Source of the DNA: Bryobacterales bacterium | GTDB taxonomy: Bacteria; Acidobacteriota; Terriglobia; Bryobacterales; UBA6623 | Assembly (NCBI GenBank): GCA_028819235.1 | Contig: JAPPMC010000312.1 | Span: 37,927 to 101,926 of the forward strand | Reading direction: 5' to 3' | DNA length: 64,000 nt | Shown: one piece after another, positions 1 to 64,000 of the stretch | Layout: each line of letters opens with the position of its first letter | How positions within the stretch are numbered: the first letter of the stretch is position 1 | Made by a program: the position numbers and the translations under genes | The notes under the pieces: model-generated | Told to the model about the DNA's origin: nothing | The model's input: the letters and a program-made list of their open reading frames with translations, nothing else | Databases searched by the model: none

Positions 1-108
<108 letters not shown>

Positions 109-326
109 CCAACGGGTGGTCCTGAACGATTTCCCGCGAACGTCGCCGATCTGTGCTGCCAAGCTTGGGGGCAATGATCCCTGGCGGCACACATCGCACG
201 CTGCCGGAAAGGCTTGCGCGCCGAGATCGCTTAAGCCAAGCCGACGTAGCTCGCCAAGAGGGGATCAGAAATGGCCAGTCGACCGCTGAGACGCACCTCA
301 GAGCGACTGTAGACGTGCCCCTCCGA

Positions 327-1070
327 TCAGCGGACTGTGACCCGCTTCGCCTCGAGTGCCTCAATGTAGCGGTCAATGCGCGCCAGCATGCACCTACACA
401 GGCCGGACGGTCGGGCGCCTAGCGCGTCAGCCCCCGAGAGTCCCCGCCAAGGGCGAAGAGCTGCGGTTGGAGGTGTGGCAAGCGGATCACCTGCCGGATC
501 GACGGGTGTCCTCCTTGCGCTTGACGTCCACCTCGAGGATGGTGGCAGTCCTACCCGGGTCCACGCCCGACACACAAGACTCGTCGAAGAAGAATCGTGT
601 CCTGCGGATCATTGAAGCTTCCAGCTTTCACCGCCCGTCCCGTATGGCGGCATTGGTTCTGATGTCGGCTTGCAGAGATTCGACTGCGAGAACTGCCCGC
701 GCTCGTACGCCAGATCACGGCCTTCGAGCAAGAGGGAGGGAGCATAGGTGTCGAGCGCTTCGTATCAACGCCTGGGGAATCCGGCTATTGAGAGCAGGGT
801 CGCCATTCAGGCCCCAAAGTGCGCACGCGAGCCGCTAGACAGTCCTGACGGCACGAATCCGAGGTAGCGCAGGATCTTCAGGACGCGGATGCCTCCGTCG
901 CATATCCAGCCCCCCTGCTCGCTCGTAGCCCGATGCTGCCGCGCTCGTTGGATGTGGGCTCCCCTCCATCCGGCATCCATCGCGGGTTGAAGAACGAGGG
1001 CCGGTTGTCGCTCGTGAAGGCCACTGCGGCGTTCGCGGTGACCGGTCGGGGACCGAGCGTGGCGAAGGAC
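327..1070 (-). pseudogene. Decayed C-terminal half of a sulfatase (paralogue of the intact gene at 2551-3990)
   Basis: On the minus strand this stretch aligns with the C-terminal half of the intact sulfatase gene at 2551-3990, but the reading frame is broken several times. Recognisable pieces are GWICDGGIRV against GWIYDGGIRV near 880-910, a DNA-level match around the DGRWKLVRP-coding region near 600-660, and the C-terminus MLARIDRYIEALEAKRVTVR against MLARLEGWFEDVEADRATIR. Similarity stops near 1070, so the N-terminal half with the active-site cysteine is absent. Weaker similarity continues past the stop codon to about 160 and matches the 3' flank of the intact gene (about 2420-2550), so the duplication included non-coding DNA. 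It cannot make an enzyme. Confidence 0.85.
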
Positions 1071-1178
1071 ATGTAGCCTCACCTGTTGCCGCGGCACCCG
1101 GCAGAGAAGGGCGGGCAACGCGAGCGCGGCTTGCGGAAAGGACCCCTCCGCCAGCGACGGTTTCGACGCCAGTCGATC

Positions 1179-1778
1179 TTAGTCGCGGAGAATCAATCCG
1201 CAGGCAGCTCGCGCGCCGCCTGCGCAGCCGGCCGAAGCTCCGTCCGGGCAATATGTGTCGGCGTTGACATGGATGATGAAGGCGCTTCCGTCGTCGTCAA
1301 ACACGGATAGCGGCCCGTCGGAAAGAGTCACTCGGGTGGTGGTGGCAAAGAGCGTCCCTTGGCCCGCTTTATCAATGTCGATATTCACCAAATCGCCTGC
1401 GTGAAAAGGATGATTCCCGTCCGGGCTCGTGTTGCTGTTCGGACCCGGATCAAAGTGGCCGCCGGCACCCGAGCAGGGCTTGCACTCGGAGGTTTGGTGG
1501 ATATGTACTGCATGCTTTCCCTCAGGCACGATCGTATTGGGCCAGATTCTTATCACGACTTCCACTTCCTTCACCGCTTCGCTGGATGCCCTTTCGCGCA
1601 GGAGGGCTAGGCCAAGCACGCTCGGGCTGGAGCAACTCTGGATCACGGCACGGGCCGTCGTCTCGCCGTTCCCCACGACTTCCCCGGAACCGCCCTGCTG
1701 GGCGTGTATCGCCAAGCCAAGTCCGGCTAGGCACATTCCCGCGAGGGTAGCCATCACTCTGGTCGATGTCTGCTGCAT
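1179..1778 (-). CDS. sodC: Exported Cu/Zn superoxide dismutase
   Basis: Copper/zinc superoxide dismutase, which converts superoxide to peroxide and oxygen outside the cytoplasm. Family marks are the HIH copper ligands after GKHAV, the metal-loop motif GAGGHFDPG with its preceding cysteines, HPFHAGD, IIHVNADTY with the last copper histidine, and the terminal GGARAACGLI carrying the conserved arginine and disulfide cysteine. I chose the ATG at 1778 because it starts a clean signal peptide (hydrophobic MATLAGMCLAGLGLAIHA, likely cleavage after IHA) with GGGAG upstream. Longer starts up to 1874 only add unrelated residues, though an ATG at 1796 is possible. The protein is 199 residues, normal for exported bacterial SodC. 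It stands alone between a sulfatase relic and the intact sulfatase. Confidence 0.93.
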   Translation of the reverse strand: MQQTSTRVMATLAGMCLAGLGLAIHAQQGGSGEVVGNGETTARAVIQSCSSPSVLGLALLRERASSEAVKEVEVVIRIWPNTIVPEGKHAVHIHQTSECKPCSGAGGHFDPGPNSNTSPDGNHPFHAGDLVNIDIDKAGQGTLFATTTRVTLSDGPLSVFDDDGSAFIIHVNADTYCPDGASAGCAGGARAACGLILRD

Positions 1779-2550
1779 GAACGTAGACTCCCGCATTGCG
1801 GGAAGTGTATCAGACATTGTGCGAGCAATGAAGCGTAGCTGGCGCAGGCATCGAGTCCCCTGACGAAGGCTCACTCGCGGGCGCTCCCACGTTGGGTCGT
1901 GTAGGGGCGCGTCGCGCTAGCTCGAAGGAGTAGCACTGCTCTGGCCGCTCTCGCTTGCCGTCGGCGCGGCCTAACGGTACGTAAGCCTCGCGCCTGACCG
2001 TCGTTCCGGCCCCTGCCTCGTCAATCCCGGAGTATCGGTCTTCGGACACTGGCCTTTCGTGCCGCCATCTTGTCGAGGGTCATGGGGCCGTGCGAACCGA
2101 GAGTGCTGCCTGTGGTCGAGCGATTCGGAAGGGCGCATACAGTCCAAGTCCTTCGTTCAACCATCGCCTGCTCCACTGCACGAATTGCGGCTGCAAGACG
2201 CAAGCAGCAAAGCGGTCGAACATGTTCATACCGGCCGCAGGCGACTGCGGGGTATTCTCGGACCATCCAAGGGAGCGGGGGACGTACGCCAGCCAATCCA
2301 ACGCGGTGCACAAGCCCGATCACGACGCGGCTTAGGCCTTCAATCGGTGGTCTCGCGCCGATGCGCGTTTGCTTCAGCGATTTGTCTCGCCAGGCTTGGA
2401 GAGAAGAAGTCCCGGCCTCACGGACGGTACGCTGCCGGAGAGGGCATCAGCAAGAAAGGACTGAAGACGGGCGGCGTAGCCCGCCAAGCAACAGCGGGAA
2501 GCGGCTGTCCCTCCTCTCGGACGGGCGCCAGTTCGACTGTCGAGCTGCCC
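1779..2550. other. Intergenic region, no gene recognised
   Basis: No open frame here resembles a known protein. The right part (about 2420-2550) is the 3' flank of the sulfatase gene and shares sequence with the relic copy near 160-330. The left part would hold the sodC promoter. The plus-strand frames that run on into 2988 are the shadow of the sulfatase gene. Confidence 0.5.
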
Positions 2551-3990
2551 CTAGGACCAGCGGATTGTGGCCCGGTCGGCCTCCACGTCCTCAAACCAGC
2601 CCTCAAGCCTTGCCAGCATGCGGCGTACACGGCTTGGGTGGTCGGGGGCCAAGTCCGTCGACTCCCCCGGGTCCGCGGCAAGGTCGAAGAGCTGTGGCTC
2701 TTCAGGGCGCTGCGGCCGGAGGCGCGGCACGGGGATCAGCTCTTGGATCGACTGAGGGTCCTCCTTGTGCTTGATGTCCGCCTCGACAAATGCGGCCGTT
2801 CTGGCCCGGTCCTCGTCCGACACGCACAGCTCGTCACGGAAGAAACGCGTACCGCGGATCATCGGCCGCACCAGTTTCCACCGCCCGTCCCGCATCGCAG
2901 CGTTGGTGCCGATGTCGGGCCAGTAGAAGTTCCACTGCCAGAACTGCCTAGGCTCATGCGCCAAGCCGCGGCCATCGAAGAGCGGTGAGAGATCATGCCC
3001 GTCGAGCGCTTCGCCGCCGGGTCTGGGAATTCCGACCATCGAGAGAAGGGTCGGCATCCAGTCGGTGAAGTGCGCAAGCGAGTCCTCGAACATTCCCGCG
3101 GGCACGAATCCGGGGTGGCGCAGGACCATCGGGACCCGGATGCCTCCGTCATAGATCCAGCCCTTGCTTCCTCTTAGCCCGGCGTTGTAACGCTCGTTGA
3201 ATGTCGGCTCCCCTTCTTCAAGCATGTATGGCGGGTTGAAGAACGCGGGCCCGTTGTCGCTCGTGAAGGCCACGATTGTGTTGTTGGCCAGCCCCAGACG
3301 GTCAAGCTCGCCAAGCACCCGCCCGATGCCCTGATCCATGCCCTCGATCATGGCGTAGGTCGTGGCCACGATTCGGCTCAGGCCCTTGTCACGGTATCGA
3401 GCCACCATTCCCGCCGGGGCCTGAAATGGAGAGTGCGGAGCGTTATAGGGAACGTAAAGGAAGAACGGCGAGCTTGCCTGCCGCCGAATGAAGTCGACGG
3501 CTTCTTGTGTGAGCAGATCGGTCAGGTAAGTGCCCTGCGATCCGAAGGTCGACTGATTGCGGCGCAAGTGATAGCGAAAATAGTCAGTCCAGCCCCCGCA
3601 AAAGCCCGTGAACTCGTCGAACCCTCGCGCGTTCGGCTCAAACCTGGCGTCAAGTGTGCCGTTGTGCCACTTTCCGACCAGAGAAGTCCGGTAGCCGGCC
3701 GCGCGAAATGCATCGGCGATGGTGACCTCCCGAAGCGCGATGCGGTCCAGGCCGTGGACCTCGTGCTGTGTGATGGCCCCCGTTCGGTGGGGGTAGCGCC
3801 CGGTCAGCAGGGCGGCTCGCGCCGGGGAGCAGATCGGGGACGCGGAGTAGTGCTGCCGGAAGCAGGTTCCCTCCTCGACGAGGCGATCGAGGTGGGGGGT
3901 CCGCACGGTCCCGTCGCTAAAGCAGCCGAGATCGCCGTAGCCCATGTCGTCGGCGACGATAAGGACCACGTTCGGACGAACCGGGGGCAT
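2551..3990 (-). CDS. Sulfatase (alkaline phosphatase superfamily, FGE-type cysteine)
   Basis: A type I sulfatase of 479 residues that would hydrolyse sulfate esters, probably on sulfated polysaccharides, glycolipids or aryl sulfates; the substrate cannot be read from sequence. The metal-binding start NVVLIVADDMGYGD (D14, D15) and the CSPAR signature at residues 54-58 show that Cys54 would become formylglycine. Later metal and substrate motifs include HRTGA and TSDNGPAFFNP. The C-terminal LFDLAADPGES block is typical of the family. There is no signal peptide, unusual for this enzyme type, so it is either cytoplasmic or uses another start. Its start codon lies 44 bases from that of the divergent oxidoreductase, so the two promoters must overlap the genes or each other. 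A broken second copy lies at 327-1070. Confidence 0.93.
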   Translation of the reverse strand: MPPVRPNVVLIVADDMGYGDLGCFSDGTVRTPHLDRLVEEGTCFRQHYSASPICSPARAALLTGRYPHRTGAITQHEVHGLDRIALREVTIADAFRAAGYRTSLVGKWHNGTLDARFEPNARGFDEFTGFCGGWTDYFRYHLRRNQSTFGSQGTYLTDLLTQEAVDFIRRQASSPFFLYVPYNAPHSPFQAPAGMVARYRDKGLSRIVATTYAMIEGMDQGIGRVLGELDRLGLANNTIVAFTSDNGPAFFNPPYMLEEGEPTFNERYNAGLRGSKGWIYDGGIRVPMVLRHPGFVPAGMFEDSLAHFTDWMPTLLSMVGIPRPGGEALDGHDLSPLFDGRGLAHEPRQFWQWNFYWPDIGTNAAMRDGRWKLVRPMIRGTRFFRDELCVSDEDRARTAAFVEADIKHKEDPQSIQELIPVPRLRPQRPEEPQLFDLAADPGESTDLAPDHPSRVRRMLARLEGWFEDVEADRATIRWS

Positions 3991-4022
3991 GGCGAATGCT
4001 GAGTATCATACTGAAAAACCGT

Positions 4023-4029
4023 AAGGAGG
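4023..4029 (+). promoter_or_regulatory. Strong Shine-Dalgarno that fixes a TTG start
   Basis: The sequence AAGGAGG lies five bases upstream of TTG at 4035-4037. It is nearly a perfect ribosome binding site and picks this TTG over the upstream ATG at 3996, which has no such signal. Confidence 0.75.
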
Positions 4030-4034
4030 CTACA

Positions 4035-5387
4035 TTGCAAACCCCTGTAACTAACCGTCGCGACTTCTTCGGCGCCACCGCCGGGGGGCTGCTTCTCGTC
4101 CCTGGAGCGCGCGCCCAGCGCGGCCCCCGCAAGGTCGGTGTCGTCGGACCCGGATGGTACGGAAAGATCGACCTCTTCCGTCTGATTCAGGTAGATCCGG
4201 TGGATGTCGTCGCCCTGTGTGACGTCGACAAGAACATGCTCAAGGCCGCCGCCGAAATGACCGCCACGCGCCAGAAGTCCGGTGAAGTGCCGCGCACCTA
4301 CGGCGACTACCGCGAAATGTTGAAGCAGGAAGAACTGGATCTGGTGCTCGTCGCAACTCCAGACCACTGGCACGCGTTGCCAATGATTGCCGCTTGCCAG
4401 GCCGGGGCCGACGTGTACTGCCAGAAGCCGATCGGCGTGGACATTGTGGAGTGCCAAGCCATGCTGGCGGCTGCCAGGAAGCATGGGCGCGTGGTGCAGA
4501 TCGGTCTCCAACGGCGGTCCACTCCCCACCTGGCCGACGCCAAGCGGCGGATCGTTGAGGACGGCCTGCTTGGGGAGATCGGCCACGCCGAGGTCTGCTG
4601 CTACTACCACATGCGTGCCCGCCAGAACCCGGCAGACCGAGAGCCGCCGCCGCACCTCGACTACGAGATGTGGACGGGACCGGCACCGATGCGGCCCTAC
4701 AACGAGCTGGTCCACCCGCGCCGCTGGAGGGCCTTCATGGAGTACGGCAACGGCATCATGGGCGACATGTGCGTGCACATGCTGGACGCCGTGCGCTGGA
4801 TGACCGGCTTGTCGTGGCCCAAGAAGGTCTGGTCATCCGGGGGAATCCGCATCCAGAAGGCCAGCAAGGCGAACATTGCCGACTCCCAGGTGGCGACGTT
4901 CGAGTACGAGCAGTTCCCGGTGGTCTGGACCCACCGCAGCTGGGGAACGGCACCTGACCCGGGCTATCCATGGGCGTTCTTCATTTATGGCTCCAAAGGG
5001 ACGCTCAAAGGAAGCGTCCACGGATGGGACTTCGTTCCAGTGGACAAGAACTCCAAGCCCCTGCAGGGCCGCAACAAGACTGAGGTCGAGCAGTATCCGG
5101 AGGACAAGACCGAGCCGGATCTCGAGCTGCACTCCGCGCACGCCGTGCGCTACCACATGAAGGACTGGCTCAAGGCCGTTGACGCTCGGACCCGCCCGGT
5201 TGCGGATATTGAAGAGGGGCACATGTCGACCACTGCGTGCATCTTGGCGAACTTGTCGATGCGGCTCGGCCGGCCATTGCGCTGGGATGCCGAGCGAGGC
5301 GCCGTTCTCGACGACCCGGAGGCGAACGGTCTCTTGGCTCGGCCGTACCGCAAGCCGTGGGAACACCCGGACCCGGCCGCAGTGTAG
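4035..5387 (+). CDS. Gfo/Idh/MocA-family oxidoreductase with TAT signal
   Basis: A 450-residue NAD(P)-dependent oxidoreductase of the Gfo/Idh/MocA family, which usually acts on sugars, inositols or sugar acids. The N-terminus from the TTG start has a twin-arginine signal (NRRDFFGATAGGLLL, then GARAQ), so it is exported folded with its cofactor. The Rossmann segment reads KVGVVGPGWYGK, followed by VALCDVDK and the VATPDHWHALP block. The usual EKP catalytic motif is CQKPIG here, a variant common in exported members. The C-terminal GYGNGIMGDMCVHMLD-like region and FIYGSKGTLKG are typical of the family. It sits back to back with the sulfatase, so a shared role in sulfated glycan use is reasonable but inferred. 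Confidence 0.92.
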   Translation: MQTPVTNRRDFFGATAGGLLLVPGARAQRGPRKVGVVGPGWYGKIDLFRLIQVDPVDVVALCDVDKNMLKAAAEMTATRQKSGEVPRTYGDYREMLKQEELDLVLVATPDHWHALPMIAACQAGADVYCQKPIGVDIVECQAMLAAARKHGRVVQIGLQRRSTPHLADAKRRIVEDGLLGEIGHAEVCCYYHMRARQNPADREPPPHLDYEMWTGPAPMRPYNELVHPRRWRAFMEYGNGIMGDMCVHMLDAVRWMTGLSWPKKVWSSGGIRIQKASKANIADSQVATFEYEQFPVVWTHRSWGTAPDPGYPWAFFIYGSKGTLKGSVHGWDFVPVDKNSKPLQGRNKTEVEQYPEDKTEPDLELHSAHAVRYHMKDWLKAVDARTRPVADIEEGHMSTTACILANLSMRLGRPLRWDAERGAVLDDPEANGLLARPYRKPWEHPDPAAV

Positions 5388-5527
5388 CCGGAGACCAACT
5401 TGGGCCACCCACCCACCCTGGTCGCACTGCAGCTAATCGGAGACAGACCCGTTTGCTAGAATCACAGCGATTCAGCGGTCGGACACGTTAGCGTGCCGGC
5501 CGATCCCACTCGACGAGGTCAATAAGA

Positions 5528-6175
5528 ATGAGAACATCCATCACTCTCGCAGCCGCCTTCGCCATTGCGGCTGGCATGGCCACGATGCCGGTCGCGGCCG
5601 AGGACATGAGCTTCTTCATCACCAGCAAAGGCTCAGGTGACGGTGCAAACCTGGGCGGACTGGAGGGGGCCGACGCCCACTGCCAAGCCTTGGCAGAGGC
5701 CGCCGGCTCGCAAGGCAAGATCTGGCGTGCCTACCTCAGTGCCGCCGCCACTGACGGTAGTCCGGCCGTCAACGCACGCGACCGGATCGGGACTGGGCCT
5801 TGGTTCAACGCCAAGGGAGTTCAGGTTGCCCGCAATCTCGATGAACTGCATTTCTCAAATGTGGGACTCGGGAAGGAGGGCTCACTGACTGAGACTGGCC
5901 AGGTCGTGAACGGCCGCGGAGACCGGCCCAACCAGCACGATATTCTCACGGGCTCGCAACTCGACGGCACGGCATTCACGGATGGCGCCGATCACACTTG
6001 CGGCAACTGGTCCGAGAACGGTGAAGGCAGCGCCCAAGTCGGTCACCACGACCGCACGGGCGGCGGACAAGTTCCGTCGTCTTGGAACTCCGCGCATGGT
6101 TCTCGCGGCTGTAGCCAAGACAATCTCGTGGCCACCGGCGGCAACGGATACTTCTACTGCTTCGCCACTGACTGA
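5528..6175 (+). CDS. Exported lectin-like protein (collagenase NC10/C-type-lectin-like fold)
   Basis: A 215-residue secreted protein with a clear signal peptide (MRTSITLAAAFAIAAGMATM, cleavage near VAAED). The mature part matches a family annotated as lectin in proteobacteria: FFITSKGSGDGANLGG, GADAHCQALAEAAG, WRAYLSAAA, NARDRIGTGPW, NQHDILTGSQLDGTAF, CGNWSENG, WNSAHGSRGCSQDNL and a final FYCFATD. Four cysteines suggest two disulfides. Carbohydrate binding is a family-level guess; no catalytic site is seen. GACGAGG lies about ten bases upstream of the ATG. A strong hairpin follows, so it is probably a single-gene transcript. Confidence 0.85.
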   Translation: MRTSITLAAAFAIAAGMATMPVAAEDMSFFITSKGSGDGANLGGLEGADAHCQALAEAAGSQGKIWRAYLSAAATDGSPAVNARDRIGTGPWFNAKGVQVARNLDELHFSNVGLGKEGSLTETGQVVNGRGDRPNQHDILTGSQLDGTAFTDGADHTCGNWSENGEGSAQVGHHDRTGGGQVPSSWNSAHGSRGCSQDNLVATGGNGYFYCFATD

Positions 6176-6199
6176 GCTTCGGGGTATTCTCCGATTCGT

Positions 6200-6233
6200 G
6201 CTGGTGCCCGCGGACTTAGGCGCGGGCACCAGC
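6200..6233 (+). terminator. Perfect 13-bp hairpin after the lectin-like gene
   Basis: The arms GCTGGTGCCCGCG and CGCGGGCACCAGC pair perfectly around an 8-base loop, 25 bases after the stop codon. No T-run follows, so termination efficiency is uncertain, but position and stability fit a terminator that separates this gene from the PQQ dehydrogenase. Confidence 0.6.
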
Positions 6234-6263
6234 TGCAACCTGCACCGGCGCTACAATCCGCTG

Positions 6264-8123
6264 GTGCGTTCCTCACTGCTATCGCTAGGGATAGTCGGCC
6301 TGCTCTCACCTCTGGCGGCTGAGGAGTGGCCTCACTACGGCAATGACGCTGGTGGCACGAGGTACTCCGCGCTGGATCAGATCAACCGCACGAATGTTGC
6401 CGACCTCGAAGTCGCCTGGGAGCACGACACCCCGGACTTCGCCGATGGCCTAAGCGGCTCGCCGACGCGCTCGGCATTCGAGGCCACGCCATTGGTGATA
6501 GGCGACACACTGTTCGTTCCCACCCCATTGGATCGGCTTCTGGCGCTTGACGCAAGCACCGGACGGAAGCAATGGGAGTTCGGCGCACCCTTGGACCGCT
6601 CGCACCGCTTCAACCTGTTCATCAACCGGGGCGTGAGCTACTGGAAGCAGGGCCCCAAGGAACGGCTCGTGCTGGGCACGCAGATCGGACAGGTCTTCTC
6701 GATCGACCCGCGCACGGGGCAGCCGGACGCGAGGTTCGGCGACGGCGGAATGCTGGACGCCGCGAGCGGCATGCTGGCCGGAGGCGTCACGGGCCACTAC
6801 GGCCTGACATCCCCGCTGCCAGAGTGCGGGGGGACCCTCGTCGTCGGGGGCCGGGTGTCGGATGGGCAGCCCCGCGGACCGAGCGGCGACGTGCGGGGTT
6901 TTGACATCCACACCGGGGAACTGCGCTGGCGCTTCCGCACAGTGCCGCATCCGGGCGAGTTCGGCAACGACACTTGGGGCGGTGATTCCTGGCGCCAGCG
7001 CGGCGGGACAAACCTGTGGACCGCCGCGGCGGTCGACCCGGAACTGGGAGTGGCCTTTGTACCGCTGGGCTCGCCATCGTACGACTACTACGGAGGCGAC
7101 CGCCCGGGGGCGAACCTTTTCGGGAACAGCCTCGTGGCTATTGACTGCCAGACCGGAAGCCGACGGTGGCACTTCCAGACGATCCACCACGACATCTGGG
7201 ACTGGGACCTGCCCTCCCAGCCTTCGCTGGTCGAGGTAGTCCGAGAAGGCAGGAAGGTGAAGGCGGTCGCACTGGCAACCAAGACGGGGTACCTCTTTGT
7301 GCTGGACCGCGCGACCGGGGAGCCGCTGTTCGATGTTGAGGAGCGCGCCGTGCCCGCCGGGGACATCCCCGGTGAGTACTACCACCCCACGCAACCTGCG
7401 CCCGTGCTCCCAAGGCCGTTCATCCGTCAGCATATGCGGGCCGACGAGATCTCCACTGTCACCCCGGAATCCCGGGCGGAATGCCTTGAGATGCTGGATG
7501 GAGCTTCGATCGAAGGTCCACTGTTTCGTCCGCGCCTCCGGCGCCGAACCGTATTCTTCCCAGGCACGAACGGAGGTTCCAACTGGGGCGGAGGGGCCTT
7601 CGACCCCGAGACTGCCACGTTCTACATCAATTCCATGGACGTGGGGTCGCTTGCATCGATGGTTTTCCGTGGAGAGGACGCGGATGTGCCGTGGCGCAGC
7701 CGGTCAGGCCCGCAAGGCCGGTTCTGGGACTCGAACATGTACCCGTGCCAGGAGCCGCCGTGGGGACACCTCACGGCCATCGACCTCAACACAGGGGCGT
7801 TTCGCTGGCGAGTCGTCCTCGGCGAGTACGACGAGCTGACCAAGAAGGGCATCCCCCCGACGGGCGCATCGAACCTTGGCGGGCCCATGGTCACGGCGGG
7901 AGGGCTCGTATTCATCGCTGCCACGAACGATCGGCAGTTCCGAGCCTTCGACAAGGACACGGGCGACCTGCTTTGGGAGTTCCGCCTTCCGGCCAGTGCG
8001 CATGCCACGCCGATCACTTATCTGGCCGACGGCCGCCAGTACGTGGCGATCGCGGTCGGCGGCGGGAACAAGTACAACCCTGGGAGCTTCATGGCCAAAG
8101 TCATGGCCTTCCGACTCCCCTAG
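6264..8123 (+). CDS. PQQ-dependent dehydrogenase (quinoprotein beta-propeller)
   Basis: A 619-residue periplasmic quinoprotein that oxidises an alcohol or sugar with pyrroloquinoline quinone and passes electrons to the respiratory chain. The GTG at 6264 starts a short signal peptide (RSSLLSLGIVGLLSPLAA, then EEWPHYGNDAGGTRYS). Propeller repeats are evident: LLALDASTGRKQWEF, FDIHTGELRWRF, LVAIDCQTGSRRWHF, HHDIWDWDLPSQP, FVLDRATGEPLF, LTAIDLNTGAFRWRV and FRAFDKDTGDLLWEF. It resembles the soluble domain of membrane glucose dehydrogenase without the membrane helices. No separate cytochrome c domain (CxxCH) is present, so the acceptor is unknown. A TACAAT box lies 7-12 bases before the GTG and no Shine-Dalgarno is visible, so the message may be leaderless. 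The 3' end overlaps the convergent MATE gene by 23 bases. Confidence 0.92.
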   Translation: MRSSLLSLGIVGLLSPLAAEEWPHYGNDAGGTRYSALDQINRTNVADLEVAWEHDTPDFADGLSGSPTRSAFEATPLVIGDTLFVPTPLDRLLALDASTGRKQWEFGAPLDRSHRFNLFINRGVSYWKQGPKERLVLGTQIGQVFSIDPRTGQPDARFGDGGMLDAASGMLAGGVTGHYGLTSPLPECGGTLVVGGRVSDGQPRGPSGDVRGFDIHTGELRWRFRTVPHPGEFGNDTWGGDSWRQRGGTNLWTAAAVDPELGVAFVPLGSPSYDYYGGDRPGANLFGNSLVAIDCQTGSRRWHFQTIHHDIWDWDLPSQPSLVEVVREGRKVKAVALATKTGYLFVLDRATGEPLFDVEERAVPAGDIPGEYYHPTQPAPVLPRPFIRQHMRADEISTVTPESRAECLEMLDGASIEGPLFRPRLRRRTVFFPGTNGGSNWGGGAFDPETATFYINSMDVGSLASMVFRGEDADVPWRSRSGPQGRFWDSNMYPCQEPPWGHLTAIDLNTGAFRWRVVLGEYDELTKKGIPPTGASNLGGPMVTAGGLVFIAATNDRQFRAFDKDTGDLLWEFRLPASAHATPITYLADGRQYVAIAVGGGNKYNPGSFMAKVMAFRLP

Positions 8124-9471
8124 GCTCCCCGATAACCCCAAGAGGCGCCGTGCGACTGCCCGGCCAGATCCGCAGCACTCCTGCCGCGGCCCGGATGGAC
8201 GTCCAAACCGCGAAGGCCCACCAGACCGCGTCCAAGGCCCATGGGCGGGCGGGATCCGCCCAGATGACCAGCGCGCCGCCAACGGCGAGTGCGGTGAGCA
8301 CCACGTTCCTCAGGAAGCGAAAGTCTCCGCTCCCGAAGTGCACGCCGTCCGAACCAAAGGTGATGCCGCTGATGGGCTGGCAAAGCGCAGCGATCATCCA
8401 CGGGGAAGCGAAGAGGCCGACCGCTTCGGCAGGAATCCAGATTCGGCGGACGGCGGGCGTCGCGAGGAGCATGATCACCGCTAGCGCGACACCGCAGCAG
8501 AAGGACCACCGCAGGGTCACTCGGGCAACGCGTCGCGCATTCGACAACTCGGATCGCCCAAGGAAGTGCGCGACCAGACTCTGGGCGAGGATTGCGAACG
8601 AGTCTAGGAAGAGGGCGTCAAAGAACCAGACGCTGCGGACCACCTGGTGCACAGCACCAGCGCCAGCGCCAATCAGCGTGGCTTTTCGAGTCCCAAGGAG
8701 CAGGAACAAGTTCAGGCTAACGGCCCTAGCAACGAGGTTGGTCCCTGCCGAGAGAAGGCTCTTAGCGTGCTTCCCGTCGAAGCCGTCCGGCCTGCCAAGG
8801 CGGGAAAAGGCGGCCCAGACGGCCCAGAGCGCCCCCGCCCACTGGCTGGCCGTGCTCGCGAGCGCTGCCCCCACGACTCCCATTGCCGGAGCCGCCCCCC
8901 AGCCGAATATCAGGATCGGGTCGAGGATGAGATTCACGGCATTGAGACCGACGGCAACACGCAGGGGAGTGACCATGTCGTGCGCACCGCGAAGGGCCCC
9001 GAGAGCGGCAAATGCCACAAGCATGCCCGGAGCACCCACCAAGCGCCAGCGCAAGTATTCGGCGGAAAGATCCTGAACGACCGCGCTGGCTCCCATCGCG
9101 CGAGAGACTTGGCTCGCGACAGGAATCCCAACGGCGGCGATGGCCGTGCCCGCAAGCAGGGCGACGAGAACGGCCACCAAGCACATCCGCGACGCTGCCC
9201 CGCTTCCGCCGTGATCGCGGACCGAAGTCGCCATGAGGCGGGCAACAAGCGTCTGAGTAGCGACGCCAAGAAAGCTGAGAGCCCAGAAGATCGCCGAAAG
9301 GACCATCGTCCCAACGCCGAGGGCCGCCAGCGGCTCTGCCCCGAGGCGTGCCACAAAAGCCGTGTCCACCAGCCCGGTGAGGGGCTCGGCCAGCAGGGAG
9401 CCCAAGATCGGGAGCCCAAGGGCGATCACCGTTCGGTTCGGGCGCTCTAGGAAACTCTCTGGAGGTTCCAA
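8101..9471 (-). CDS. MATE-family multidrug/toxin efflux transporter (DinF branch)
   Basis: An integral membrane antiporter of the MATE family with about twelve hydrophobic segments. The start of the conserved core reads NRTVIALGLPILGSLLAEPLTGLVDTAFVARLG, and internal repeats include LGVGTMVLSAIFWALSFLG, RGAHDMVTPLRVAVGLNAVN and LILDPILIFG. This is the DinF-like subgroup, which exports organic cations or drugs using a proton or sodium gradient; the substrate is unknown. The open frame extends to 9594, but the first 40 residues there are not membrane-like, so I placed the start at the TTG at 9471. No good ribosome site decides this. It converges on and overlaps the PQQ dehydrogenase and diverges from the esterase. 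Confidence 0.88.
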   Translation of the reverse strand: MEPPESFLERPNRTVIALGLPILGSLLAEPLTGLVDTAFVARLGAEPLAALGVGTMVLSAIFWALSFLGVATQTLVARLMATSVRDHGGSGAASRMCLVAVLVALLAGTAIAAVGIPVASQVSRAMGASAVVQDLSAEYLRWRLVGAPGMLVAFAALGALRGAHDMVTPLRVAVGLNAVNLILDPILIFGWGAAPAMGVVGAALASTASQWAGALWAVWAAFSRLGRPDGFDGKHAKSLLSAGTNLVARAVSLNLFLLLGTRKATLIGAGAGAVHQVVRSVWFFDALFLDSFAILAQSLVAHFLGRSELSNARRVARVTLRWSFCCGVALAVIMLLATPAVRRIWIPAEAVGLFASPWMIAALCQPISGITFGSDGVHFGSGDFRFLRNVVLTALAVGGALVIWADPARPWALDAVWWAFAVWTSIRAAAGVLRIWPGSRTAPLGVIGEPRGVGRP

Positions 9472-9671
9472 GAACCATTCTGCTGAGGCCCGCAGGTGTG
9501 CGCAAGCAGCGAGCTGGCTCGAGCTGCCCGCCTCGGACCTCTGCTTCGCCCTCCGTTGGCCGACCACTCCTTGCCGGGCTGATAGAATCTGCAATTCCCC
9601 GACTTCGCAATGGCCGTCCAGCGCGGCACCGGAGGATTGGCGGGCTTCCTGACCGGCACGGAGAGCAGCAA

Positions 9672-10319
9672 TTGGCTGATGTGCTTTACCTGCACGGATT
9701 CTGCTCCGGCGCCGGCTCGGCCAAGGGGACTTACTTGGCAGACCGTTTCGCGGGTGAGGGCGTCGAGGTCGTGCGACCGGATTTGGACGGCGGTGACTTC
9801 CGGCACACGACCATGTCCGACCAGCTTGCGCTGGTCGATCGTCTGGTCACGGCCTTGCGCCCTGCCCTGCTGATCGGCTCCAGCCTCGGCGGATACTTGG
9901 CAGCCCTCCACGCCAGCCGCCGTCCGCAATCGTGCCCCGCATTGGTGCTTCTGGCTCCAGCGTTCGATTTTCACCGCAGACTTGTGAGAGTGCTGGGCCC
10001 GCAAGTGCCGGCATGGCGGGATGCTGGAACTCTGGACTTCTTCCACTACCGCTACGGGGAACCGATGGCTCTGGGCTATGCGTTCCTTGAGGACGCGGCC
10101 GTCCACGAGGCCTTTCCAGAGGTCAAGGTTTGTACCAGAGTGCTGCACGGGCTCCACGACGAGACAGTTCCGCCAAGGGTGATCCGGAGGTTTGCGCGAA
10201 GATGCCCGCAAGTCGACGTGGAGTGGTTCAGCACAGATCACGGCATGCTGGACGCGACTGACCGGATCTGGCTGAGCGTGAAGGAGGCCTACCGTTCAGC
10301 ACGGCGGCGGACGTGCTGA
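9672..10319 (+). CDS. Small alpha/beta-hydrolase, YqiA/UPF0227-like esterase
   Basis: A 215-residue serine hydrolase. It starts with the YLHGF oxyanion motif at residues 6-10, has the nucleophile elbow IGSSLGG (GxSxGG), an acidic residue in LHGLHDETVP and a C-terminal histidine in STDHGM. This set and the length match the YqiA/YcfP group of small esterases. The start is the TTG at 9672 because GGAG lies eight bases upstream and translation from it reaches the YLHGF strand at once; longer versions add nonsense. Natural substrates are unknown. It is followed at once by the convergent trpG-like gene. Confidence 0.85.
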   Translation: MADVLYLHGFCSGAGSAKGTYLADRFAGEGVEVVRPDLDGGDFRHTTMSDQLALVDRLVTALRPALLIGSSLGGYLAALHASRRPQSCPALVLLAPAFDFHRRLVRVLGPQVPAWRDAGTLDFFHYRYGEPMALGYAFLEDAAVHEAFPEVKVCTRVLHGLHDETVPPRVIRRFARRCPQVDVEWFSTDHGMLDATDRIWLSVKEAYRSARRRTC

Positions 10320-10326
10320 CCAGGGC

Positions 10327-10887
<561 letters not shown>

Positions 10888-11555
10888 AGATCCATTGTCG
10901 CCCGGCGGAGTCTGGGACGCTCGCTGGGCGAAGGACTATGGTCGGCGGCGGTCGACAGCAGTGTTCCTATTCAAAGTGGACCGTGTCGACTTACGGTTCG
11001 AGGACGGATTCTCAATCCGCAATGCCCCCGGGTCATAGAATGCCTGGGTACTCGATCAAGGTAGCGGAAACGGGGCGCATCTCCCGTAGATGCTCTGCCA
11101 CATCGCCCGGAATCTTGGGGAGTGGAGCCCCGGCACGCTGCCGGGCGTGGCGCTGAGAAAGGCAGAAACCGACCTCGTGTTCCGGCTCGAGTCATCCCCG
11201 TGCTAGTCGCCATCCCGCATAGCCAGGTCGGTCCGACCATGCAGAACCCGGACCCGAAAGCGATATCAGATGGAGCGGACCGCACGGGCGGGTTCGTCAC
11301 AAATGCGCTGGTGGGTTGGCGGGCGCAAGCAAGCCACTGCCATTCTCCACACTTGTAGTGGACTGGAGAGAGCGGAGCAGTCGAAGCGAAAGAGCCCAAT
11401 TCCATCGATCCTTTGCTATCCGCCCTACAAGGGCTTCTTCGACGTGAAAGTGGAGGAGGATGGCGGGTCCTCGGAGGCCTACCGAACGCCGGAGTGGGCG
11501 CGCCCCGCCTGGGGACTCTTGGACAGTTCGCAGAGTGCGTTGCGGCATCAGACAA
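10888..11555. other. No intact gene recognised
   Basis: About 670 bases with no frame that resembles a protein I know. The right edge runs into a relic repeat shared in inverted orientation with 17133-17277. The region is probably decayed DNA. Confidence 0.4.
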
Positions 11556-11700
11556 GCCGATGGGGCTCGTCGGCGACCGTTCCGAGCACGGGCGACCGCT
11601 GTGGCTTGACCGCATACGACTCACTGCCGATGAAGAATGATGAAGCTGGTATACGCTGAAGAACTCCATATGTGGCTAAGTCTTGCTCAAGAACATCCTA
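11556..11700 (+). repeat. Relic repeat, copy A (inverted copy at 17133-17277)
   Basis: This 145-base stretch matches the reverse complement of 17133-17277. The best block is GATGGGGCTCGTCGGCGACC, continuing through a shared GATGAAGAATGATGAAGC and ending in a shared TCTTGCTC...CGTCCTA-like block. Identity falls toward the right end. No intact frame is preserved. It is probably the decayed end of a mobile element or gene present twice. Confidence 0.6.
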
Positions 11701-11769
11701 TATATAGAAATGACACGCTATCCACGACAAAACTGGGGTAGAAGGGCAAGCCCCTACCGACTCTTCGAT

Positions 11770-12130
11770 GGCAGGAACTGTGATCCGAGGTGAGTCGCTA
11801 CCTGCCTGTGGGCTCCGCGCCAGCTTGGCCCAGCCATCCTTGGCCCCTAGCCTTCGGGAAGAACACCTGGCCCGAATACAGGGTGTGGCCTCGTGGTCAG
11901 AGCCGAGCATCCAAAGTGCGGTCCGGTCGGCGCTGGCCGACTCCAATTTGGCAGTCTTGGTGTCGTTGCGGCAGAAGCCTTACACGGAGACGCGGAACGT
12001 GCCTTCGTCTTCTCCTTCTGCGATCTGTGCTGGCCCAGCGTCAGGTTGGCCGATGAGCCGAGGGCCCCCGCTATTCGGCCGCTTCTTCTTGGGGTCCTCT
12101 GTCAGCAGGATGATGCTTCGTCAACAAGTT
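11770..12130 (-). pseudogene. Decayed 3' part of a DNA methyltransferase gene (paralogue of 31804-34379)
   Basis: The minus strand aligns with the 3' end of the methylase pseudogene at 31804-34379. One frame still reads ADRTALWMLGSD and KDGWAKLARSPQA, against ADKIALWMLDPD and NDGWAKLAKSLKA there. Further upstream the DNA match continues (shared GAGACGCGGAAC block at 11988-11999 and 32128-32139) but the frame is lost. Only about the last 160 codons are present. Just upstream lies a decayed tRNA-Cys 3' half, the same order as at 31.8-34.5 kb. Confidence 0.8.
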
Positions 12131-12190
12131 TTGCGTATGGGACCTCTCGAAAACACGAGTAAGTATCAGCAACGCGTAGGGGGCACGGGT

Positions 12191-12240
12191 TGGAGGCGCG
12201 GGTAAGAATCGAACCCACGAATAGAGGCTTTGCAGACCTT
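12191..12240 (-). pseudogene. Partial tRNA-Cys (3' half), candidate attachment-site remnant
   Basis: The 56 bases 12184-12239 match 34421-34476, the 3' half of intact tRNA-Cys plus a few downstream bases, at 52 positions. The match covers the CCA end, acceptor 3' strand, T arm, variable loop and anticodon loop, and stops just past the anticodon loop. The 5' half is absent and two changes spoil the T-stem pairing, so it is not a working tRNA. Duplication of a tRNA 3' half is the usual scar left by integration into a tRNA gene. Confidence 0.75.
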
Positions 12241-12673
12241 TTGGCGGACGAGAATTGATGATGCCTCGCCGTGCACGGCACCGACATCGATGCGCTTCAC
12301 CAGAACGCCCCCTACCCGATTGCCCACGGCTCGAAGCAGTCGTTCCAGTTCCAGAGATGGCCGGAAACGGCGGCGCTGCTGGTCGAGCAACGAACGATCA
12401 GCCCTGAGAGTCAGAGGGCGTATAAGGCCTCCATGCAACTGGCGAGCTGTAGCTGGGAAGGCATCCCGGAACCTGAAGCTGACGGACCCGCTGGCCAGTC
12501 TCGGTGTGACTGGCGCAGCCTGCTGCGGCCAGTGGCGCCCGCAGCAGAGTTCCATTCCCTCTGTCGCAGTATTGACCACTTGATTCCAGGCAACCGGACA
12601 TTGCAGCTAAGAACGGACTGCAGCCGGAGCCAGTCCGGGACGGTCAGGCCAGCATCGCCTTGACAGGAGCCTA
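12241..12673. other. No gene recognised
   Basis: A 430-base stretch between the tRNA-Cys remnant and the DUF1501 gene. A minus-strand frame (12166-12579) reads through it but matches nothing I recognise and crosses the tRNA relic. If the flanking repeats are attachment sites, this is the left end of the island, and no integrase is visible in it. Confidence 0.4.
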
Positions 12674-14134
12674 TCAGGCAATGAGCTCGTGGACGACGTC
12701 GCCGTACACATCGGTCAGGCGGAAGTCGCGGCTATTGTGGCGGAAGGTGAGCCGCTCGTGATCTAGGCCCAACAGGTGGAGGATCGTGGCGTGGAGGTCG
12801 TGATGCGAGACGCGGTCCTTAATGGCGTGCATGCCGAGGTCGTCGGTGGCACCGTGGGTAATCCCCGGCCTGACGCCGCCGCCCGCCATCCACATGGAGA
12901 AGCCGTAGTGATGATGCCCGCGGCCGAGCAACTCCTCCTTCCGCGACTCCTCCATTGGCGTGCGACCGAACTCAGTAGCCCAGACGACGAGCGTCTCGTC
13001 CAGCAGACCGCGTGACTTCAGATCCTTGATGAGGGCCGTGATGCCTTGATCGGTGCGGGCCGCGTTCGTGCGGTGGTTGTTGATGAGGCCGCCGCGGTTG
13101 CCGTGCGCGTCCCATCGCCGCCCGGTAGCGCCGTCAAGAATCTCCACGAAGCGGACTCCACTCTCCACCATCCGTCTCGCTGTGAGGCACTTCCTCCCGA
13201 ATACGGTGTCGCCATAGAGGGCCTTCACCGAGTCCGGCTCATTATGGATATCGAAGAGTTCCGGGGCTTCCATCTGCATGCGAAACGCGGTTTCGAATGC
13301 AGCGATGCGCGCGTCGAGTTCGGGCTGCGTGCTGTGCATGCCGCTATGGAGGCGATTCAACTTCCGTACCAGATCCAACTGCTTGCTCTGCTGGTCTCGG
13401 CTGAGAAAGGTCGGTGCCGTGATGTGCGGCACCGGCGGATTGCCAGGCTTGACGTCTGCCAGAGTTGCTTGGTGGATGCCCGGCAGGAAACCAGAATCGT
13501 GAAGTGCGCGCCCTCCCGACGGTCGGCCGTCCGCCATCACCACGAATCCCGGCATGTTCCGGTTCTCCGTCCCCAGTCCGTAGGTCACCCACGAGCCAAG
13601 ACTGGGGTGGCCCTGTCTGGAATAACCCGTGTGCATGAGGATCTGGGCCGTGGAGTGAATGGCCGAATCGGTGTGCATCGAGTTGATGAACGCGATGTCG
13701 TCGACCACTCGTGTCAGGTGCGGGAAGATCTCACTGACCCACGCGCCACTCTGGCCATAGCGCTTGAAAGAGAACACCGGTGGAACGATGCGCGTATGAG
13801 TGTATGACTTCTCCGGGTTCAGGCCTTCCAGGTCTTCTTTGGAGAAAATGTCACGTGCCAGTTTTCCGGCGTACTTTTTCAGAAGTGGCTTGTGATCGAA
13901 CGTCTCGAGCTGACTTGCGCCACCGACCATGAACAGGAAGATGACGTTCTTGGCCTTGGGAGCGAAGTGCGACTTCCTAGGCGCAAGCGGCTCGTTGAGG
14001 TCAGCCGCCGCACCGCTCGCCGTCTTGTCCGCAAGCATGCTGGCCAGAGCGATACCGCCTAGACCGAGTTCCTTGAGGAACCCACGGCGCTCCCAGCCAA
14101 CCGGTCGGATTTCATAGCCTGCGTCAGTGGACAT
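12674..14134 (-). CDS. DUF1501 protein (alkaline-phosphatase/sulfatase-like fold) with TAT signal
   Basis: A 486-residue DUF1501 protein. It starts with a twin-arginine type signal (WERRGFLKELGLGGIALASMLA) and continues with the family block AKNVIFLFMVGGASQLETFDHKP. Other typical blocks are SGAWVSEIFPHL, DDIAFINSMHTDSAIHS, PSLGSWVTYGLGTENRNMPGF and VVWATEFGRTPM. The family belongs to the alkaline phosphatase-like superfamily and is nearly always encoded next to PSCyt1/DUF1549/DUF1553 proteins, as here. Its biochemical role is not established; export and possible polysaccharide or sulfate-ester chemistry are usually proposed. The DUF1553 gene lies upstream on the same strand, separated by a 285-base relic of a duplicated gene junction. 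Confidence 0.92.
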   Translation of the reverse strand: MSTDAGYEIRPVGWERRGFLKELGLGGIALASMLADKTASGAAADLNEPLAPRKSHFAPKAKNVIFLFMVGGASQLETFDHKPLLKKYAGKLARDIFSKEDLEGLNPEKSYTHTRIVPPVFSFKRYGQSGAWVSEIFPHLTRVVDDIAFINSMHTDSAIHSTAQILMHTGYSRQGHPSLGSWVTYGLGTENRNMPGFVVMADGRPSGGRALHDSGFLPGIHQATLADVKPGNPPVPHITAPTFLSRDQQSKQLDLVRKLNRLHSGMHSTQPELDARIAAFETAFRMQMEAPELFDIHNEPDSVKALYGDTVFGRKCLTARRMVESGVRFVEILDGATGRRWDAHGNRGGLINNHRTNAARTDQGITALIKDLKSRGLLDETLVVWATEFGRTPMEESRKEELLGRGHHHYGFSMWMAGGGVRPGITHGATDDLGMHAIKDRVSHHDLHATILHLLGLDHERLTFRHNSRDFRLTDVYGDVVHELIA

Positions 14135-14419
14135 GGATGAACTAGCTCAGGCCGTTGAGGGCTTGGCTGTATTGTAGCGGCGAGATGACGTAACAGTCCG
14201 CTTCTCCTGATGGATCTGCTCTGGTTTGGGCCAAAGCGGGCACCGACGAGGGGTATCCGTACTCACTACTTCCGGTGAGAAGGAGGCTACTGCTGAGGTG
14301 TGAGGGATGCGCGGGCGCCCTACATACGACGGGCGCCCTTACCGCCGATCCTGCCCAAGGCGAGTTCGTTGAGGAACCCACAGCGGCCTCGACCAACCCG
14401 TCGAACTTCGCAGGCGGCG
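14135..14419 (-). pseudogene. Relic of a duplicated DUF1553/DUF1501 junction
   Basis: Sequence around 14060-14190 (start of DUF1501, end of a DUF1553 copy) is repeated in decayed form at about 14345-14500. The right part of the gap still resembles the DUF1501 signal region (shared TTGAGGAACCCAC block) with its ATG lost. The left part decodes to LQYSQALNGLS, then a stop and FIHVH, against VQYCHAVMSLNEFIYVH at the end of the intact DUF1553 protein. In the relic the DUF1553 stop TGA overlaps the ATG of the next DUF1501 gene, which looks like the original coupled arrangement. I read this as a two-gene cassette that was tandemly duplicated and then collapsed. Confidence 0.7.
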
Positions 14420-16642
14420 TCAGTGCACGTAGATGAACTCGTTCAGGCTCATGACGGCATGGCAATATTGCACCAACTGGCTCGGGTTATCCAAGGGTCT
14501 CCGCTCCTTGCCTGCCTCCAACGCACTCGCGGGCCATTGACCGAGAAACGATAGGCCGATCTCGCGTTCTTCCACCGTCGGTGATCGAGAAAGAGCAATC
14601 CTGTATACCGACTCGATCTGTAGGCCGGGATCGCCTCCGACTCGGTCCTGCACCCGTTGGGCAAAGCGTTCTGCTTGCTCCCACACGAATGGCGCATTCA
14701 GCATGAACGCCGTGCTGCTCGGTGTCGTGCTGACGTCACGAAGGCCGATGCTTTGCGCGTTGTCCGGCGGGTCGAAGATCTTCAGGACCGGATGGAGGTC
14801 GAACCGCGGCGACATGAGATAGACGGACCGGCGCCAGGTGTCGGGGGTGTCCCTGAACGGCCGCTTGCGGTTGCCAATGGGTGTGCTTGGCCCGTAAGTG
14901 TTCGTGCGCAGCGATCCGGAGACGCTCAAGATGTGGTCGCGGATGACTTCAGCCTCCATGCGCAAGGGCCTGCGGTGCCACAGGTACTCGTTGTAAGCAT
15001 CGTGCTCGGCCTGAGCCAGATTCGTGCTGGCCGCCTGCTTGTACACGGCGCTGTTCATGATCAGCCGGTGGATCGGCTTCAATCGCCAGCCCTCCCGGAT
15101 GAGCTGGGACGCTAGCCAATCAAGCAGAGCGGGGTGCGTGGGCTCCGTACCGAGTTTGCCGAAATCGTTTGGGGTGCTGACGATGCCGCGCCCGAAATGA
15201 TGTTGCCAGAGACGATTGACGATCACCCGGGCCAGCAATGCACCGGCACCATCCTCGACATCGGTGAGCCAGTTCGCGAGCATCCCAAGGTTCGATGACT
15301 CAGACTGGGCCTCTAGGCTATTGGCGGCCTCGGCACGGGGCTGCCAATCCTTCGGGCTGCTACCCTCCCGCATCAAGACGCGCAGGAAGCCCGGCTCGAC
15401 CGGCTTGACGGGGCTTGCCCAACTGCCGCCGGCCAAGAGATGGGGCGTAGTCACCACCAGAGGGATGTGCTTGCCGCCTGCGTCTGCCTTGACGTCGGCT
15501 TTGTCGAAGAACACAGCCGTCAACTGGTAGTACTCTTCGGCCGTGATCGGGTCGATCTTGTGGTCATGGCAGCGGGCACAGCCGACCGTGAGCGCAAGGA
15601 ACGCTTGGCCGGTCGCCGAGACCATGTCATCGAGGCGGTGAAACTTGCGATCGTTCGGGTTGTCGGTCCTGCTCAGGTTGGTTCCGATCTGGACAAACAT
15701 GCCTAGGTCCCCGCGCCAGGCTGGAAAACTCTTCGGAGCGCCGGCAACCTGGAAGCGGACGAATTCGTCGTAAGGCAGATCGTCATTGAACGCGCGAATC
15801 ACCGCGTCGCGGTATCGATACGCCTCCTCTTGAATTGCGTTGTCTCCCTCGTGCGCTCCAATGCTCTCGCCAAACCGAGCCACATCCAACCAGTGCCGTC
15901 CCCACCGTTCGCCGTAGTGCGGGCTGGTGAGCAACCGGTCAACGAGCTGGCGAAACGGTGCCTCAGAGGAATCTCGAACGAATGCCTCGACTTCGTCAGG
16001 CGATGGCGGCAGACCGATCAGATCGAAGTAGGCGCGGCGGATCAGCGTGGTCCGATCGGCTTCCTGTGAAGGGCGAAACTGCATCTCGCGGAGCTTGGCG
16101 AGCACGAAACGATCGATCGGCGAGTCAGCCCACGTGGCCTCATCTGGACCTGCTGCGGCTAACTCAGGGGGATCGACCGGACTCAGGGGCCGGAAGGCCC
16201 AGTAGCGACGTCCTGATTCGAGATCCATGGCCGCCGTATCGACAGCCTTCGCATCTCTCGGATCAGATCCACCGAGGGCCACCCATTGGACGAAATCGTT
16301 GATGACCGAGTCGGGCAGTTTGCCGCCGGGCGGCATCTGCAAGTTGCGGTTCGCGTACTTTAGGGCCTCGATCAGTACCGACTGATCGGGTTGCCCCGGC
16401 ACGACGGCGGGACCCCGGGATCCGCCCTGCCGGACACCCTCACGGGTGTCGAGCTGCAGCTTCCCCATCAGCGTTCCCGTGCGGGCGGCTTCCGCCGAGT
16501 GGCACTGATAGCAGCGCTCCGCAAGCACCGGACGAATCTTCTTCTCGAAGAAGTCGATACGGTCTTGACCGAGTGCCTCGGGGACTGCCAGCAGGCTGAC
16601 GGCGATTATGAATCGGCTCACGCTACTACCCTGTGCGTGCAC
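14420..16642 (-). CDS. PSCyt1/DUF1549/DUF1553 exported protein
   Basis: A 740-residue protein with three known blocks in order. First a planctomycete-type cytochrome c domain (about residues 30-120) with one haem site CYQCH and the LQMPPGGKLP methionine region. Then DUF1549 (about 150-350) with SPIDRFVLAKL, FDLIGLPPSPDEV and GERWGRHWLDVARFGES. Then DUF1553 (about 460-720) with RVIVNRLWQHHFGRGIV, TPNDFG and HRLIMNSAVYKQ. A signal peptide (FIIAVSLLAVPEALGQ) directs export. These proteins pair with DUF1501 proteins, and the haem suggests a redox role. The start is GTG at 16642, but GTG at 16621 sits closer to the signal peptide and is as likely. Confidence 0.92.
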   Translation of the reverse strand: MHAQGSSVSRFIIAVSLLAVPEALGQDRIDFFEKKIRPVLAERCYQCHSAEAARTGTLMGKLQLDTREGVRQGGSRGPAVVPGQPDQSVLIEALKYANRNLQMPPGGKLPDSVINDFVQWVALGGSDPRDAKAVDTAAMDLESGRRYWAFRPLSPVDPPELAAAGPDEATWADSPIDRFVLAKLREMQFRPSQEADRTTLIRRAYFDLIGLPPSPDEVEAFVRDSSEAPFRQLVDRLLTSPHYGERWGRHWLDVARFGESIGAHEGDNAIQEEAYRYRDAVIRAFNDDLPYDEFVRFQVAGAPKSFPAWRGDLGMFVQIGTNLSRTDNPNDRKFHRLDDMVSATGQAFLALTVGCARCHDHKIDPITAEEYYQLTAVFFDKADVKADAGGKHIPLVVTTPHLLAGGSWASPVKPVEPGFLRVLMREGSSPKDWQPRAEAANSLEAQSESSNLGMLANWLTDVEDGAGALLARVIVNRLWQHHFGRGIVSTPNDFGKLGTEPTHPALLDWLASQLIREGWRLKPIHRLIMNSAVYKQAASTNLAQAEHDAYNEYLWHRRPLRMEAEVIRDHILSVSGSLRTNTYGPSTPIGNRKRPFRDTPDTWRRSVYLMSPRFDLHPVLKIFDPPDNAQSIGLRDVSTTPSSTAFMLNAPFVWEQAERFAQRVQDRVGGDPGLQIESVYRIALSRSPTVEEREIGLSFLGQWPASALEAGKERRPLDNPSQLVQYCHAVMSLNEFIYVH

Positions 16643-16843
16643 TCGGGATGTTCTGTCGGATGGTCGAATGAAGTCCGCAACACGAAGTACAGCCCAAGTC
16701 TTAACGGCATACAGATTGTATGCCGATGCGACGGCCGGGCGGTGCTAAGCATTGATTCTCAGCATGGTGACCCACACGACGAGAGTCAATGGGCCCAACC
16801 TAGTGACGACGAAGCACCTAACCGAAACGAAGTAGGCTAGCGA

Positions 16844-17065
16844 TCAGCTAGATCGCGCGAAGGCGAGCCCAAGAACAAATGCCACCAACGACCCAATGAA
16901 CAGGATCAAGTAAACATCGGAACAGACCGCTATGGACCAAGGGTCATCGCCCAGTGCTAATGGTTCAATGGTCGCTTGCACGAAAACCAAGTGCGCTGCG
17001 GCGACGGCTCCCCAAAGTAGCCAAGAGTCGGTCAACCAACGGTACCTCAGCACAGTTCCTGCCAT
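16844..17065 (-). CDS. Possible small two-helix membrane protein, unknown
   Basis: A 73-residue frame with two hydrophobic spans (about LLWGAVAAAHLVFVQAT and VYLILFIGSLVAFVLGLAFA) separated by a short polar loop. I recognise no family. There is no clear ribosome binding site, and the surrounding DNA is relic-rich, so this could be chance or a fragment. The regular amphipathic pattern and the stop right after ARSS keep it worth listing. Confidence 0.35.
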   Translation of the reverse strand: MAGTVLRYRWLTDSWLLWGAVAAAHLVFVQATIEPLALGDDPWSIAVCSDVYLILFIGSLVAFVLGLAFARSS

Positions 17066-17132
17066 CGGAGAGTCGGCAGGGGGTTGCCCTTATAGCCAAG
17101 CCTTATCTTTGACGGCGCTTGACTTCTGGTTC

Positions 17133-17277
17133 TAGGACGTGTTCGAGCAAGACATAGGCACACGCAGAGTGTTTGGGCACCTGCCGGCTTCATCATTCTT
17201 CATCGGTGCCGAGTCGCATGCGGTCGAGCGACAGCGGTCGCCCGTGCTCGGCAGGGTCGCCGACGAGCCCCATCGGC
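17133..17277 (-). repeat. Relic repeat, copy B (inverted copy at 11556-11700)
   Basis: The reverse complement of this stretch matches 11556-11700, best around the GATGGGGCTCGTCGGCGACC block and GATGAAGAATGATGAAGC. See copy A. With copy A it encloses the DUF1553/DUF1501 cassette and the tRNA-Cys relic in inverted orientation. Confidence 0.6.
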
Positions 17278-18057
17278 CAACTAGCTGCGTCCCGCTGGTG
17301 CGCGGTGTGGACAGGCGATTTCGCGGCGGCCTGCGGTCGCTGCGGCTCCGCGCACGTACCGCCCCCTCGCCGTGCGATCCTGGCCAAGGGTAGCAGCAGC
17401 ACTAGGCCGTGCTACCGCTCCGGCGCTGGCCAGCCAGCATGAGCTGCTTGCCGGCCGAGGAGACACGCCGTTTCCGGCGATCGGCCACCCGCCGCGCTCT
17501 TGCGCGAGAGCCCTGCCGACAACCCTCTCACGCAGCTCGAGTGCCTACCGTGCAGCCCAAGGAGCGGGAGACGGAAGACCAAGCCTGGCCATTGGTCCTG
17601 CCACTGCGAAGCTGGGCTGCCGGCCGAGATCCGGGACAGAGATTGCATCGCAAAGCAAGGAACTGTATGCCGTGCACACGCCAGAGAGTCTTCGAGGCCT
17701 GCGAACGCATCGCGCTGGAAGACAGCAAGCTGAGCGTGCGGTTACTGCACGACGAGCCCGGGTACGCAGATCCAACGAACTGGGCATCGCCCTGCGGGAG
17801 TGGAAGCGTTCCCGGGCCGAGCAGCCTTCTGGAGGCGCACCCACGAGGGGCCGTCAGCGAACGGGGGCAAGAGCTGGCCCTGCAGATGTGGACCTTGGCT
17901 TAGGCCGGTCCAAAGAGCGTCTGGAGGCCGGGCGGCGGGCGTTGCAGGAGGCGCGGGCCGAGGCGGATATCCGAGAGACCACTGACCGTTTGGCGGGAGA
18001 GCCCGAGACGGGCACACGTAGAGACGCTGTGGTCCCGCCTGCAGGCCGGCCGTGCCG
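17278..18057. other. Relic DNA, no intact gene
   Basis: No intact gene is seen. Around 17560-17690 it shares an imperfect direct repeat with 21650-21770 (shared GGTCCTGCC, GCTGGGCT and ATCCGGGACAG blocks in the same order). These look like two old copies of one mobile element or gene, too decayed to name. The three IS elements inserted around them. Confidence 0.45.
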
Positions 18058-18068
18058 TCAGCCGAGGA

Positions 18069-18076
18069 GGCGCAGC
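18069..18076. repeat. Left 8-bp target-site duplication of the IS4-like element
   Basis: GGCGCAGC here is repeated at 20488-20495, just outside the two inverted repeats of the element. Confidence 0.75.
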
Positions 18077-20487
18077 CTGCCCTTGCCCCATAAGTGCGAT
18101 CAGGGCTCACCGTTTGAGGGGTCACGGGGCGGTTCGAAATAGTCTCTGAGTTCGTACGCATCGGCCATGGCTGTCAACCGGGTCCAGCCTTCCCAGATCT
18201 TCTGATGGCCCGGCGGGGCCGCGCTCTTGTAGTGGATGTAGCCGCCCAGAATGGCCATCGTCCGCACCGCCAACCCCAGATTGCTGGGCCCCTTCAGTCC
18301 TCGACGGGCCGCAAAGTGCCGCATCACGCGCAGTTGGTACTCGGTGTAGAACACCTCCGCTGGCAGCTCCGGCGTTTCCCGCCCCAACAGCGTCATCGCC
18401 GCCAGGCGCCAGGCAATCACGGCCTTGATCGTCACCGCTCGCTCGATGCGCTCCCCCGTGCGGTGCCCCAAGTACTCCGCCTTGCAGCCCGACTTGAGAA
18501 TCCGGTGCCAGTCCTCAATGCGCCAGCGCAGCCGGTACCATTCCAGAATCCGCTGGGCATCCTGCAGCGATTCCACCGGCATCGTCGTCAGCAGGTACCA
18601 CTCCAGTGGCTCCACGCCCTCCGGCGCCGACTCCTCCCACACGTGCACCAGCTGCAGCGGCAGCGGCCCTTGCCGGCGCGAGATGCCCGGCAATTCCGCC
18701 GTCTGCCAGCGCAGCGACACTTTCGCGGTGCGCGCCTTGCGCGGCTTCTGCCTGCGTGTGCTGCGCCGTTTCGATTGCCGCTGCACCTCGATGCGCATCT
18801 CGGCCTGCACCGGCTCTTGCCGCACCCAGTCGAACAGCTTCGGCTTCTCAGGGCCCAGGACCCGGTTGTGCTTGGCCCGCACCAGCACATCCACCCCCCG
18901 CAGCCGACGCTGCTCCTCGAAAATCGCGCGCACGTCCCCCTCGCGGTCCATCACCGACACCGTGCGCGTGTTCGGCAGGCGTGCCGCCAACTCCGCACAC
19001 TCCCGCATGCTGCGGATCCAGCGGAAGGTCTTGCGCTCCTCGAGCGGCTTGCCGCGCTGCGCCTTGCCGTCCGGCGCGTCGTACTGGATCTGGGGCACCC
19101 CCAGCGGAATCCCCTGCGTGCTGAGCACCAGCGTGGAGTGCATGTGCAGCCCCAGCGTGCCCTGCGATGCGGCGTTCTTGCCGATCAGCCCCAAGCCCGC
19201 ACAGCCGGGATGCTCGGCAAAGTTGAGGTCCGTGCCGTCCTGCGCGCACAGCACGACGCGCTCCTCGCGCATGCGCCGCAGCGTGCGCTCGCGATGCGGG
19301 GCGAGAATGTTCTCCGGAGTGACCTGCGAGCGGCTGGGGCGGTCGATGAAGCGGTAATGCCCCTTGATCGCGGCACGGTTTCCCTGGGCTGCGCTGGGGA
19401 TGGAGGCCATGGGGGCGGCGGCCTGCATGCGGGCGGTCTTCACCAGCCGCTTGGACAAGCGTACATCCCCCAGCGGCGCACCGCCCAACTCGTTGTCGGG
19501 GAACTCGTCGAGGGCCAGGCCCGTGGCCGGGCCCAAGGGCTGCTTGCACGGGGGCACGTCGGCGCCCAGCACTCTGCGCCAGTCGCGCTGCAGCGGATAG
19601 GCGTAGATGGTCTTCACGGGCACTTTCTGCCCGCGCGGCGCGAAGCGCCCGCGTCCGCTGGTGTGTCCGACGCAGGTCCAATTCGCGGCCCGCAAGCAAG
19701 TGCCGGCATGCCGCTGGGAATCGACGTAGGTTTCCACGAGGGCAGGGCGGTAGCGATAGCGCTCTTGGAAGTCGGCCTGCAAGCGGCGCAGAGCCATGCC
19801 GAGCACCTTGGAGGCCAGCAGGCGGCACTGCACCGAGGGACGAATCAGCAGGCGACTGAGAGCCAGCACGCGGTGCAAGCGCTTGCGCCGCATGTCGGCG
19901 TCCCAGCCGATCCACTCGTCGCGGGCGGCGACGGCCAAGGCCGAGGCAGCGAAACCGACGGCCCCCAGCAGGCCATGCTCGGACTCGATCAGGTAGCGCA
20001 GCTGCGCTCCGACGTGGATGACGGCACCCTGCGGGTGCTCGCTGGCGACGAGTTCGTTCCAACGACGGCGCTGTTGCCGGGAGGTGACGAGCGTAAGCTT
20101 GAGCCCTTGCACCGCGCCGGCAACAGGCGGAACCGCCAGTGGCTGGGGAACAGGCCGTCCCAGCCCTCGCGGGCGGCAGCCGCGATGCCTGCCGCCAGGC
20201 TGGGGGGCGGGCAACTGGATACGGCCTGCCTTGTCCAAACCTCGCAAGGCCTTCTGGCAACTCGCCAGCTGCAACTGGCCGCGACTATCGCGAAATCCGA
20301 ACTCGCGGCACACTCTGCGGGCGAACTCTGTCCGCGAGATCACGCCAGCGAGTCCGAGCAGAACCCGCAAGGTCGCCACAGCGGCCGCCTTGGAGAGCGT
20401 CTCCGCAATGCAGTGTTGGTCGACCATGCCCTAGAGATGCCACAAGAGACCCCCTCTTGTCAACCCCGAGAACTGGGGCATGGGCAG
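18077..20487 (-). mobile_element. IS4/Tn5-like insertion sequence with DruA-transposase fusion
   Basis: A 2.41-kb insertion sequence. The terminal inverted repeats are CTGCCCTTGCCCCA at the left (18077-18090) and, read inward, CTGCCCATGCCCCA at the right (20474-20487), with one mismatch in 14. An 8-bp direct repeat GGCGCAGC flanks both ends. One gene fills it. Deleting the element plus one repeat copy rejoins a reading frame across the gap (see 20489-20785), which supports these exact boundaries and suggests a fairly recent insertion. Confidence 0.85.
18100..20427 (-). CDS. IS4/Tn5-family transposase fused to an N-terminal DruA (DUF4338) domain
   Basis: A 775-residue protein with two parts. 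Residues about 110-300 match DUF4338, the DruA domain of the Druantia anti-phage system: GAQLRYLIESEHGLLGAVGF, ARDEWIGWDADMRRKRLHRV, RLLIRPSVQCRLLASKVLG, ALVETYVDSQRHAGTCLRAA and NWTCVGHTSGRGR. Residues about 310-760 match Tn5-like IS4-family transposases. The N-terminal DNA-binding block has LGDVRLSKRLVKTARMQA and GHYRFIDRPSRS, and the DDE catalytic residues lie in CAQDGTDLNF, VMDREGD and YRLRWRIEDWHRILKSGC (the YREK-type motif). The transposase thus looks catalytically complete. What the DruA part does is unknown; it may help target choice or DNA binding. Confidence 0.9.
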   Translation of the reverse strand: MVDQHCIAETLSKAAAVATLRVLLGLAGVISRTEFARRVCREFGFRDSRGQLQLASCQKALRGLDKAGRIQLPAPQPGGRHRGCRPRGLGRPVPQPLAVPPVAGAVQGLKLTLVTSRQQRRRWNELVASEHPQGAVIHVGAQLRYLIESEHGLLGAVGFAASALAVAARDEWIGWDADMRRKRLHRVLALSRLLIRPSVQCRLLASKVLGMALRRLQADFQERYRYRPALVETYVDSQRHAGTCLRAANWTCVGHTSGRGRFAPRGQKVPVKTIYAYPLQRDWRRVLGADVPPCKQPLGPATGLALDEFPDNELGGAPLGDVRLSKRLVKTARMQAAAPMASIPSAAQGNRAAIKGHYRFIDRPSRSQVTPENILAPHRERTLRRMREERVVLCAQDGTDLNFAEHPGCAGLGLIGKNAASQGTLGLHMHSTLVLSTQGIPLGVPQIQYDAPDGKAQRGKPLEERKTFRWIRSMRECAELAARLPNTRTVSVMDREGDVRAIFEEQRRLRGVDVLVRAKHNRVLGPEKPKLFDWVRQEPVQAEMRIEVQRQSKRRSTRRQKPRKARTAKVSLRWQTAELPGISRRQGPLPLQLVHVWEESAPEGVEPLEWYLLTTMPVESLQDAQRILEWYRLRWRIEDWHRILKSGCKAEYLGHRTGERIERAVTIKAVIAWRLAAMTLLGRETPELPAEVFYTEYQLRVMRHFAARRGLKGPSNLGLAVRTMAILGGYIHYKSAAPPGHQKIWEGWTRLTAMADAYELRDYFEPPRDPSNGEP

Positions 20488-20495
20488 GGCGCAGC
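20488..20495. repeat. Right 8-bp target-site duplication of the IS4-like element
   Basis: GGCGCAGC, identical to 18069-18076. Confidence 0.75.
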
Positions 20496-20785
20496 AGGGT
20501 AACGAGCAGGGCCAGCAGAGTGAACCCGACGCCCATCATCCAGCGCAGCGAAGCAAGCTGGCTATTCTGGGCGTCCAGCTTGGTGTTCTGGGCTTCGAGG
20601 TTGGTTTCAAGCTGGCTGTTCTGGGCTTCGAGCTTGGACTCGAAGCGGGCGATGAGATTGGCTGCGGCCATGTTGCGGAGGCCTTCCATTGCATTGTAGG
20701 CGTCTTCGGGGCTGAGGTCTTCCCTGGAGAGGGCGTGCAGGACCGCGAGGGAGTCGGGATCGGCGGGAGGTGTGGATGTGGGCAT
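20489..20785 (-). pseudogene. Coiled-coil plus C-terminal membrane anchor protein, 3' end cut by the IS
   Basis: Ninety-nine codons are intact here. There is an acidic N-terminus with SREDLSPEDAYNAMEGLRNM, then a repeated coiled coil (KLEAQNSQLETNLEAQNTKL, with the motif QNSQL repeated) and a membrane helix (MMGVGFTLLALLVTLL). The IS4-like element is inserted right after the helix. As it stands the frame runs into the IS and ends at 20285, giving a 166-residue product with a foreign tail. Joining 20489 to the left flank (18069 leftward) restores LLG and a TGA at 18058-18060, so the original protein was 102 residues. The pattern resembles small DUF1640/Bdr-like tail-anchored coiled-coil proteins; function unknown. 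Its ATG overlaps the stop of an upstream frame (TGATG). Confidence 0.75.
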
Positions 20786-20952
20786 CAGGACGTCTCGATG
20801 GTAGGCAGGTCGAACAGCTCGCGGTCACGGGGCCTAGGCAGGCAGATGTCGAGCTTGCTAAGCGGGCGGACCTTGGCCTGCGGGTCGCGTTCGGCGACAT
20901 GCTCCATGCAGGAGCCCATGAGGGTGATGCGGCGAATCCTGAGCTTTCGCTA
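20785..20952 (-). pseudogene. 3' fragment of an unknown gene coupled to the coiled-coil gene
   Basis: An open stretch of about 55 codons after a TAG at 20950-20952. It contains MGSCMEHVAERDPQAKVRPL and SKLDICLPRPRDRELFDLP and ends at a TGA that overlaps the next ATG by one base. That overlap suggests a real two-gene operon. I do not recognise the family. The 5' part of the gene is not visible, so it is likely truncated. Confidence 0.4.
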
Positions 20953-22101
20953 GCACGCCCGCTCGGCGGACTGCAGCCGACTGCGGGAGGCCCTCAGATG
21001 CTCGAGCTTGGCGTTCAGCGCGGCTATGTGCCCCTGTGGGCCTGCGGACAAGTTAGCGCACGACCAGGGAATCCGCACTTGGAGCGCCCACAGTCTTCGC
21101 CATGAAGCCGCGGGGTGGTGGAGGCGCACCTGCCCTGTAGCCGCTACGGGCGGCCTCGTGACGGTCCGTTGTGTTGAGGGCCTTACGCCCGCAGCGCCAG
21201 TCGGCTGGTCCCGCCGAACGCCCCACTTGTGTCAGCGGCGCCTGGCGGGTGCGCGCGCGGATTGGCGTTCAGGCTACTTGTCCTTCGCGCTGGGCCTGGC
21301 TGCCAGCTCCGGCAGCAGGTCGTGCTTCCGCTGATGAGTGAAACCCTCCCGGACTGCCGCGCCACTTCGTTGCAAACCAACATCAAGCCCAGCTGCGGGC
21401 GTTCCCGACACTGTGTTCGGAGCACGACTGTTCCTGAATTTCTCCCGTTGCCACCCGGGCTCTGCCCCCACCGATCCCGCCACGGGGCTTCCCCCGCCGA
21501 GTTCCCCGGTGTTGGCCGGCACGCCACTGGATTGTCACAGGGGCCGTTCTGGTCGGGCGGACAGGCCGCGAATAGCGGTCCGGCCGGGAGCACGCTGATG
21601 GGGCGCCTGCCACTCTGTCCAAGGCCTCGCGCGAGTGCTGCCACGGGAACCGAAAGACCGCCCTTGGCCGCGCTCAGCCATCGGTCCTGCCTCCAGCGAC
21701 GCTGGGCTCGGCGAGCATCCGGGACAGCGGTTGTTTGCCCATGTAAGGAACCGTGCTCAGAGTTGGCCATGGCAGAGCCATAGGACCGGTTCCAGCCATG
21801 GGTTGCGCGAGTTTACAGCAGAGGCCGCTTAGTGCGTCGCTGACACAGCACGGTTTGCAGGGCAACCGGAGTCTGGTGTAGGAAGCGGGAATCACTGGGA
21901 CGAATTCGCGTGACTCGGGGCTTCCCACGCTGGATTCTGGCGCTAGTCTGCTATCGGTGTGCGTTGGAGCCGGTCAGACCCGCTGGATTGGGCTGCTCGT
22001 GAGCCACAAACGGGACACCGCTTGCTGTCCGTGCCCGCGAGGGCAGCCCCGCGACACGCTGACCACCGGCCCCTTGGCGGAAGCGGCCGGCCCCGGAGAC
22101 T
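20953..22101. other. Relic DNA, no intact gene
   Basis: About 1.15 kb with no recognisable gene. The segment 21650-21770 is an imperfect direct repeat of 17560-17690. Frames on both strands are open by chance because of high GC. This is the DNA between the IS4-like and IS1634 elements. Confidence 0.45.
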
Positions 22102-23871
22102 GTATTACCCAAGGCCCCTGGCAGACTGCCTGTCAGGGTCTCAGGGCTTGCGGGTCGGCATCAGTTCCGTGAGGCCCAATGCCTGCGTCAGGGCTTCCTG
22201 CGCCGCGCTGCACTTCGTCGCCACCGTTACGGTGCGGCCCGGCCCCTTCTCGCCCTGTCTCGGGTACAGCAGCTCAATCTGCTGGATCCCCGCCAGCTGG
22301 TCCTGCAGCTGCGCGATCGACAGGCCTGGCCAGACACGCTCCGCCTTGCAGCGCAAGTAGTGCGACAGCGACACCGCCAGCATGCAGTAGAACGCGTGCA
22401 CCTTGATCTTTGAATCCGTCCAGTGATGCATCGGGCCCCAGCCGGCCCAGTTGCCGCCCTTCACCCCGCGGAAGACCTGCTCCACCTGCTGCTGGCGAGC
22501 ATAGGCGTCCACCACCTGCCCTGCGCTCCAGTGGGTGCGGCTGGTCACCAGCACCGTACGCCCGAAGCGCTCCCGCAGCAGGCGGTCCAGCGCGGAATGG
22601 TCCACCTCGAAGCGCAGCTTGAAGCCGCGCTCCGACCTCGACAACTCCCACGGCAAGACCCGGGACACCCGGTTCGGGGCCAGCAGACTCCCGATGCGCT
22701 TGCGCAGCGCGGCCTCCTGGAACTTGCGCCCCGGCTTGGCCAGATCCCGCGACAGGCGACTGAGGCCTTTGGCCGCCGTGGCCATCGAGGCCGCCGTGGA
22801 GTGCAGCTGCTCGACGGCAAGCGACGCCGAGTGCGAGAGCACGCACTGGCGCTCTTCGCCATGCACGATCTCCTTCTGTGCAAAGGCCTTCACGCCGGGC
22901 TGGCGGGGCTCGAGCGAGTCCAGCTCCTCCACGGGCCGCATGCGCAGCCGTTCCGGGGCCTGGTTCCAGGGCAGCGCCGCCACCCAATGCAAGCCGTGTC
23001 GCTGCAGTTCGAGGCTGTTGGCGAGCGCCGCGGAGCCCTTGTCCATCACCAGCGTGACCGTGTCGCGCGCGACGCCCGCCCGGTCGAGCATGCGCGTGAT
23101 GCCTGGCAGAACAGCCGGCAACTCGCCGCTGTCGCTCACGTTGCCGGGATAGACGTGGTGGCACAGGCTCAGGCCGTGCTGCGCGTCGAGGGCGTAGCTG
23201 AGGCCGACTTGGCGCAGGTCGTGGCGCTTCTGCCCGCTGAGGCCGGGCTGCGTCAGCCGGCAGCGCTCGTTGGTGGAGGCGATCCAGGTCACGAAGTTGG
23301 TCGTGTCGTAAGAGAGCACGCGCTCGCCGACGAGATCGTTGGAGCGGAAGGCCTGCAGCAGCGCCGTCTGGGCGCGCTGGAGGTCGTCGTGCTCGGCCAG
23401 CTTGGGGGAGGGGGCGGTGTCGATGGCGTCGAAGTGGTTCCAGAAGGCCTGCGAGGAGAAGCGCTGGGAGGGGAAGCCCCAGAGGCGGCGCAGGCAGGTG
23501 CCCTGGTACCAGGCGGGGACGGTGGTCTTGGGGCCGGGAGAGCAGATGCGGTGGATGGCGGCCAGCAGCAGGTAGTGGGCGATGGCGGGGCCTTTGCGCG
23601 GGGCGGGCCAGACGGAGAGCAGGGCGTCGAAGGCGCCGGAGTCGCGGGCAGCGAGCCACAGGGCGCCGGGCAGGCCGAGATCGAGGGCGGTGGCTTCGAG
23701 AGGCACGGGGGCGGCCTTTTGGCGGACGAGCTTGGCGAGCCTCTCGGCGGTGCCGAGGTAGGTTTGGCTGACGATGCGGGGCTTGCCGTTGACGCGGGCA
23801 GAGACGGCGACGTAGTAGTAGTTCTGGTTGCCCTTGCGCTTCTTGATAATGGAAGCCATACAGGGTAATAC
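22102..23871 (-). mobile_element. IS1634-family insertion sequence (boundaries tentative)
   Basis: One IS1634-type transposase gene fills this element. A 9-bp inverted repeat GTATTACCC occurs at 22102-22110 and, inverted, at 23863-23871, which would give 1.77 kb, a normal length for the family. The repeat is short and no target duplication is evident, so the edges are tentative. Confidence 0.6.
22141..23859 (-). CDS. IS1634-family transposase
   Basis: A 572-residue DDE transposase of the IS1634 family. The N-terminus MASIIKKRKGNQNYYYVA is the usual opening of the family and fixes the ATG at 23859; the upstream extension is not conserved-looking. Catalytic region blocks include VLSYDTTNFVTWI (first Asp), TLVMDKGSA (second Asp) and the C-terminal ARQQQVEQVFRGVKGG with the catalytic glutamate. 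A C-terminal HAFYCMLAVSLSHYL is also typical. The gene looks complete, so the element may be able to move. Confidence 0.92.
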   Translation of the reverse strand: MASIIKKRKGNQNYYYVAVSARVNGKPRIVSQTYLGTAERLAKLVRQKAAPVPLEATALDLGLPGALWLAARDSGAFDALLSVWPAPRKGPAIAHYLLLAAIHRICSPGPKTTVPAWYQGTCLRRLWGFPSQRFSSQAFWNHFDAIDTAPSPKLAEHDDLQRAQTALLQAFRSNDLVGERVLSYDTTNFVTWIASTNERCRLTQPGLSGQKRHDLRQVGLSYALDAQHGLSLCHHVYPGNVSDSGELPAVLPGITRMLDRAGVARDTVTLVMDKGSAALANSLELQRHGLHWVAALPWNQAPERLRMRPVEELDSLEPRQPGVKAFAQKEIVHGEERQCVLSHSASLAVEQLHSTAASMATAAKGLSRLSRDLAKPGRKFQEAALRKRIGSLLAPNRVSRVLPWELSRSERGFKLRFEVDHSALDRLLRERFGRTVLVTSRTHWSAGQVVDAYARQQQVEQVFRGVKGGNWAGWGPMHHWTDSKIKVHAFYCMLAVSLSHYLRCKAERVWPGLSIAQLQDQLAGIQQIELLYPRQGEKGPGRTVTVATKCSAAQEALTQALGLTELMPTRKP

Positions 23872-24092
23872 TATCAGGATTGGAAGGTCGTGCACAAGTG
23901 GCAGACAGCGCTATATGGGCTTGCGCAACATTAACATCAGATTTATAGACGTTACCGAGACATAATCTAAGTTAGCCTGACACAGGAATGCTCAATCTGT
24001 GCCGCTGAGATCGGACCACGCCGCTTCTGCCCGCCAAGTCCGTCTGTCATATTATGGCGTAGTGACGCACTTAGAGCCGTCACCACGCCCCC

Positions 24093-24860
24093 ATGCGACC
24101 TGTCAGCTACCTCTCCGAGAAAATCCATGATCTGCTCTCCCGCCAGACCATCGCCACCCTCCCCCAACTCTCCGCTGCTCTCGGCAACTGCTCCCAGCGC
24201 ACCGCCGTGCGCAAGCTCCGCGACATCCCCCACCTCACCAGCTATTCCCACAATGGCCGCTTCTATGTCCTCGCCGACCGTCCCCAGTTCGACGCGCACG
24301 GCCTGTGGTCCTTCCGCAACGTGCGCTTCTCCTCCCACGGCACCCTCTTGAACACCATCGCCTTCCTCGTGCAAGACTCCCACAGCGGCTTCCTCGTCGA
24401 GGAACTCGATGCTTTGCTCCAAGTCCGCACCGGCGATGCCCTGCGCAAGCTCGCGCATCGGAGTCGTCTCGCACGCCAGCGGCGCCATGGCCGCTATTGG
24501 TATGCTGCCTCGGACCGCTCTGTGCGCGAGCGCCAACTCACCGCCCGCAAAGCCTTGGAGCAGCTGGAGGCCATGCCCGCCGGCCATGCCCCCGCCCGCG
24601 GTGACCTCGGCTCTGCCCTGCGCACCTTCGTCGCCTCGCTCAACGAGCGCCAGCGCCGCTGGTTTGCCGGCCTCGAGTCCTTGCGGCGAGGCCATGGCGG
24701 CGACCGCCGTGCGGCGGCCTTGCTGGGCATGCATCCCGCCACGGTCGCCCGAGGGCGCCGCGAACTCGTGGCCGGCAAGCCTCTGCCCGGTCGCGTGCGA
24801 AGACCGGGCGGCGGTCGCAAGCCGCTCGAAAAAAAAAGCCCGCAATCGTCGACGAACTGA
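24093..24860 (+). CDS. ISAzo13-family transposase, N-terminal frame
   Basis: A 255-residue frame that is the N-terminal part of the transposase. Residues 1-150 form an unusual domain, perhaps a tandem winged helix (IHDLLSRQTIATLPQLSAAL, LRDIPHLTSYSHNGRFYVLA, LARQRRHGRYWYA). Then comes the standard ISAzo13 N-terminal region with LNERQRRWFAGLESL, a helix-turn-helix (RRAAALLGMHPATVARGRRE) and VRRPGGGRKPLEKK. The frame ends soon after a run of nine A (24829-24837). The DDE half continues in the -1 frame, so a fused product needs a -1 slip on that run, or a single-base sequencing error is present. Confidence 0.85.
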   Translation: MRPVSYLSEKIHDLLSRQTIATLPQLSAALGNCSQRTAVRKLRDIPHLTSYSHNGRFYVLADRPQFDAHGLWSFRNVRFSSHGTLLNTIAFLVQDSHSGFLVEELDALLQVRTGDALRKLAHRSRLARQRRHGRYWYAASDRSVRERQLTARKALEQLEAMPAGHAPARGDLGSALRTFVASLNERQRRWFAGLESLRRGHGGDRRAAALLGMHPATVARGRRELVAGKPLPGRVRRPGGGRKPLEKKSPQSSTN

Positions 24861-24865
24861 AGCAG

Positions 24866-25792
24866 ATGCTCGAGAATGACACCGCCGGTGACCCGATCCA
24901 GGGCCACCGCTGGTGCCGGCGCAGCACAGCGAACCTCTCCCAAGCACTCTCAGAACGGGGTTTCGAGGCCTGCCCGCGCAGTGTGGCACGCCTGCTGCAC
25001 TCCCAGAAGTTCTCCTTGCGCGTGAACCACAAGCTCCTCGCCCCCAAGACCCATCCCCGTCGCGACGAGCAGTTCCAACGCATCGCCGACGTGCGCAGCC
25101 GACTCTCGCCCAGCACTCCAATTGTCAGTGTGGACTCGAAGAAAAAAGAGCTCGTGGGGCGCTTCAAGAACCCCGGCAGCACTTGGAAGCTGGAGGCCGA
25201 AGCCGTCTTCGATCACGACTTCCCCTCTTGGGCCAGCGACAAGGCCGTCCCCTACGGAATCTACGACCTGCTGGCCAACACTGGCTGGATTGGCCTGGGC
25301 CTTTCCTCTGACACGCCCGCCTTCGCCGTCGACTGCCTTGAGGCTTGGTGGGTTGCTGAGGGCCGCTTGCGCTACCCCGACGCAAGCGAGCTGACCGTGC
25401 TGGCAGACAGTGGCGGCAGCAACGGCATCTCCCCGCGCGCTTGGAAGTACTTGCTGCAGCACAAGCTCTGCAACCGCCACGGCCTGACTGTCACGGTGGC
25501 GCACTATCCCTCTGGGTGCTCGAAGTTCAATCCCATCGAACACAGACTCTTCAGCGAAATCAGCAAGAACTGGGCAGGCGTGCCCCTGGAGAGTGTTGAG
25601 ACGATCGTGAACTACATCTCGACTACAACCACAAAGACTGGACTGACCGTTCGGGCCGAGGTCATTCTCAACGAGTACGTAGTTGGCATCAAGATCGACG
25701 ACGACAAGATGGCCGCACTATCACTGACGCGCCACGAGCCCTTGCCAAGACTCAACTACACGATCTCACCCAACATGCCCAAGAACGAATGA
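24866..25792 (+). CDS. ISAzo13-family transposase, DDE catalytic frame
   Basis: A 308-residue frame with the DDE core of ISAzo13 transposases. The first Asp is in PIVSVDSKKKELVGRF and the second region in LTVLADSGGSNG. The third acidic residue is in SKFNPIEHRLFSEISKNW. Family blocks KNPGSTWKLEAE, VPYGIYDL and STTTTKTGL are clear. The frame is already open and family-like from 24829 on (KKKPAIVDEL), upstream of the ATG at 24866, so it is the continuation of the preceding frame after a -1 shift rather than a separate gene. Confidence 0.88.
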   Translation: MLENDTAGDPIQGHRWCRRSTANLSQALSERGFEACPRSVARLLHSQKFSLRVNHKLLAPKTHPRRDEQFQRIADVRSRLSPSTPIVSVDSKKKELVGRFKNPGSTWKLEAEAVFDHDFPSWASDKAVPYGIYDLLANTGWIGLGLSSDTPAFAVDCLEAWWVAEGRLRYPDASELTVLADSGGSNGISPRAWKYLLQHKLCNRHGLTVTVAHYPSGCSKFNPIEHRLFSEISKNWAGVPLESVETIVNYISTTTTKTGLTVRAEVILNEYVVGIKIDDDKMAALSLTRHEPLPRLNYTISPNMPKNE

Positions 25793-25812
25793 AGCTATTC
25801 TTGCGCGGTCCC

Positions 25813-26307
25813 TATGGCGTGAGGATAGGCAGTCAGACACCTCAACCTGGAAGAGGGTAATACACTTGCCGACCTGAGGACTGGCGGCCGACACGGATGA
25901 GGGCGGCTTGCCAGCGCAGGGGATCGCGGCTCACGTCTTGGGTCTTGGCGGGCTGCCAGCGCGGCGCGGCCGTGCGATACAGGCCACTCCTGCTTGGCCC
26001 GCGCCGGGCATCAAGCTTCACTTCAGTCGCGGTTCATTCTTGAGAACGTGCCAATTCAACCGCAGTTCCGTTTCGAACCCCGAACCAGCCCGCCCCGTTT
26101 CAGATGAGTCCGGCAAGGAAGGTCCGGTGCGACCGCACCATCGGAGGAAGTCCGCCAGCAATAGGTGCACCCGAGCCTTCCGAAACGCTCTCCTAGGCTC
26201 GCCCCAGACACTCGTTCGCCCTCCAAAGGCACCCTTCTTGTAAGGTTGCGCTAGAACCCGCACGCTCCTCAATGTGGGCTCCGCACGCCACAGACAGGGA
26301 TTCGATG
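25813..26307. other. No gene recognised
   Basis: About 495 bases between the ISAzo13 element and the esterase. A minus-strand frame (26018-26368) with a basic, tryptophan-containing product crosses it and overlaps the esterase end. I do not recognise it and do not call it a gene. Confidence 0.4.
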
Positions 26308-27297
26308 TCACTCCAGGGGTGCTTCCGCCTGGACCTCTCCGGTCTGCCGCCTGTGAGCAAGGAACCACGCGTAGAGGTCCCAGCCTTCGTACACGCGCGT
26401 CCAGACGTTATGGCCCAAGTCCTCGTGGACGGTGAAGCGCACATCGGGATGGCCTGCTGCCTCCAGAGCCACCACGGTCTCCAAGACGCGCTCTGGACGA
26501 ACCACTGTGTCCCGACCTCCCTGAAACACCCACACTGGCAGCTTGGCGTCCGCGATCTGATCGACCTGGCTGGGATCTCCGGGACCGCAGATGGGAGCGA
26601 CCGCGGCCCATCGGTCCGGGTCCGCGATTGCCAGGTGCCACGTTCCGGCGCCGCCGAAGCTCAAGCCGGTCAGATAGACTCGATCTTGGTCGGCCCGGAA
26701 CTCGCGTAATGTGGCATCAACCATCGCAAGCACCTCGCCTTCCATCCTGGTCCAGCTCTCTCTCGAAGCCGAGGCCGTGAAGGACGGGATGCTCAGGTCG
26801 GTCACCCGCGCCATCGGTTGCTTCGGGCGACGACCGTGGCGGCGGGGTGGAGGTGGGCCGTCTACGATTCTGTTTGGGGCGGGCTGGTCGGAGCTGCGGC
26901 GCGGTCGGTCGAACAACGGCATCTGCGGTGAGATCATGATGAAGGGCAGGTCGCGCCCTTGGATCCAGGCCTCCGCCACTGGTCCGTGAACGAGGACTTG
27001 GTCTAGATCCTCCATGGCGTTGCCGCGCTCCCCTCCGCCATGGAGGAATAGGATCACCGGCCAACGCTTTCCGGGTTCGGTGTGATAGCCGATCGGCAGG
27101 TACACGAAGTACTCGCGGCGTTCCCCTGTGACCTGGCTCTCGTACCCTTTTCGAAGCAGCTGCCCCTGACTGCGGCCTACAGGCTCAGCGACGGCCTGAT
27201 TGCTTGCGATGGCTAGGCTGACGGTCAGCGCCATGCCGTAGACGACGAGCCTCCGATGGGCCGGTCGGAAGGGCGTTGTGCGGGCTGACTGTTTCAT
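26308..27297 (-). CDS. Exported alpha/beta-hydrolase (esterase/prolyl-oligopeptidase-like)
   Basis: A 329-residue secreted serine hydrolase. The ATG at 27297 gives a signal peptide (RRLVVYGMALTVSLAIA, then NQAVA). The mature part has RREYFVYLPIGYH, the oxyanion segment PVILFLHGGGERG, the nucleophile motif LTGLSFGGAGTW (GxSxG), an acidic residue in VFQGGRDTVV and the histidine in EDLGHNVW. This is the pattern of predicted peptidases and esterases of the PHB-depolymerase/prolyl-oligopeptidase superfamily. The insert PPPPRRHGRRPKQP between strands is proline- and arginine-rich and unusual. Substrate unknown. Confidence 0.88.
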   Translation of the reverse strand: MKQSARTTPFRPAHRRLVVYGMALTVSLAIASNQAVAEPVGRSQGQLLRKGYESQVTGERREYFVYLPIGYHTEPGKRWPVILFLHGGGERGNAMEDLDQVLVHGPVAEAWIQGRDLPFIMISPQMPLFDRPRRSSDQPAPNRIVDGPPPPRRHGRRPKQPMARVTDLSIPSFTASASRESWTRMEGEVLAMVDATLREFRADQDRVYLTGLSFGGAGTWHLAIADPDRWAAVAPICGPGDPSQVDQIADAKLPVWVFQGGRDTVVRPERVLETVVALEAAGHPDVRFTVHEDLGHNVWTRVYEGWDLYAWFLAHRRQTGEVQAEAPLE

Positions 27298-27471
27298 GCA
27301 CGCGCAATCGTCGCATAGCTCGCTGGGTCGCGCCCGCGTAAGGGGCTGGAACCGCACGGCTTAGACGGTGCATTGCTAGCCTCCGATGCCGGCAATGCGG
27401 AAACGCCCGAAGGAGTTAGAGCGATGAGTAGACAGATTGGGACCGGAGAGCGGTGATCGGACGCCTTGGCT

Positions 27472-29547
27472 TCAGTACCGAATCCAGGTCCGTTCCAGAG
27501 GAACTTGACCGATCCCCGGTTTGGAGTAGTCGCAAACACCATCAGGAAAGACAGCGCTTAACCGGTTCAACTGCTCCGAGGTGAGAGAAGGCCCGTAGTC
27601 CGCGGGATCGAGCGGCTTCAACTGGCACTTCAGGATGTCGCCCTCGAGCGGGGCCCCAGCTGCCATTCTGGGATCGCCGCTCGGCGGGTAGAGCTCGCTG
27701 CAAGGCCCGCCATCCCCGCTTGCCCCGTCGTCCGCAAGCGGCTCCCCTTCGGCCGACCAGCAGGCATCGCTCAAATCGCCGGGCCGGCCTCGAGAGATCG
27801 CGTCGATCGGCTCGTCTCCTGATTCGTCCGCGGCGAGTGAATCGAGCCACTGGTCCATCAGCCGGACCACATCCAGGTGGGGCGGCGGATTCGTCAGGAT
27901 GACGTGGTTGGCAGCGCTACCGTGCGCCTGCTGCAGTCGTGCACCCATCACGAACGTCCGAACGCGGTCGTGAATGTTACCGCTCGGGTCCAAGTACCTG
28001 CGCGTGTCGATGATCGGAATCGAGCCGAGCGAGCCGCCACCGGAGTTCACGCGACCGGTTTCATACAGGATCCTCAGCGAATCCTCGTCCGTGGACGAGC
28101 GTTCGGGCACGATGTTCGCGTCGTCGTCGAATCCACCGATCGATTCGTTGAGCTCGATGAACCGCTCAGCGTCAATCACGCCATCGTTGAAGGCCTGCAG
28201 GCCGTATTGCACGCCCGCATTGTCGAGCGCTCTGCGGGGCAGGCCTGTCGCGCTGTCGCGCCCGACAAGGTTGACCAAATTGTCGTGAAAGCCGCATCGT
28301 ATGCCGTCGGGCCTCTGCACAGGGTGATAGACCAGTTCCTTGGGAACCACTTCGTGGCAACTGCCAGGTTGGATCAGCGCCGGAGAGAACGACCTCATCC
28401 AGCTCTCACATGTCGCCCATGTCGCGAATCCCGAAACGGCCTTCTTCTGATCCTCACTCCAGTCGTGCGCACTGCTATCGATTGCCCGTGCCAGCAGCGA
28501 GCAATCCGTGACCGGCGGGGCGAGCGTCACCGTGTCCGGGTAGCTCGCACCCGGGATGATGCCGTCTAGGAGACCGGGATAGTTCTGGGCGATCAGGTGC
28601 TGTTGCATCGAACCGCCCGATCCTCCCACTCCAATGGTGTGGACAGGAACGCCGAAACTCTCGATGAAGTGCTCCTTCACCATCATCGCGGTCTCCGCTG
28701 AAATCACGTCGTTGCAGTTGTTGCCAAACACGTTCTGGGACGAGACCGCCACGGCATATCCGTTTCCAAGCGAGGTTTGGTCCTTCAACGCGGAACGGAT
28801 CAGGCCCTGGCGGTAGCCTGCGCGGCAACCCCCGCCGAATCGGTACACCAGGCGACCGTTCCAGCTTGGGTCGATGCTCCACGGGTCGGGAAGGTCGTCC
28901 GCCGGATCGTGGAGGAACGCAATCTCGTAGATCGCTCGATTGATCGTGCCCGTCTCAACTCGAACGATGAAGTCCTGTTCATGCCCCTCTGTGGTCGTCG
29001 TGCGGGCGATGTCGGACGGGCGTGGCGCCGAAGGATCTAGGGGTTTGAAGCCTGGCGGAATCCTGGAGATCGGGGTCCTGCCCTGCTGCGGGTCAACTCG
29101 GTCCGTGGACCTGTAATAGTACGCACTCTGCGTCTGGGCACTGCAATTGGCGTCCGAGGGCGGCCCCAGCCCAGCTTGTTCGGTCTGGCAAACGAAGGGT
29201 TCCTGGTGTGGCCCCGAGAACACGGGGCCAGTAAGAGGGTGATTGATTAACTCGAGACTGGTGGACCGTTCTCCCACCCTAGCCGTGACCGTGTTTTTGC
29301 CGATCTTCAGTTCAGACAGACGCGCGCGTAGGCGCGAAGGGTCGATGCCACTTCGGAACGAGGAGGTGACGTCGCGACCGTCCACCTCAACCTGCAATGA
29401 ACCGGCACTGGCACCGGTCACCTCGACGAGCGCGTCACCTCCGGTGACCATGTCCGCGGTGCCGGACAGGACGGTAACGTCAAGTCGCTGCTCCGCACAG
29501 CCAATCGTTACGCCCAAGTAAAGGATTGTGGCCGCCATTCGCATCAC
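27472..29547 (-). CDS. DUF6351-family exported protein (tannase-like alpha/beta-hydrolase fold)
   Basis: A 691-residue protein of the DUF6351 type. A short N-terminal hydrophobic segment ends in GVTIGC, so it may be a lipoprotein. After an immunoglobulin-like stretch (VTVLSGTADMVTGGDALVEV, residues about 22-105) comes the large hydrolase-like part with LVYRFGGGCRAGYRQG, GYAVAVSSQNVFGNNCND, and IGVGGSGGSMQQHLIAQNYP where the serine would be the nucleophile. PNPPPHLD-like NPPPHLDVVRLMDQWL near the C-terminus is also typical. Cysteine number suggests several disulfides. Function is unknown; relation to tannases and feruloyl esterases is by fold only. It shares strand with the esterase but is about 170 bases away. 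Confidence 0.82.
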   Translation of the reverse strand: MMRMAATILYLGVTIGCAEQRLDVTVLSGTADMVTGGDALVEVTGASAGSLQVEVDGRDVTSSFRSGIDPSRLRARLSELKIGKNTVTARVGERSTSLELINHPLTGPVFSGPHQEPFVCQTEQAGLGPPSDANCSAQTQSAYYYRSTDRVDPQQGRTPISRIPPGFKPLDPSAPRPSDIARTTTTEGHEQDFIVRVETGTINRAIYEIAFLHDPADDLPDPWSIDPSWNGRLVYRFGGGCRAGYRQGLIRSALKDQTSLGNGYAVAVSSQNVFGNNCNDVISAETAMMVKEHFIESFGVPVHTIGVGGSGGSMQQHLIAQNYPGLLDGIIPGASYPDTVTLAPPVTDCSLLARAIDSSAHDWSEDQKKAVSGFATWATCESWMRSFSPALIQPGSCHEVVPKELVYHPVQRPDGIRCGFHDNLVNLVGRDSATGLPRRALDNAGVQYGLQAFNDGVIDAERFIELNESIGGFDDDANIVPERSSTDEDSLRILYETGRVNSGGGSLGSIPIIDTRRYLDPSGNIHDRVRTFVMGARLQQAHGSAANHVILTNPPPHLDVVRLMDQWLDSLAADESGDEPIDAISRGRPGDLSDACWSAEGEPLADDGASGDGGPCSELYPPSGDPRMAAGAPLEGDILKCQLKPLDPADYGPSLTSEQLNRLSAVFPDGVCDYSKPGIGQVPLERTWIRY

Positions 29548-29603
29548 TGATTCCCTCCAAGTGCCGAAAGGATCAAGGCCTCATCGACAACAACGGAGAC
29601 ATC

Positions 29604-29921
29604 CTACCCCTCGGGGAACATCTGTGAGATCCCATCCAATCCGAGATGTAGGCGGGCCGTCCGCCGCGGCTCGGGTTCGGTACTCCGGTCCGGGGCAGGC
29701 CGGGACGTACTTGCGCGGCCGCTGACGGACCAGTCACGAAGATCACCCACGCCGGTAGCCGCGCCGAAGATGTCGAGTGCAGAGGGCGATGTGGGCGGAA
29801 GCCGGGGCGCTGGAACTGGGTTGGGAGTCGGCACGGGAACCTGGACCGGAGACACACCGACACACCCCAGTGCCAGTCCGACCGCCAGCGCTGCCAGTAC
29901 CGGTATCAGTCTTGTGGCCAT
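29604..29921 (-). CDS. Small proline-rich predicted lipoprotein
   Basis: A 105-residue product that starts MATRLIPVLAALAVGLALGC, an excellent lipoprotein signal with the lipobox LALGC. A proline-rich linker follows (PVQVPVPTPNPVPAPRLPP), then a short tail with no known domain. The ATG at 29921 is chosen for the signal; the frame is open to 29972. No family recognised. It ends 57 bases upstream of the DUF6351 gene start on the same strand, so the two may be co-transcribed. Confidence 0.6.
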   Translation of the reverse strand: MATRLIPVLAALAVGLALGCVGVSPVQVPVPTPNPVPAPRLPPTSPSALDIFGAATGVGDLRDWSVSGRASTSRPAPDRSTEPEPRRTARLHLGLDGISQMFPEG

Positions 29922-30040
29922 CGCCAGTCTTGGTTGCTCTTGATCGTAGCCCTCCAAATTGCCGACACCCAAGTTCCAGCCGATTTGCGCCGACGGGCCT
30001 ACGATCTGTTGCAGATCAGGCTCACGGCACAGGCAGAAAG

Positions 30041-31060
30041 CTAGCGCTTTGGGATCACTTGCGAGGACAGGGTGCCCTGGAGGGCCTGGGCTGTCGGACT
30101 GCTGTCCAGCGCATCGTCTTCGATAGCATCGGCGCGTAGTTTCAAGTGGGCGAATATCTCACGGGTCGGAGCGAGATTTCCGCCTCGCAGGGCTGCCGGC
30201 AGCAGTTTCAAGCTGACTGTTCCTCGGACGTTCCCGCCAATAGCCAAAATGCGTTTGCGGTCCGGCTCCAGCTTCACCACAACATCGCAATGCATGCGGG
30301 CGCCGACCCCGAGATGACGGCGCCGTTGGGCGATCGTCCCATAGCTTCCCCGCCGGCTGCTGCAGAGCAGATCGCCCGGCCCGACGACGGTCTCGCCGAC
30401 GTCGTATGCCGTGAAGCCAGCATGTGAAGACCCTGCATCTCGAGCCCGAATGGCTTGGTCGACGTAGACATGGTGGGCGATTGAACGTCGGAACTGACTA
30501 GAACTGCCGAGTCCGCCCTCGCACATTACCCAAGAGACGAATGCCGCGGACCAGGGATCACGCCAACGCGAGGCCAAGCCAGCCGGCCCCTTCCACCTAC
30601 TGTTCTGACGGTCTACCATCCAGGATCCCTTCGGCGTTGCCGCCCAGTAGCCAGCGATCGTCGATGCCACGCGGGCACCCTCGACGGGATCCACGCGCCA
30701 CCAACGGCGTCGGCTCCACGCTTGAGAGCCGCCAGCGTAGATAGGGTTTCGGACGAGTGAACGCCCTCTCTCCTCAATGGTTTCGTCGACGATTGAGAAT
30801 CCAAAGAATCCCCATTCCTGCACGGCAACGTTTACGATCCGCCTCCGCACTTCCCCGGTCGGCAGATTCCGGCACGCGCTGGACCGGACGCTCATCTGTC
30901 CCGGTGGGCCATTGACGAGTGCCGAAGGTGCCCCGGCGTCGAACTGCTCAGCCGGGAGTCGGTCCAAGGGTTTCTGTTGCGCGAACCAGTCAGGTGTCGA
31001 AGCCGGAATCGCCACGGTGCCCGCTAGTGCCAACAAGATCGTCTTCATCGAGTTTCCCAT
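30041..31060 (-). CDS. DUF2272 exported protein
   Basis: A 339-residue protein with a signal peptide (MKTILLALAGTVAIPAS). The DUF2272 region holds RNPIYAGGSQAWSRRRWW, WSAAFVSWVMCEGGLG, SIAHHVYVDQAI and VGPGDLLCSSRRG, the set found in this NlpC/P60-like family, which suggests a cysteine-peptidase-like fold acting in the envelope. The start is either the ATG at 31060 or the ATG at 31048, where GGGAA lies just upstream; longer extensions to 31255 run over the HepT gene and are unlikely. The neighbouring HepT stop is at 31111. Confidence 0.8.
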   Translation of the reverse strand: MGNSMKTILLALAGTVAIPASTPDWFAQQKPLDRLPAEQFDAGAPSALVNGPPGQMSVRSSACRNLPTGEVRRRIVNVAVQEWGFFGFSIVDETIEERGRSLVRNPIYAGGSQAWSRRRWWRVDPVEGARVASTIAGYWAATPKGSWMVDRQNSRWKGPAGLASRWRDPWSAAFVSWVMCEGGLGSSSQFRRSIAHHVYVDQAIRARDAGSSHAGFTAYDVGETVVGPGDLLCSSRRGSYGTIAQRRRHLGVGARMHCDVVVKLEPDRKRILAIGGNVRGTVSLKLLPAALRGGNLAPTREIFAHLKLRADAIEDDALDSSPTAQALQGTLSSQVIPKR

Positions 31061-31110
31061 CAAATCGTACGGAGAATTGACGATCAGCCGGTCGATGGTC
31101 GCGCTTGGCA

Positions 31111-31455
31111 CTATCCGGGCTCCGGGGGAACGAGCGGCTCCAATCGGGCGATCAGATCCGACAGGTCGTGGCGAACAGTATGCCAAACGACCTGAAGGTC
31201 TATGTCGAAGTAGACGTGCACGAGCCGGTTGCGCATCCCGACGATCTGCCGCCACGGGATGTCCGCGTTCGGCCGCCTCGCGTCTTCGGTTGCCCGCGAG
31301 GCCGCCTCGCCAACGATCTCCACTGACTTGAGAACCGACAACTTCGTCCGTCGATCCATCACGAAGTCTTCGAATGACATGCCCTCTGTGAAGGACAACG
31401 CATGGCGCGCGGCGAGCAGCATGTCCAGCAGATACGCGGAGTCGTCACGTGGCAT
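31111..31455 (-). CDS. hepT: HepT-family toxin (HEPN domain)
   Basis: A 114-residue HEPN RNase-type toxin of the HepT (DUF86) family. The active-site motif RNRLVHVYF (Rx4H type) lies near residues 75-83, preceded by the usual helical segment KLSVLKSVEIVGEAASRA. In the MntA-HepT system the toxin is an RNase or is itself the target of AMP transfer by its partner. The gene overlaps mntA by 11 bases and lies downstream of it on the same strand, the normal order and coupling. Confidence 0.9.
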   Translation of the reverse strand: MPRDDSAYLLDMLLAARHALSFTEGMSFEDFVMDRRTKLSVLKSVEIVGEAASRATEDARRPNADIPWRQIVGMRNRLVHVYFDIDLQVVWHTVRHDLSDLIARLEPLVPPEPG

Positions 31456-31807
31456 AGACCACCCGTGCGGATTCTAGGATCGCCTTTCGGCGAATGTAGT
31501 TTCGGCTCTCCTCAATGGCGGCCCGGCTAACCAGATCGACCCTGCGAGCGAACAGATCGGCCAGTTCCTGCTGCATCCCGGCCATGCCGAACAGGCCCGG
31601 TGTACGTTCCGACTTGAACCGGATCAACACGTCGATGTCGCTGTCCGGCCCGAAGTCGTCGCGTAGCACGGAACCGAATAGCGCCAATTCCCCCACCTGC
31701 CAGCGGTCACAGAAGGCCTCGATGGCGCTCAGGGATACGCCCACCCTGGCCGCCAGCCGCTCGCTGTCTTGGACGGCTCCGGTCGCCGACCGCGCGGAGG
31801 CCCTCAT
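31445..31807 (-). CDS. mntA: MntA-family antitoxin nucleotidyltransferase
   Basis: A 120-residue minimal nucleotidyltransferase. The catalytic pattern is intact: FGSVLRDDFGPDSDIDVLIRF contains GS followed by DID, and a third acidic residue lies in RRVDLVSRAAI. In characterised systems MntA inactivates HepT by AMPylating a tyrosine; HepT here has a tyrosine in HVYF next to the active site, which fits. The ATG overlaps the stop of the upstream methylase (ATGA), so translation was originally coupled to the methylase. The pair appears intact although the methylase is dead. Confidence 0.9.
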   Translation of the reverse strand: MRASARSATGAVQDSERLAARVGVSLSAIEAFCDRWQVGELALFGSVLRDDFGPDSDIDVLIRFKSERTPGLFGMAGMQQELADLFARRVDLVSRAAIEESRNYIRRKAILESARVVYAT

Positions 31808-34379
31808 TGCGACAATTCCACGATCTTGAGGCTCTCGACGCCCCGGTCGTCAACGATCTTGACGGCTGCGCACAAGTGCTCGCCAGCTTCGAACGGGAGC
31901 GAAACCGTGCCCCGGTATGCTGCCATCCGGGTCGCGTCGATCTCCGCCTTGAGGCTCTTCGCCAGCTTGGCCCATCCGTCGTTGCGGCCGGGCATCGGAA
32001 AGAACACTTGCCGCGGGAACAGGCTGCGTCCGTCGTAGTCGGGGTCCAGCATCCAGAGTGCGATCTTGTCGGCGTTGCCGGACTCGACATTCCCGCTCCT
32101 AGTGTTGTAGTAGGCGAATCCTTGCACCGAGACGCGGAACTTGCCTGCGTCCTGCTCCTCGGAGACGCGTTCGAGCGCCACGTCGGGCAGGCCGACGAGC
32201 CAAAAACTCTCGTTGCTCGCCCTCTTCCTTTTGAGGTCGTCCGCAAGCAGGTCCGCGTTCATCTGCGCCTTAAGCAGCGTTACACCAGGCCACTTCGTCT
32301 CCTCAATATCCTTGGACACCCCGGGGTCGAACTGGAAGGCCGCGAAGACGATGACCTTCGGTCGCGGAACCAGAAGTGACGCCTCTTCGATCGCGCGCGC
32401 CACCTGCCGTTGCTCCATCGGGGCATGATCCGGGCCGAACGACACCACTGCCCGGGCATTAGGTGAAGTGCCTTGGGCACCCGGTGCGGACGCCTCGCCA
32501 GGCCGCGTCTCCCCCTCGGCGTAAAGGTGCCTCTGGCCGGGCAGCGGCTCCAGCCGAACAAACGCGACGCGTTGACCATCCTTGCCCCGAATGCCGGTCT
32601 TCAGAAGCTCGTCGCGCCAGTCTCCCTGCCGGATAGTCGGTCCCGTCCGCGCCACCGAGTCGTCCGCCCGCAGCTCCTCCTGCTCGCCCACTTCATCGAG
32701 CGGGAGCACGGTGGGAGCTGGGACCGCTTCGACAGTGAACGGACCCGTGACGCGGGCCTTTGAGCGGTCGGTGAACGGCTGATCCTGAAGAACCGTCTTA
32801 TCCGGAAGCTGGCAGTACGCTAGTGTTCCAGCAGAGACCTTCGGAACGCATCGATACCTGAAACCGCCTCCGACCCCCTCCTGCGGGTGCGCCAAATCGT
32901 AGTAGTCGAAGTGCGCTGTCATAAGACGCTGCTTGGCTAAGGGCGTCGCTACACGTGACGTGTCGCAGGTGATCCACCGGCGTCCCCATTGCTCGGCGAC
33001 ATACGCCGCCGTTCCGCTCCCGCAGGTCGGATCGAAGACCAGGTCGCCCGGATCGGTGGTCATCAGAATGCAGCGCTGAAGCACCTTGGCGGCCGTCTCA
33101 ACCACATAGCGCTTGCCCTTCGGGAACATCTGTGCGGGCCAGAAGTTGCTGATCCGCCGACCCGGCACCTCTTCTTCATACCGCTTCCACCTAAGTGACG
33201 CTTGGCCCTCAGGTGCCACTAGCCTACCCAAGGCAGCAAGCCTGTCCAGTCCCTCGGGTGAGACGCGCCAGTGCTCGCCTGGGGGCACGCGAAACACGCG
33301 ACCATTCCATTCACAAGGATCGGAGCGCCCGGTTGTGGAAGTTCCTGGGGACATCGGGGGCATGCGTTGAATGGCACGCGCACCCTTGGGCAATTAGTGG
33401 CTTGGGTCAAACCGTTCTTCGGGGGTTAACGGTCGGCAGTGTCCGTCCGCTTGTTCGACCATCGCATAGGAGCTAAAGAACTCAATGATCTCGCGACGGG
33501 TCAGCGTCTCGTACAGCTGCCGATACTTCACTAGTCTCCGCTCCTTGGCGTACCAGAGCAGATAGTCAGCTCCCTTCGGAAGCGTCTTCGCCGAAGTGCC
33601 GCCGCCGGTCTCGTAGGAGATAGTCGCCATCCGGTTTTCTGCACCGTAAATGTCATCCATGACCAAGGCGACACGATGAACGTTTTCGTCGCCGATCTGC
33701 ACGAAACAGCTTCCGTTCTCATGCAAGAGCTCTCGCATCAGTACCAAGCGGTCCCGCAGACAGGAGAGAAACAGGAGTGAATACCGAGTTCCCACGTGTC
33801 GCGAAACGCGCGAATCTGCTCGGGCTCAGCCGTCAGGTCGGCATCCTTGCGATCGGTCACTTCACGCCGGTTCACGAACGGCTGGAAGTTGGAGCCATAC
33901 CGGATGCCGTAAAGCGGGTCCGTGTAGACCATTTGGACCTACCCGCCGAGCCCCTCCTTCTCGAGCAGGCTATTCATGACCAGAAGGCTGTCGCCCGCGA
34001 TCAGCCGGTTGGTCCAGTTGTGTCGGTGGCGGTAGAACTCGATGGCTTGGCGGAGGGGCGGATTCTCCTCCGGTGAAGCGAACAGAGACATCTGCCCGCC
34101 CGTTTCGTGCCGCTTGCGGACCGCTTCGATGATGGTGCGCGGGTCGATCCGCTCGTGGACGTGCAACGAGACCGTCGGCACCTCGAACGAAATGTGCTCC
34201 GCCTTGCCGGACCAGGAGAGATGCGGGTCAAGATGCGGGTCGTGGACGTACGGTTTGCCGTCAGTTTCTCGATCTGTGTGGGGTGTGACGAGGCCGACCG
34301 GAGGGTTGTTCACGCGCTCCTTGTCGGTGTGCGCGTAAGTGTCGATGTCCCGCCGTGCCTGTTTTCTTCGCCGTGCCAT
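31804..34379 (-). pseudogene. Broken site-specific DNA methyltransferase (type III/Mod-like)
   Basis: A gene of about 860 codons for a large adenine-type DNA methylase, now inactive. Pieces in order: 34379-33939 N-terminal part ending LLEKEGLGG, then an in-frame TAG where a lysine codon would be expected; the catalytic region [19 protein letters not shown], with DPLY in place of DPPY; a frameshift near 33785; GENVHRV-like and KTLPKGADYLLWYAK segments; an in-frame TAA at 33394; then 33393-31804 with the SAM-binding motif VFDPTCGSGTAAYVAEQ. Two nonsense changes, one frameshift and a catalytic substitution make inactivity near certain. The family usually pairs with a helicase-nuclease, absent here. 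A decayed second copy of its end is at 11770-12130. Confidence 0.85.
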
Positions 34380-34430
34380 GGCTACCCTTGGATGCCGAGG
34401 CACCGTGTAACACAAGGGGTCACGGGTTGG

Positions 34431-34502
<72 letters not shown>

Positions 34503-34536
34503 CGAGGCAACCACGCTGAGTCGGGGCCCAGCTTGG

Positions 34537-34609
34537 AGCGGGAGACGGGACTCGAACCCGCGACATCGACCTTGGCAAGGTCGCACTCTACCAACTGAGT
34601 TACTCCCGC
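34537..34609 (-). tRNA. tRNA-Gly (GCC)
   Basis: A 73-base cloverleaf on the minus strand. The acceptor stem GCGGGAG pairs with CTCCCGC, the anticodon loop is TTGCCAA with anticodon GCC, and the T arm is GCGGGTTCGAGTCCCGT. The CCA end is encoded (34534-34536). It lies 34 bases upstream of tRNA-Cys and is likely on the same transcript. Confidence 0.96.
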
Positions 34610-34866
34610 TCTGGTGCGAGTATAACGCACCGGGCGCTCGACTCTGGCGGTATACAGACTCCAGCGGTCGCCGCCCAACGCCTCGGACGCGCTCCCGTCG
34701 GCGTTGTCGCTCGGGTCAGCGGTGGCCTTGCCGGCTACAGCGCAACAGGGCCGTTTGGAGCCGGCAACTGAGCGAGCCCCACCGCCGAACGGTGCGGGAT
34801 TCCGCGCCGCCTAGCTATAATTGGCCCTGCGTCGGACCCGTATCCAGGGGTCCGCTCACGCAAGCG

Positions 34867-35892
34867 ATGGGCAGCGTCGATCTACGCACGCGTACGCGCC
34901 GGATGCTGCTGGGCCTGCACCGGCGGGCGCGCGAATTCCGGATGGTCGCCAAGGCTCTGGTCCACAAGGACCACCCCGTCTTGGCCCACGTGATCCCAAC
35001 ACGCCGCTGCAACATCGCATGCGCCTATTGCAACGAGTACGACCACGTCTCCTCACCGGTTCCGATCGGAGTCCTCAAGAGCCGGACGGACGACCTAGCG
35101 CGGCTCGGCGTCAGCATCATCACTCTCAGTGGCGGAGAGCCCATGCTGCACCCCCAGTTGGACGATCTGATCGCCCACATCCGCTCAAGAGGAATCATCG
35201 CCGGGCTGATCACCAATGGTTACCTGCTGGGCCCGGACCGCATCCGCCGGCTGAACGACGCCGGGCTTGAGTACCTGCAGATCAGCATCGACAATGTCGA
35301 GCCAGACGAGACATCGATGAAGAGTCTGAGAGTGTTGGACCGCAAATTGGAGATGCTCGCCGAGCACGCCGACTTCGACGTCAACATCAACTCCGTCGTC
35401 GGCTCCGGAATCCCCAATCCAAGCGATGCCTACACGGTCGCTAAGCGAGCTTTCGATTTGGGCTTCACGAGCACGATCGGCGTGATCCACGACGGCGACG
35501 GTCAATTGCAACCGCTTAGCCCGACGGAACGCCGCGTGTACGAACAGGTCAAAGCCTTCTCGAAACGTGGGTACAGCCGCCTGACATTCTTTCAGGACAA
35601 TCTGGTCAACGGCAAGGCCAACCAGTGGAGCTGTCGGGCCGGAGCTCGCTATCTGTACATCTGCGAAGACGGACTCGTCCATTACTGCTCCCAGCAACGA
35701 GGCACGCCAGGCATCCCACTCGCGAACTACGGGGTCGAGCACATTCAGCGCTCTTACCACACTCCGAAGGGCTGTGCACCGACTTGCACGGTGTCATGCG
35801 TGCACAAGGCATCAGCTGTCGACTTCTGGAGAGATCCGCACGGCCCGGTTCGCACCAGTCGACAAGGGCTGGCGACCGTGGTGGCCGAGTAG
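34867..35892 (+). CDS. Radical SAM protein with SPASM-like C-terminus
   Basis: A 341-residue radical SAM enzyme. The 4Fe-4S cluster motif is CNIACAYC (CxxxCxxC, residues about 49-56), and the SAM-binding SGGEPMLHP follows, then LITNGYLL. The C-terminal third carries extra cysteines in [21 protein letters not shown] and CAPTCTVSC, the layout of a SPASM or Twitch domain that binds auxiliary clusters. Such enzymes modify peptides or proteins or make cofactors. No precursor peptide is seen nearby, so the substrate is unknown. The ATG at 34867 is the first sensible start after the tRNA genes; the frame upstream to 34489 runs through the tRNAs and is not coding. Confidence 0.85.
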
Positions 35893-35900
35893 CAGCCGGT

Positions 35901-37247
35901 TCAATCGCGATCGAGCCACTGACAGGGCCCGCCCTCCGGACAGGCGAGGACCCTCATCTCCGGGGACTTGTGCTGGCGGGCCCAATCAGAACCGTTTACC
36001 AGCAGCGCCGTGGACCACGCCTCGGCGTCAGTCGCCGTCGATGCAACCACCGAGACCGCGACCAGACCTCGAGCGGGCCGGCCCGTGCGCGGGTCCAGAA
36101 TGTGGCCGTACCGGTCTCCTGCCCGCTCAAAGTACTTCTCGTAGGAGCCTGACGTGGACATCCCCTTGTCGCGGAGAGTGACGGATATGGCGGATCGGGC
36201 GGACGATTCCGCTCCGCGAATATCAAGCGACCAACCTGTCCGTTCGGCAGGTGGCGAACCCATTGCGAAGATGCTGCTAGTGCCAGAGCTGACAAGAGCG
36301 CTCGAGATGCCGTACCCGCGCAGGACCGAGACTGCGCGGTCCACGGCGTAGCCCTTCCCAATGCCGCCCGGATCAAGCTGGAGGCCGGAGCGCTCGAAGC
36401 GCACCTCCCGTCTCTCAAGATCAAGAAGCAGGTGCTGGTAGCCCACGTTTCGCCGAGCGCGCCACAGCGCCCAAGCGCTCGGCCAGTGCCCGTCGCCGCC
36501 ATGAAAGCCCCACGCTTTCACCAAAGCCCCGACGGTGATGTCAAAGGCCCCGTCGCTGGCCTCCGAGTAGCGCTGGCAGCGGACGAGCAGGTCCGCCAAT
36601 TCGCGAGAGACCCGAACAGGGGCATCGGCGGCGCCCTCGTTCACATGGCTCAGCTCGCTGTCAGGCCGATAGTTGCTAAGGAGCCGATCGACCCGACGGG
36701 CCTCGTCGAACGCCGCAGTAATGGCTCCAGCGGCAAGTTTCTTACTCTCCGCGTAGCAGGCGATCCGGAATTCGCTGCCCATTATGGACGCAGTGGACTC
36801 GAGGCGCTCCGGCATCGGCGAGGCGGATGCCGATGCGAGTGCCAGTGCCGCTGCCACGCACGCCAAGCCTGGCGGCGGGCGCTTCTTCTTCCTCGCCCGC
36901 TTTTCTATCCGCTTCAATAAGGTGTCAATGCGCTTTGCGTGGTGATCCGACAGGTCGTATGACCAGCGCAGCTCTGGGACGTGGCGCATACGCAGGTTCT
37001 TGGCGAGGGTCTTGCGGATGTAGGACGTGGCCTGTCGAAGCGCGTACAGCGGAGCGTCGCCTTCATCCGTGGCAGTGGCCGGATCCCAGAACGCGACGAG
37101 CACTCTCGCATGGCGCTTGTCCGGAGAGAGCTCGACCTTACTCACCCGTACTGCAGACGCCCGAGGGTCCTGCACGCCGTAGGTCACGATTCGGCTGAGT
37201 TCTCTCATGAGAGTGCCCTCGGAGCGCTGGTGCATGTGGGAGGCCAT
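35901..37247 (-). CDS. RbfA joined in frame to ApbE (ribosome-binding factor A and FAD:protein FMN transferase)
   Basis: One open frame of 448 codons encodes two unrelated proteins. Residues 1 to about 118 are RbfA, a 30S maturation factor: VQDPRASAVRVSKVELSPDK, HARVLVAFWD, ATSYIRKTLAKNLRMRHVPE and LSDHHAKRIDTLL. Residues about 145-448 are ApbE, which attaches FMN to exported proteins: STASIMGSEFRIACYA, GGIGKGYAVDRAV, GHILDPRTGRPA and TATDAEAWSTALL with the metal ligands. Between them lies a complete signal peptide: basic KRIEKRARKKKRPPP, hydrophobic GLACVAAALALAS, then ASAS. Codon 111 is TTG (36915-36917), exactly at the head of that signal, so ApbE could start there inside rbfA. No stop separates the two. 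RbfA works in the cytoplasm and ApbE outside it, so a single fused product is hard to picture. Confidence 0.85.
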   Translation of the reverse strand: MASHMHQRSEGTLMRELSRIVTYGVQDPRASAVRVSKVELSPDKRHARVLVAFWDPATATDEGDAPLYALRQATSYIRKTLAKNLRMRHVPELRWSYDLSDHHAKRIDTLLKRIEKRARKKKRPPPGLACVAAALALASASASPMPERLESTASIMGSEFRIACYAESKKLAAGAITAAFDEARRVDRLLSNYRPDSELSHVNEGAADAPVRVSRELADLLVRCQRYSEASDGAFDITVGALVKAWGFHGGDGHWPSAWALWRARRNVGYQHLLLDLERREVRFERSGLQLDPGGIGKGYAVDRAVSVLRGYGISSALVSSGTSSIFAMGSPPAERTGWSLDIRGAESSARSAISVTLRDKGMSTSGSYEKYFERAGDRYGHILDPRTGRPARGLVAVSVVASTATDAEAWSTALLVNGSDWARQHKSPEMRVLACPEGGPCQWLDRD

Positions 37248-37341
37248 GAACCGTGCCCATCATGGCACAGCAACACGGTCGGCCGACGCGTGCGGCGAGT
37301 AGCCCGAAGTGTGCAATTCTGAGGGTTACGAGGAGGGGGCG

Positions 37342-38013
37342 ATGGCTGAGGCCCGGGCGGACCATGACCTTGCGCTCGCGATAGAGGTAGGAGGGAACGG
37401 CGAGGCGCTTGGCGCCATAGCGGAGACCATCCGCCGTGCAGGAGCCCGCATCTCGTGGATCTCAATCCTCGACGCCCAGAAGGCCGCCGAGACCATCGTG
37501 GTCGAGCTTGCGGGGGTGCAGAATGCCGAAGCGCTGATCGCTAGCCTTTCGTCCCTACCGCCCGTAGGCGCGGTCACGACGAACAATACTCACCAACACG
37601 TGTTCGGGAAGCGTATTGTGATCATCGGCGGTGGATCGCAAGTCGGACAGGTGGCCCTAGGCGCCATCTCGGAGGCGGACCGCCACAACCTTCGGGGCGA
37701 GCGCATCTCGGTGGACACAATCCCGCTCGTTGGCGAACGGAAAATCGCAGAGGCGGTCCGCGCAACCGCGCGCCTGCCGCGCGTCGAGGCAGTCGTCCTC
37801 GCAGGTGCACTCATGGGCGGAAAAATCGAGCGGGCAGTGCGCGACGTGCAGTCCCAAGGCCTGCTGGTGGTCTCGCTGAACATGGCCGGCTCAGTGCCGG
37901 ATGCGGCGGACTTGGTAGTGACCGACCCGGTTCAGGCCGGAGTCATGGCCGTGATGGCGGTCGCGCACACCGCGGAATTCGAAGTAAAGCGGCTGGCTGG
38001 GCGCCGTTTCTAG
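37342..38013 (+). CDS. ACT-domain DUF5612 protein
   Basis: A 223-residue protein. The N-terminal part (about 1-80) looks like an ACT regulatory domain ([40 protein letters not shown]). The C-terminal part matches DUF5612, with [20 protein letters not shown], a glycine-rich nucleotide-binding-like turn, and [39 protein letters not shown]. The family is known mainly from archaea and some bacteria and its role is unknown; ligand-sensing of an amino acid is likely from the ACT part. The start is the ATG at 37342, after GAGGAGGGGG. It diverges from rbfA-apbE. Confidence 0.82.
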
Positions 38014-38166
38014 ACGTCGCCCTGCAGCCACCGGAGCCCAACATCGGGGCGCTCCGCCGGTCTGCAGGAGCACATCCGTCCAAGCTGGGCTTTAAGTGCG
38101 TCGCCGTGTCAGCCGGTATTCACCGGCCAAGCCGGGCCCAGCGCAAGACGCTGATAGACTTGGGCG

Positions 38167-39174
38167 GTGGCTACTGAGAACCGCCGCATCGTCCTTGCGG
38201 CGCGTCCCGTGGGGGTGCCGAAGCTCTCTGATTTCCGCCTTGAGCGCACGCCGATTCCGGCGCCGGCGGACGGTGAGTGCCTGGTGCGATCCCACTACCT
38301 GTCGGTCGACCCCTACATGCGGGGACGCATCAGCGGGCGCAAGTCCTACGCCGAGCCCGTGGCGATCGGCGAGGTGATCGTGGGAGCAGCTGTCGGGGAG
38401 GTTCTCGAGTCGCACAGCGACCGTATAGCGACTGGCCAGTTCGTGATGGGGGCGTTGGGGTGGCAGGAACACGCCTGCGTGCCGGCCAATGCGCTGCGAG
38501 TGGTTGATCCCAACGCTGCCCCGCTGTCCGCCTATTTGGGAGTGTTGGGAATGCCGGGCCTGACAGCGTACTACGGGCTTCTCCGAGTGGCGGGCGTGAA
38601 GGCGGGCGAAACGGTTTGCGTGTCAGGAGCGGCCGGGGCGGTCGGATCTGCAGTCGGCCAGATCGCGCGCCTGCACGGCTGCCGGGCAGTCGGGATCGCC
38701 GGCGGGCCGCGCAAGTGCGACTGGGTCTCGGGCGAGTTGGGGTTTGAGGCCGCTGTGGACTACAAGGGGGATGGTTTCCGCGCCGCCTTGCGAGCCGCCG
38801 TGCCCGACGGGATCGACGTGTACTTCGACAATGTGGGCGGCCCGGTGACCGATGCCGTCTTCCCCCGCCTCAACGTCCGCTCTCGGGTGGCGATCTGCGG
38901 CCAGATCTCGCAGTACAACGCCGTTGACGCACCAATGGGACCACGCCTCTTGTGGCACTTCATCGTCAAGCGCATCCGGGCCGAGGGATTCTTGGTCTTC
39001 GACTTCCGGGAGCACGACCGGACTGCTCTCGCTCAGATGACGGAGTGGGTGAGATCGGGCAAGCTGCAGTACCGTGAAACCGTGGCCCACGGATTGGAGA
39101 ACGCTCCTTCGGCGTTTGTCGGTATGCTGGGCGGCGCTAACATTGGGAAACAGGTTGTCAGGCTGGTTGCCTGA
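38167..39174 (+). CDS. NADP-dependent oxidoreductase, CurA/leukotriene B4 dehydrogenase-like
   Basis: A 335-residue zinc-independent medium-chain reductase. The N-terminus has RIVLAARPVGVPKLSDFRLE and LSVDPYMRGRIS, signatures of the CurA/PTGR1 group that reduces alpha,beta-unsaturated carbonyls with NADPH. The Rossmann region reads VCVSGAAGAVGSAVGQIA with RLHGCRAVGIAGG after it, and YFDNVGGPVTDAV is typical. C-terminal FLVFDFREH and GMLGGANIGKQVVRLV complete it. The start is GTG at 38167; no strong ribosome site. A short gap leads to the NIPSNAP gene on the same strand, so co-transcription is possible. Confidence 0.9.
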   Translation: MATENRRIVLAARPVGVPKLSDFRLERTPIPAPADGECLVRSHYLSVDPYMRGRISGRKSYAEPVAIGEVIVGAAVGEVLESHSDRIATGQFVMGALGWQEHACVPANALRVVDPNAAPLSAYLGVLGMPGLTAYYGLLRVAGVKAGETVCVSGAAGAVGSAVGQIARLHGCRAVGIAGGPRKCDWVSGELGFEAAVDYKGDGFRAALRAAVPDGIDVYFDNVGGPVTDAVFPRLNVRSRVAICGQISQYNAVDAPMGPRLLWHFIVKRIRAEGFLVFDFREHDRTALAQMTEWVRSGKLQYRETVAHGLENAPSAFVGMLGGANIGKQVVRLVA

Positions 39175-39209
39175 GACGAACGCTCCCAACACCTACAAAG
39201 GAGACTGCG

Positions 39210-39623
39210 ATGAAATCACTGCTGGCAGCGCTGCTGCCCATCCTCTTGCTAGTTCCGGCGGCCACTCCCGCCGAGCACGGAGACGACTCCGGCCGGGTCT
39301 ACGAGATGCGCATCTACAAGGCCGCAGAGGGCAAGCTCCCCGATCTGCTCGCCCGGTTCCGGAACCACACGAACTACCTCTTTGTCAAGCACGGCATGAA
39401 GCTGATCGGATACTGGACCCCCACCGAGGGTGAGGGTGCCGGCAACACTCTGGTCTACATCTTGGCGCACGACAGCCGCGAGAAGGCAAAGGAGTCTTGG
39501 GCGGCATTCGCCAACGACCCCGCGTGGAAGGCAGCCGCCGCCGAGTCCCGGAAGGACGGCCGGCTGGTGGCCGGAATCGAGAACCAGTGGCTCAAGGCGA
39601 CAGACTTCTCGCCGCTGCAGTGA
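39210..39623 (+). CDS. Exported NIPSNAP-family protein
   Basis: A 137-residue protein with a signal peptide (MKSLLAALLPILLLVPAATP, cleaved before AEHG). The NIPSNAP domain is clear: VYEMRIYKAAEGKLPDLLAR, HGMKLIGYWTP, LVYILAHDSREKAKESWAAF and the end NQWLKATDFSPLQ. These ferredoxin-like-fold proteins have no settled function. AAAGGAG stands before the ATG. It sits 35 bases after the reductase gene and just before the DinB-like gene. Confidence 0.88.
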   Translation: MKSLLAALLPILLLVPAATPAEHGDDSGRVYEMRIYKAAEGKLPDLLARFRNHTNYLFVKHGMKLIGYWTPTEGEGAGNTLVYILAHDSREKAKESWAAFANDPAWKAAAAESRKDGRLVAGIENQWLKATDFSPLQ

Positions 39624-39651
39624 GAATCTGGGGCCGGAATTGACTGGCGCT

Positions 39652-40176
39652 GTGACTGATCCGCGGGCCGAGTTCCTCCGAGTTGCGCGCACCGAGCTCA
39701 GCCAAGCCAGCGGGCGGGTGGTCGACTGCTTGTCGAAGCTGTCCCTTGATCAGATCTGGCGGCGCGAGCACGCCATCGAGAATTCGGTGGGCAATCTCGT
39801 GCTGCACCTAGCGGGCAACGTCCGCCAGTGGATCCTGTCGGGAGTCGGCGACCAGCCTGATGACCGGGACCGGGACTGGGAGTTCGAGAACCGGGAACGG
39901 ATCCCCGCCCAGGAACTCGGTGAAAGACTGTCTGCGACCGTGGCGGAGGCCGACCGCGTCCTGAGGGACCTGAATCCCGCCAGGCTCACCGAGGTTCGGC
40001 ATATCCAAGTGTTCCCGAACATCACCGTGCTGCATGCAATCACCCACGTGCTGACGCACTTCGCAGGCCACACGGGTCAAGTCATCTGGGCCACCAAGCA
40101 CGTTACCGGCCAGGATCTCGGATACTACTCCTATCTGAAGAAGGGCGTTCCGGAGGAGCGGGATCCGACAACTTGA
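39652..40176 (+). CDS. DinB/DUF1572-family protein
   Basis: A 174-residue four-helix protein of the DinB/DUF1572 type. It has DPRAEFLRVARTELSQA at the start, SVGNLVLHLAGNVRQWI with one metal histidine, and HAITHVLTHFAGHTGQVIWA with the other histidines and the family HxGQ motif. These proteins bind a divalent metal; some transfer thiols, most are uncharacterised. I start it at GTG 39652, with TTG 39640 as an alternative; both lack a strong ribosome site. The gene follows the NIPSNAP gene by 28 bases. Confidence 0.82.
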   Translation: MTDPRAEFLRVARTELSQASGRVVDCLSKLSLDQIWRREHAIENSVGNLVLHLAGNVRQWILSGVGDQPDDRDRDWEFENRERIPAQELGERLSATVAEADRVLRDLNPARLTEVRHIQVFPNITVLHAITHVLTHFAGHTGQVIWATKHVTGQDLGYYSYLKKGVPEERDPTT

Positions 40177-40187
40177 CGCTCGCAGCC

Positions 40188-40215
40188 CGGGCCGCGGACC
40201 GCTTCCTGCGGCCCG
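40188..40215 (+). terminator. Possible hairpin terminator before secA
   Basis: CGGGCCGC (40188-40195) can pair with GCGGCCCG (40208-40215) across a 12-base loop, 11 bases after the DinB-like stop. No T-run follows. It partly overlaps the proposed secA promoter. Confidence 0.35.
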
Positions 40216-40231
40216 AGTGCCCTACTACAAT
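40203..40231 (+). promoter_or_regulatory. Candidate sigma70-type promoter of secA
   Basis: TTCCTG at 40203-40208 and TACAAT at 40226-40231 are separated by 17 bases, a normal spacing. The -35 match is poor, the -10 is good. It ends 29 bases before the secA ATG. Confidence 0.4.
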
Positions 40232-40260
40232 GAATGTTTGCACCAGCCGGTGCCAACGAA

Positions 40261-43063
<2,803 letters not shown>

Positions 43064-43083
<20 letters not shown>

Positions 43084-44104
43084 GGCGATAAGCCGCATCG
43101 CTTCCGGGCTGCTGGCGGCCACCCTGGGGTTCGGCGCAAGCCTACTCCACGAAGCGCTGGGCCCGTTCGAGCGGGAGGAACCCCGGGCGTTCGAGCTCGA
43201 GGAACCGGAACTCCTGCGGGAGTTTGGGCTTGAAGAGCACGAGGAAGCGCGTTACGCCGCGCCGGACGGGCGCTCTGTAATCGTCCGCGCCATGCAGTTC
43301 TATGACGACACCGGCGCGGTTGCGGCTTACGCTTGGCTGAAGCCCCCAGACGCCACACCAGTCGAGCGCGGCGAGCGGGCGGTTGAGGCGGGCGACTATA
43401 CGCTGATCCAGTTCGCGAACTACGTGGTGTCACTGCGCGGCGACCATCCCGACGAAGAGGACATCGAGATCGCGCTGGCCTACCTGCCCCGCCCGAAACC
43501 GACGGCGGATCCACCGGTTTTTCAGTACGTCCCGGGGGACCTGCTCGTGCCCGGAACGGGGCGCCTCATCCTCGGGCCGGTTTCCTTGGCCACGCTGGCG
43601 CCGGACCTAGCGCCTTCGGTGGTCGGCTTCCACTTCGGGACCGAGGGCTACTACGGTCGGTTCCTGTCGCCAGACGGCGAAATGGAGATGGTCATTTGGA
43701 GCTACCCTTCGAACCCGATCGCCCGCGAGCAGGTACAGGCATTCCACGAGGTCGATGCGGTGGTCGCAAAGCAGGACGGTCCATTGATCGCGGTGGCCTT
43801 GAACCCGGAGTCGGCCGACGACGCGCAGCTGCTTCTGGCGAGAGTCCGCTACCGCGCCGAGGTCACCCAGCACGTGGAGGAGGCCAAGAGGTACGACAAC
43901 CTGCGCAACATCATCCTCGACACGTTCATCCTGTGCGGCCTGCTGGCCACCCTGATGATTCTCGGGGGCGTCCTAGTGGCAGGTACTCGGCGGCTGGCCG
44001 GCCGCGTCGCCCCGGACTCGATCGTGGCGCCACCCGAAGGGTCCGGAATGCAGCGCCTAGGAATCGACGGACTGGGCAGCGGCTCGCGCAGGAATATCAA
44101 CTGA
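43064..44104 (+). CDS. DUF6599-like membrane-anchored protein
   Basis: A 346-residue protein resembling the DUF6599 family found in Acidobacteriota. An N-terminal hydrophobic segment ([17 protein letters not shown]) looks like a signal or anchor. The body has [39 protein letters not shown]-like sequence, [13 protein letters not shown] and [22 protein letters not shown]-terminal membrane helix ([20 protein letters not shown]) follows a positively charged stretch. Role unknown. It starts at GTG 43064 inside the end of secA and is therefore probably translated by coupling. Confidence 0.78.
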
Positions 44105-44135
44105 AGAGCCGGCACCCGCCTCAGGGTGCCGCTCT
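44105..44135. terminator. Bidirectional hairpin between convergent genes
   Basis: AGAGC plus GGCACCC pairs with GGGTGCC plus GCTCT, a 12-bp stem with a single bulged C and a 6-base loop. It starts at the base after the DUF6599-like stop and overlaps the last codons of the convergent phosphatidyltransferase. It likely terminates both transcripts. Confidence 0.6.
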
Positions 44136-44774
44136 GATGCTGCGCTTGTCCGATCCGACGCGTGCCCGCCTCCGGGTGGCGGCCAAGACGCGCAGCCTCC
44201 GGTACGCCGCCGCCACCATGGCCCTTTGCGCCATCCGACCATAGAGCCAGCCTGAGGTAATGGCCAGAGCCGCCACCAGGTGGGTCAAGGTCCGGAGAAT
44301 TCCGGGATTGATGCGCAGCAGCGCCATTCCCGCCAGTAGCGCCAGCGAGCCATCAGTGATCTTGCCGACTAGGTTGGGTAGCAGCCTTACACCGAAGCGA
44401 CGGTAGACCGCCGTCCAGCCCGCGATGATCGCCACATCCCTAGCGATGACGAGTGCTACGATCCAGCCAGGGAGCTGCCCAGTCAGTCCCAGAGTCACGA
44501 ACGCGGCCCCGAGATACAGCTTGTCGGCTACCGGATCGATCATCTCGCCGAGGTAGTTGCGGACGGCAAGCTTCCGGCTCCCGCGGCGTGCCAGCGCGCC
44601 ATCGACCATGTCGCATGCCTGCATGCAGGCCACGAGCCAAAATGCCGCGTATCGGTAGGAATCGGAATCGGGCGACCGCCAGATCAGATACACCAACACC
44701 GGAGCGCCGCATACCCGAAAGAGGCTGAGGCCGTTCGCGAGCGATACGAGCAAGGATGCAAATGACCTAGACAC
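44121..44774 (-). CDS. CDP-alcohol phosphatidyltransferase
   Basis: A 217-residue membrane enzyme that joins a CDP-activated lipid to an alcohol in phospholipid synthesis. The catalytic motif is present as CDMVDGALARR with GEMIDPVADK, but 12 residues separate AR from the G instead of the usual 8, so the loop is longer than normal. Hydrophobic segments fit six membrane helices (for example LSLFRVCGAPVLVYLIW, YLGAAFVTLGLTG, LVIARDVAIIAGW). Subfamily (PgsA, cardiolipin-type or other) cannot be fixed from this alone. It is followed upstream on the same strand by rnhA. Confidence 0.85.
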   Translation of the reverse strand: MSRSFASLLVSLANGLSLFRVCGAPVLVYLIWRSPDSDSYRYAAFWLVACMQACDMVDGALARRGSRKLAVRNYLGEMIDPVADKLYLGAAFVTLGLTGQLPGWIVALVIARDVAIIAGWTAVYRRFGVRLLPNLVGKITDGSLALLAGMALLRINPGILRTLTHLVAALAITSGWLYGRMAQRAMVAAAYRRLRVLAATRRRARVGSDKRSIRAAP

Positions 44775-44847
44775 GGACCCAAGCTCATTCTACGACAGTG
44801 GCAGAAAAAACGGCGGGTGCCGCGCGCTCGGGGCGAGCCGGTTTGGT

Positions 44848-45318
44848 CTAGCGAGAATGCTCTTGCCGCCGCTTGGGGCGGTTGCCTTTGACTGAGAGCG
44901 CGGCCGCTCTGGCGAGCTTGTCGCAGCGATTGTTGTCGGCGTGGCTGGCATGGCCCTTGACCCATCGCCACTGAACCTTGTGGCGGCCGGACGCGTCGTC
45001 CAGGGCTCTCCACAGGTCACGGTTCTTCACGGGCGTGCGCGCCGCCGTAATCCAACCGTTTCGCCGCCAGAGCCGAATCCAGCGGGTAATGCCGTTCTTC
45101 ACGTACTCAGAGTCCGTCTCGACCGTGACGCGGCACGGCTCGCGAATGGCCTCCAGACCGCGGACAACCGCCGTCATTTCCATACGGTTGTTCGTAGTCC
45201 ACGAGGCGGATCCGACCAACTCCTTGCTCTTGCTCCCATAGCGCAGAAGGGCTGCCCAGCCCCCGGGTCCGGGATTCCCGATGCACGAGCCGTCGGTGAT
45301 GAGCGTTACCTGCTTCAT
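44848..45318 (-). CDS. rnhA: Ribonuclease HI
   Basis: RNase HI, which cuts the RNA strand of RNA-DNA hybrids, 156 residues from the ATG at 45318. The catalytic residues are all present: ITDGSCIGNPGPGGWA (Asp), NNRMEMTAVVRGLEA (Glu), VETDSEYVKNGI (Asp) and WVKGHASHADNNRCDKLA (His and Asp). Length is normal. An ATG or GTG five codons upstream is possible but adds nothing conserved. It diverges from the aminopeptidase gene. Confidence 0.96.
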   Translation of the reverse strand: MKQVTLITDGSCIGNPGPGGWAALLRYGSKSKELVGSASWTTNNRMEMTAVVRGLEAIREPCRVTVETDSEYVKNGITRWIRLWRRNGWITAARTPVKNRDLWRALDDASGRHKVQWRWVKGHASHADNNRCDKLARAAALSVKGNRPKRRQEHSR

Positions 45319-45369
45319 GACGCGTCCACTCACGGGCCCGAACAGACGCCGTAGGCTACGCTGAATGGC

Positions 45370-46650
45370 TTGCAGCTCAGCCGCAGGTCGTTCCTAGCCG
45401 CATCCATGGCCCCGCGACTCCCGCTCGGAGGGACCACTGTGGGGCCCGAGGAACTCTCAGCTCGTCGACGGCAACTTGCAGCCTCCGTGGGCCGGGGCGT
45501 GATCGCGCTGCTGGGCCTCACCGAGGCGGAGGGCCAGTCAGGGTTCACCGGATTCCGCCAAGAAAGCAACTTCTACTATCTCACGGGGCTCGACGAGCCC
45601 GACGTGGCGCTCGTGATCGCCCCAGCATCGCATGGGCTCCCTTACATGGAGACCGTGTTCCTGCCCAGCGCGAGCGCCGCAACCAGTAGGTGGACCGGTC
45701 CGAGCTTGTCGGCGGCAGACGCATTGCGATTGGGATTCGCAGACGTGGAGAAGCAAGCCCGGCTTCCGGGGATTGTCCGGTCGCTCTGCAGCGAGAGGGG
45801 GCCGCTCTCTGGCCTAGCGGGCCAAGCCGGCGGCCACCCTCCCCGAACACTACCGCGGCTGCTAGAAGTGGCCGGGGGCGAAAGGCCGCGGGGTATCGAG
45901 CGCCACTTGGCCACATTGCGAAGCGTCAAGTCGGAAGGAGAGGTGGCGTTGATCGAGAGGGCGATTGCCATCACAAGTGACGCCTTCCGGTCCGCTCTCG
46001 CGGCCGTCCATCCTGGGGCGACGGAGCAGTCGATAGCCGCTGAGCTCGTGGCCGAGACGCTTCGCCAAGGCTGCAGGCGACTCGCATTCCCGCCGATCGT
46101 CGCTGCGGGCGAAAATGCGACGATTCTGCACTACCGCCGCAACGAAGCGACCCTGACGCCTGGCCAAGCCGTGCTCGTGGATGCTGGCGCCGAGTGCAGC
46201 CGCTACGTAGCCGACATCACCCGCACAGTGCCTGTGAACGGAAAGTTCGACCGTCGGCAGCGCCAGTTGTACGAACTGGTCCTAGCCGCGCAGGCTGCTG
46301 CCATCAAGGCAGCAAGGCCCGGGGTGCGCGTTTCCGGGCCGGACCCGAAGAGTGTAGAGTCTGCCGCGAACCGGGTGTTGCAGAAAGGCGCTCCAGACGG
46401 CGTCGATCCGTGGCTACCTCACGCGATCGCGCACCACGTGGGACTGGATGTCCATGACCCGGACCCGCCCCGGGACCGGCTCAAGGCGGGAATGGTCTTG
46501 GCAATCGAACCCGGACTCTACGTGCCGGAACACGGTCTGGGGGTGCGTATCGAGGACATCGTGGAAGTCCGCAAGGAGGGAGCTCGGCTCCTCAGCGGCG
46601 GGCTGCCGCGATCGCCGGACGCGGTCGAAGCGCTGACCGGCGCTGGTTGA
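45370..46650 (+). CDS. pepP: Xaa-Pro aminopeptidase (M24B), TAT-exported
   Basis: A 426-residue metallopeptidase of the pita-bread fold that removes an N-terminal residue before proline. The start is TTG at 45370 and gives a twin-arginine signal (SRRSFLAASMAP), unusual for PepP, which is normally cytoplasmic. The N-terminal domain has FRQESNFYYLTGL and DVALVIAP. Metal ligands are in VLVDAGAECSRYVADITRTV (two Asp), HHVGLDVHD (His), LAIEPGLYVP (Glu) and VRIEDIVEV (Glu). It converges with the enolase-superfamily gene. Confidence 0.92.
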   Translation: MQLSRRSFLAASMAPRLPLGGTTVGPEELSARRRQLAASVGRGVIALLGLTEAEGQSGFTGFRQESNFYYLTGLDEPDVALVIAPASHGLPYMETVFLPSASAATSRWTGPSLSAADALRLGFADVEKQARLPGIVRSLCSERGPLSGLAGQAGGHPPRTLPRLLEVAGGERPRGIERHLATLRSVKSEGEVALIERAIAITSDAFRSALAAVHPGATEQSIAAELVAETLRQGCRRLAFPPIVAAGENATILHYRRNEATLTPGQAVLVDAGAECSRYVADITRTVPVNGKFDRRQRQLYELVLAAQAAAIKAARPGVRVSGPDPKSVESAANRVLQKGAPDGVDPWLPHAIAHHVGLDVHDPDPPRDRLKAGMVLAIEPGLYVPEHGLGVRIEDIVEVRKEGARLLSGGLPRSPDAVEALTGAG

Positions 46651-46676
46651 AGCTGCATCGACCGGGGAATAGCGCA

Positions 46677-47846
46677 TCACCGACGTGGCGGCCACTTCGC
46701 CAAGGCCGCTTCGTCCGGCTCGACACCCCAACCGGGCGTGTCGGGGACGACGAGGTATCCGTCCTCGATCGGCGGCTCGGTGGTGAACAACTCCCGGTCC
46801 CAAGGAAGGCGGTCCACGTCTACTTCCATGATCCGCAGGTTGGGAACAGCGGCGGCGAAGTGGGCATTGATCATCGTCGCAAGATGGCCGTAGAAGTTGT
46901 GGGGGGCCACGTTCACCTCGTACGCCTCCGCACCAGCGGCGATCTTGAGGCTCTGCCAGACACCGTTCCAGATGGCGTCGATGATCGCGACGTCCACCGC
47001 TTCGGCCTCGAAGTACGGGAGAAAGCTCCGCAGCCCCAGCAGCGTCTCGCACGAGCTGACCGGGCAGCCGCTCTGGCTGCGGATGTGGCGCAGCGCGCGA
47101 GGGTTCGGAGTGTCAATTTCAACCCACAGCAAGCCAAAGTCCCTCAGTTGGCGGACCACCTTGACGAAGCCTTCGGTGGCGCAATTGAAGTTCAGGTCCA
47201 GCAGGATGTCCACATCACGGCCCGCACCATTCCGTAGGGCCTCAAGGTGGGCCTGCAAGTCGGCCAGTGTCGGCTTGTCCATGTTTCGGCCCGGCTCGAA
47301 CGGACCGCCGAACCCGGGCCGCCAGCCGATCGGCTTGCCGTTCTCGTAGCGGAAGATGTTCGTCTTCAAGGCCGTGAAGCCCCGCTCGCGGACCTCGGTG
47401 CCGATCTGTCGGACCCCCTCGATGTCCGTGATCGCCGGCTCGTAGAAGTGGGGCTGATTGATGCGCCAAGTTGCGCAGTGTGACCAATATAGGCGGATTC
47501 TATCCCGGATCTTGCCGCCGAACAGGGCGTGGCACGGCACACCGAGTTGCTTAGCCTTCAGATCAAGCAGGGCGTTCTCGATGGCTCCGAGGGCCTGGCC
47601 GGTCACGCCGCCGGCCGAAGGGCGCGTCGAACAGAACAGCTCGGAGTAGATGCGCTCGTGGGCGGTCGCTTCCCGTCCTGACAGCCCTAGCGCCAGATGT
47701 TCAATAGCTGTGGTGACGCCCCGCGAGCCGAAGTCTTCGTCGTACTCGCTCCACCCGACCATGCCCGTAGCGTCGGTGACCTTGACGAAGTGGTAATTGC
47801 GCCAGCCGGCGTCGCAGTGCAGCGTCTCGAGTCGCTCGATGGGCAT
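46677..47846 (-). CDS. Enolase-superfamily enzyme (mandelate racemase/muconate lactonizing type)
   Basis: A 389-residue member of the enolase superfamily, probably a sugar acid dehydratase or racemase. The N-terminal cap domain has GWSEYDEDFG and CSTRPSAGGVTGQALGAIE. Barrel residues include the base in ALKTNIF, the magnesium ligands in DILLDLNFN (Asp), LWVEIDTPNP (Glu) and SSCETLLG (Glu), and a histidine in NVAPHNFYGH. The residue set is nearest the mandelate racemase group, but the substrate cannot be assigned. It lies 36 bases after the upstream aminotransferase on the same strand. Confidence 0.88.
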   Translation of the reverse strand: MPIERLETLHCDAGWRNYHFVKVTDATGMVGWSEYDEDFGSRGVTTAIEHLALGLSGREATAHERIYSELFCSTRPSAGGVTGQALGAIENALLDLKAKQLGVPCHALFGGKIRDRIRLYWSHCATWRINQPHFYEPAITDIEGVRQIGTEVRERGFTALKTNIFRYENGKPIGWRPGFGGPFEPGRNMDKPTLADLQAHLEALRNGAGRDVDILLDLNFNCATEGFVKVVRQLRDFGLLWVEIDTPNPRALRHIRSQSGCPVSSCETLLGLRSFLPYFEAEAVDVAIIDAIWNGVWQSLKIAAGAEAYEVNVAPHNFYGHLATMINAHFAAAVPNLRIMEVDVDRLPWDRELFTTEPPIEDGYLVVPDTPGWGVEPDEAALAKWPPRR

Positions 47847-47882
47847 GCGGCGATCTTAGCAGCCGCCCGCCGCAGCGATGGC

Positions 47883-49100
47883 CTACTCCGGAACCCCGTT
47901 CTGGAAGATGGAATCGAGGATTCCTACAGCTTCGTCAGCATGCTCCCGGGTAATGATGAAGGGCGGCAGCATGCGCAGAACGTTGCCCGCCGTGCAATTG
48001 ATCAGCAGACCCGCTTCCTGCGCCATCGGGACGAATCCGCCGCCAGGGACCGTGAGCTCAACGCCAACCATGAGTCCCCTACCCCGCAGGCCGGACACAA
48101 ACCCGTGTCGGGCCGCGAGCTCCAAGAGGCGACCCCGAAAGTAGGCCGAGACCTGTTTCACCCGCGGTATCAGGTCCGGGAGCATCCCCAAGAATTCGCG
48201 AGCCACCCTGCAGGCCAGAGCCCCGCCTCCAAACGTGGAGCCGTGCATTCCGGGTCCGAGTGCCCTAGAGGCGGACTCGCTGCAGATCACCGCGCCGATC
48301 GGCAAGCCTGCGCCCATAGGCTTGGCCACCGTGACCACGTCGGGAAGGTAGTCCGCACCCCAGTGGTGGTAGGCGAATCGTTCTCCGGTTCGGCCAAGCC
48401 CACACTGAATCTCGTCGCAGATCAATAACGCTTCGCTCTCGCTTGCTAGCTTCCGGGCAGCACGGGCAAACTCCTCTGAGACTTCGATGATCCCCCCCTC
48501 ACCCAAGATCGGCTCGAAGATGATCCCCGCGGTCCGTTCACCAACGGCGGCCTCGAGTGCCGCGACGTCATTCGGGGGCACGAACCGGACACCAGGGATC
48601 AGCGGCTCGAACGGCTCGCGGTACTTCGCCTGGCCGGTTACGGCGATGGCCCCCAACGTGCGGCCCCCAAAGGAGTTCTCGAGAGCGACGATCTCCGTCT
48701 TGGCTTGGTCGATCGCCCGCCCGCGTCCCTTGGCAATCTTCAGCGCAGCCTCCACGGCCTCTGCTCCGCTGTTGCAGAAGAACGCTCGCTGCAGGCCGCT
48801 CAGGGCCGCCAACTGCTCGGCCACCTCGCCCTGCAGCGAGTGGTAGTACAGATTGGAGCAGTGCATCAGCGTGCCCAGCTGGTCTCGGATGACCGCTATG
48901 ACAGCGGGGTGAGAGTGCCCCAAGGCCATGACCCCGATGCCCGACATGAAATCAAGGTACTTACGCCCATCGGCACCAACAAGGCGGACACCCTCACCGC
49001 GGCTGACAACCAAGGGGTATCGCCCGTAGTTGCGGACGACGTAGGCGTGGTCGCGCTCGACAATCTGGTCTGCGCTGGCGCTTGGCGAAGCGGCTGGCAT
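47883..49100 (-). CDS. argD: ArgD-like class III aminotransferase (acetylornithine type)
   Basis: A 405-residue pyridoxal-phosphate aminotransferase of class III. Blocks YLDFMSGIGVMALGHSHPAV, CNSGAEAVEAALKIAKG, LICDEIQCGLGRTG, and VTVAKPMGAGLPIGAVI with the PLP lysine, plus STFGGGALACRVA, match acetylornithine or related transaminases. C-terminal GRGLMVGVEL and LLINCTAGNVLRMLPP are typical of ArgD. No arginine genes are adjacent, so a related omega-transaminase is possible. The ATG at 49100 follows a GGGAA ribosome site; GTG at 49118 is an alternative. Confidence 0.88.
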   Translation of the reverse strand: MPAASPSASADQIVERDHAYVVRNYGRYPLVVSRGEGVRLVGADGRKYLDFMSGIGVMALGHSHPAVIAVIRDQLGTLMHCSNLYYHSLQGEVAEQLAALSGLQRAFFCNSGAEAVEAALKIAKGRGRAIDQAKTEIVALENSFGGRTLGAIAVTGQAKYREPFEPLIPGVRFVPPNDVAALEAAVGERTAGIIFEPILGEGGIIEVSEEFARAARKLASESEALLICDEIQCGLGRTGERFAYHHWGADYLPDVVTVAKPMGAGLPIGAVICSESASRALGPGMHGSTFGGGALACRVAREFLGMLPDLIPRVKQVSAYFRGRLLELAARHGFVSGLRGRGLMVGVELTVPGGGFVPMAQEAGLLINCTAGNVLRMLPPFIITREHADEAVGILDSIFQNGVPE

Positions 49101-49357
49101 ATTTTCCCAGCCTAGCACCGGGCCAAGCGACTGATCCTCGGGCCTGCTCGGGCCTGCTCAAGCTCGGATGGTCGGCGACCGACCGGGATGTCGTGGCCGA
49201 CTCTTGCTCGGGCGGGGCAAACATGTAGCTCGTCGCGCGTACGCGTGCCGCTTCCCCGAAGGACTCCCGGCGGGCAGCCGTCGGGGCCCGAATCCGCGCG
49301 CCCCAAGACCCAAGGCCCGTCGGATGAAGAGGAACTGAAGGCGTGGTCGGGAGCAGG

Positions 49358-50227
49358 CTAGCTCGCCGGGCGGACTATCTCTAGCCTTCGCAGCCAGTCT
49401 TCCATGCGATCGGGCCATGTCGTGACCGGGAGGTCGGTGCGGCGCAGACCGTAGCCGTGGCCGCCGCTCTCGTAGATGTGCAGTTCGGCCGGCACGCCGG
49501 CACGCTTCAGGCGGATATACAGTTCGGCGACCGCGACGGAGCGGTCGCGGTCATCGTGGGTGATCACCATGAAGAACGGTGGGCAGTCCTTCGTTATTTG
49601 CGCCCCTTCCGGAACCCCGCCGGAGTAGATCGGGACCGCGAAGTCCGGTCGGAAGGAGACCGAATCGTGGGGGTCGACAGCGCCGTACAGCCGTTCCTTG
49701 ACTAGGGAAGCGTAGCGGACCGGCGTTCCGCCGGCGGAGAATCCCATGATGCCGATCCGCGACGGGTCCACGCCGATCTCAGCAGCCCTTGCCCGGACCA
49801 CGCTTACGGCTCGCTGCCCGTCTTGGGCTGCCGCCAGCCAAGGACGTGCCGGGTCGCGAGCGGGGACGCGGTACTTCAGCAGGATGCCGGTCACGCCGAT
49901 GGAGTTCAGCCACTCGACCACTTCCGTTCCCTCAAGGTCCCAAGCGAGGATCGTGTGCCCCCCGCCCGGCGCAACGATCACCGCAGCTCCGGTGTCCGCC
50001 TCCGCTGGAGGCTGGAAGATCGACAGCGTCGGATCGGAGACGTTCGTGATACGGGTTACCCTCCGCCCGTCGACGAGCCTGTCCTCCGGTCCCGTACGGT
50101 CGTACTCAGGGCCCAGATCGCCGGCCTCATCCGGGGGTTTGTCCGGCCATAGTCGCCAGACGACGGGCTCGGCCGCAGCAGCGGAGATCGCGAAGGCGAG
50201 TGCCAAGACGGCGCGGATGCTGGTCAT
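49358..50227 (-). CDS. Exported alpha/beta-hydrolase (BD-FAE/xylan-esterase-like)
   Basis: A 289-residue secreted hydrolase. A signal peptide (MTSIRAVLALAFAISAAAAE) starts at the ATG at 50227; an ATG four codons upstream also works. The mature part has VVWRLWPDKPP, AVIVAPGGGHTILAWDLEGT with the oxyanion hole, the nucleophile elbow IMGFSAGGTP, an acid in VITHDDRDRSV and the histidine in ESGGHGYGLR. This matches the family of acetyl-xylan-esterase and xylanase-associated hydrolases. A decayed copy of its signal region lies at 56735-56880. Confidence 0.87.
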   Translation of the reverse strand: MTSIRAVLALAFAISAAAAEPVVWRLWPDKPPDEAGDLGPEYDRTGPEDRLVDGRRVTRITNVSDPTLSIFQPPAEADTGAAVIVAPGGGHTILAWDLEGTEVVEWLNSIGVTGILLKYRVPARDPARPWLAAAQDGQRAVSVVRARAAEIGVDPSRIGIMGFSAGGTPVRYASLVKERLYGAVDPHDSVSFRPDFAVPIYSGGVPEGAQITKDCPPFFMVITHDDRDRSVAVAELYIRLKRAGVPAELHIYESGGHGYGLRRTDLPVTTWPDRMEDWLRRLEIVRPAS

Positions 50228-50239
50228 TGCTCCTGCCAT

Positions 50240-51274
50240 CCTATCGCTTCGGTGCCAGGTCGTGGCTACGCGCGCTGGCCTCGCCCGCATTCCGGCTTCA
50301 TCGCCTGCACGGCAAGTGTTCGACCATGGGGCAGCGGTCGGTGTTCCGATGACGGCGAGGTCCACTCTCTCGCCAGAGGCAACAGGCGATTCTGGCTGGC
50401 ATGCGGCGCCGGCCCCCCAATTGCGCTCTTCTGGCCAACCCACTTCGTAGCCGATGACCTCCAAAACGCGGGACCAACCGCGGAAGAGCGCCCATTCCCC
50501 GAACGCGGCTGTGGGGAGCCATCGCAGTACACCGGCCGTTGGTCTCCTTGTCGACCAAAGCCAGACCGCTTCGATCCGCCTGGCACATTTCCCCTACCGA
50601 CGGCCCGTGCACAGCCATAGGTCGAATTCGAAGTGGGAGCTAATCGTGAGTACATTCTTCGGTGGCGGGAAACCGAGGCTCCCTGACCGTGGAGTACGAT
50701 TGCCTGCCGGCCCCTCTCACGGCTGTGCCCTAGAGCCTTTCGAGACTTGGCCAAGCGCTGCAGCAGCAACTATATCCGCGAGAATTGGCCGATTGAAGTG
50801 GGAGTCAAGCGTGGACAGTTGAGAGTCCCACTGAACTCCCGGCCATCGACCTTGCTACTAAGCGGCCTCTCAGAGCTTGGTGTCACGGACGAATAGGGCT
50901 CGCTCCATGAATCCCGTCCGAGTGTGAGGACGGATTTCGCTGAGACTCAAGAGTGGGCTGGTCGTCATCCCGCAGCCCGTCAGTTCGTGCATGTGCGTTC
51001 GCGAGACCCGCTCGTTGATCGCGTGGACCACCGTGCGCCCGGAGAGCGTTCCCTGATTTTCATTTGGTGCGCTGACGACGATGCACACGACGGACGTTCA
51101 GTGGTTTGCTGGGACTAAGAGGCGGACGGCTGGGTCCTAACCGAGGAAGGCAGGGAACGTAGCCGAGCACCGTGAGCTACTCGACGATCCTCGGCGATTC
51201 GGGGCATTCCTGAGGGCATCGCAGAGGCACCTAGCATGACCTGCGTACATACTACGGAATGAGACTGGAGTCAC
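50240..51274. other. No gene recognised
   Basis: About 1 kb with no frame that matches a known protein on either strand. GC is slightly lower and more even across codon positions than in the flanking genes, which fits non-coding or decayed DNA. It is the junction between the housekeeping block and the McrBC-containing region. Confidence 0.45.
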
Positions 51275-52423
51275 ATGGGCAGCTATCAGTTCTATGAGTT
51301 TCGGGCGATTGATCAGGCGCTCGCCGATCAAGACCGGGAACGGCTGAGGAGGATCTCTTCGAGGGCGGAGATCACTTCAAGGAGCATGACCAACGTCTAC
51401 AACTATGGCGACTTCCGCGGGGACAGCCTTGAGCTGATGGAGCGCTGGTTTGACTTGCACCTGTACATCGCCAGCTGGGGAACCAGAAAAATGATGATCC
51501 GTCTTCCGGCCAGGTTGGCAGATCGTCGGCATCTGGAGCGGTTCGTGGAAGAGGTTGATGAGGTCCAATTCATCCATCGGGGTCAGAACCTCATTGTTGA
51601 GATCAACTTCGACGACGAGGGCTCGGAGAATCGATACTTCGACGAGTGGGAACACGGTGACGGCTGGCTCGATGCGCTGGCACCCCTGCGTACCGACCTG
51701 CTGGCCGGCGACCACAGGCTGTTCTATATCCTGTGGCTGACTGCAGTCGAGAATAACCTCCTCCTTGATGACGCGAAAGAACCGCTGCCGGGGATTGGGC
51801 CGCTCTCGAACCCACTTCGAAAGTTCGCGAAGTTTTTCGACGTTGACTCGGATCTTGTGCAGGCGGCGGCCGCCTCTCCAGTCGGCACTGACGCCGGCGC
51901 CTCCTTCGCACTCGCGATGCGCAGGGCGATCCAGTCTCTTCCTGAGGCGGAGAAGACAGCGCTCCTCGTACGGCTCGTGGAGGGCGACGTGCATGTCGGG
52001 CCCGAGCTTCGAAGCAGGATTAGGACCGATTTGTACATGGAGCAAACTCGGTCCGGTGTCAAGCATCGTACGGTAGCGGAGCTTCGCGAGGGTGCCTCGG
52101 CTGTGCGAAAGGCGCGAGCCAGAAAGAAGAGGGAAGAACGCCGTAGGAAGGAGGAATAGGCCAGACGGGCACAGCGGGCGCGGCTGGATGAACTGAAACG
52201 GCGTGGAGCCCGAGTTTGGGACGAGGTCGAGAAGGAGATCGAGTCCAAGAATGCGAAGAGCTATGACCGGGCGATCGAGATCCTGAAGGACCTGCAAGTT
52301 CTGGCTCGGGAAGAAGGCGAGACCCTAGAGTTCATTCAACGGATCGATGCAATCCGCAGTCGCCACATGTACAAGCAAGCATTCTTGCGCCGCCTGAGAA
52401 CCAACAAGATCGGGTACAACTGA
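51275..52423 (+). pseudogene. Uncharacterised gene near McrBC, interrupted by an in-frame TAG
   Basis: A conserved-looking gene of 382 codons with a TAG at 52157-52159. The first 294 codons start MGSYQFYEFRAIDQALADQD, with RAEITSRSMTNVYNYGDFRG and MERWFDLHLYIASWGTRKMM, which I recognise as a recurrent hypothetical family without a known function. After the TAG the same frame goes on for 87 codons with sensible coiled-coil sequence (RARLDELKRRGARVWDEVEK, IEILKDLQVLAREEGETLEF, AFLRRLRTNKIGYN) to TGA at 52421-52423. The TAG thus cuts off a basic, helical tail. Read-through, a recent mutation or a sequencing error are all possible. Gene context with McrBC suggests a defence region, but I infer no activity. 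Confidence 0.7.
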
Positions 52424-52741
52424 GCGCCAATCGCATTCCCGGAGCTCTGTTTGGCATGAACGGGGGGGGATCCTGAAAACGACGCTTGCCGGCACGCCAG
52501 TCGGCCGTTGAGCCGCCTTGGCACGTCGGGGTGAGGAGGCGATCCAAGAAGCGTGAAGTGGCAGTGTCTTTGACCTACTTGGCTCACGGTGGCTCTGGCT
52601 CTCGTGGGGTTTGGTGAGCCCGGACCGGCACTCTCGGACCAATCAAATGGGCAATCGGGAACTCGGACGCGAACTGATCCTTCACGACGGGTTGCTTGCA
52701 TGCGCCTCAGGTCGGGGGCCGTGAGGGCTGCTTCGCCTAGA
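52424..52741. other. Intergenic, no gene recognised
   Basis: Three hundred and eighteen bases between two converging genes. No clear hairpin with a T-run and no conserved frame are seen. Confidence 0.4.
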
Positions 52742-54019
52742 TCAGGTCGTCGCCAGCGTCCGCAGGGCACCCCGCACACTGCTCTGGGACCCCTCGACCG
52801 AGCTGACATCGAAGGGCAAACAGACGAGCTTCAGGCCGTCGAAGAACCGCACGGCTACGGGACTGGTGAAGTCGCCGTTCCGAGGGTAGACCAAGGCAAC
52901 GGTTCGACACTTGTATCGCTTAGCGTAGACGTAGAGCTGATACACGTCGGAATTGGCAATTCCGTGGATAGGGTTGGAGCCTCCCTTGCCGATGCGCTTC
53001 CACTTTGCGTCGAGGATGAACCGGACAGTGCCGAGTGGTTTGCAGAGTGAAATGTCCGGCTTCGTCGCGAAGACGCGACTGCCGCCCTTCGACGCCATGT
53101 GCTTACGGGGCCCTTGGGCGACCACTTGGAAGTCAGTCTGACGGCGAAAGCTATGGGTTACGAAGTCTTCATAGACCTCCTCCATCGGAAAGAGCAGGGA
53201 CTGATTGACGTGCCTGCCGGACCAGGTCGCTAGCCCTCGGTTGAAGAGAAAGAGGTCGACCCACTGCATGACCCGGTCGTAGTGCTGCATGGAGCGATCT
53301 ATGCTGTGGCTGCGCCAGTCAGCGCGTGGGACTCGCGCCGGTGGCACGGCGCTGAACGCCGGTTCAAGATCCGCTAGGAGCCGCTGGTTGCGCTCGTTGC
53401 GCACGATGGGCCTGAGCCGGTCGAGGGTGGTACGGATGAGCCGGTTGGCGGGGCGGTTGGGGCTCAGGTCGTCGTGCTCTACGAAAAAACGCGAACGGTC
53501 GGTCTGGTTCTTCCGCAAATGATGTTGGAAGGCAATGCGACCGCGGAGATAGGGCAGATTCTCTAGGGTCACCACGTACTGTCGAGCGAGGCCGCCTCGA
53601 ACTAGTAGGCTGACGTTCTCAAGGAAGAGTCGGACAAAGACCTCAAGCATGGGGTATCGGCGAAGCGTCCGGATGGCACTGGGAGGGAGGTTCGCAGCCT
53701 TCTTCAAGCCTCGGTAGGCACGCAGCATCGTTAGGAACACCTCACGAGACTGCTCGTGGCCCGCGTACGCGGCTCCGCCAAGGTCGATCTTGGGCAGAAT
53801 CTCAACGATTCTGCGACGCCTTGTTGTGATCATGCCAACGTAGTTGGTCGCATGGAGCCTGCCGCTTCGGCCAAAGCGCAGGACAGGGCGGTATCCGAGT
53901 TCCTGCATCGGACGTGCAACGTCGCGCGCGAACGCCTTCAGATCCTCCAGATCTCGCTTTTCGAGTCCCTTCCCGATGCGGAACTCTTCATATTCTCGGA
54001 TGGTGTAGACGCCTGACAT
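52742..54019 (-). CDS. mcrC: McrC, nuclease subunit of the McrBC restriction system
   Basis: A 425-residue McrC protein, the PD-(D/E)xK nuclease that acts with McrB GTPase rings to cut DNA with modified cytosine. N-terminal sequence YRPVLRFGRSGRLHATNYVG and ILPKIDLGG, the central DLSPNRPANRLIRTTLDRL and the nuclease core FATKPDISL with FILDAKWKR are typical; the catalytic D and DxK are intact. The gene starts three bases after the mcrB stop, so the two are co-translated. Confidence 0.93.
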   Translation of the reverse strand: MSGVYTIREYEEFRIGKGLEKRDLEDLKAFARDVARPMQELGYRPVLRFGRSGRLHATNYVGMITTRRRRIVEILPKIDLGGAAYAGHEQSREVFLTMLRAYRGLKKAANLPPSAIRTLRRYPMLEVFVRLFLENVSLLVRGGLARQYVVTLENLPYLRGRIAFQHHLRKNQTDRSRFFVEHDDLSPNRPANRLIRTTLDRLRPIVRNERNQRLLADLEPAFSAVPPARVPRADWRSHSIDRSMQHYDRVMQWVDLFLFNRGLATWSGRHVNQSLLFPMEEVYEDFVTHSFRRQTDFQVVAQGPRKHMASKGGSRVFATKPDISLCKPLGTVRFILDAKWKRIGKGGSNPIHGIANSDVYQLYVYAKRYKCRTVALVYPRNGDFTSPVAVRFFDGLKLVCLPFDVSSVEGSQSSVRGALRTLATT

Positions 54020-54022
54020 GCG

Positions 54023-56173
54023 TCAAGACTGATCAGCGCCCAGGTCGCGACTCTCTTCCGTCGGCTGGTTGCGACCGACCGAGGCACTTTCGTCGTATAT
54101 GAGCTGGTATTGGACTGGGTCCCGCCACTCCGTCGCCGTCGCCGGAAGCACTTCGTGGATGGTAGTATCGGGATCCAGCAGGCCCTCGTCCACCAAGCTG
54201 AGCTCTTGCTCGCCTTCGCGCTTCTCGACGACGAAAGCCGATCCGCCCAACACTAGCCGGATTTTCGACCAGTCATCATAAAAGTACTCTGCCAACAGAG
54301 GGACGATGGACTTGCGAAACGTTGCGGCCAGCGACTCGATGTCATTCACGCGGAAGAGGTAGGTGTGTCCTATCTGGCGTTCACGATCCAAGAGCAGCGA
54401 GATACGGTCGTTAATCACCTTGAGCATCTTGCGGAGATCGACTCCGGCAATGTCATTTGCGATGAGCTGGTGATCCGGGTCGGGCATCATCTCCACATGG
54501 TCGAACCGGCGCCGAAGCGCTGTGTCGAGAGGGAGAATGGAGCGATCGGCCGTGTTCATGGTTCCGATGATGTGCAGGTTGCGCGGAACTCCGAAGCTGT
54601 CGCCGGAATAGGGCAGCGTGACCTTCGTCGCCTCTTCTTCGCCGAGGCGGCGGGACGGTTCAATCAGCGTGATGAGCTCGCCGAGGATCTTGGGGATGTT
54701 ACCCCGGTTGATCTCGTCGATGATCAAGACGTATGGGAGGTCCGGATCATTCAGCGCCGCGTCCACGATCCTCTTGAAAATGCCGGGCCGGAGTTCATAG
54801 CCGATGTCCCCCTCCTTGGCAAGCCGGGGCCGGATGCCTTCGACGAAGTCCTCGTATGAATAACTCTGGTGGAAGGTGACCATGGCGATCTGGCCCGTCT
54901 TACTCTCTGGATCGAAGCGGAGCCTGCGTAATTCCGCCCGATGTTCCTCAGTGACTTCGTCCACCTCGATCCCCTTCACGATGGCCATCGCGCGGGTCGT
55001 CGTGCCATACGTCTTGCCGGTGCCGGGCGGGCCGTAGAGGATCTGGTTGAGTTCGTGGACGGCGCTAGGTGTCGGGCCGTCTGGCTGCGGCAACAAATCC
55101 ATAGTCGCTGAGTAAGCCACGGACTTGGCGAAGGCCGCGTAGGAGCCGCGGCCAGCTCTCGAGAAACGGACCGTCGGCATGTTGGCGGCCAAGATCGCCC
55201 GCTTCTTGTTCACCCACACGACGTGAATGCGGCCATTCTGCTGCAGCAGCTCGCTGTAGTCATTGCGATACACGATCCCAATCCCGCGCCCTTCTCGTTT
55301 CCCAGAGTGGACAAGAATGACATCGCCGGCCTTAGGTTTGTCAAGTGGGCTAGCCAGCTTGAGAATCAGAGGAACGTCGCCTTCAGTAGCCGAGCGATTG
55401 TCTCCTTGACCAGCGTGGTACACCCAATTGTTGTCGAGGAAATCGAGCCACGACTCTTCAGTCGCGCTGATCTGGTACCAGCGGTTACCTTCGCGCGGAA
55501 GGGTCCCTTTCGTCCACAGGTAACCGATGATGTTGACGTCGTAGCACTCACAGCTTGGGAACGCGGACCGGATCTTGTCCGTTTCCCTGTAATACTCGGC
55601 CCAAGAAATCTTCGCTCGTGGCGCGTCAGATCCTCCTATACCTAGCGGCAACACAGCCGCCCTGTCAAATGGCAAAAACTCTTTCGGATTGATCAGGAAG
55701 AGGACTTGTGTGAGCTTCGCGACGCCGACCCCCCTGATCTGAAGCGTCGAGTCGAACGTGTTGGCGATGGCGGAGTCGTCCGATGTGCCATCGAAAGCCC
55801 GAGCCCTATCGAACATGTTCCAAAGAAGTTGTGGATCAGCTCCAGTGTTGTTGAACATCACCGTGACCCCGGGCGGAGTCGGAAAGATGAATCCGTCGCT
55901 AAAGCTATGGTCAAGGTCACTCTCAATCCCGAACACCTTCGAGATACTCGCGTAGACCGTCCTCCTCTTTTCCGGCTTGCCTCCGGCAATTGCGGCGAGA
56001 TGGTAGAAGAATGTCAGCGGGTCGGCTCTCTCATCACCTTGATCAAGCACGGCGCACCTCAGCCCGGCCCAATCCACCCTCTTCACCCTCTCGACGAGGC
56101 CCGAGTGCCGAACCTGCCCAACCTGTTTCGCTAGTGCCTCAAACCAAGGTACCCATTGGAACAGCTGCTTCAT
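54023..56173 (-). CDS. mcrB: McrB, GTPase and DNA-recognition subunit of the McrBC system
   Basis: A 716-residue AAA+ GTPase. The C-terminal motor has Walker A ILYGPPGTGKTYG (about residue 380), VTFHQSYSYEDFVEGIRP, Walker B VLIIDEINRGNIPKILGEL (about 478) and the McrB signature IIGTMNTADRSI with LRRRFDHVEM after it. The N-terminal 340 residues are longer than in E. coli McrB and hold an EVE-like region around KAGDVILVHSGKREGRGIGIVY, a likely modified-base reader, after an unrelated helical part. With mcrC this makes a complete type IV restriction system. The ATG overlaps the TGA of an upstream short frame. Confidence 0.93.
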   Translation of the reverse strand: MKQLFQWVPWFEALAKQVGQVRHSGLVERVKRVDWAGLRCAVLDQGDERADPLTFFYHLAAIAGGKPEKRRTVYASISKVFGIESDLDHSFSDGFIFPTPPGVTVMFNNTGADPQLLWNMFDRARAFDGTSDDSAIANTFDSTLQIRGVGVAKLTQVLFLINPKEFLPFDRAAVLPLGIGGSDAPRAKISWAEYYRETDKIRSAFPSCECYDVNIIGYLWTKGTLPREGNRWYQISATEESWLDFLDNNWVYHAGQGDNRSATEGDVPLILKLASPLDKPKAGDVILVHSGKREGRGIGIVYRNDYSELLQQNGRIHVVWVNKKRAILAANMPTVRFSRAGRGSYAAFAKSVAYSATMDLLPQPDGPTPSAVHELNQILYGPPGTGKTYGTTTRAMAIVKGIEVDEVTEEHRAELRRLRFDPESKTGQIAMVTFHQSYSYEDFVEGIRPRLAKEGDIGYELRPGIFKRIVDAALNDPDLPYVLIIDEINRGNIPKILGELITLIEPSRRLGEEEATKVTLPYSGDSFGVPRNLHIIGTMNTADRSILPLDTALRRRFDHVEMMPDPDHQLIANDIAGVDLRKMLKVINDRISLLLDRERQIGHTYLFRVNDIESLAATFRKSIVPLLAEYFYDDWSKIRLVLGGSAFVVEKREGEQELSLVDEGLLDPDTTIHEVLPATATEWRDPVQYQLIYDESASVGRNQPTEESRDLGADQS

Positions 56174-56370
56174 CCGCGCACCCCGCTCATCTCCTCTGCT
56201 CGCTTACGGAAGTCATCCTTGTCGTTCAATGATCTCACCTCATCGCCGATCAGGTTTAGCGGCAGGATCCGTGTCGCCCATCCCACAATATGCGGCAGGT
56301 GGCTGGTAGGGCCCGGCAGGCTACCCCATTGACAGGCCGTTAGCGGTTCAAGAGTGCGCAGGACAGTCAA
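56170..56370 (-). CDS. Short frame coupled to mcrB, possibly the end of a lost gene
   Basis: A 66-codon frame whose end (LPLNLIGDEVRSLNDKDDFR and EEMSGVRG) looks like real protein. Its TGA overlaps the mcrB ATG as ATGA, the mark of translational coupling. The first 30 codons look random. I take it as the 3' remnant of a gene once upstream of mcrB, or a short leader; family unknown. Confidence 0.35.
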   Translation of the reverse strand: MTVLRTLEPLTACQWGSLPGPTSHLPHIVGWATRILPLNLIGDEVRSLNDKDDFRKRAEEMSGVRG

Positions 56371-56734
56371 TCAGGGTCGGTGCCGAGCGCTGCCTCCGTC
56401 CGCTCGATGGCGCGCAACCGCCCCCGAAACTTCGCGCCACACCGTATCGGCCTCTGTTCTATGACAATTGCAAGGGTACGAAGGCGGGGTGACGCCTGTA
56501 AGCGATTCTCCCAAGCTGCGCGGGGCAGCACATCCTTGGCCATTTCCGTTGCTCACAGGTTTCCCCCGCAGCTTCCTCCAGGGCTAGGCGAGCGTGGGCC
56601 CGCTTACCGATTAGGCTGCACAGTGACTCATCGTCCCGCACGATTCGGCCGCAGGGCCATTGGGCGCAGGCCCCGTAGCTTGCAGCGCCAGAGCGGACGT
56701 TCGCCACCGCTCACCGACAGCCCTTCCTCCAGCT
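56371..56734. other. No gene recognised
   Basis: About 360 bases upstream of mcrB. No frame resembles known proteins. A promoter for the mcrBC operon should be here, but I see no box I would defend. Confidence 0.4.
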
Positions 56735-56880
56735 TCGGACGTGCAGGCTTGGGCCCAGTTCGCAGCCCTGTTCTGATGTGCACCCGACCATTGCCGCCAG
56801 ACGTCGGGCTCGGAGGCAGCAAGGGCGATCCCAAACGGGAGGGCAGATGGCACGCCGGCACAGGTGCTGATCATTCGTCC
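56735..56880 (-). pseudogene. Relic of the 5' end of an exported alpha/beta-hydrolase gene
   Basis: The minus strand reads MISTCAGVPSALPFGIALAA then SEPDVWRQWSG, against MTSIRAVLALAFAISAAAAE then PVVWRLWPDK at the start of the hydrolase at 49358-50227. The DNA match continues into the mature part (shared GGGCCCAG block) but no long frame survives. Only the first 40 or so codons remain. Confidence 0.65.
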
Positions 56881-56936
56881 TGCTGTCCCGCTGCCGTACC
56901 ATCGCGACGCGCGGGAACGGCCAGAGGCCCTGTCCG

Positions 56937-58610
56937 TCAGTTTTCGGCGCAGGGCGAACCCTCAGTGGCATCGCCGCCGCTTGAAGGGGCAGCCAGCATG
57001 CCGATAGCACGATCGAAAGTCTCCCAAACTTCCCTTCGGTCCCGCTCAGTACGGTACTTCCCATTTCGGCGGTAGTAGTCCCTCAGCCCTTGAAGTTCAG
57101 CGGTCAGGGACGCGGCGACGGCTTCGGACCAGATTGGCTTCCCCCCAACAATCACGCGGATCGCGCTGGAATGGGCGACCGCGCTGCGTCCCAAGAGGTC
57201 ACCGTCGGCCCCGCTCCCGCGCACTGCAATCCAGCCGCTGCGCCGAAAGCGCACTTGGGCCTGCAGATCGATTTGCCAAACACCGTCCCTCTGACGCGAG
57301 ATGTCCGCAACGGTGTCGACCGTCCCATCCTTGACGATCTCGAGCCGCCCCAATGCTCGCGGACTCCGCATGGTTGCCGTCACCGATACGCCGCCGCCTT
57401 GCGACGGCAGGCAGACCGTTCCTCCCGGACCAGCGCCGTTCGCCTCGATCTCGAGCACCGGCCCACTGGTGACGAACGTCTCACCACGCCTGACAGAGGC
57501 GTTCCATGGCAGCGGACCGCCAGTCCCACGGGTCCGCACGTACGTTCTCATTCCTCCCAGGAAGGGCTGCCAAGGCTCCCGCCGAGGGTTGTTGGGCAGG
57601 TCCGTGCCGGCCGTCACCGGCAGAATGAATCCAGCACTCAGGAGTTGGTACCAGTTCTCTAGGGGCCAGAACTCCCATCCCCAGTTCGCGATCTCCATGA
57701 ATTCGACCGTGCCGAGCACGACGTCCGCAATCGCCGTGGGATTGCCGCCCAGATTGCCTCCGTGCGCGATTCCCGCCATCCCTCCAGATGCGCGGGCGCG
57801 CCGCATCACATCAGCAAGAGTCGGAAAGTTATGGGGATCGTCCGGCACGCCGGCCATGATCGGCTGAATGATCTCGCCCAGCCCGAAGAGCAGGACATGC
57901 CCTTGGAGGCGGTCTCGGTACTCCTGACCCGCGACGATCGTGCGGCCCGCGACGGTGGCCTGGCCTCGGTCTCCCAAGGCGAACTGATGGGCCCAAACTC
58001 CTGGGACCATTCCGCCCTTGAGCGTCATGAACTGGCCGTGCGAAATGTCATCTCCGGCCATCATGGCGAACCAATCCCGGTCACCCGAAGGCTCGAGCCT
58101 GTCGTAGTGCAGGTGTGCGTCGGCCGCGCGCCAGCCCTTCTCCCTCAACCGGTTCCAGCGTTGGAGCCGCGCCGTGACCCGGATGGATTCGCCGGTCACG
58201 GGAGCCTCAACGGTGACCGGCAGATAGTCCAGTCCCTTGACCACAGCGACCGTGGCCCGCCTCGCCTGCGGCGTGAGCGGGACGATCACGGGTCCCGTGC
58301 CGCGGGCGTACAGCGCCACTTCGGTCTGACGCTTGGACACGTGGACAGAAACGAATCGATATCCGTGCGGCCCGACCCAGCGCGGCTCGTGCGGCGAGCC
58401 GTCCACGACCACCGAGAAGCGGGCGGCTATCGGGGCTCCAGTCTCCGCATCGACGATGCTCAGTTCGAGTAGGGGACTCCAATCCGCGTCGCGCTGCCCT
58501 TGCGCCCAGCCGGACCACGCCAGCCATGCCGCCGACAACACACCGCAAGCCGCCAGCGTCGCCGCTCGAAAGGTCCAGGCGGCCTTCACCGCGTCATTGG
58601 TATCGGGCAT
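56937..58610 (-). CDS. CehA/McbA-family exported metallohydrolase (PHP fold)
   Basis: A 557-residue predicted metallohydrolase of the CehA/McbA family, members of which hydrolyse carbaryl in some bacteria; most have unknown substrates. It has an N-terminal signal or anchor (ATLAACGVLSAAWLAW), a beta-rich domain (about 40-155), then the PHP-like core with the metal motif AADAHLHYDRLEP. Further metal ligands are in MAGDDISHG, LLFGLGEIIQ, GIAHGGNLGG and VTAGTDLPNN. The C-terminal part (about 400-540) has a further beta region. It diverges from the acyltransferase gene with about 70 bases between starts. Confidence 0.85.
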   Translation of the reverse strand: MPDTNDAVKAAWTFRAATLAACGVLSAAWLAWSGWAQGQRDADWSPLLELSIVDAETGAPIAARFSVVVDGSPHEPRWVGPHGYRFVSVHVSKRQTEVALYARGTGPVIVPLTPQARRATVAVVKGLDYLPVTVEAPVTGESIRVTARLQRWNRLREKGWRAADAHLHYDRLEPSGDRDWFAMMAGDDISHGQFMTLKGGMVPGVWAHQFALGDRGQATVAGRTIVAGQEYRDRLQGHVLLFGLGEIIQPIMAGVPDDPHNFPTLADVMRRARASGGMAGIAHGGNLGGNPTAIADVVLGTVEFMEIANWGWEFWPLENWYQLLSAGFILPVTAGTDLPNNPRREPWQPFLGGMRTYVRTRGTGGPLPWNASVRRGETFVTSGPVLEIEANGAGPGGTVCLPSQGGGVSVTATMRSPRALGRLEIVKDGTVDTVADISRQRDGVWQIDLQAQVRFRRSGWIAVRGSGADGDLLGRSAVAHSSAIRVIVGGKPIWSEAVAASLTAELQGLRDYYRRNGKYRTERDRREVWETFDRAIGMLAAPSSGGDATEGSPCAEN

Positions 58611-58681
58611 GGCTCCCGATTCGATACTCTACCTCAACCCGGAGTGCACTGGACATTCCGCCGCGCGGGAGACAGCTGGCT

Positions 58682-60130
58682 ATGGCAGAAACAGTAGCCG
58701 TTCCGTTATGGGCCTTCGTGTTGGGGGTGCTGGTCATCGCGTGGACAGTGGTCGCCAGGCTCTTGGTCCCCGGAGTGCGCTGGGTGATGCGCCGGCGGCT
58801 CCGCACGGTTGTCGATGAGCTCAACACACGTCTGCAATTCCAGATCTCTGCGTTCAAGCTCACGCGCCGACAGGCCCTCATCGACCGTCTCGTGGCAGAC
58901 GCCGGCGTGCTGGCCGCGGTAGACGAGGAAGCGCTGAGGACCGGTCAGCCAAGGAATGCCCTCTTGGCGAGGGTGGACCGGATCGCGCGCGAGATCGTGC
59001 CATCCTTCAATGCCTACGCCTATTTTCGGGTCGCCAACTTTCTGGCGCGGCGGATCACCCATCTGCTGTACCGCATCCGGCTGGGCTTCGCCGACGACGA
59101 AGGGCTGGCAGCCATTGACCCCGGCGCGACGGTGGTCTTCGTGATGAATCACCGGAGCAACGCGGACTACCTGATCGTGGCATTCATGGCCGCCCGCAGG
59201 ACGGCCCTCAGCTATGCGGTGGGCGAATGGGCCAAGGTCTGGCCCATCCAGACCCTCGTGCGATCTTTGGGGGCGTACTTCGTGCGCCGCAACTCGCGGG
59301 ACGCTCTCTACCGCAGGGTGCTGGCCCGCTACGTCCAGATGGCCACGCAGAGCGGAGTCGTCCAAGCGGTCTATCCGGAGGGCGGCCTCAGCCGAGATGG
59401 TCACCTTCGTCCCATGAAACTGGGGCTGATCAGCTACATGGTCTCGGCATTTGACCCTGTCGGTCCCCGGGACCTCGTCTTTGTGCCGGTCGGGATCAAT
59501 TACGACAGGGTCATCGAGGACCGGACCCTGCTCCGCGAACTGGATCCGGACTGCGGTGAGCCCAGTGCAGGGCTCGTGGCGGAGACCCTCGTCCGAGCAG
59601 TCGTGTCCCATCTGGGGCTGATGCTCCGCAGGCGCTGGTATCGGCTCGGTTACGCAGTCGTCAACTTCGGCTCACCGATCTCGATGCGCGCCTACTGCAA
59701 GGAGCGCGGACTCGACTTCCAGGACATGGCCAAGCCCACCCGCATGAAGCAGGTCGCGCTCCTCGGAGACCGAATCCAGGACGCAATCGCCGCGACAATC
59801 CCGGCCGTTCCTGTGGCCGTAGTGTCAGCGGTCTTCGTCACAAACTCCGACCGCGCCCTGAGCATGCTCGAGATCAAGTCGATGGCGCAGGGCCTGATCG
59901 TCCGCTTGGAGAGGAGAGGTGCGTACGTCCACGTAGCCAGATCGGACAGGGACTACGCAGTCAGCGTAGGCCTGCGAATGCTCGTGCTGCGCCACTTTGT
60001 CACCGTGGAGCGCGGACTGTACCGCGCCTGCCCGTCAGAACTAGAGATCTTGCGGTACTACGCAAACTCAATCGGGCACTTCCTGGAAGGCAGCGCGCAC
60101 ACCACCACAAGTGAGCAGACCGACGGATGA
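58682..60130 (+). CDS. Glycerol-3-phosphate/lysophosphatidate acyltransferase-like protein (PlsB/PlsC superfamily)
   Basis: A 482-residue membrane acyltransferase. The catalytic block VVFVMNHRSNADYLIVAFMA has the NHxxxxD motif and the later block VQAVYPEGGLSRDGHLRPMK is the EGG glycerol-phosphate-binding motif, in the pattern of PlsB-type enzymes, although it is shorter than full PlsB (about 800 residues). An N-terminal membrane helix (LWAFVLGVLVIAWTVVARLL) anchors it. It would acylate glycerol-3-phosphate or a lyso-lipid. The ATG at 58682 follows GGAGAC at a good distance. Confidence 0.87.
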   Translation: MAETVAVPLWAFVLGVLVIAWTVVARLLVPGVRWVMRRRLRTVVDELNTRLQFQISAFKLTRRQALIDRLVADAGVLAAVDEEALRTGQPRNALLARVDRIAREIVPSFNAYAYFRVANFLARRITHLLYRIRLGFADDEGLAAIDPGATVVFVMNHRSNADYLIVAFMAARRTALSYAVGEWAKVWPIQTLVRSLGAYFVRRNSRDALYRRVLARYVQMATQSGVVQAVYPEGGLSRDGHLRPMKLGLISYMVSAFDPVGPRDLVFVPVGINYDRVIEDRTLLRELDPDCGEPSAGLVAETLVRAVVSHLGLMLRRRWYRLGYAVVNFGSPISMRAYCKERGLDFQDMAKPTRMKQVALLGDRIQDAIAATIPAVPVAVVSAVFVTNSDRALSMLEIKSMAQGLIVRLERRGAYVHVARSDRDYAVSVGLRMLVLRHFVTVERGLYRACPSELEILRYYANSIGHFLEGSAHTTTSEQTDG

Positions 60131-60158
60131 GCGGTTCGGGAGCGCGCGGCCTGGGCTG

Positions 60159-61253
60159 TCACTCGGCACCCATCTCGACCGGCCGGTCATAGCCGGTCAT
60201 CTCCAGATAGCCGGCGCCCCTGACGGGTCGTCCGCGCCGACGGCCCGTGTAGCGCACCGGACCTTCCCAGTAGACCGGCGTGCGGCCCGATTCGCTGACG
60301 AGTTCCTGCGCATCGTGTCGGGCCAGCACGTCCAGTTCCACACCGAGACTGTGGATCTGCACCCTCCACTCGACCGGATAGCTGGCCCCGGTCGCTTGGC
60401 TGACCCACTCTCGGCCCGGCTGGAGATCGATGTCCTCAGCGCGAAGCGCGAAGCTGCTGCCGTCCGGCTGCACTAGCGTGCCGCCAGAGAATGGGCTATG
60501 CCCGCCGCTCTTGAGCCGCAGGCCATACAGCATCACGTCCGTTCCGTCGTCGAGCTGCACGCTCATCCAGTCCCACCCTTGCAGGTCATCGGCGAGCCCC
60601 TCGGTGAAGAATTCGTGGTCCATCCACGCAAGGCCGCTGACCTCGAAAGTGTCTCCGTCCAGCACCAGCTCCCCGGTGGCGCGCATTCTTGTGAGGGAAG
60701 CGTAATGGGAAGCCTGCCCCACCCCGCCCGCCTTCCGAGCCACGCCGTCCCGGCCATGAATGACGACAGGTTTGGCGGCCTCGAGCCGCAGTTCGAGCGA
60801 AGCATGCGCATCCCCGGCCCAGAGCCGTTGGACGGGTTTCGTGGGTGTTCCGGAGAGAAAGGTCGCGCTCCAGTTCCCGTTCCAGATGACCCCGCCCCCT
60901 TCGGAGGCCCCGGCCAGGCCTGGCCCGGCGCGATTCAGGCGCTCGCGGAAGTGCAGCCGCCCGCCATCGATGTCCGTGATGGCGAAGTGCGCCACGTACA
61001 GCTGGTCTAGGCCCCAGACCTTGGTGGATCCGGGCACCGCATCGCGACCGGCGCGGAAGAACGTCACTTCGAAGCCGAACTCCCTGCCGTCGGCATCGGC
61101 CAAGTTGCCGGTGTAGTACCACCATTCCGCGCCGAACGACCGGTGCTCGAAGTGGTCGCGCGGGAAGCGGAACTCGTATCCCGGCAGGGCCTGGTCGAGA
61201 GGCGCGCCCGGCGTTGCGGCGAGCAGCGCGATCGCAAGTCCTACCAGTCTCAC
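60159..61253 (-). CDS. AttH/CrtC-like lipocalin-domain protein
   Basis: A 364-residue exported protein with two lipocalin-like halves, of the AttH/hydroxyneurosporene synthase type. After a signal peptide (RLVGLAIALLAATPGAP) it has FRFPRDHFEHRSFGAEWWYY, TGNLADADGREFGFEVTFFR, SGLAWMDHEFFT and GWDWMSVQLDDGTDVMLYGL. In the att operon of Agrobacterium and its relatives, this gene follows an ABC transporter, and that order is found here: permease, ATPase, then this gene, with 4-base overlap to the ATPase. Despite the family name carotenoid hydratase activity is not implied; lipid or metabolite handling in the periplasm is likely. Confidence 0.88.
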   Translation of the reverse strand: MRLVGLAIALLAATPGAPLDQALPGYEFRFPRDHFEHRSFGAEWWYYTGNLADADGREFGFEVTFFRAGRDAVPGSTKVWGLDQLYVAHFAITDIDGGRLHFRERLNRAGPGLAGASEGGGVIWNGNWSATFLSGTPTKPVQRLWAGDAHASLELRLEAAKPVVIHGRDGVARKAGGVGQASHYASLTRMRATGELVLDGDTFEVSGLAWMDHEFFTEGLADDLQGWDWMSVQLDDGTDVMLYGLRLKSGGHSPFSGGTLVQPDGSSFALRAEDIDLQPGREWVSQATGASYPVEWRVQIHSLGVELDVLARHDAQELVSESGRTPVYWEGPVRYTGRRRGRPVRGAGYLEMTGYDRPVEMGAE

Positions 61254-62047
61254 GTGGCTCCTCCGGCCGCGCCCGTGGGCAAGTCGGAGACAAGCTCCCC
61301 GTCGCGGAGCGTGAGAATCCTGTCCGTCGCAGCGGCACTCTCGAGGCTGTGGGTTGCCATCACGATCGTCGTCCCGAGCTGGAGGTTGATCAGGCGGAAC
61401 AGGGCCATGACCTCCTCGGCTGTGTGCGTGTCCAGATTGCCCATGGGCTCGTCTGCGAGTACGAGGGCCGGCTCCGATCCCAAGGCCCGCGCTATCGCCA
61501 CGCGTTGCAACTGGCCTCCAGATAGCTGGTGGGGCAGACGGTCGGCCAGATCGGGAATCCCGACCAGGGCCAGCATCTCCGCCGCGCGACGGCGGGTCCG
61601 CCTCCTGCCGGCGAGTTGCAGCGGGATCTCGACATTCTCGAGGGCGCTGAGTGTCGGAAACAGGTGGAAGAACTGGAAGACGAAGCCCACACGCTCCCGG
61701 CGCAGGCAGGTCAGTTCCTCGTCCTTGAGACCCTCTGTGGAGCGGCCCTCGAGCAGGACGTGCCCGGAAGTGGGCGTGTCCACGGCGCCCGCCAGATTCA
61801 GGAAGGTGCTCTTGCCCGACCCGCTGCGGCCTACCAGCGCCACGAATTCCCCGCTGCGGACATCCAAGCTGACGTGCCGCAGGGCAGTCACGGAACGTCC
61901 CCCGGGAAGGTAGAGCTTGGACACGTCGCGAAACCCCAAGACTGGTGGCCGAGCATCTCGTTCTTCCGGGAAGACCGCCGTCCCGACGACGGTCGGAGCA
62001 CCCTTGGAGTCTGGACCCGGCACTGCGTTACTCCTCGTGCAGGACAT
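61250..62047 (-). CDS. ABC transporter ATP-binding protein (MacB/LolD type)
   Basis: A 265-residue ATPase of the MacB/LolD class. Walker A is ALVGRSGSGKSTFLNLAGA, the Q-loop segment FVFQFFHLFPTLSALENVE, the signature HQLSGGQLQRVAIARALG, Walker B LVLADEPMGNLD and the switch MATHSLESA. The first 35 residues precede the conserved PVLGFRDVSKLY and may be a longer linker or a wrong start. It is sandwiched between permease (20-base overlap) and the AttH-like gene (4-base overlap), so one operon. Confidence 0.93.
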   Translation of the reverse strand: MSCTRSNAVPGPDSKGAPTVVGTAVFPEERDARPPVLGFRDVSKLYLPGGRSVTALRHVSLDVRSGEFVALVGRSGSGKSTFLNLAGAVDTPTSGHVLLEGRSTEGLKDEELTCLRRERVGFVFQFFHLFPTLSALENVEIPLQLAGRRRTRRRAAEMLALVGIPDLADRLPHQLSGGQLQRVAIARALGSEPALVLADEPMGNLDTHTAEEVMALFRLINLQLGTTIVMATHSLESAAATDRILTLRDGELVSDLPTGAAGGAT

Positions 62048-64000
62048 GAATCGGGTGCTGGGCGGCAGCAGCCCGCGCTGGGTACAGGCCGGCCGCCAGA
62101 CTCGCCGCGAAGATGGCCGTCAAGGCGGACAGCAGGAGTCCAACGGGCCAATAGAACTGGATTGTCCAACCGAAAGACTGCTTGTTGATCACCTTGATGA
62201 GCACGACGGCCAATGCACCGCCCAGCACGACGCCCCCCGCGTTTGACATCAATCCGAGCAGTCCCGCTTGGGTCAGCACCAACTGGCGGACCTGCCGCTT
62301 CGTCGCGCCCAGCGTCCGGAGAAGCCCGAGTTCGGCCCGTCGATCCACCACAAGCGTCAGCAGAGCCCCTGCCATACCCAAGATTGCGACCAGGAGGGCC
62401 ACGGCCCCGATAGCATCCGTAATGGCGAATGTGCGATCGAACGATGCGGTCGCGAGCTCGCGGAGCTCTCGGTTCCGCAGCACGCGAAGCCGGTATTCTC
62501 CGACGGCGCGGTTGACCTGCAGCCGCCCTGCCTCGATGTCGGTCCCCGGCGCAAGGTAGACTGCGACGCCGGTCAGACGCCGATCGGGCAGGTAGGGGAG
62601 GAAGGCATCGCGGTGTCCCAGCAATTGGCCCCGCTCCGACGAGTAGTCGTGGAAGATGGCCACAACCTCGAACTCCTCGGATCGCTTCCCGAGCGGCAGA
62701 TTGATCGTGTCCCCCGCGCCGACGCCGTGCTTGTTCGCGAAGGGCTCGCTGGCTATCACGCACCCACCTGAGAGCATGCGTGCGGACACCTTGTCAATGC
62801 CGGGCCCATCCAAGATGCGGATGGTGGATCTCCCCCTTTGGACGCCGAAATCCACCAAGGCCAGTGTGGCCGGAAGGCCGCCGTGGCGGATCGAGTACCT
62901 CCGGATCGGATCAATGAGGGCCACTTCGGGGAGAGCCGAGATCTTGGCGGCGGCCTCCTCGGCCATGGTGCTGCCGTCCGCCTCACCCGACGCCAACTCC
63001 GGCTGGACATACAGGTCTGCCTGCAGGCGACCGTCCATCCAGACCATCACCGTCTCCCTGAGGCTGCCCACCATAACGGCCACGCTGACCGTCATCGCCG
63101 TAGCCGTGGCCAACGCGGCCACGATCACCGACGTGCGCCCGATGGACTCCTCTAGGATCTTCGATCCAATCATTCCTGCCACGCCGATCAGGGCCAAGAG
63201 CGGCGCGGTCAGCGCTCTGAGAGCCTTTCTGGCCGCCAATGGGATGATCATCGTGCACGCGGCGATCAGTCCCACCGCCGCCGCGAATCCTGCGAATGGG
63301 ACCCTGTCGACAGCGGGGAGCAAGCACAGCAGGCCCGAGGCCACAACGCACCCGCAAGACCAGGCCGCCCACCTGCCGCTAGACCTAGCGGCCTCATGCT
63401 CGATGCCTCCCTTCGCCATGGCTTCGGTCGGAGGAACGCTGGCGGCTTGGCGGGCCGGCCACCACGCCGACAGCAGCGACACGCCCAGCCCTGCGCACAC
63501 GGCCAAGGCGATCGTCTCTGGCCGGACGGCCAGCTCGGGCGGCGCCGCGCTGGCATAGAGCGATTCGACCGTGCGGCCCATGAGCGCGACGGCACCGACG
63601 GCGAGTACCCGACCCAAGACTAGCCCCAAGAGCGTGCCGAGCAAACCGAATACCAAGCCTTCGAACAGGAAGCCGGCGCGGACCATCGCCGAAGTCATCC
63701 CGATCGCTCGGGCGACTCCGATCAACGGACGTCGCCGGACTACCCGCACGGAAACGCTGTTGTAGATAAGGAAGGCGCCAACGATCAGCGCAATGTAGCT
63801 GATGATGCGCAGGTTCCAGCGGAAGGAGTTGAGCAGTCTGCGGTACTCCCGGCTGCGGCTGCCCGCCGCAGAGACTTGTGCGGCTGGCGGCAACAGCGCC
63901 TCGATCCGCGGTCGCCACTGTTCCGCCGCGTCGGCCTCCGAATGGACGTAAATCCGGTCGACGGTGCCCTCCCTGTCCAGGAGCGACTGGGCAAGCGCGA
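62028..64000 (-). CDS. ABC transporter permease, FtsX/MacB type (5' end outside the window)
   Basis: At least 657 residues of a large FtsX-family permease, open to the edge of the window. Internal homology suggests two fused permease halves. The first has helices around IISYIALIVGAFLIYNS, GFLFEGLVFGLLGTLLGLVLG and LSAWWPARQAASVPPTEAM. The second has LALIGVAGMIGSKILEES, VIVAALATATAMTVSVAVMV, a periplasmic MacB-like domain (RLQADLYVQPE to about LRVLRNRELREL) and the C-terminal helices VALLVAILGMAGALLTLVV, then LGLLRTLGATKRQVRQL. It would act with the ATPase in moving lipids or lipoproteins, or in mechanotransmission, rather than as a channel. Confidence 0.9.
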   Translation of the reverse strand, partial: ALAQSLLDREGTVDRIYVHSEADAAEQWRPRIEALLPPAAQVSAAGSRSREYRRLLNSFRWNLRIISYIALIVGAFLIYNSVSVRVVRRRPLIGVARAIGMTSAMVRAGFLFEGLVFGLLGTLLGLVLGRVLAVGAVALMGRTVESLYASAAPPELAVRPETIALAVCAGLGVSLLSAWWPARQAASVPPTEAMAKGGIEHEAARSSGRWAAWSCGCVVASGLLCLLPAVDRVPFAGFAAAVGLIAACTMIIPLAARKALRALTAPLLALIGVAGMIGSKILEESIGRTSVIVAALATATAMTVSVAVMVGSLRETVMVWMDGRLQADLYVQPELASGEADGSTMAEEAAAKISALPEVALIDPIRRYSIRHGGLPATLALVDFGVQRGRSTIRILDGPGIDKVSARMLSGGCVIASEPFANKHGVGAGDTINLPLGKRSEEFEVVAIFHDYSSERGQLLGHRDAFLPYLPDRRLTGVAVYLAPGTDIEAGRLQVNRAVGEYRLRVLRNRELRELATASFDRTFAITDAIGAVALLVAILGMAGALLTLVVDRRAELGLLRTLGATKRQVRQLVLTQAGLLGLMSNAGGVVLGGALAVVLIKVINKQSFGWTIQFYWPVGLLLSALTAIFAASLAAGLYPARAAAAQHPIHVLHEE

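What the first reader, a model, noticed from the sequence alone, without database searches (positions are those of the whole stretch)
24093..25792. ISAzo13 transposase split over an A9 run: likely -1 frameshifting, plus an extra N-terminal domain
The helix-turn-helix half and the DDE half lie in frames 0 and -1, and the switch point falls exactly on nine A (24829-24837), an ideal slippery site. The coding sense on both sides meets there. The first 150 residues before the normal ISAzo13 start are an additional, possibly winged-helix, domain I do not recognise from the family.
Basis: partly seen in the sequence, partly recalled or inferred. Interest (0 to 1): 0.5.

Follow-up and report, generated by a model that had tools for sequence, protein, structure and literature searches.

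The report
Jumping gene with poly-A frame slip
This is a bacterial insertion sequence whose transposase gene is split into two reading frames at a run of nine A, and relatives in many bacterial phyla keep the same split, so it is very probably a built-in low-level on-switch rather than a broken gene.

Summary
ORF A (24093-24860) and the DDE half lie in frames 0 and -1 and meet at A9, 24829-24837, the only A or T run of 8 or more in the window. Decay or a sequencing slip is unlikely. Of 80 related loci, 69 show both halves: DDE is in frame -1 in 57, +1 in 8, 0 in 4. All 50 loci with the extra N-terminal region are split. Of the 57, 51 have 7 or more A at the junction, mostly GAA AAA AAA C. Both halves look under purifying selection in 17 compared pairs. 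The extra domain is predicted as two winged helices and is shared by a large subclade across many phyla. The element is an ISAzo13-family IS (about 23917-25812) with inverted ends and a 3-bp TAT duplication, beside an IS1634-type IS. The shift direction flips between relatives: a congeneric element with A8 needs +1, the window with A9 needs -1. This favours RNA-polymerase slippage over purely ribosomal -1 frameshifting, but some relatives carry heptamers that only suit ribosomes. Recoding is known in other IS families; I found no report for ISAzo13 in the papers searched.

The parts
23917..25812 (+). ISAzo13-family element, about 1.9 kb
   Evidence: inverted ends, TAT duplication, and contig C73 lacking the element between matching flanks
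23914..23916 (.). left copy of the 3-bp target duplication TAT
23917..23938 (+). left terminal inverted repeat GGGCTTGCGCAAC... (15 of 22 match the right end)
   Evidence: 1 of 200 shuffles gave any such placement
24093..24860 (+). ORF A, 255 aa, two winged helices plus HTH
24114..24272 (+). winged helix 1 (ORF A residues 8-60)
   Evidence: model; FeoC Z 7.2 over 1-62
24345..24509 (+). winged helix 2 (ORF A residues 85-139)
   Evidence: model; SelB, Zalpha, MarR, ArsR type, Z 7-9
24606..24770 (+). HTH of the ISAzo13 transposase (ORF A residues 172-226)
24805..24828 (+). possible 8-bp RNA hairpin directly before the A run
   Evidence: window shuffle p 0.03; not shown to be conserved
24829..24837 (+). 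A9 slippery run, recoding site
24836..25792 (+). ORF B, -1 frame, DDE catalytic half
24858..24860 (+). frame-0 stop TGA ending ORF A
25791..25812 (-). right terminal inverted repeat
25813..25815 (.). right copy of the 3-bp target duplication TAT

Best explanation
The feature is an ISAzo13-family insertion sequence of a subclade whose transposase is encoded as two overlapping ORFs joined by programmed recoding at a conserved poly-A tract. Most mRNAs give ORF A alone, a DNA-binding protein with two winged helices and an HTH, inferred to bind the ends and possibly repress. A minority give the full HTH-DDE transposase. In this copy (A9) the joined protein arises most likely when RNA polymerase slips and adds one A (about 60%), or when ribosomes slip -1 on A_AAA_AAA (about 30%); both may contribute. 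Shown here by sequence: the split, its conservation, selection on both halves in relatives, the likely element ends. Inferred: the slippage mechanism, its level, and the role of ORF A.
For: 65 of 69 scorable relatives are split at this place and all 50 with the extension are. 51 of 57 at -1 have 7 or more A; in 30 of 34 GC-rich ones, although AAA is only 30% of Lys codons outside the site. dN/dS 0.04-0.19 in ORF A (15 computable pairs) and 0.07-0.28 in ORF B (17 pairs). Direction needs at least 7 changes on the tree; the nearest intact congener has A8 and needs +1. IS1447, with A9 after a stem-loop, slips transcriptionally in both directions and needs at least seven A (PMC6211511, abstract and passages). 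PMC3711429 treats unconserved direction as a sign of transcriptional realignment (passages).
Against: No RNA or protein data. Only 9 of 69 loci are not as expected under one simple rule, but L009 and L011 (C_CCA_AAA) and L031 and L061 (A_AAA_AAG) have runs of 4 and 6 A that suit ribosomes, not poly-A slippage. No conserved stem beyond composition. The window's own lineage varies in run length, and its two other copies in the genome are degraded, so this one copy could be inactive.
Confidence: 0.62

Rival explanations
1. Purely ribosomal programmed -1 frameshifting, IS3 or dnaX style, on A_AAA_AAA in this copy and in most of the subclade.
For: 57 of 69 are at -1 and the frame-0 codons (GA)A AAA AAA form an A_AAA_AAA heptamer. 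L009, L011, L031 and L061 have classic ribosomal heptamers with too few A for poly-A slippage.
Against: Eight loci, and the congener L138, need +1. The review PMC5009743 says no IS with +1 ribosomal frameshifting is known (passage). No SD-like motif in the window and no significant downstream structure (z -0.70; mean z 0.09 over 66 sites).
Confidence: 0.27
2. A decayed copy or an assembly error: the true run has eight or ten A, or the gene is dead.
For: Single intact copy in a draft genome; other copies in G000 are degraded; homopolymers mutate easily; relatives in the genus have A8.
Against: Decay predicts about one third in frame; 4 of 69 are, none of them with the extension by the rule used. 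A8 would not restore the frame either. DDE and HTH halves are otherwise complete.
Confidence: 0.07
3. Phase variation: replication slippage changes the run length and switches the gene on and off between cells.
For: Run length is 8, 8 and 9 in the genus; L084 has A10 in frame.
Against: Conserved A8 at -1 in 40 of 57 loci, and hardly any in-frame member, is not what random switching gives. L084 has a broken DDE.
Confidence: 0.04
4. Two separate proteins, with ORF B started at its own ATG (24866) by reinitiation and acting in trans with ORF A.
For: An ATG lies 5 bases after the ORF A stop.
Against: DDE-frame matches start at residue 2-4 in most loci, i.e. next to the A run and upstream of that ATG. 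In-frame relatives such as ISStsp1 and ISScl2 are one continuous protein.
Confidence: 0.06

Closest known systems
ISAzo13 family (NF033519, PF07592), e.g. ISStsp1 and ISScl2 of Streptomyces
   Same: HTH plus DDE transposase, inverted ends, 3-bp duplication
   Different: Those are one continuous ORF without the extension; this one is split at A9 and has two extra winged helices
IS1447 (IS3 family), transcriptional slippage at A9
   Same: A9 after a possible stem, ORF A and ORF B joined by slippage; both directions occur (PMC6211511, passages)
   Different: Other transposase family; IS1447 needs +1, the window -1; slippage shown there by cDNA, not here
IS630-family elements with +1 and -1 clusters (PMC3711429) and the Roseiflexus IS630 stem-loop case (PMC5009743)
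   Same: Related DDE enzymes (weak NF033545 match) with A-rich recoding sites and unfixed direction (passages)
   Different: Separate family by profile; the Roseiflexus site is T5C5 with a proven stem
IS3-type ribosomal -1 frameshifting (IS911, IS3)
   Same: DNA-binding ORF A, catalytic ORF B in -1, A-rich heptamer
   Different: No SD or downstream stimulator found in the window; direction not fixed in this family

Membership tests
ISAzo13 insertion sequence family | DDE domain PF07592 / NF033519 above curated cut-off | tested here: met
   349 bits against 26.9; 367 against 200, ORF B half alone
ISAzo13 insertion sequence family | HTH region N-terminal to the DDE domain | tested here: met
   NF033519 positions 3-76 in ORF A residues 181-251, E 4e-13 (below the whole-model cut-off because only part is matched)
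ISAzo13 insertion sequence family | terminal inverted repeats and 3-bp target duplication | tested here: met
   15 of 22 inverted matches flanked by TAT; 3 bp stated for the family in PMC10045372 (passage)
ISAzo13 insertion sequence family | transposition activity | not testable with these tools
   needs an experiment
IS elements with programmed recoding (ORF A / ORF B) | two overlapping ORFs that code for one conserved protein | tested here: met
   One model spans both frames; 65 of 69 relatives split
IS elements with programmed recoding (ORF A / ORF B) | conserved slippery site at the switch | tested here: met
   51 of 57 at -1 with 7 or more A
IS elements with programmed recoding (ORF A / ORF B) | joined protein made | not testable with these tools
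   needs protein data
Transcriptional slippage IS (IS1447-like) | homopolymer of at least 7-9 A | tested here: met
   A9; thresholds from PMC6211511 and PMC1088944 (passages)
Transcriptional slippage IS (IS1447-like) | transcripts of mixed run length | not testable with these tools
   needs cDNA
Ribosomal -1 frameshifting IS (IS3-like) | X_XXY_YYZ heptamer in frame | tested here: met
   A_AAA_AAA at GAA AAA AAA
Ribosomal -1 frameshifting IS (IS3-like) | upstream SD or downstream structure stimulator | tested here: inconclusive
   Window: no SD-like motif; downstream 100 nt z -0.70; pseudoknots not modelled

The most novel reading that the evidence does not exclude
Poly-A recoding is the ancestral expression mode of a large, multi-phylum ISAzo13 subclade, with the shift direction free to flip because RNA polymerase slips both ways. 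A tandem winged-helix module travels with recoding: it also fronts a second, unclassified transposase type that is split in frame -1 in two genomes. The module could be a portable DNA-binding regulator that recoding attaches to different DDE enzymes.
Probability: 0.3. Interest if true: 0.6.

Novelty: new variant of a known kind. Interest (0 to 1): 0.47.

Why it matters
If true, ISAzo13 joins the IS families that control transposase by recoding (the 2016 review names IS1, IS3, IS5 and IS630; PMC5009743, passage). Gene callers will probably have cut many such elements into two fragments or called them pseudogenes. The family also offers natural variants (A8 at -1, A9 at -1, A9 at +1, A8 at +1, C_CCA_AAA, A_AAA_AAG) in one protein context, a direct test bed for how transcriptional and ribosomal slippage replace each other in evolution.

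Tried and rejected
Downstream stimulatory RNA structure: none above shuffles on average. Upstream hairpin: a test against other positions of each element looked strong, 29 of 66 sites in the best 5%, but dinucleotide shuffles of the same 30 nt removed it, 6 of 66 at p 0.05 or less, so I do not claim a conserved stem. SD-like stimulator: 25 of 65 recoded loci, not the window; the Gly-rich coding motif alone can give such matches.

Search of the N-terminal extension alone: no Pfam or NCBIfam family. ORF A as a whole: no PDB sequence match with E below 0.5, no plasmid hit; 43 aligned members gave only weak, inconsistent Pfam hits. Foldseek gave no hit with E at or below 0.001; the fold statement rests on the model and on VIA-align, where Z 7-9 is common for winged helices.

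The codon count for the window read ORF B out of frame; the corrected count is (AAA 4, AAG 19). The first TIR test used a right region that was cut short and found none; one search is the corrected test.

Loci dropped: 11 of 80 (no DDE start or no HTH end found) and 10 of 29. One search listed more matches than the 29 new loci it handed out; the rest were not read.

Full report
What is there. Frame 0 reads CTC GAA AAA AAA AGC CCG CAA TCG TCG ACG AAC TGA; frame -1 reads AAA AAG CCC GCA ATC GTC GAC GAA CTG AAG. PF07592 covers the -1 half (E 2e-104). The single NCBIfam model NF033519 is matched at positions 3-76 in ORF A and 75-387 in the -1 half, so the two frames meet inside one protein at the run. 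The run is the only A or T homopolymer of 8 or more in the 64 kb.

Element boundaries. Scanning 23877-24092 against 25781-25870 gave one placement with at least 15 of 22 inverted matches and equal 3-bp flanks: GGGCTTGCGCAAC... at 23917 and the right end at 25812, with TAT on each side (1 of 200 shuffles gave any placement). PMC10045372 states 3-bp duplications for ISAzo13 (passage). Contig C73 of the same genome matches the window at 23000-23876 (97%) and again at 25810-26109 (78%) with 32 bases between. It lacks the element and serves as an approximate empty site next to the same IS1634-type IS (NF033559, 208 bits).

Relatives. The search for related loci with the DDE half returned 80 loci. 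In 69 both HTH and DDE ends could be scored: DDE frame -1 in 57, +1 in 8, 0 in 4. In 51 of the 57 the junction has 7 or more A, most often GAA AAA AAA followed by C. Of the 34 loci at -1 with G+C above 55%, 30 have the run, and only 1 of the 34 has another run of 7 or more elsewhere in the element. In those 30 loci AAA is 30% of Lys codons and GAA 37% of Glu codons outside the site. All 50 loci whose match to ORF A starts at residue 75 or before are split: 43 at -1 and 7 at +1. Of the four in-frame loci, L069 and L071 lack the run; L084 (A10) has a broken DDE and L073 a broken N-terminal part. Two loci of the short class, L064 and L073, do have extension fragments as separate matches. Named Streptomyces elements ISStsp1 and ISScl2 are single continuous ORFs.

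Selection. In 17 pairs of split relatives dN/dS is 0.04-0.19 in ORF A (15 computable; one pair identical, one saturated) and 0.07-0.28 in ORF B. Pairs share members and some have only part of ORF A, so they are not independent, but none looks like decay.

Direction and motif. On a tree of 71 DDE sequences the states -1, +1 and 0 need at least 7 changes. The rows cover many phyla, among them Acidobacteriota, Pseudomonadota, Planctomycetota, Gemmatimonadota, Bacteroidota, Bacillota, Chloroflexota, Myxococcota and Thermodesulfobacteriota. Three Bacteroidota members use ATA AAA AAA AAC (A9, +1). A distant group without a detected extension (L078, L079, L082, L086, L087) has A8 to A10 eleven bases further upstream (CGA AAA AAA A), as if the site arose or moved separately. 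L009 and L011 have only CCC CCA AAA G, and L031 and L061 CTA AAA AAG G. These suit ribosomal slippage and are shorter than the seven A that IS1447 needs for transcriptional slippage (PMC6211511, passage).

The window's own lineage. A search of 257 genomes of the same order found matches at E 1e-60 in 44. Of the 29 new loci taken from that search 19 were scorable: 13 at -1, 2 at +1, 4 in frame (five repeat earlier loci). The nearest intact congener, L138 (57% identical), has CTC GAA AAA AAA GCC, A8, and needs +1; its frame 0 stays open for about 300 bases, unlike the window's early stop. L139 reads the same way as L138. In G000 itself two degraded copies lie head to head on C235, one with AAAGAAAA (+1) and one with a shorter run (-1). 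So within one genus the run is 8 or 9 and the direction flips.

Mechanism. PMC3711429 took unconserved direction within a transposase family as a sign of transcriptional realignment (passages). [quoted passage not shown] IS1447 slips both ways at A9 after a stem-loop (abstract and passages). The window has A9 and a possible 8-bp stem directly before it, the same arrangement. I therefore favour RNA-polymerase slippage here, with ribosomal -1 as a real rival and possible contributor. A conserved stem or downstream stimulator was not shown.

The extra domain. AlphaFold2 with 43 aligned ORF A sequences gave mean pLDDT 83.5 and two units of three helices and two strands at 8-60 and 85-139, then helices at 172-226. 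VIA-align pairs residues 82-147 with SelB, Zalpha, MarR and ArsR type winged helices (Z 7-9) and 1-62 with FeoC (Z 7.2). Such Z values are common, so they support the fold class, not a family. No Pfam or NCBIfam family covers residues 1-156. Part of the domain also occurs at five other places in the same genome besides C235. At C299 it fronts a transposase-like ORF in frame -1 (GGC GAA AAA GGG GGG) whose best model is a sub-threshold IS66 match, and in genome G492 a relative shows the same pair in frames 1 and 3.

Literature. Searches for ISAzo13 with frameshift, with transposase, for PF07592 or Rhodopirellula transposase, and with ISfinder and frameshift showed no report of recoding in this family. 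One broader search on transcriptional slippage and transposase listed known cases in other families. I saw listings, abstracts and passages only. Supplementary tables, ISfinder and subscription papers were not searched, so a prior mention is possible.

Noticed in passing
G000:C299 (L096, L166) and L167: A second, unclassified transposase-like gene is fronted by the same tandem winged-helix region in another frame (-1); further copies of its downstream part lie on C24, C102, C14 and C161.
   Followed up: partly
window 22141-23895 and G000:C73 (L004): An IS1634-type IS next to the element; a 97% identical copy on C73 lacks the ISAzo13 insertion between matching flanks.
   Followed up: yes
L078, L079, L082, L086, L087: A distant ISAzo13 group, mostly Planctomycetota, has its own A8 to A10 site eleven bases upstream of the usual one, also at -1.
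   Followed up: partly
G000:C235 (L102) around 14787: Two degraded relatives of the element lie head to head, meeting near 14787, both with frame breaks at the junction.
   Followed up: partly
window 24880-24915: A hairpin-forming stretch about 42 nt after the run codes for the conserved TAGDP motif; probably too far to stimulate frameshifting.
   Followed up: no

Follow-up and report, generated by a model that had tools for sequence, protein, structure and literature searches.

RbfA and ApbE in one inherited reading frame in two families of Bryobacterales

Can a cytosolic ribosome-assembly factor and an exported enzyme be carried on a single chain, and how would such a chain be placed in the cell? 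This topological oddity is posed by a gene in a 64,000-nucleotide stretch of Bryobacterales DNA (the window), where a fused rbfA-apbE open reading frame (35901..37247, minus strand) extends stop-free from ATG to TGA over 448 amino acids. An inverted repeat, GTGCC-ATGATG-GGCAC (37253..37268, minus strand), lies directly before the start codon, and its core, GCCATGATG, is mostly conserved within the genus. Further genes of the window include ORFs resembling one DNA methyltransferase split over several frames (31804-34415, minus strand), tRNA-Cys and tRNA-Gly genes (34428-34609, minus strand) overlapped by an over-long mechanical ORF (34489-35892, plus strand), and a SecA ORF (40234-43083), which is separated from the fusion by several kb.

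Both parts of the fused protein are complete. Residues 7-111 (36915..37229, minus strand) form a KH-type RbfA domain, which scored 77.2 bits in Pfam (PF02033, E 1.4e-21; curated cut-off 34.7) and 73.8 bits in NCBIfam (TIGR00082; cut-off 51.15), and which was matched by RbfA chains of the PDB in sequence and fold. Residues 156-425 (35973..36782, minus strand) form an ApbE (FAD:protein FMN transferase) domain with 247.7 bits in Pfam (PF02424, E 1.9e-73; curated cut-off 25.6), an NCBIfam match below the cut-off only, and PDB matches to ApbE/Ftp/FmnB in sequence and fold. An AlphaFold model of the fused protein, which was of modest confidence (mean pLDDT 63.8) and gave nothing firm for the linker, predicted a KH-type fold matching the RbfA structures 2dyj, 8bxa, and 1jos (TMt 0.78-0.87). 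For close pairs, dN/dS amounted to ~0.05-0.24 in both domains (0.15-0.24 for RbfA where measurable) and to 0.09-0.52 in the linker, i.e., mostly weaker constraint than in the domains; judged by these ratios, both halves are under purifying selection. The domain architecture is new, and each domain by itself is ordinary. A search of the open-licence literature revealed no earlier report of an RbfA-ApbE fusion; the single paper found there to name both proteins is a Chlamydiales pangenome study, which mentions each of them once.

Tyr193, Ser366, and His382 are invariant in the fused set. According to PDB alignments and residue spacing, Tyr193 corresponds to the flavin-contacting Y60 of E. coli, and Ser366 and His382 to Ser241 and His257 of V. 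cholerae. Glu409 replaces the triad Asp (Asp285 in V. cholerae) in every ortholog read, whether fused or separate, which is a conservative change. These residues suggest that the ApbE half is likely active. Four residues past codon 409, Lys is found in the third family (see below), f2, and g6, and Thr in most f1 members. The window genome encodes two additional ApbE proteins besides the fused one. No FMN_bind partner was found near the fused gene, and the only one detected in this genome adjoins another ApbE gene on contig C19.

The earlier note had described rbfA as running into apbE without a stop codon, and had asked whether relatives keep the fusion or carry a stop between the genes, and whether a frameshift or stop had been missed at the joint. 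Relatives were searched first and then the order, covering 257 genomes. The open frame was recovered in 17 genomes from seven genera and two Bryobacterales families, comprising 11/11 genomes of the window genus, four further genera of the window family (G011-G014), and 2/2 genomes of the sister family (G018 and G020). No frameshift or stop was present at the joint in any of the 17, with the fused gene of G002 ending at a contig end inside ApbE. A TGA flagged in G008 proved to be the terminal stop of that gene and not an interruption. The recurrence of this open frame in 17 genomes, each assembled separately, rules out coincidence or a sequencing error, and likewise a frameshift or missed stop in the window. 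An artefact might have been suspected from the 318-contig draft state of the window genome, but it is refuted by these independent relatives, one of them assembled as a single contig, and we give it practically no weight. Among the fused relatives, identity to the window protein drops to 42%. Furthermore, a PF02033 search of the 17 genomes revealed exactly one RbfA in each, namely the fused one, and no second RbfA elsewhere. By these comparisons, the gene merger is inherited and has persisted over a long divergence, each time as the sole RbfA. Elsewhere in the phylum, no fusion was found among the best-scoring matches listed for an even sample of 396 genomes.

Separate genes, which the earlier note had named as a finding that would speak against the fusion, do not occur in the two fused families; they do occur in a more distant third family, usually as neighbours. 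There, a stop lies between rbfA and apbE at every locus opened, and 0/31 loci carry the fusion, 20 of which had been fetched because their ApbE frame is open far upstream. At most of these loci rbfA is directly upstream of apbE, with 60-243 bases from its stop to the apbE match; in L092 the distance is ~1 kb, and no rbfA was found within the fetched stretch of L030, L033, L034, and L095. Neighbour genes, named by eye from ORF sequences, follow the order rimP/nusA-infB-ylxP-rbfA-apbE or part of it in L074, L075, L076, and L079, often with heme genes thereafter. The fused gene is still in the nusA-infB neighbourhood in G013, G012, and G018, and is outside that operon in the window genome, in its congener G008, and in G014. 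One genus of the window family, g6 (G015-G017; L021, L023, L024, and L080), retains the ApbE half only: no RbfA match was found in its genomes, which are 93-99% complete, and the operon of G016 reads infB-ylxP-apbE. This genus offers a built-in comparison for the fused relatives. When two distant paralogs served as the root of the ApbE tree, long branches distorted the result; the tree was therefore rerun without them, with the root on the third family. In the resulting tree, a branch with support 100/96 sets the fused genes and g6 apart, requiring two changes in all, which is consistent with a single fusion and, later, one loss of the RbfA half on the g6 lineage. A tree holding the fused genes together without g6 was not rejected at the 5% level (AU p 0.07); therefore, the sequence of events involving g6 is tentative.

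How the two halves could be placed is suggested by the joint. The earlier note had seen a basic run, a hydrophobic core, and an A-x-A-like site there, and this description holds for the window protein. The basic RbfA tail (residues 112-126, KRIEKRARKKKRPPP; 36870..36914, minus strand), identified by alignment and charge, is a putative signal-peptide n-region with a net charge of +8 over the 15 residues ahead of the hydrophobic segment. The latter, a candidate h-region (residues 127-138; 36834..36869, minus strand), sits exactly at the joint as the 12-mer of maximum hydrophobicity in 17/17 fused proteins. It is followed by a putative c-region with A-S-A (36822..36833, minus strand), for which the alignment predicts cleavage by signal peptidase I between residues 142 and 143. 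A-x-A-like small residues after the h-region are tightly kept in most members and loosely in G004, G012, G018, and G020.

Taken together, we consider it probable that this inherited fusion yields one chain with RbfA in the cytoplasm, its basic tail serving as n-region, and an exported ApbE that is probably cut off by signal peptidase. In an ancestor of the two families, the rbfA stop codon and the start of its downstream neighbour apbE would have been lost, and a single polypeptide would be made, the RbfA domain of which folds in the cytoplasm. The basic C-terminal tail of RbfA would have become the n-region of the former ApbE signal peptide; the chain would therefore insert N-in/C-out and place ApbE in the periplasm, where ApbE is usually exported and works (PMC12052999). 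The A-x-A-like site kept in the joint is probably cut by signal peptidase I, which would set ApbE free in the periplasm and leave a short membrane stub on RbfA. In E. coli, RseP, a site-2 protease, clears remnant signal peptides, and site-2 proteases may likewise remove this stub later; homologues of both signal peptidase I and site-2 proteases are present in the window genome. The near-zero n-region charge of seven members (see below) and the looser A-x-A fit of four speak against this reading.

Alternatively, the segment could stay uncleaved, so that a stable bitopic protein holds RbfA inside and ApbE outside, with the anchor in place of the usual ApbE lipid. ApbE is usually anchored to the membrane (PMC12052999), and the basic tail of many members fits an N-in topology. 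We nevertheless regard a permanent anchor as unlikely, as the h-region, with its length of about 12-15 residues, is short, and as nearly all members keep, just behind it, a small residue in position -1 and, for the most part, A/V/L in position -3. A decayed signal, which would turn the entire fusion into a soluble bifunctional protein of the cytoplasm, agrees with the existence of cytosolic ApbEs (PMC12052999) and with the weak n-region charge of some members: in six G001-type proteins it is -1 to +1 over 15 residues, with a KK pair only, and G012, the seventh near-zero member, has a net charge of 0. This is highly improbable considering that the h-region has remained the top-hydrophobicity segment in all fused proteins despite the faster-changing linker, and that Cys436 and Cys442 in the ApbE tail are invariant in the fused set, matching separate exported-type orthologs.

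An equally small probability is assigned to a dual start, by which the gene would yield ApbE both within the full-length chain and as a separate, internally initiated product, as proposed in the earlier note for a TTG at the head of the signal. This TTG is indeed codon 111 (36917-36915; 36915..36917, minus strand) and precedes the signal in frame in the window genome (G000) and in its nearest relative, G002. It is found in these two only, with CTC, CTG, CTT, or TTC in the other relatives, and it encodes a conserved Leu in the last helix of RbfA, the second of the two Leu residues in the terminal R-I-x-x-L-L motif. We therefore rejected the TTG as a start. Other internal starts are likewise improbable: between the RbfA end and Met156, no in-frame ATG, GTG, or TTG was found in G003 (L009) and G018 (L019), and a start at Met156, a structural residue that opens the ApbE core and is also found in separate orthologs, would lose the signal. 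Over the 17 bases preceding the TTG, anti-SD pairing was weak (-0.9 kcal/mol), with 86% of the ORF codons being equal or better; as the true start itself pairs unremarkably (-2.8 kcal/mol), this test is a weak one, and more weight is given to the codon comparison.

Returning to the single, probably cleaved chain, a more far-reaching reading is that RbfA might act as a membrane-tethered assembly factor, released via export and cutting of ApbE, by which 30S maturation would sense the Sec or envelope state. We regard this as distinctly unlikely. The fusion is in any event a natural test of whether RbfA works with a C-terminal membrane segment, and it would illustrate how a signal peptide may survive by adopting the basic tail of the upstream protein.

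Compared to known RbfA proteins (PF02033/TIGR00082), the N-terminal half has the complete KH-type domain passing both cut-offs, is the sole genomic copy, and belongs ancestrally to the nusA-infB neighbourhood; however, known RbfA ends at 13-15 kDa, whereas here the C-terminus continues into a putative signal peptide and an enzyme. The other half shares with ApbE/Ftp/FmnB (PF02424) the full domain, the invariant flavin Tyr, the equivalents of the triad Ser and His, and the exported-type character, but carries RbfA at its N-terminus instead of a bare (lipo)signal peptide, and Glu in place of the triad Asp, like the separate orthologs of the order. Regarding topology, FecR is a type II single-span protein, the N-domain of which is released by RseP after outer cleavage (PMC8144685). 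A cytoplasmic N-domain, one span, and a periplasmic C-domain are predicted here as well, although the two proteins have no homology and the likeness is one of analogy only. ApbE within a larger chain is also known from trypanosomatids, where it is N-terminal, intracellular, and fused to fumarate reductase, its own substrate (PMC12052999). In the Bryobacterales protein, by contrast, ApbE is C-terminal, putatively exported, and joined to an unrelated ribosome factor.
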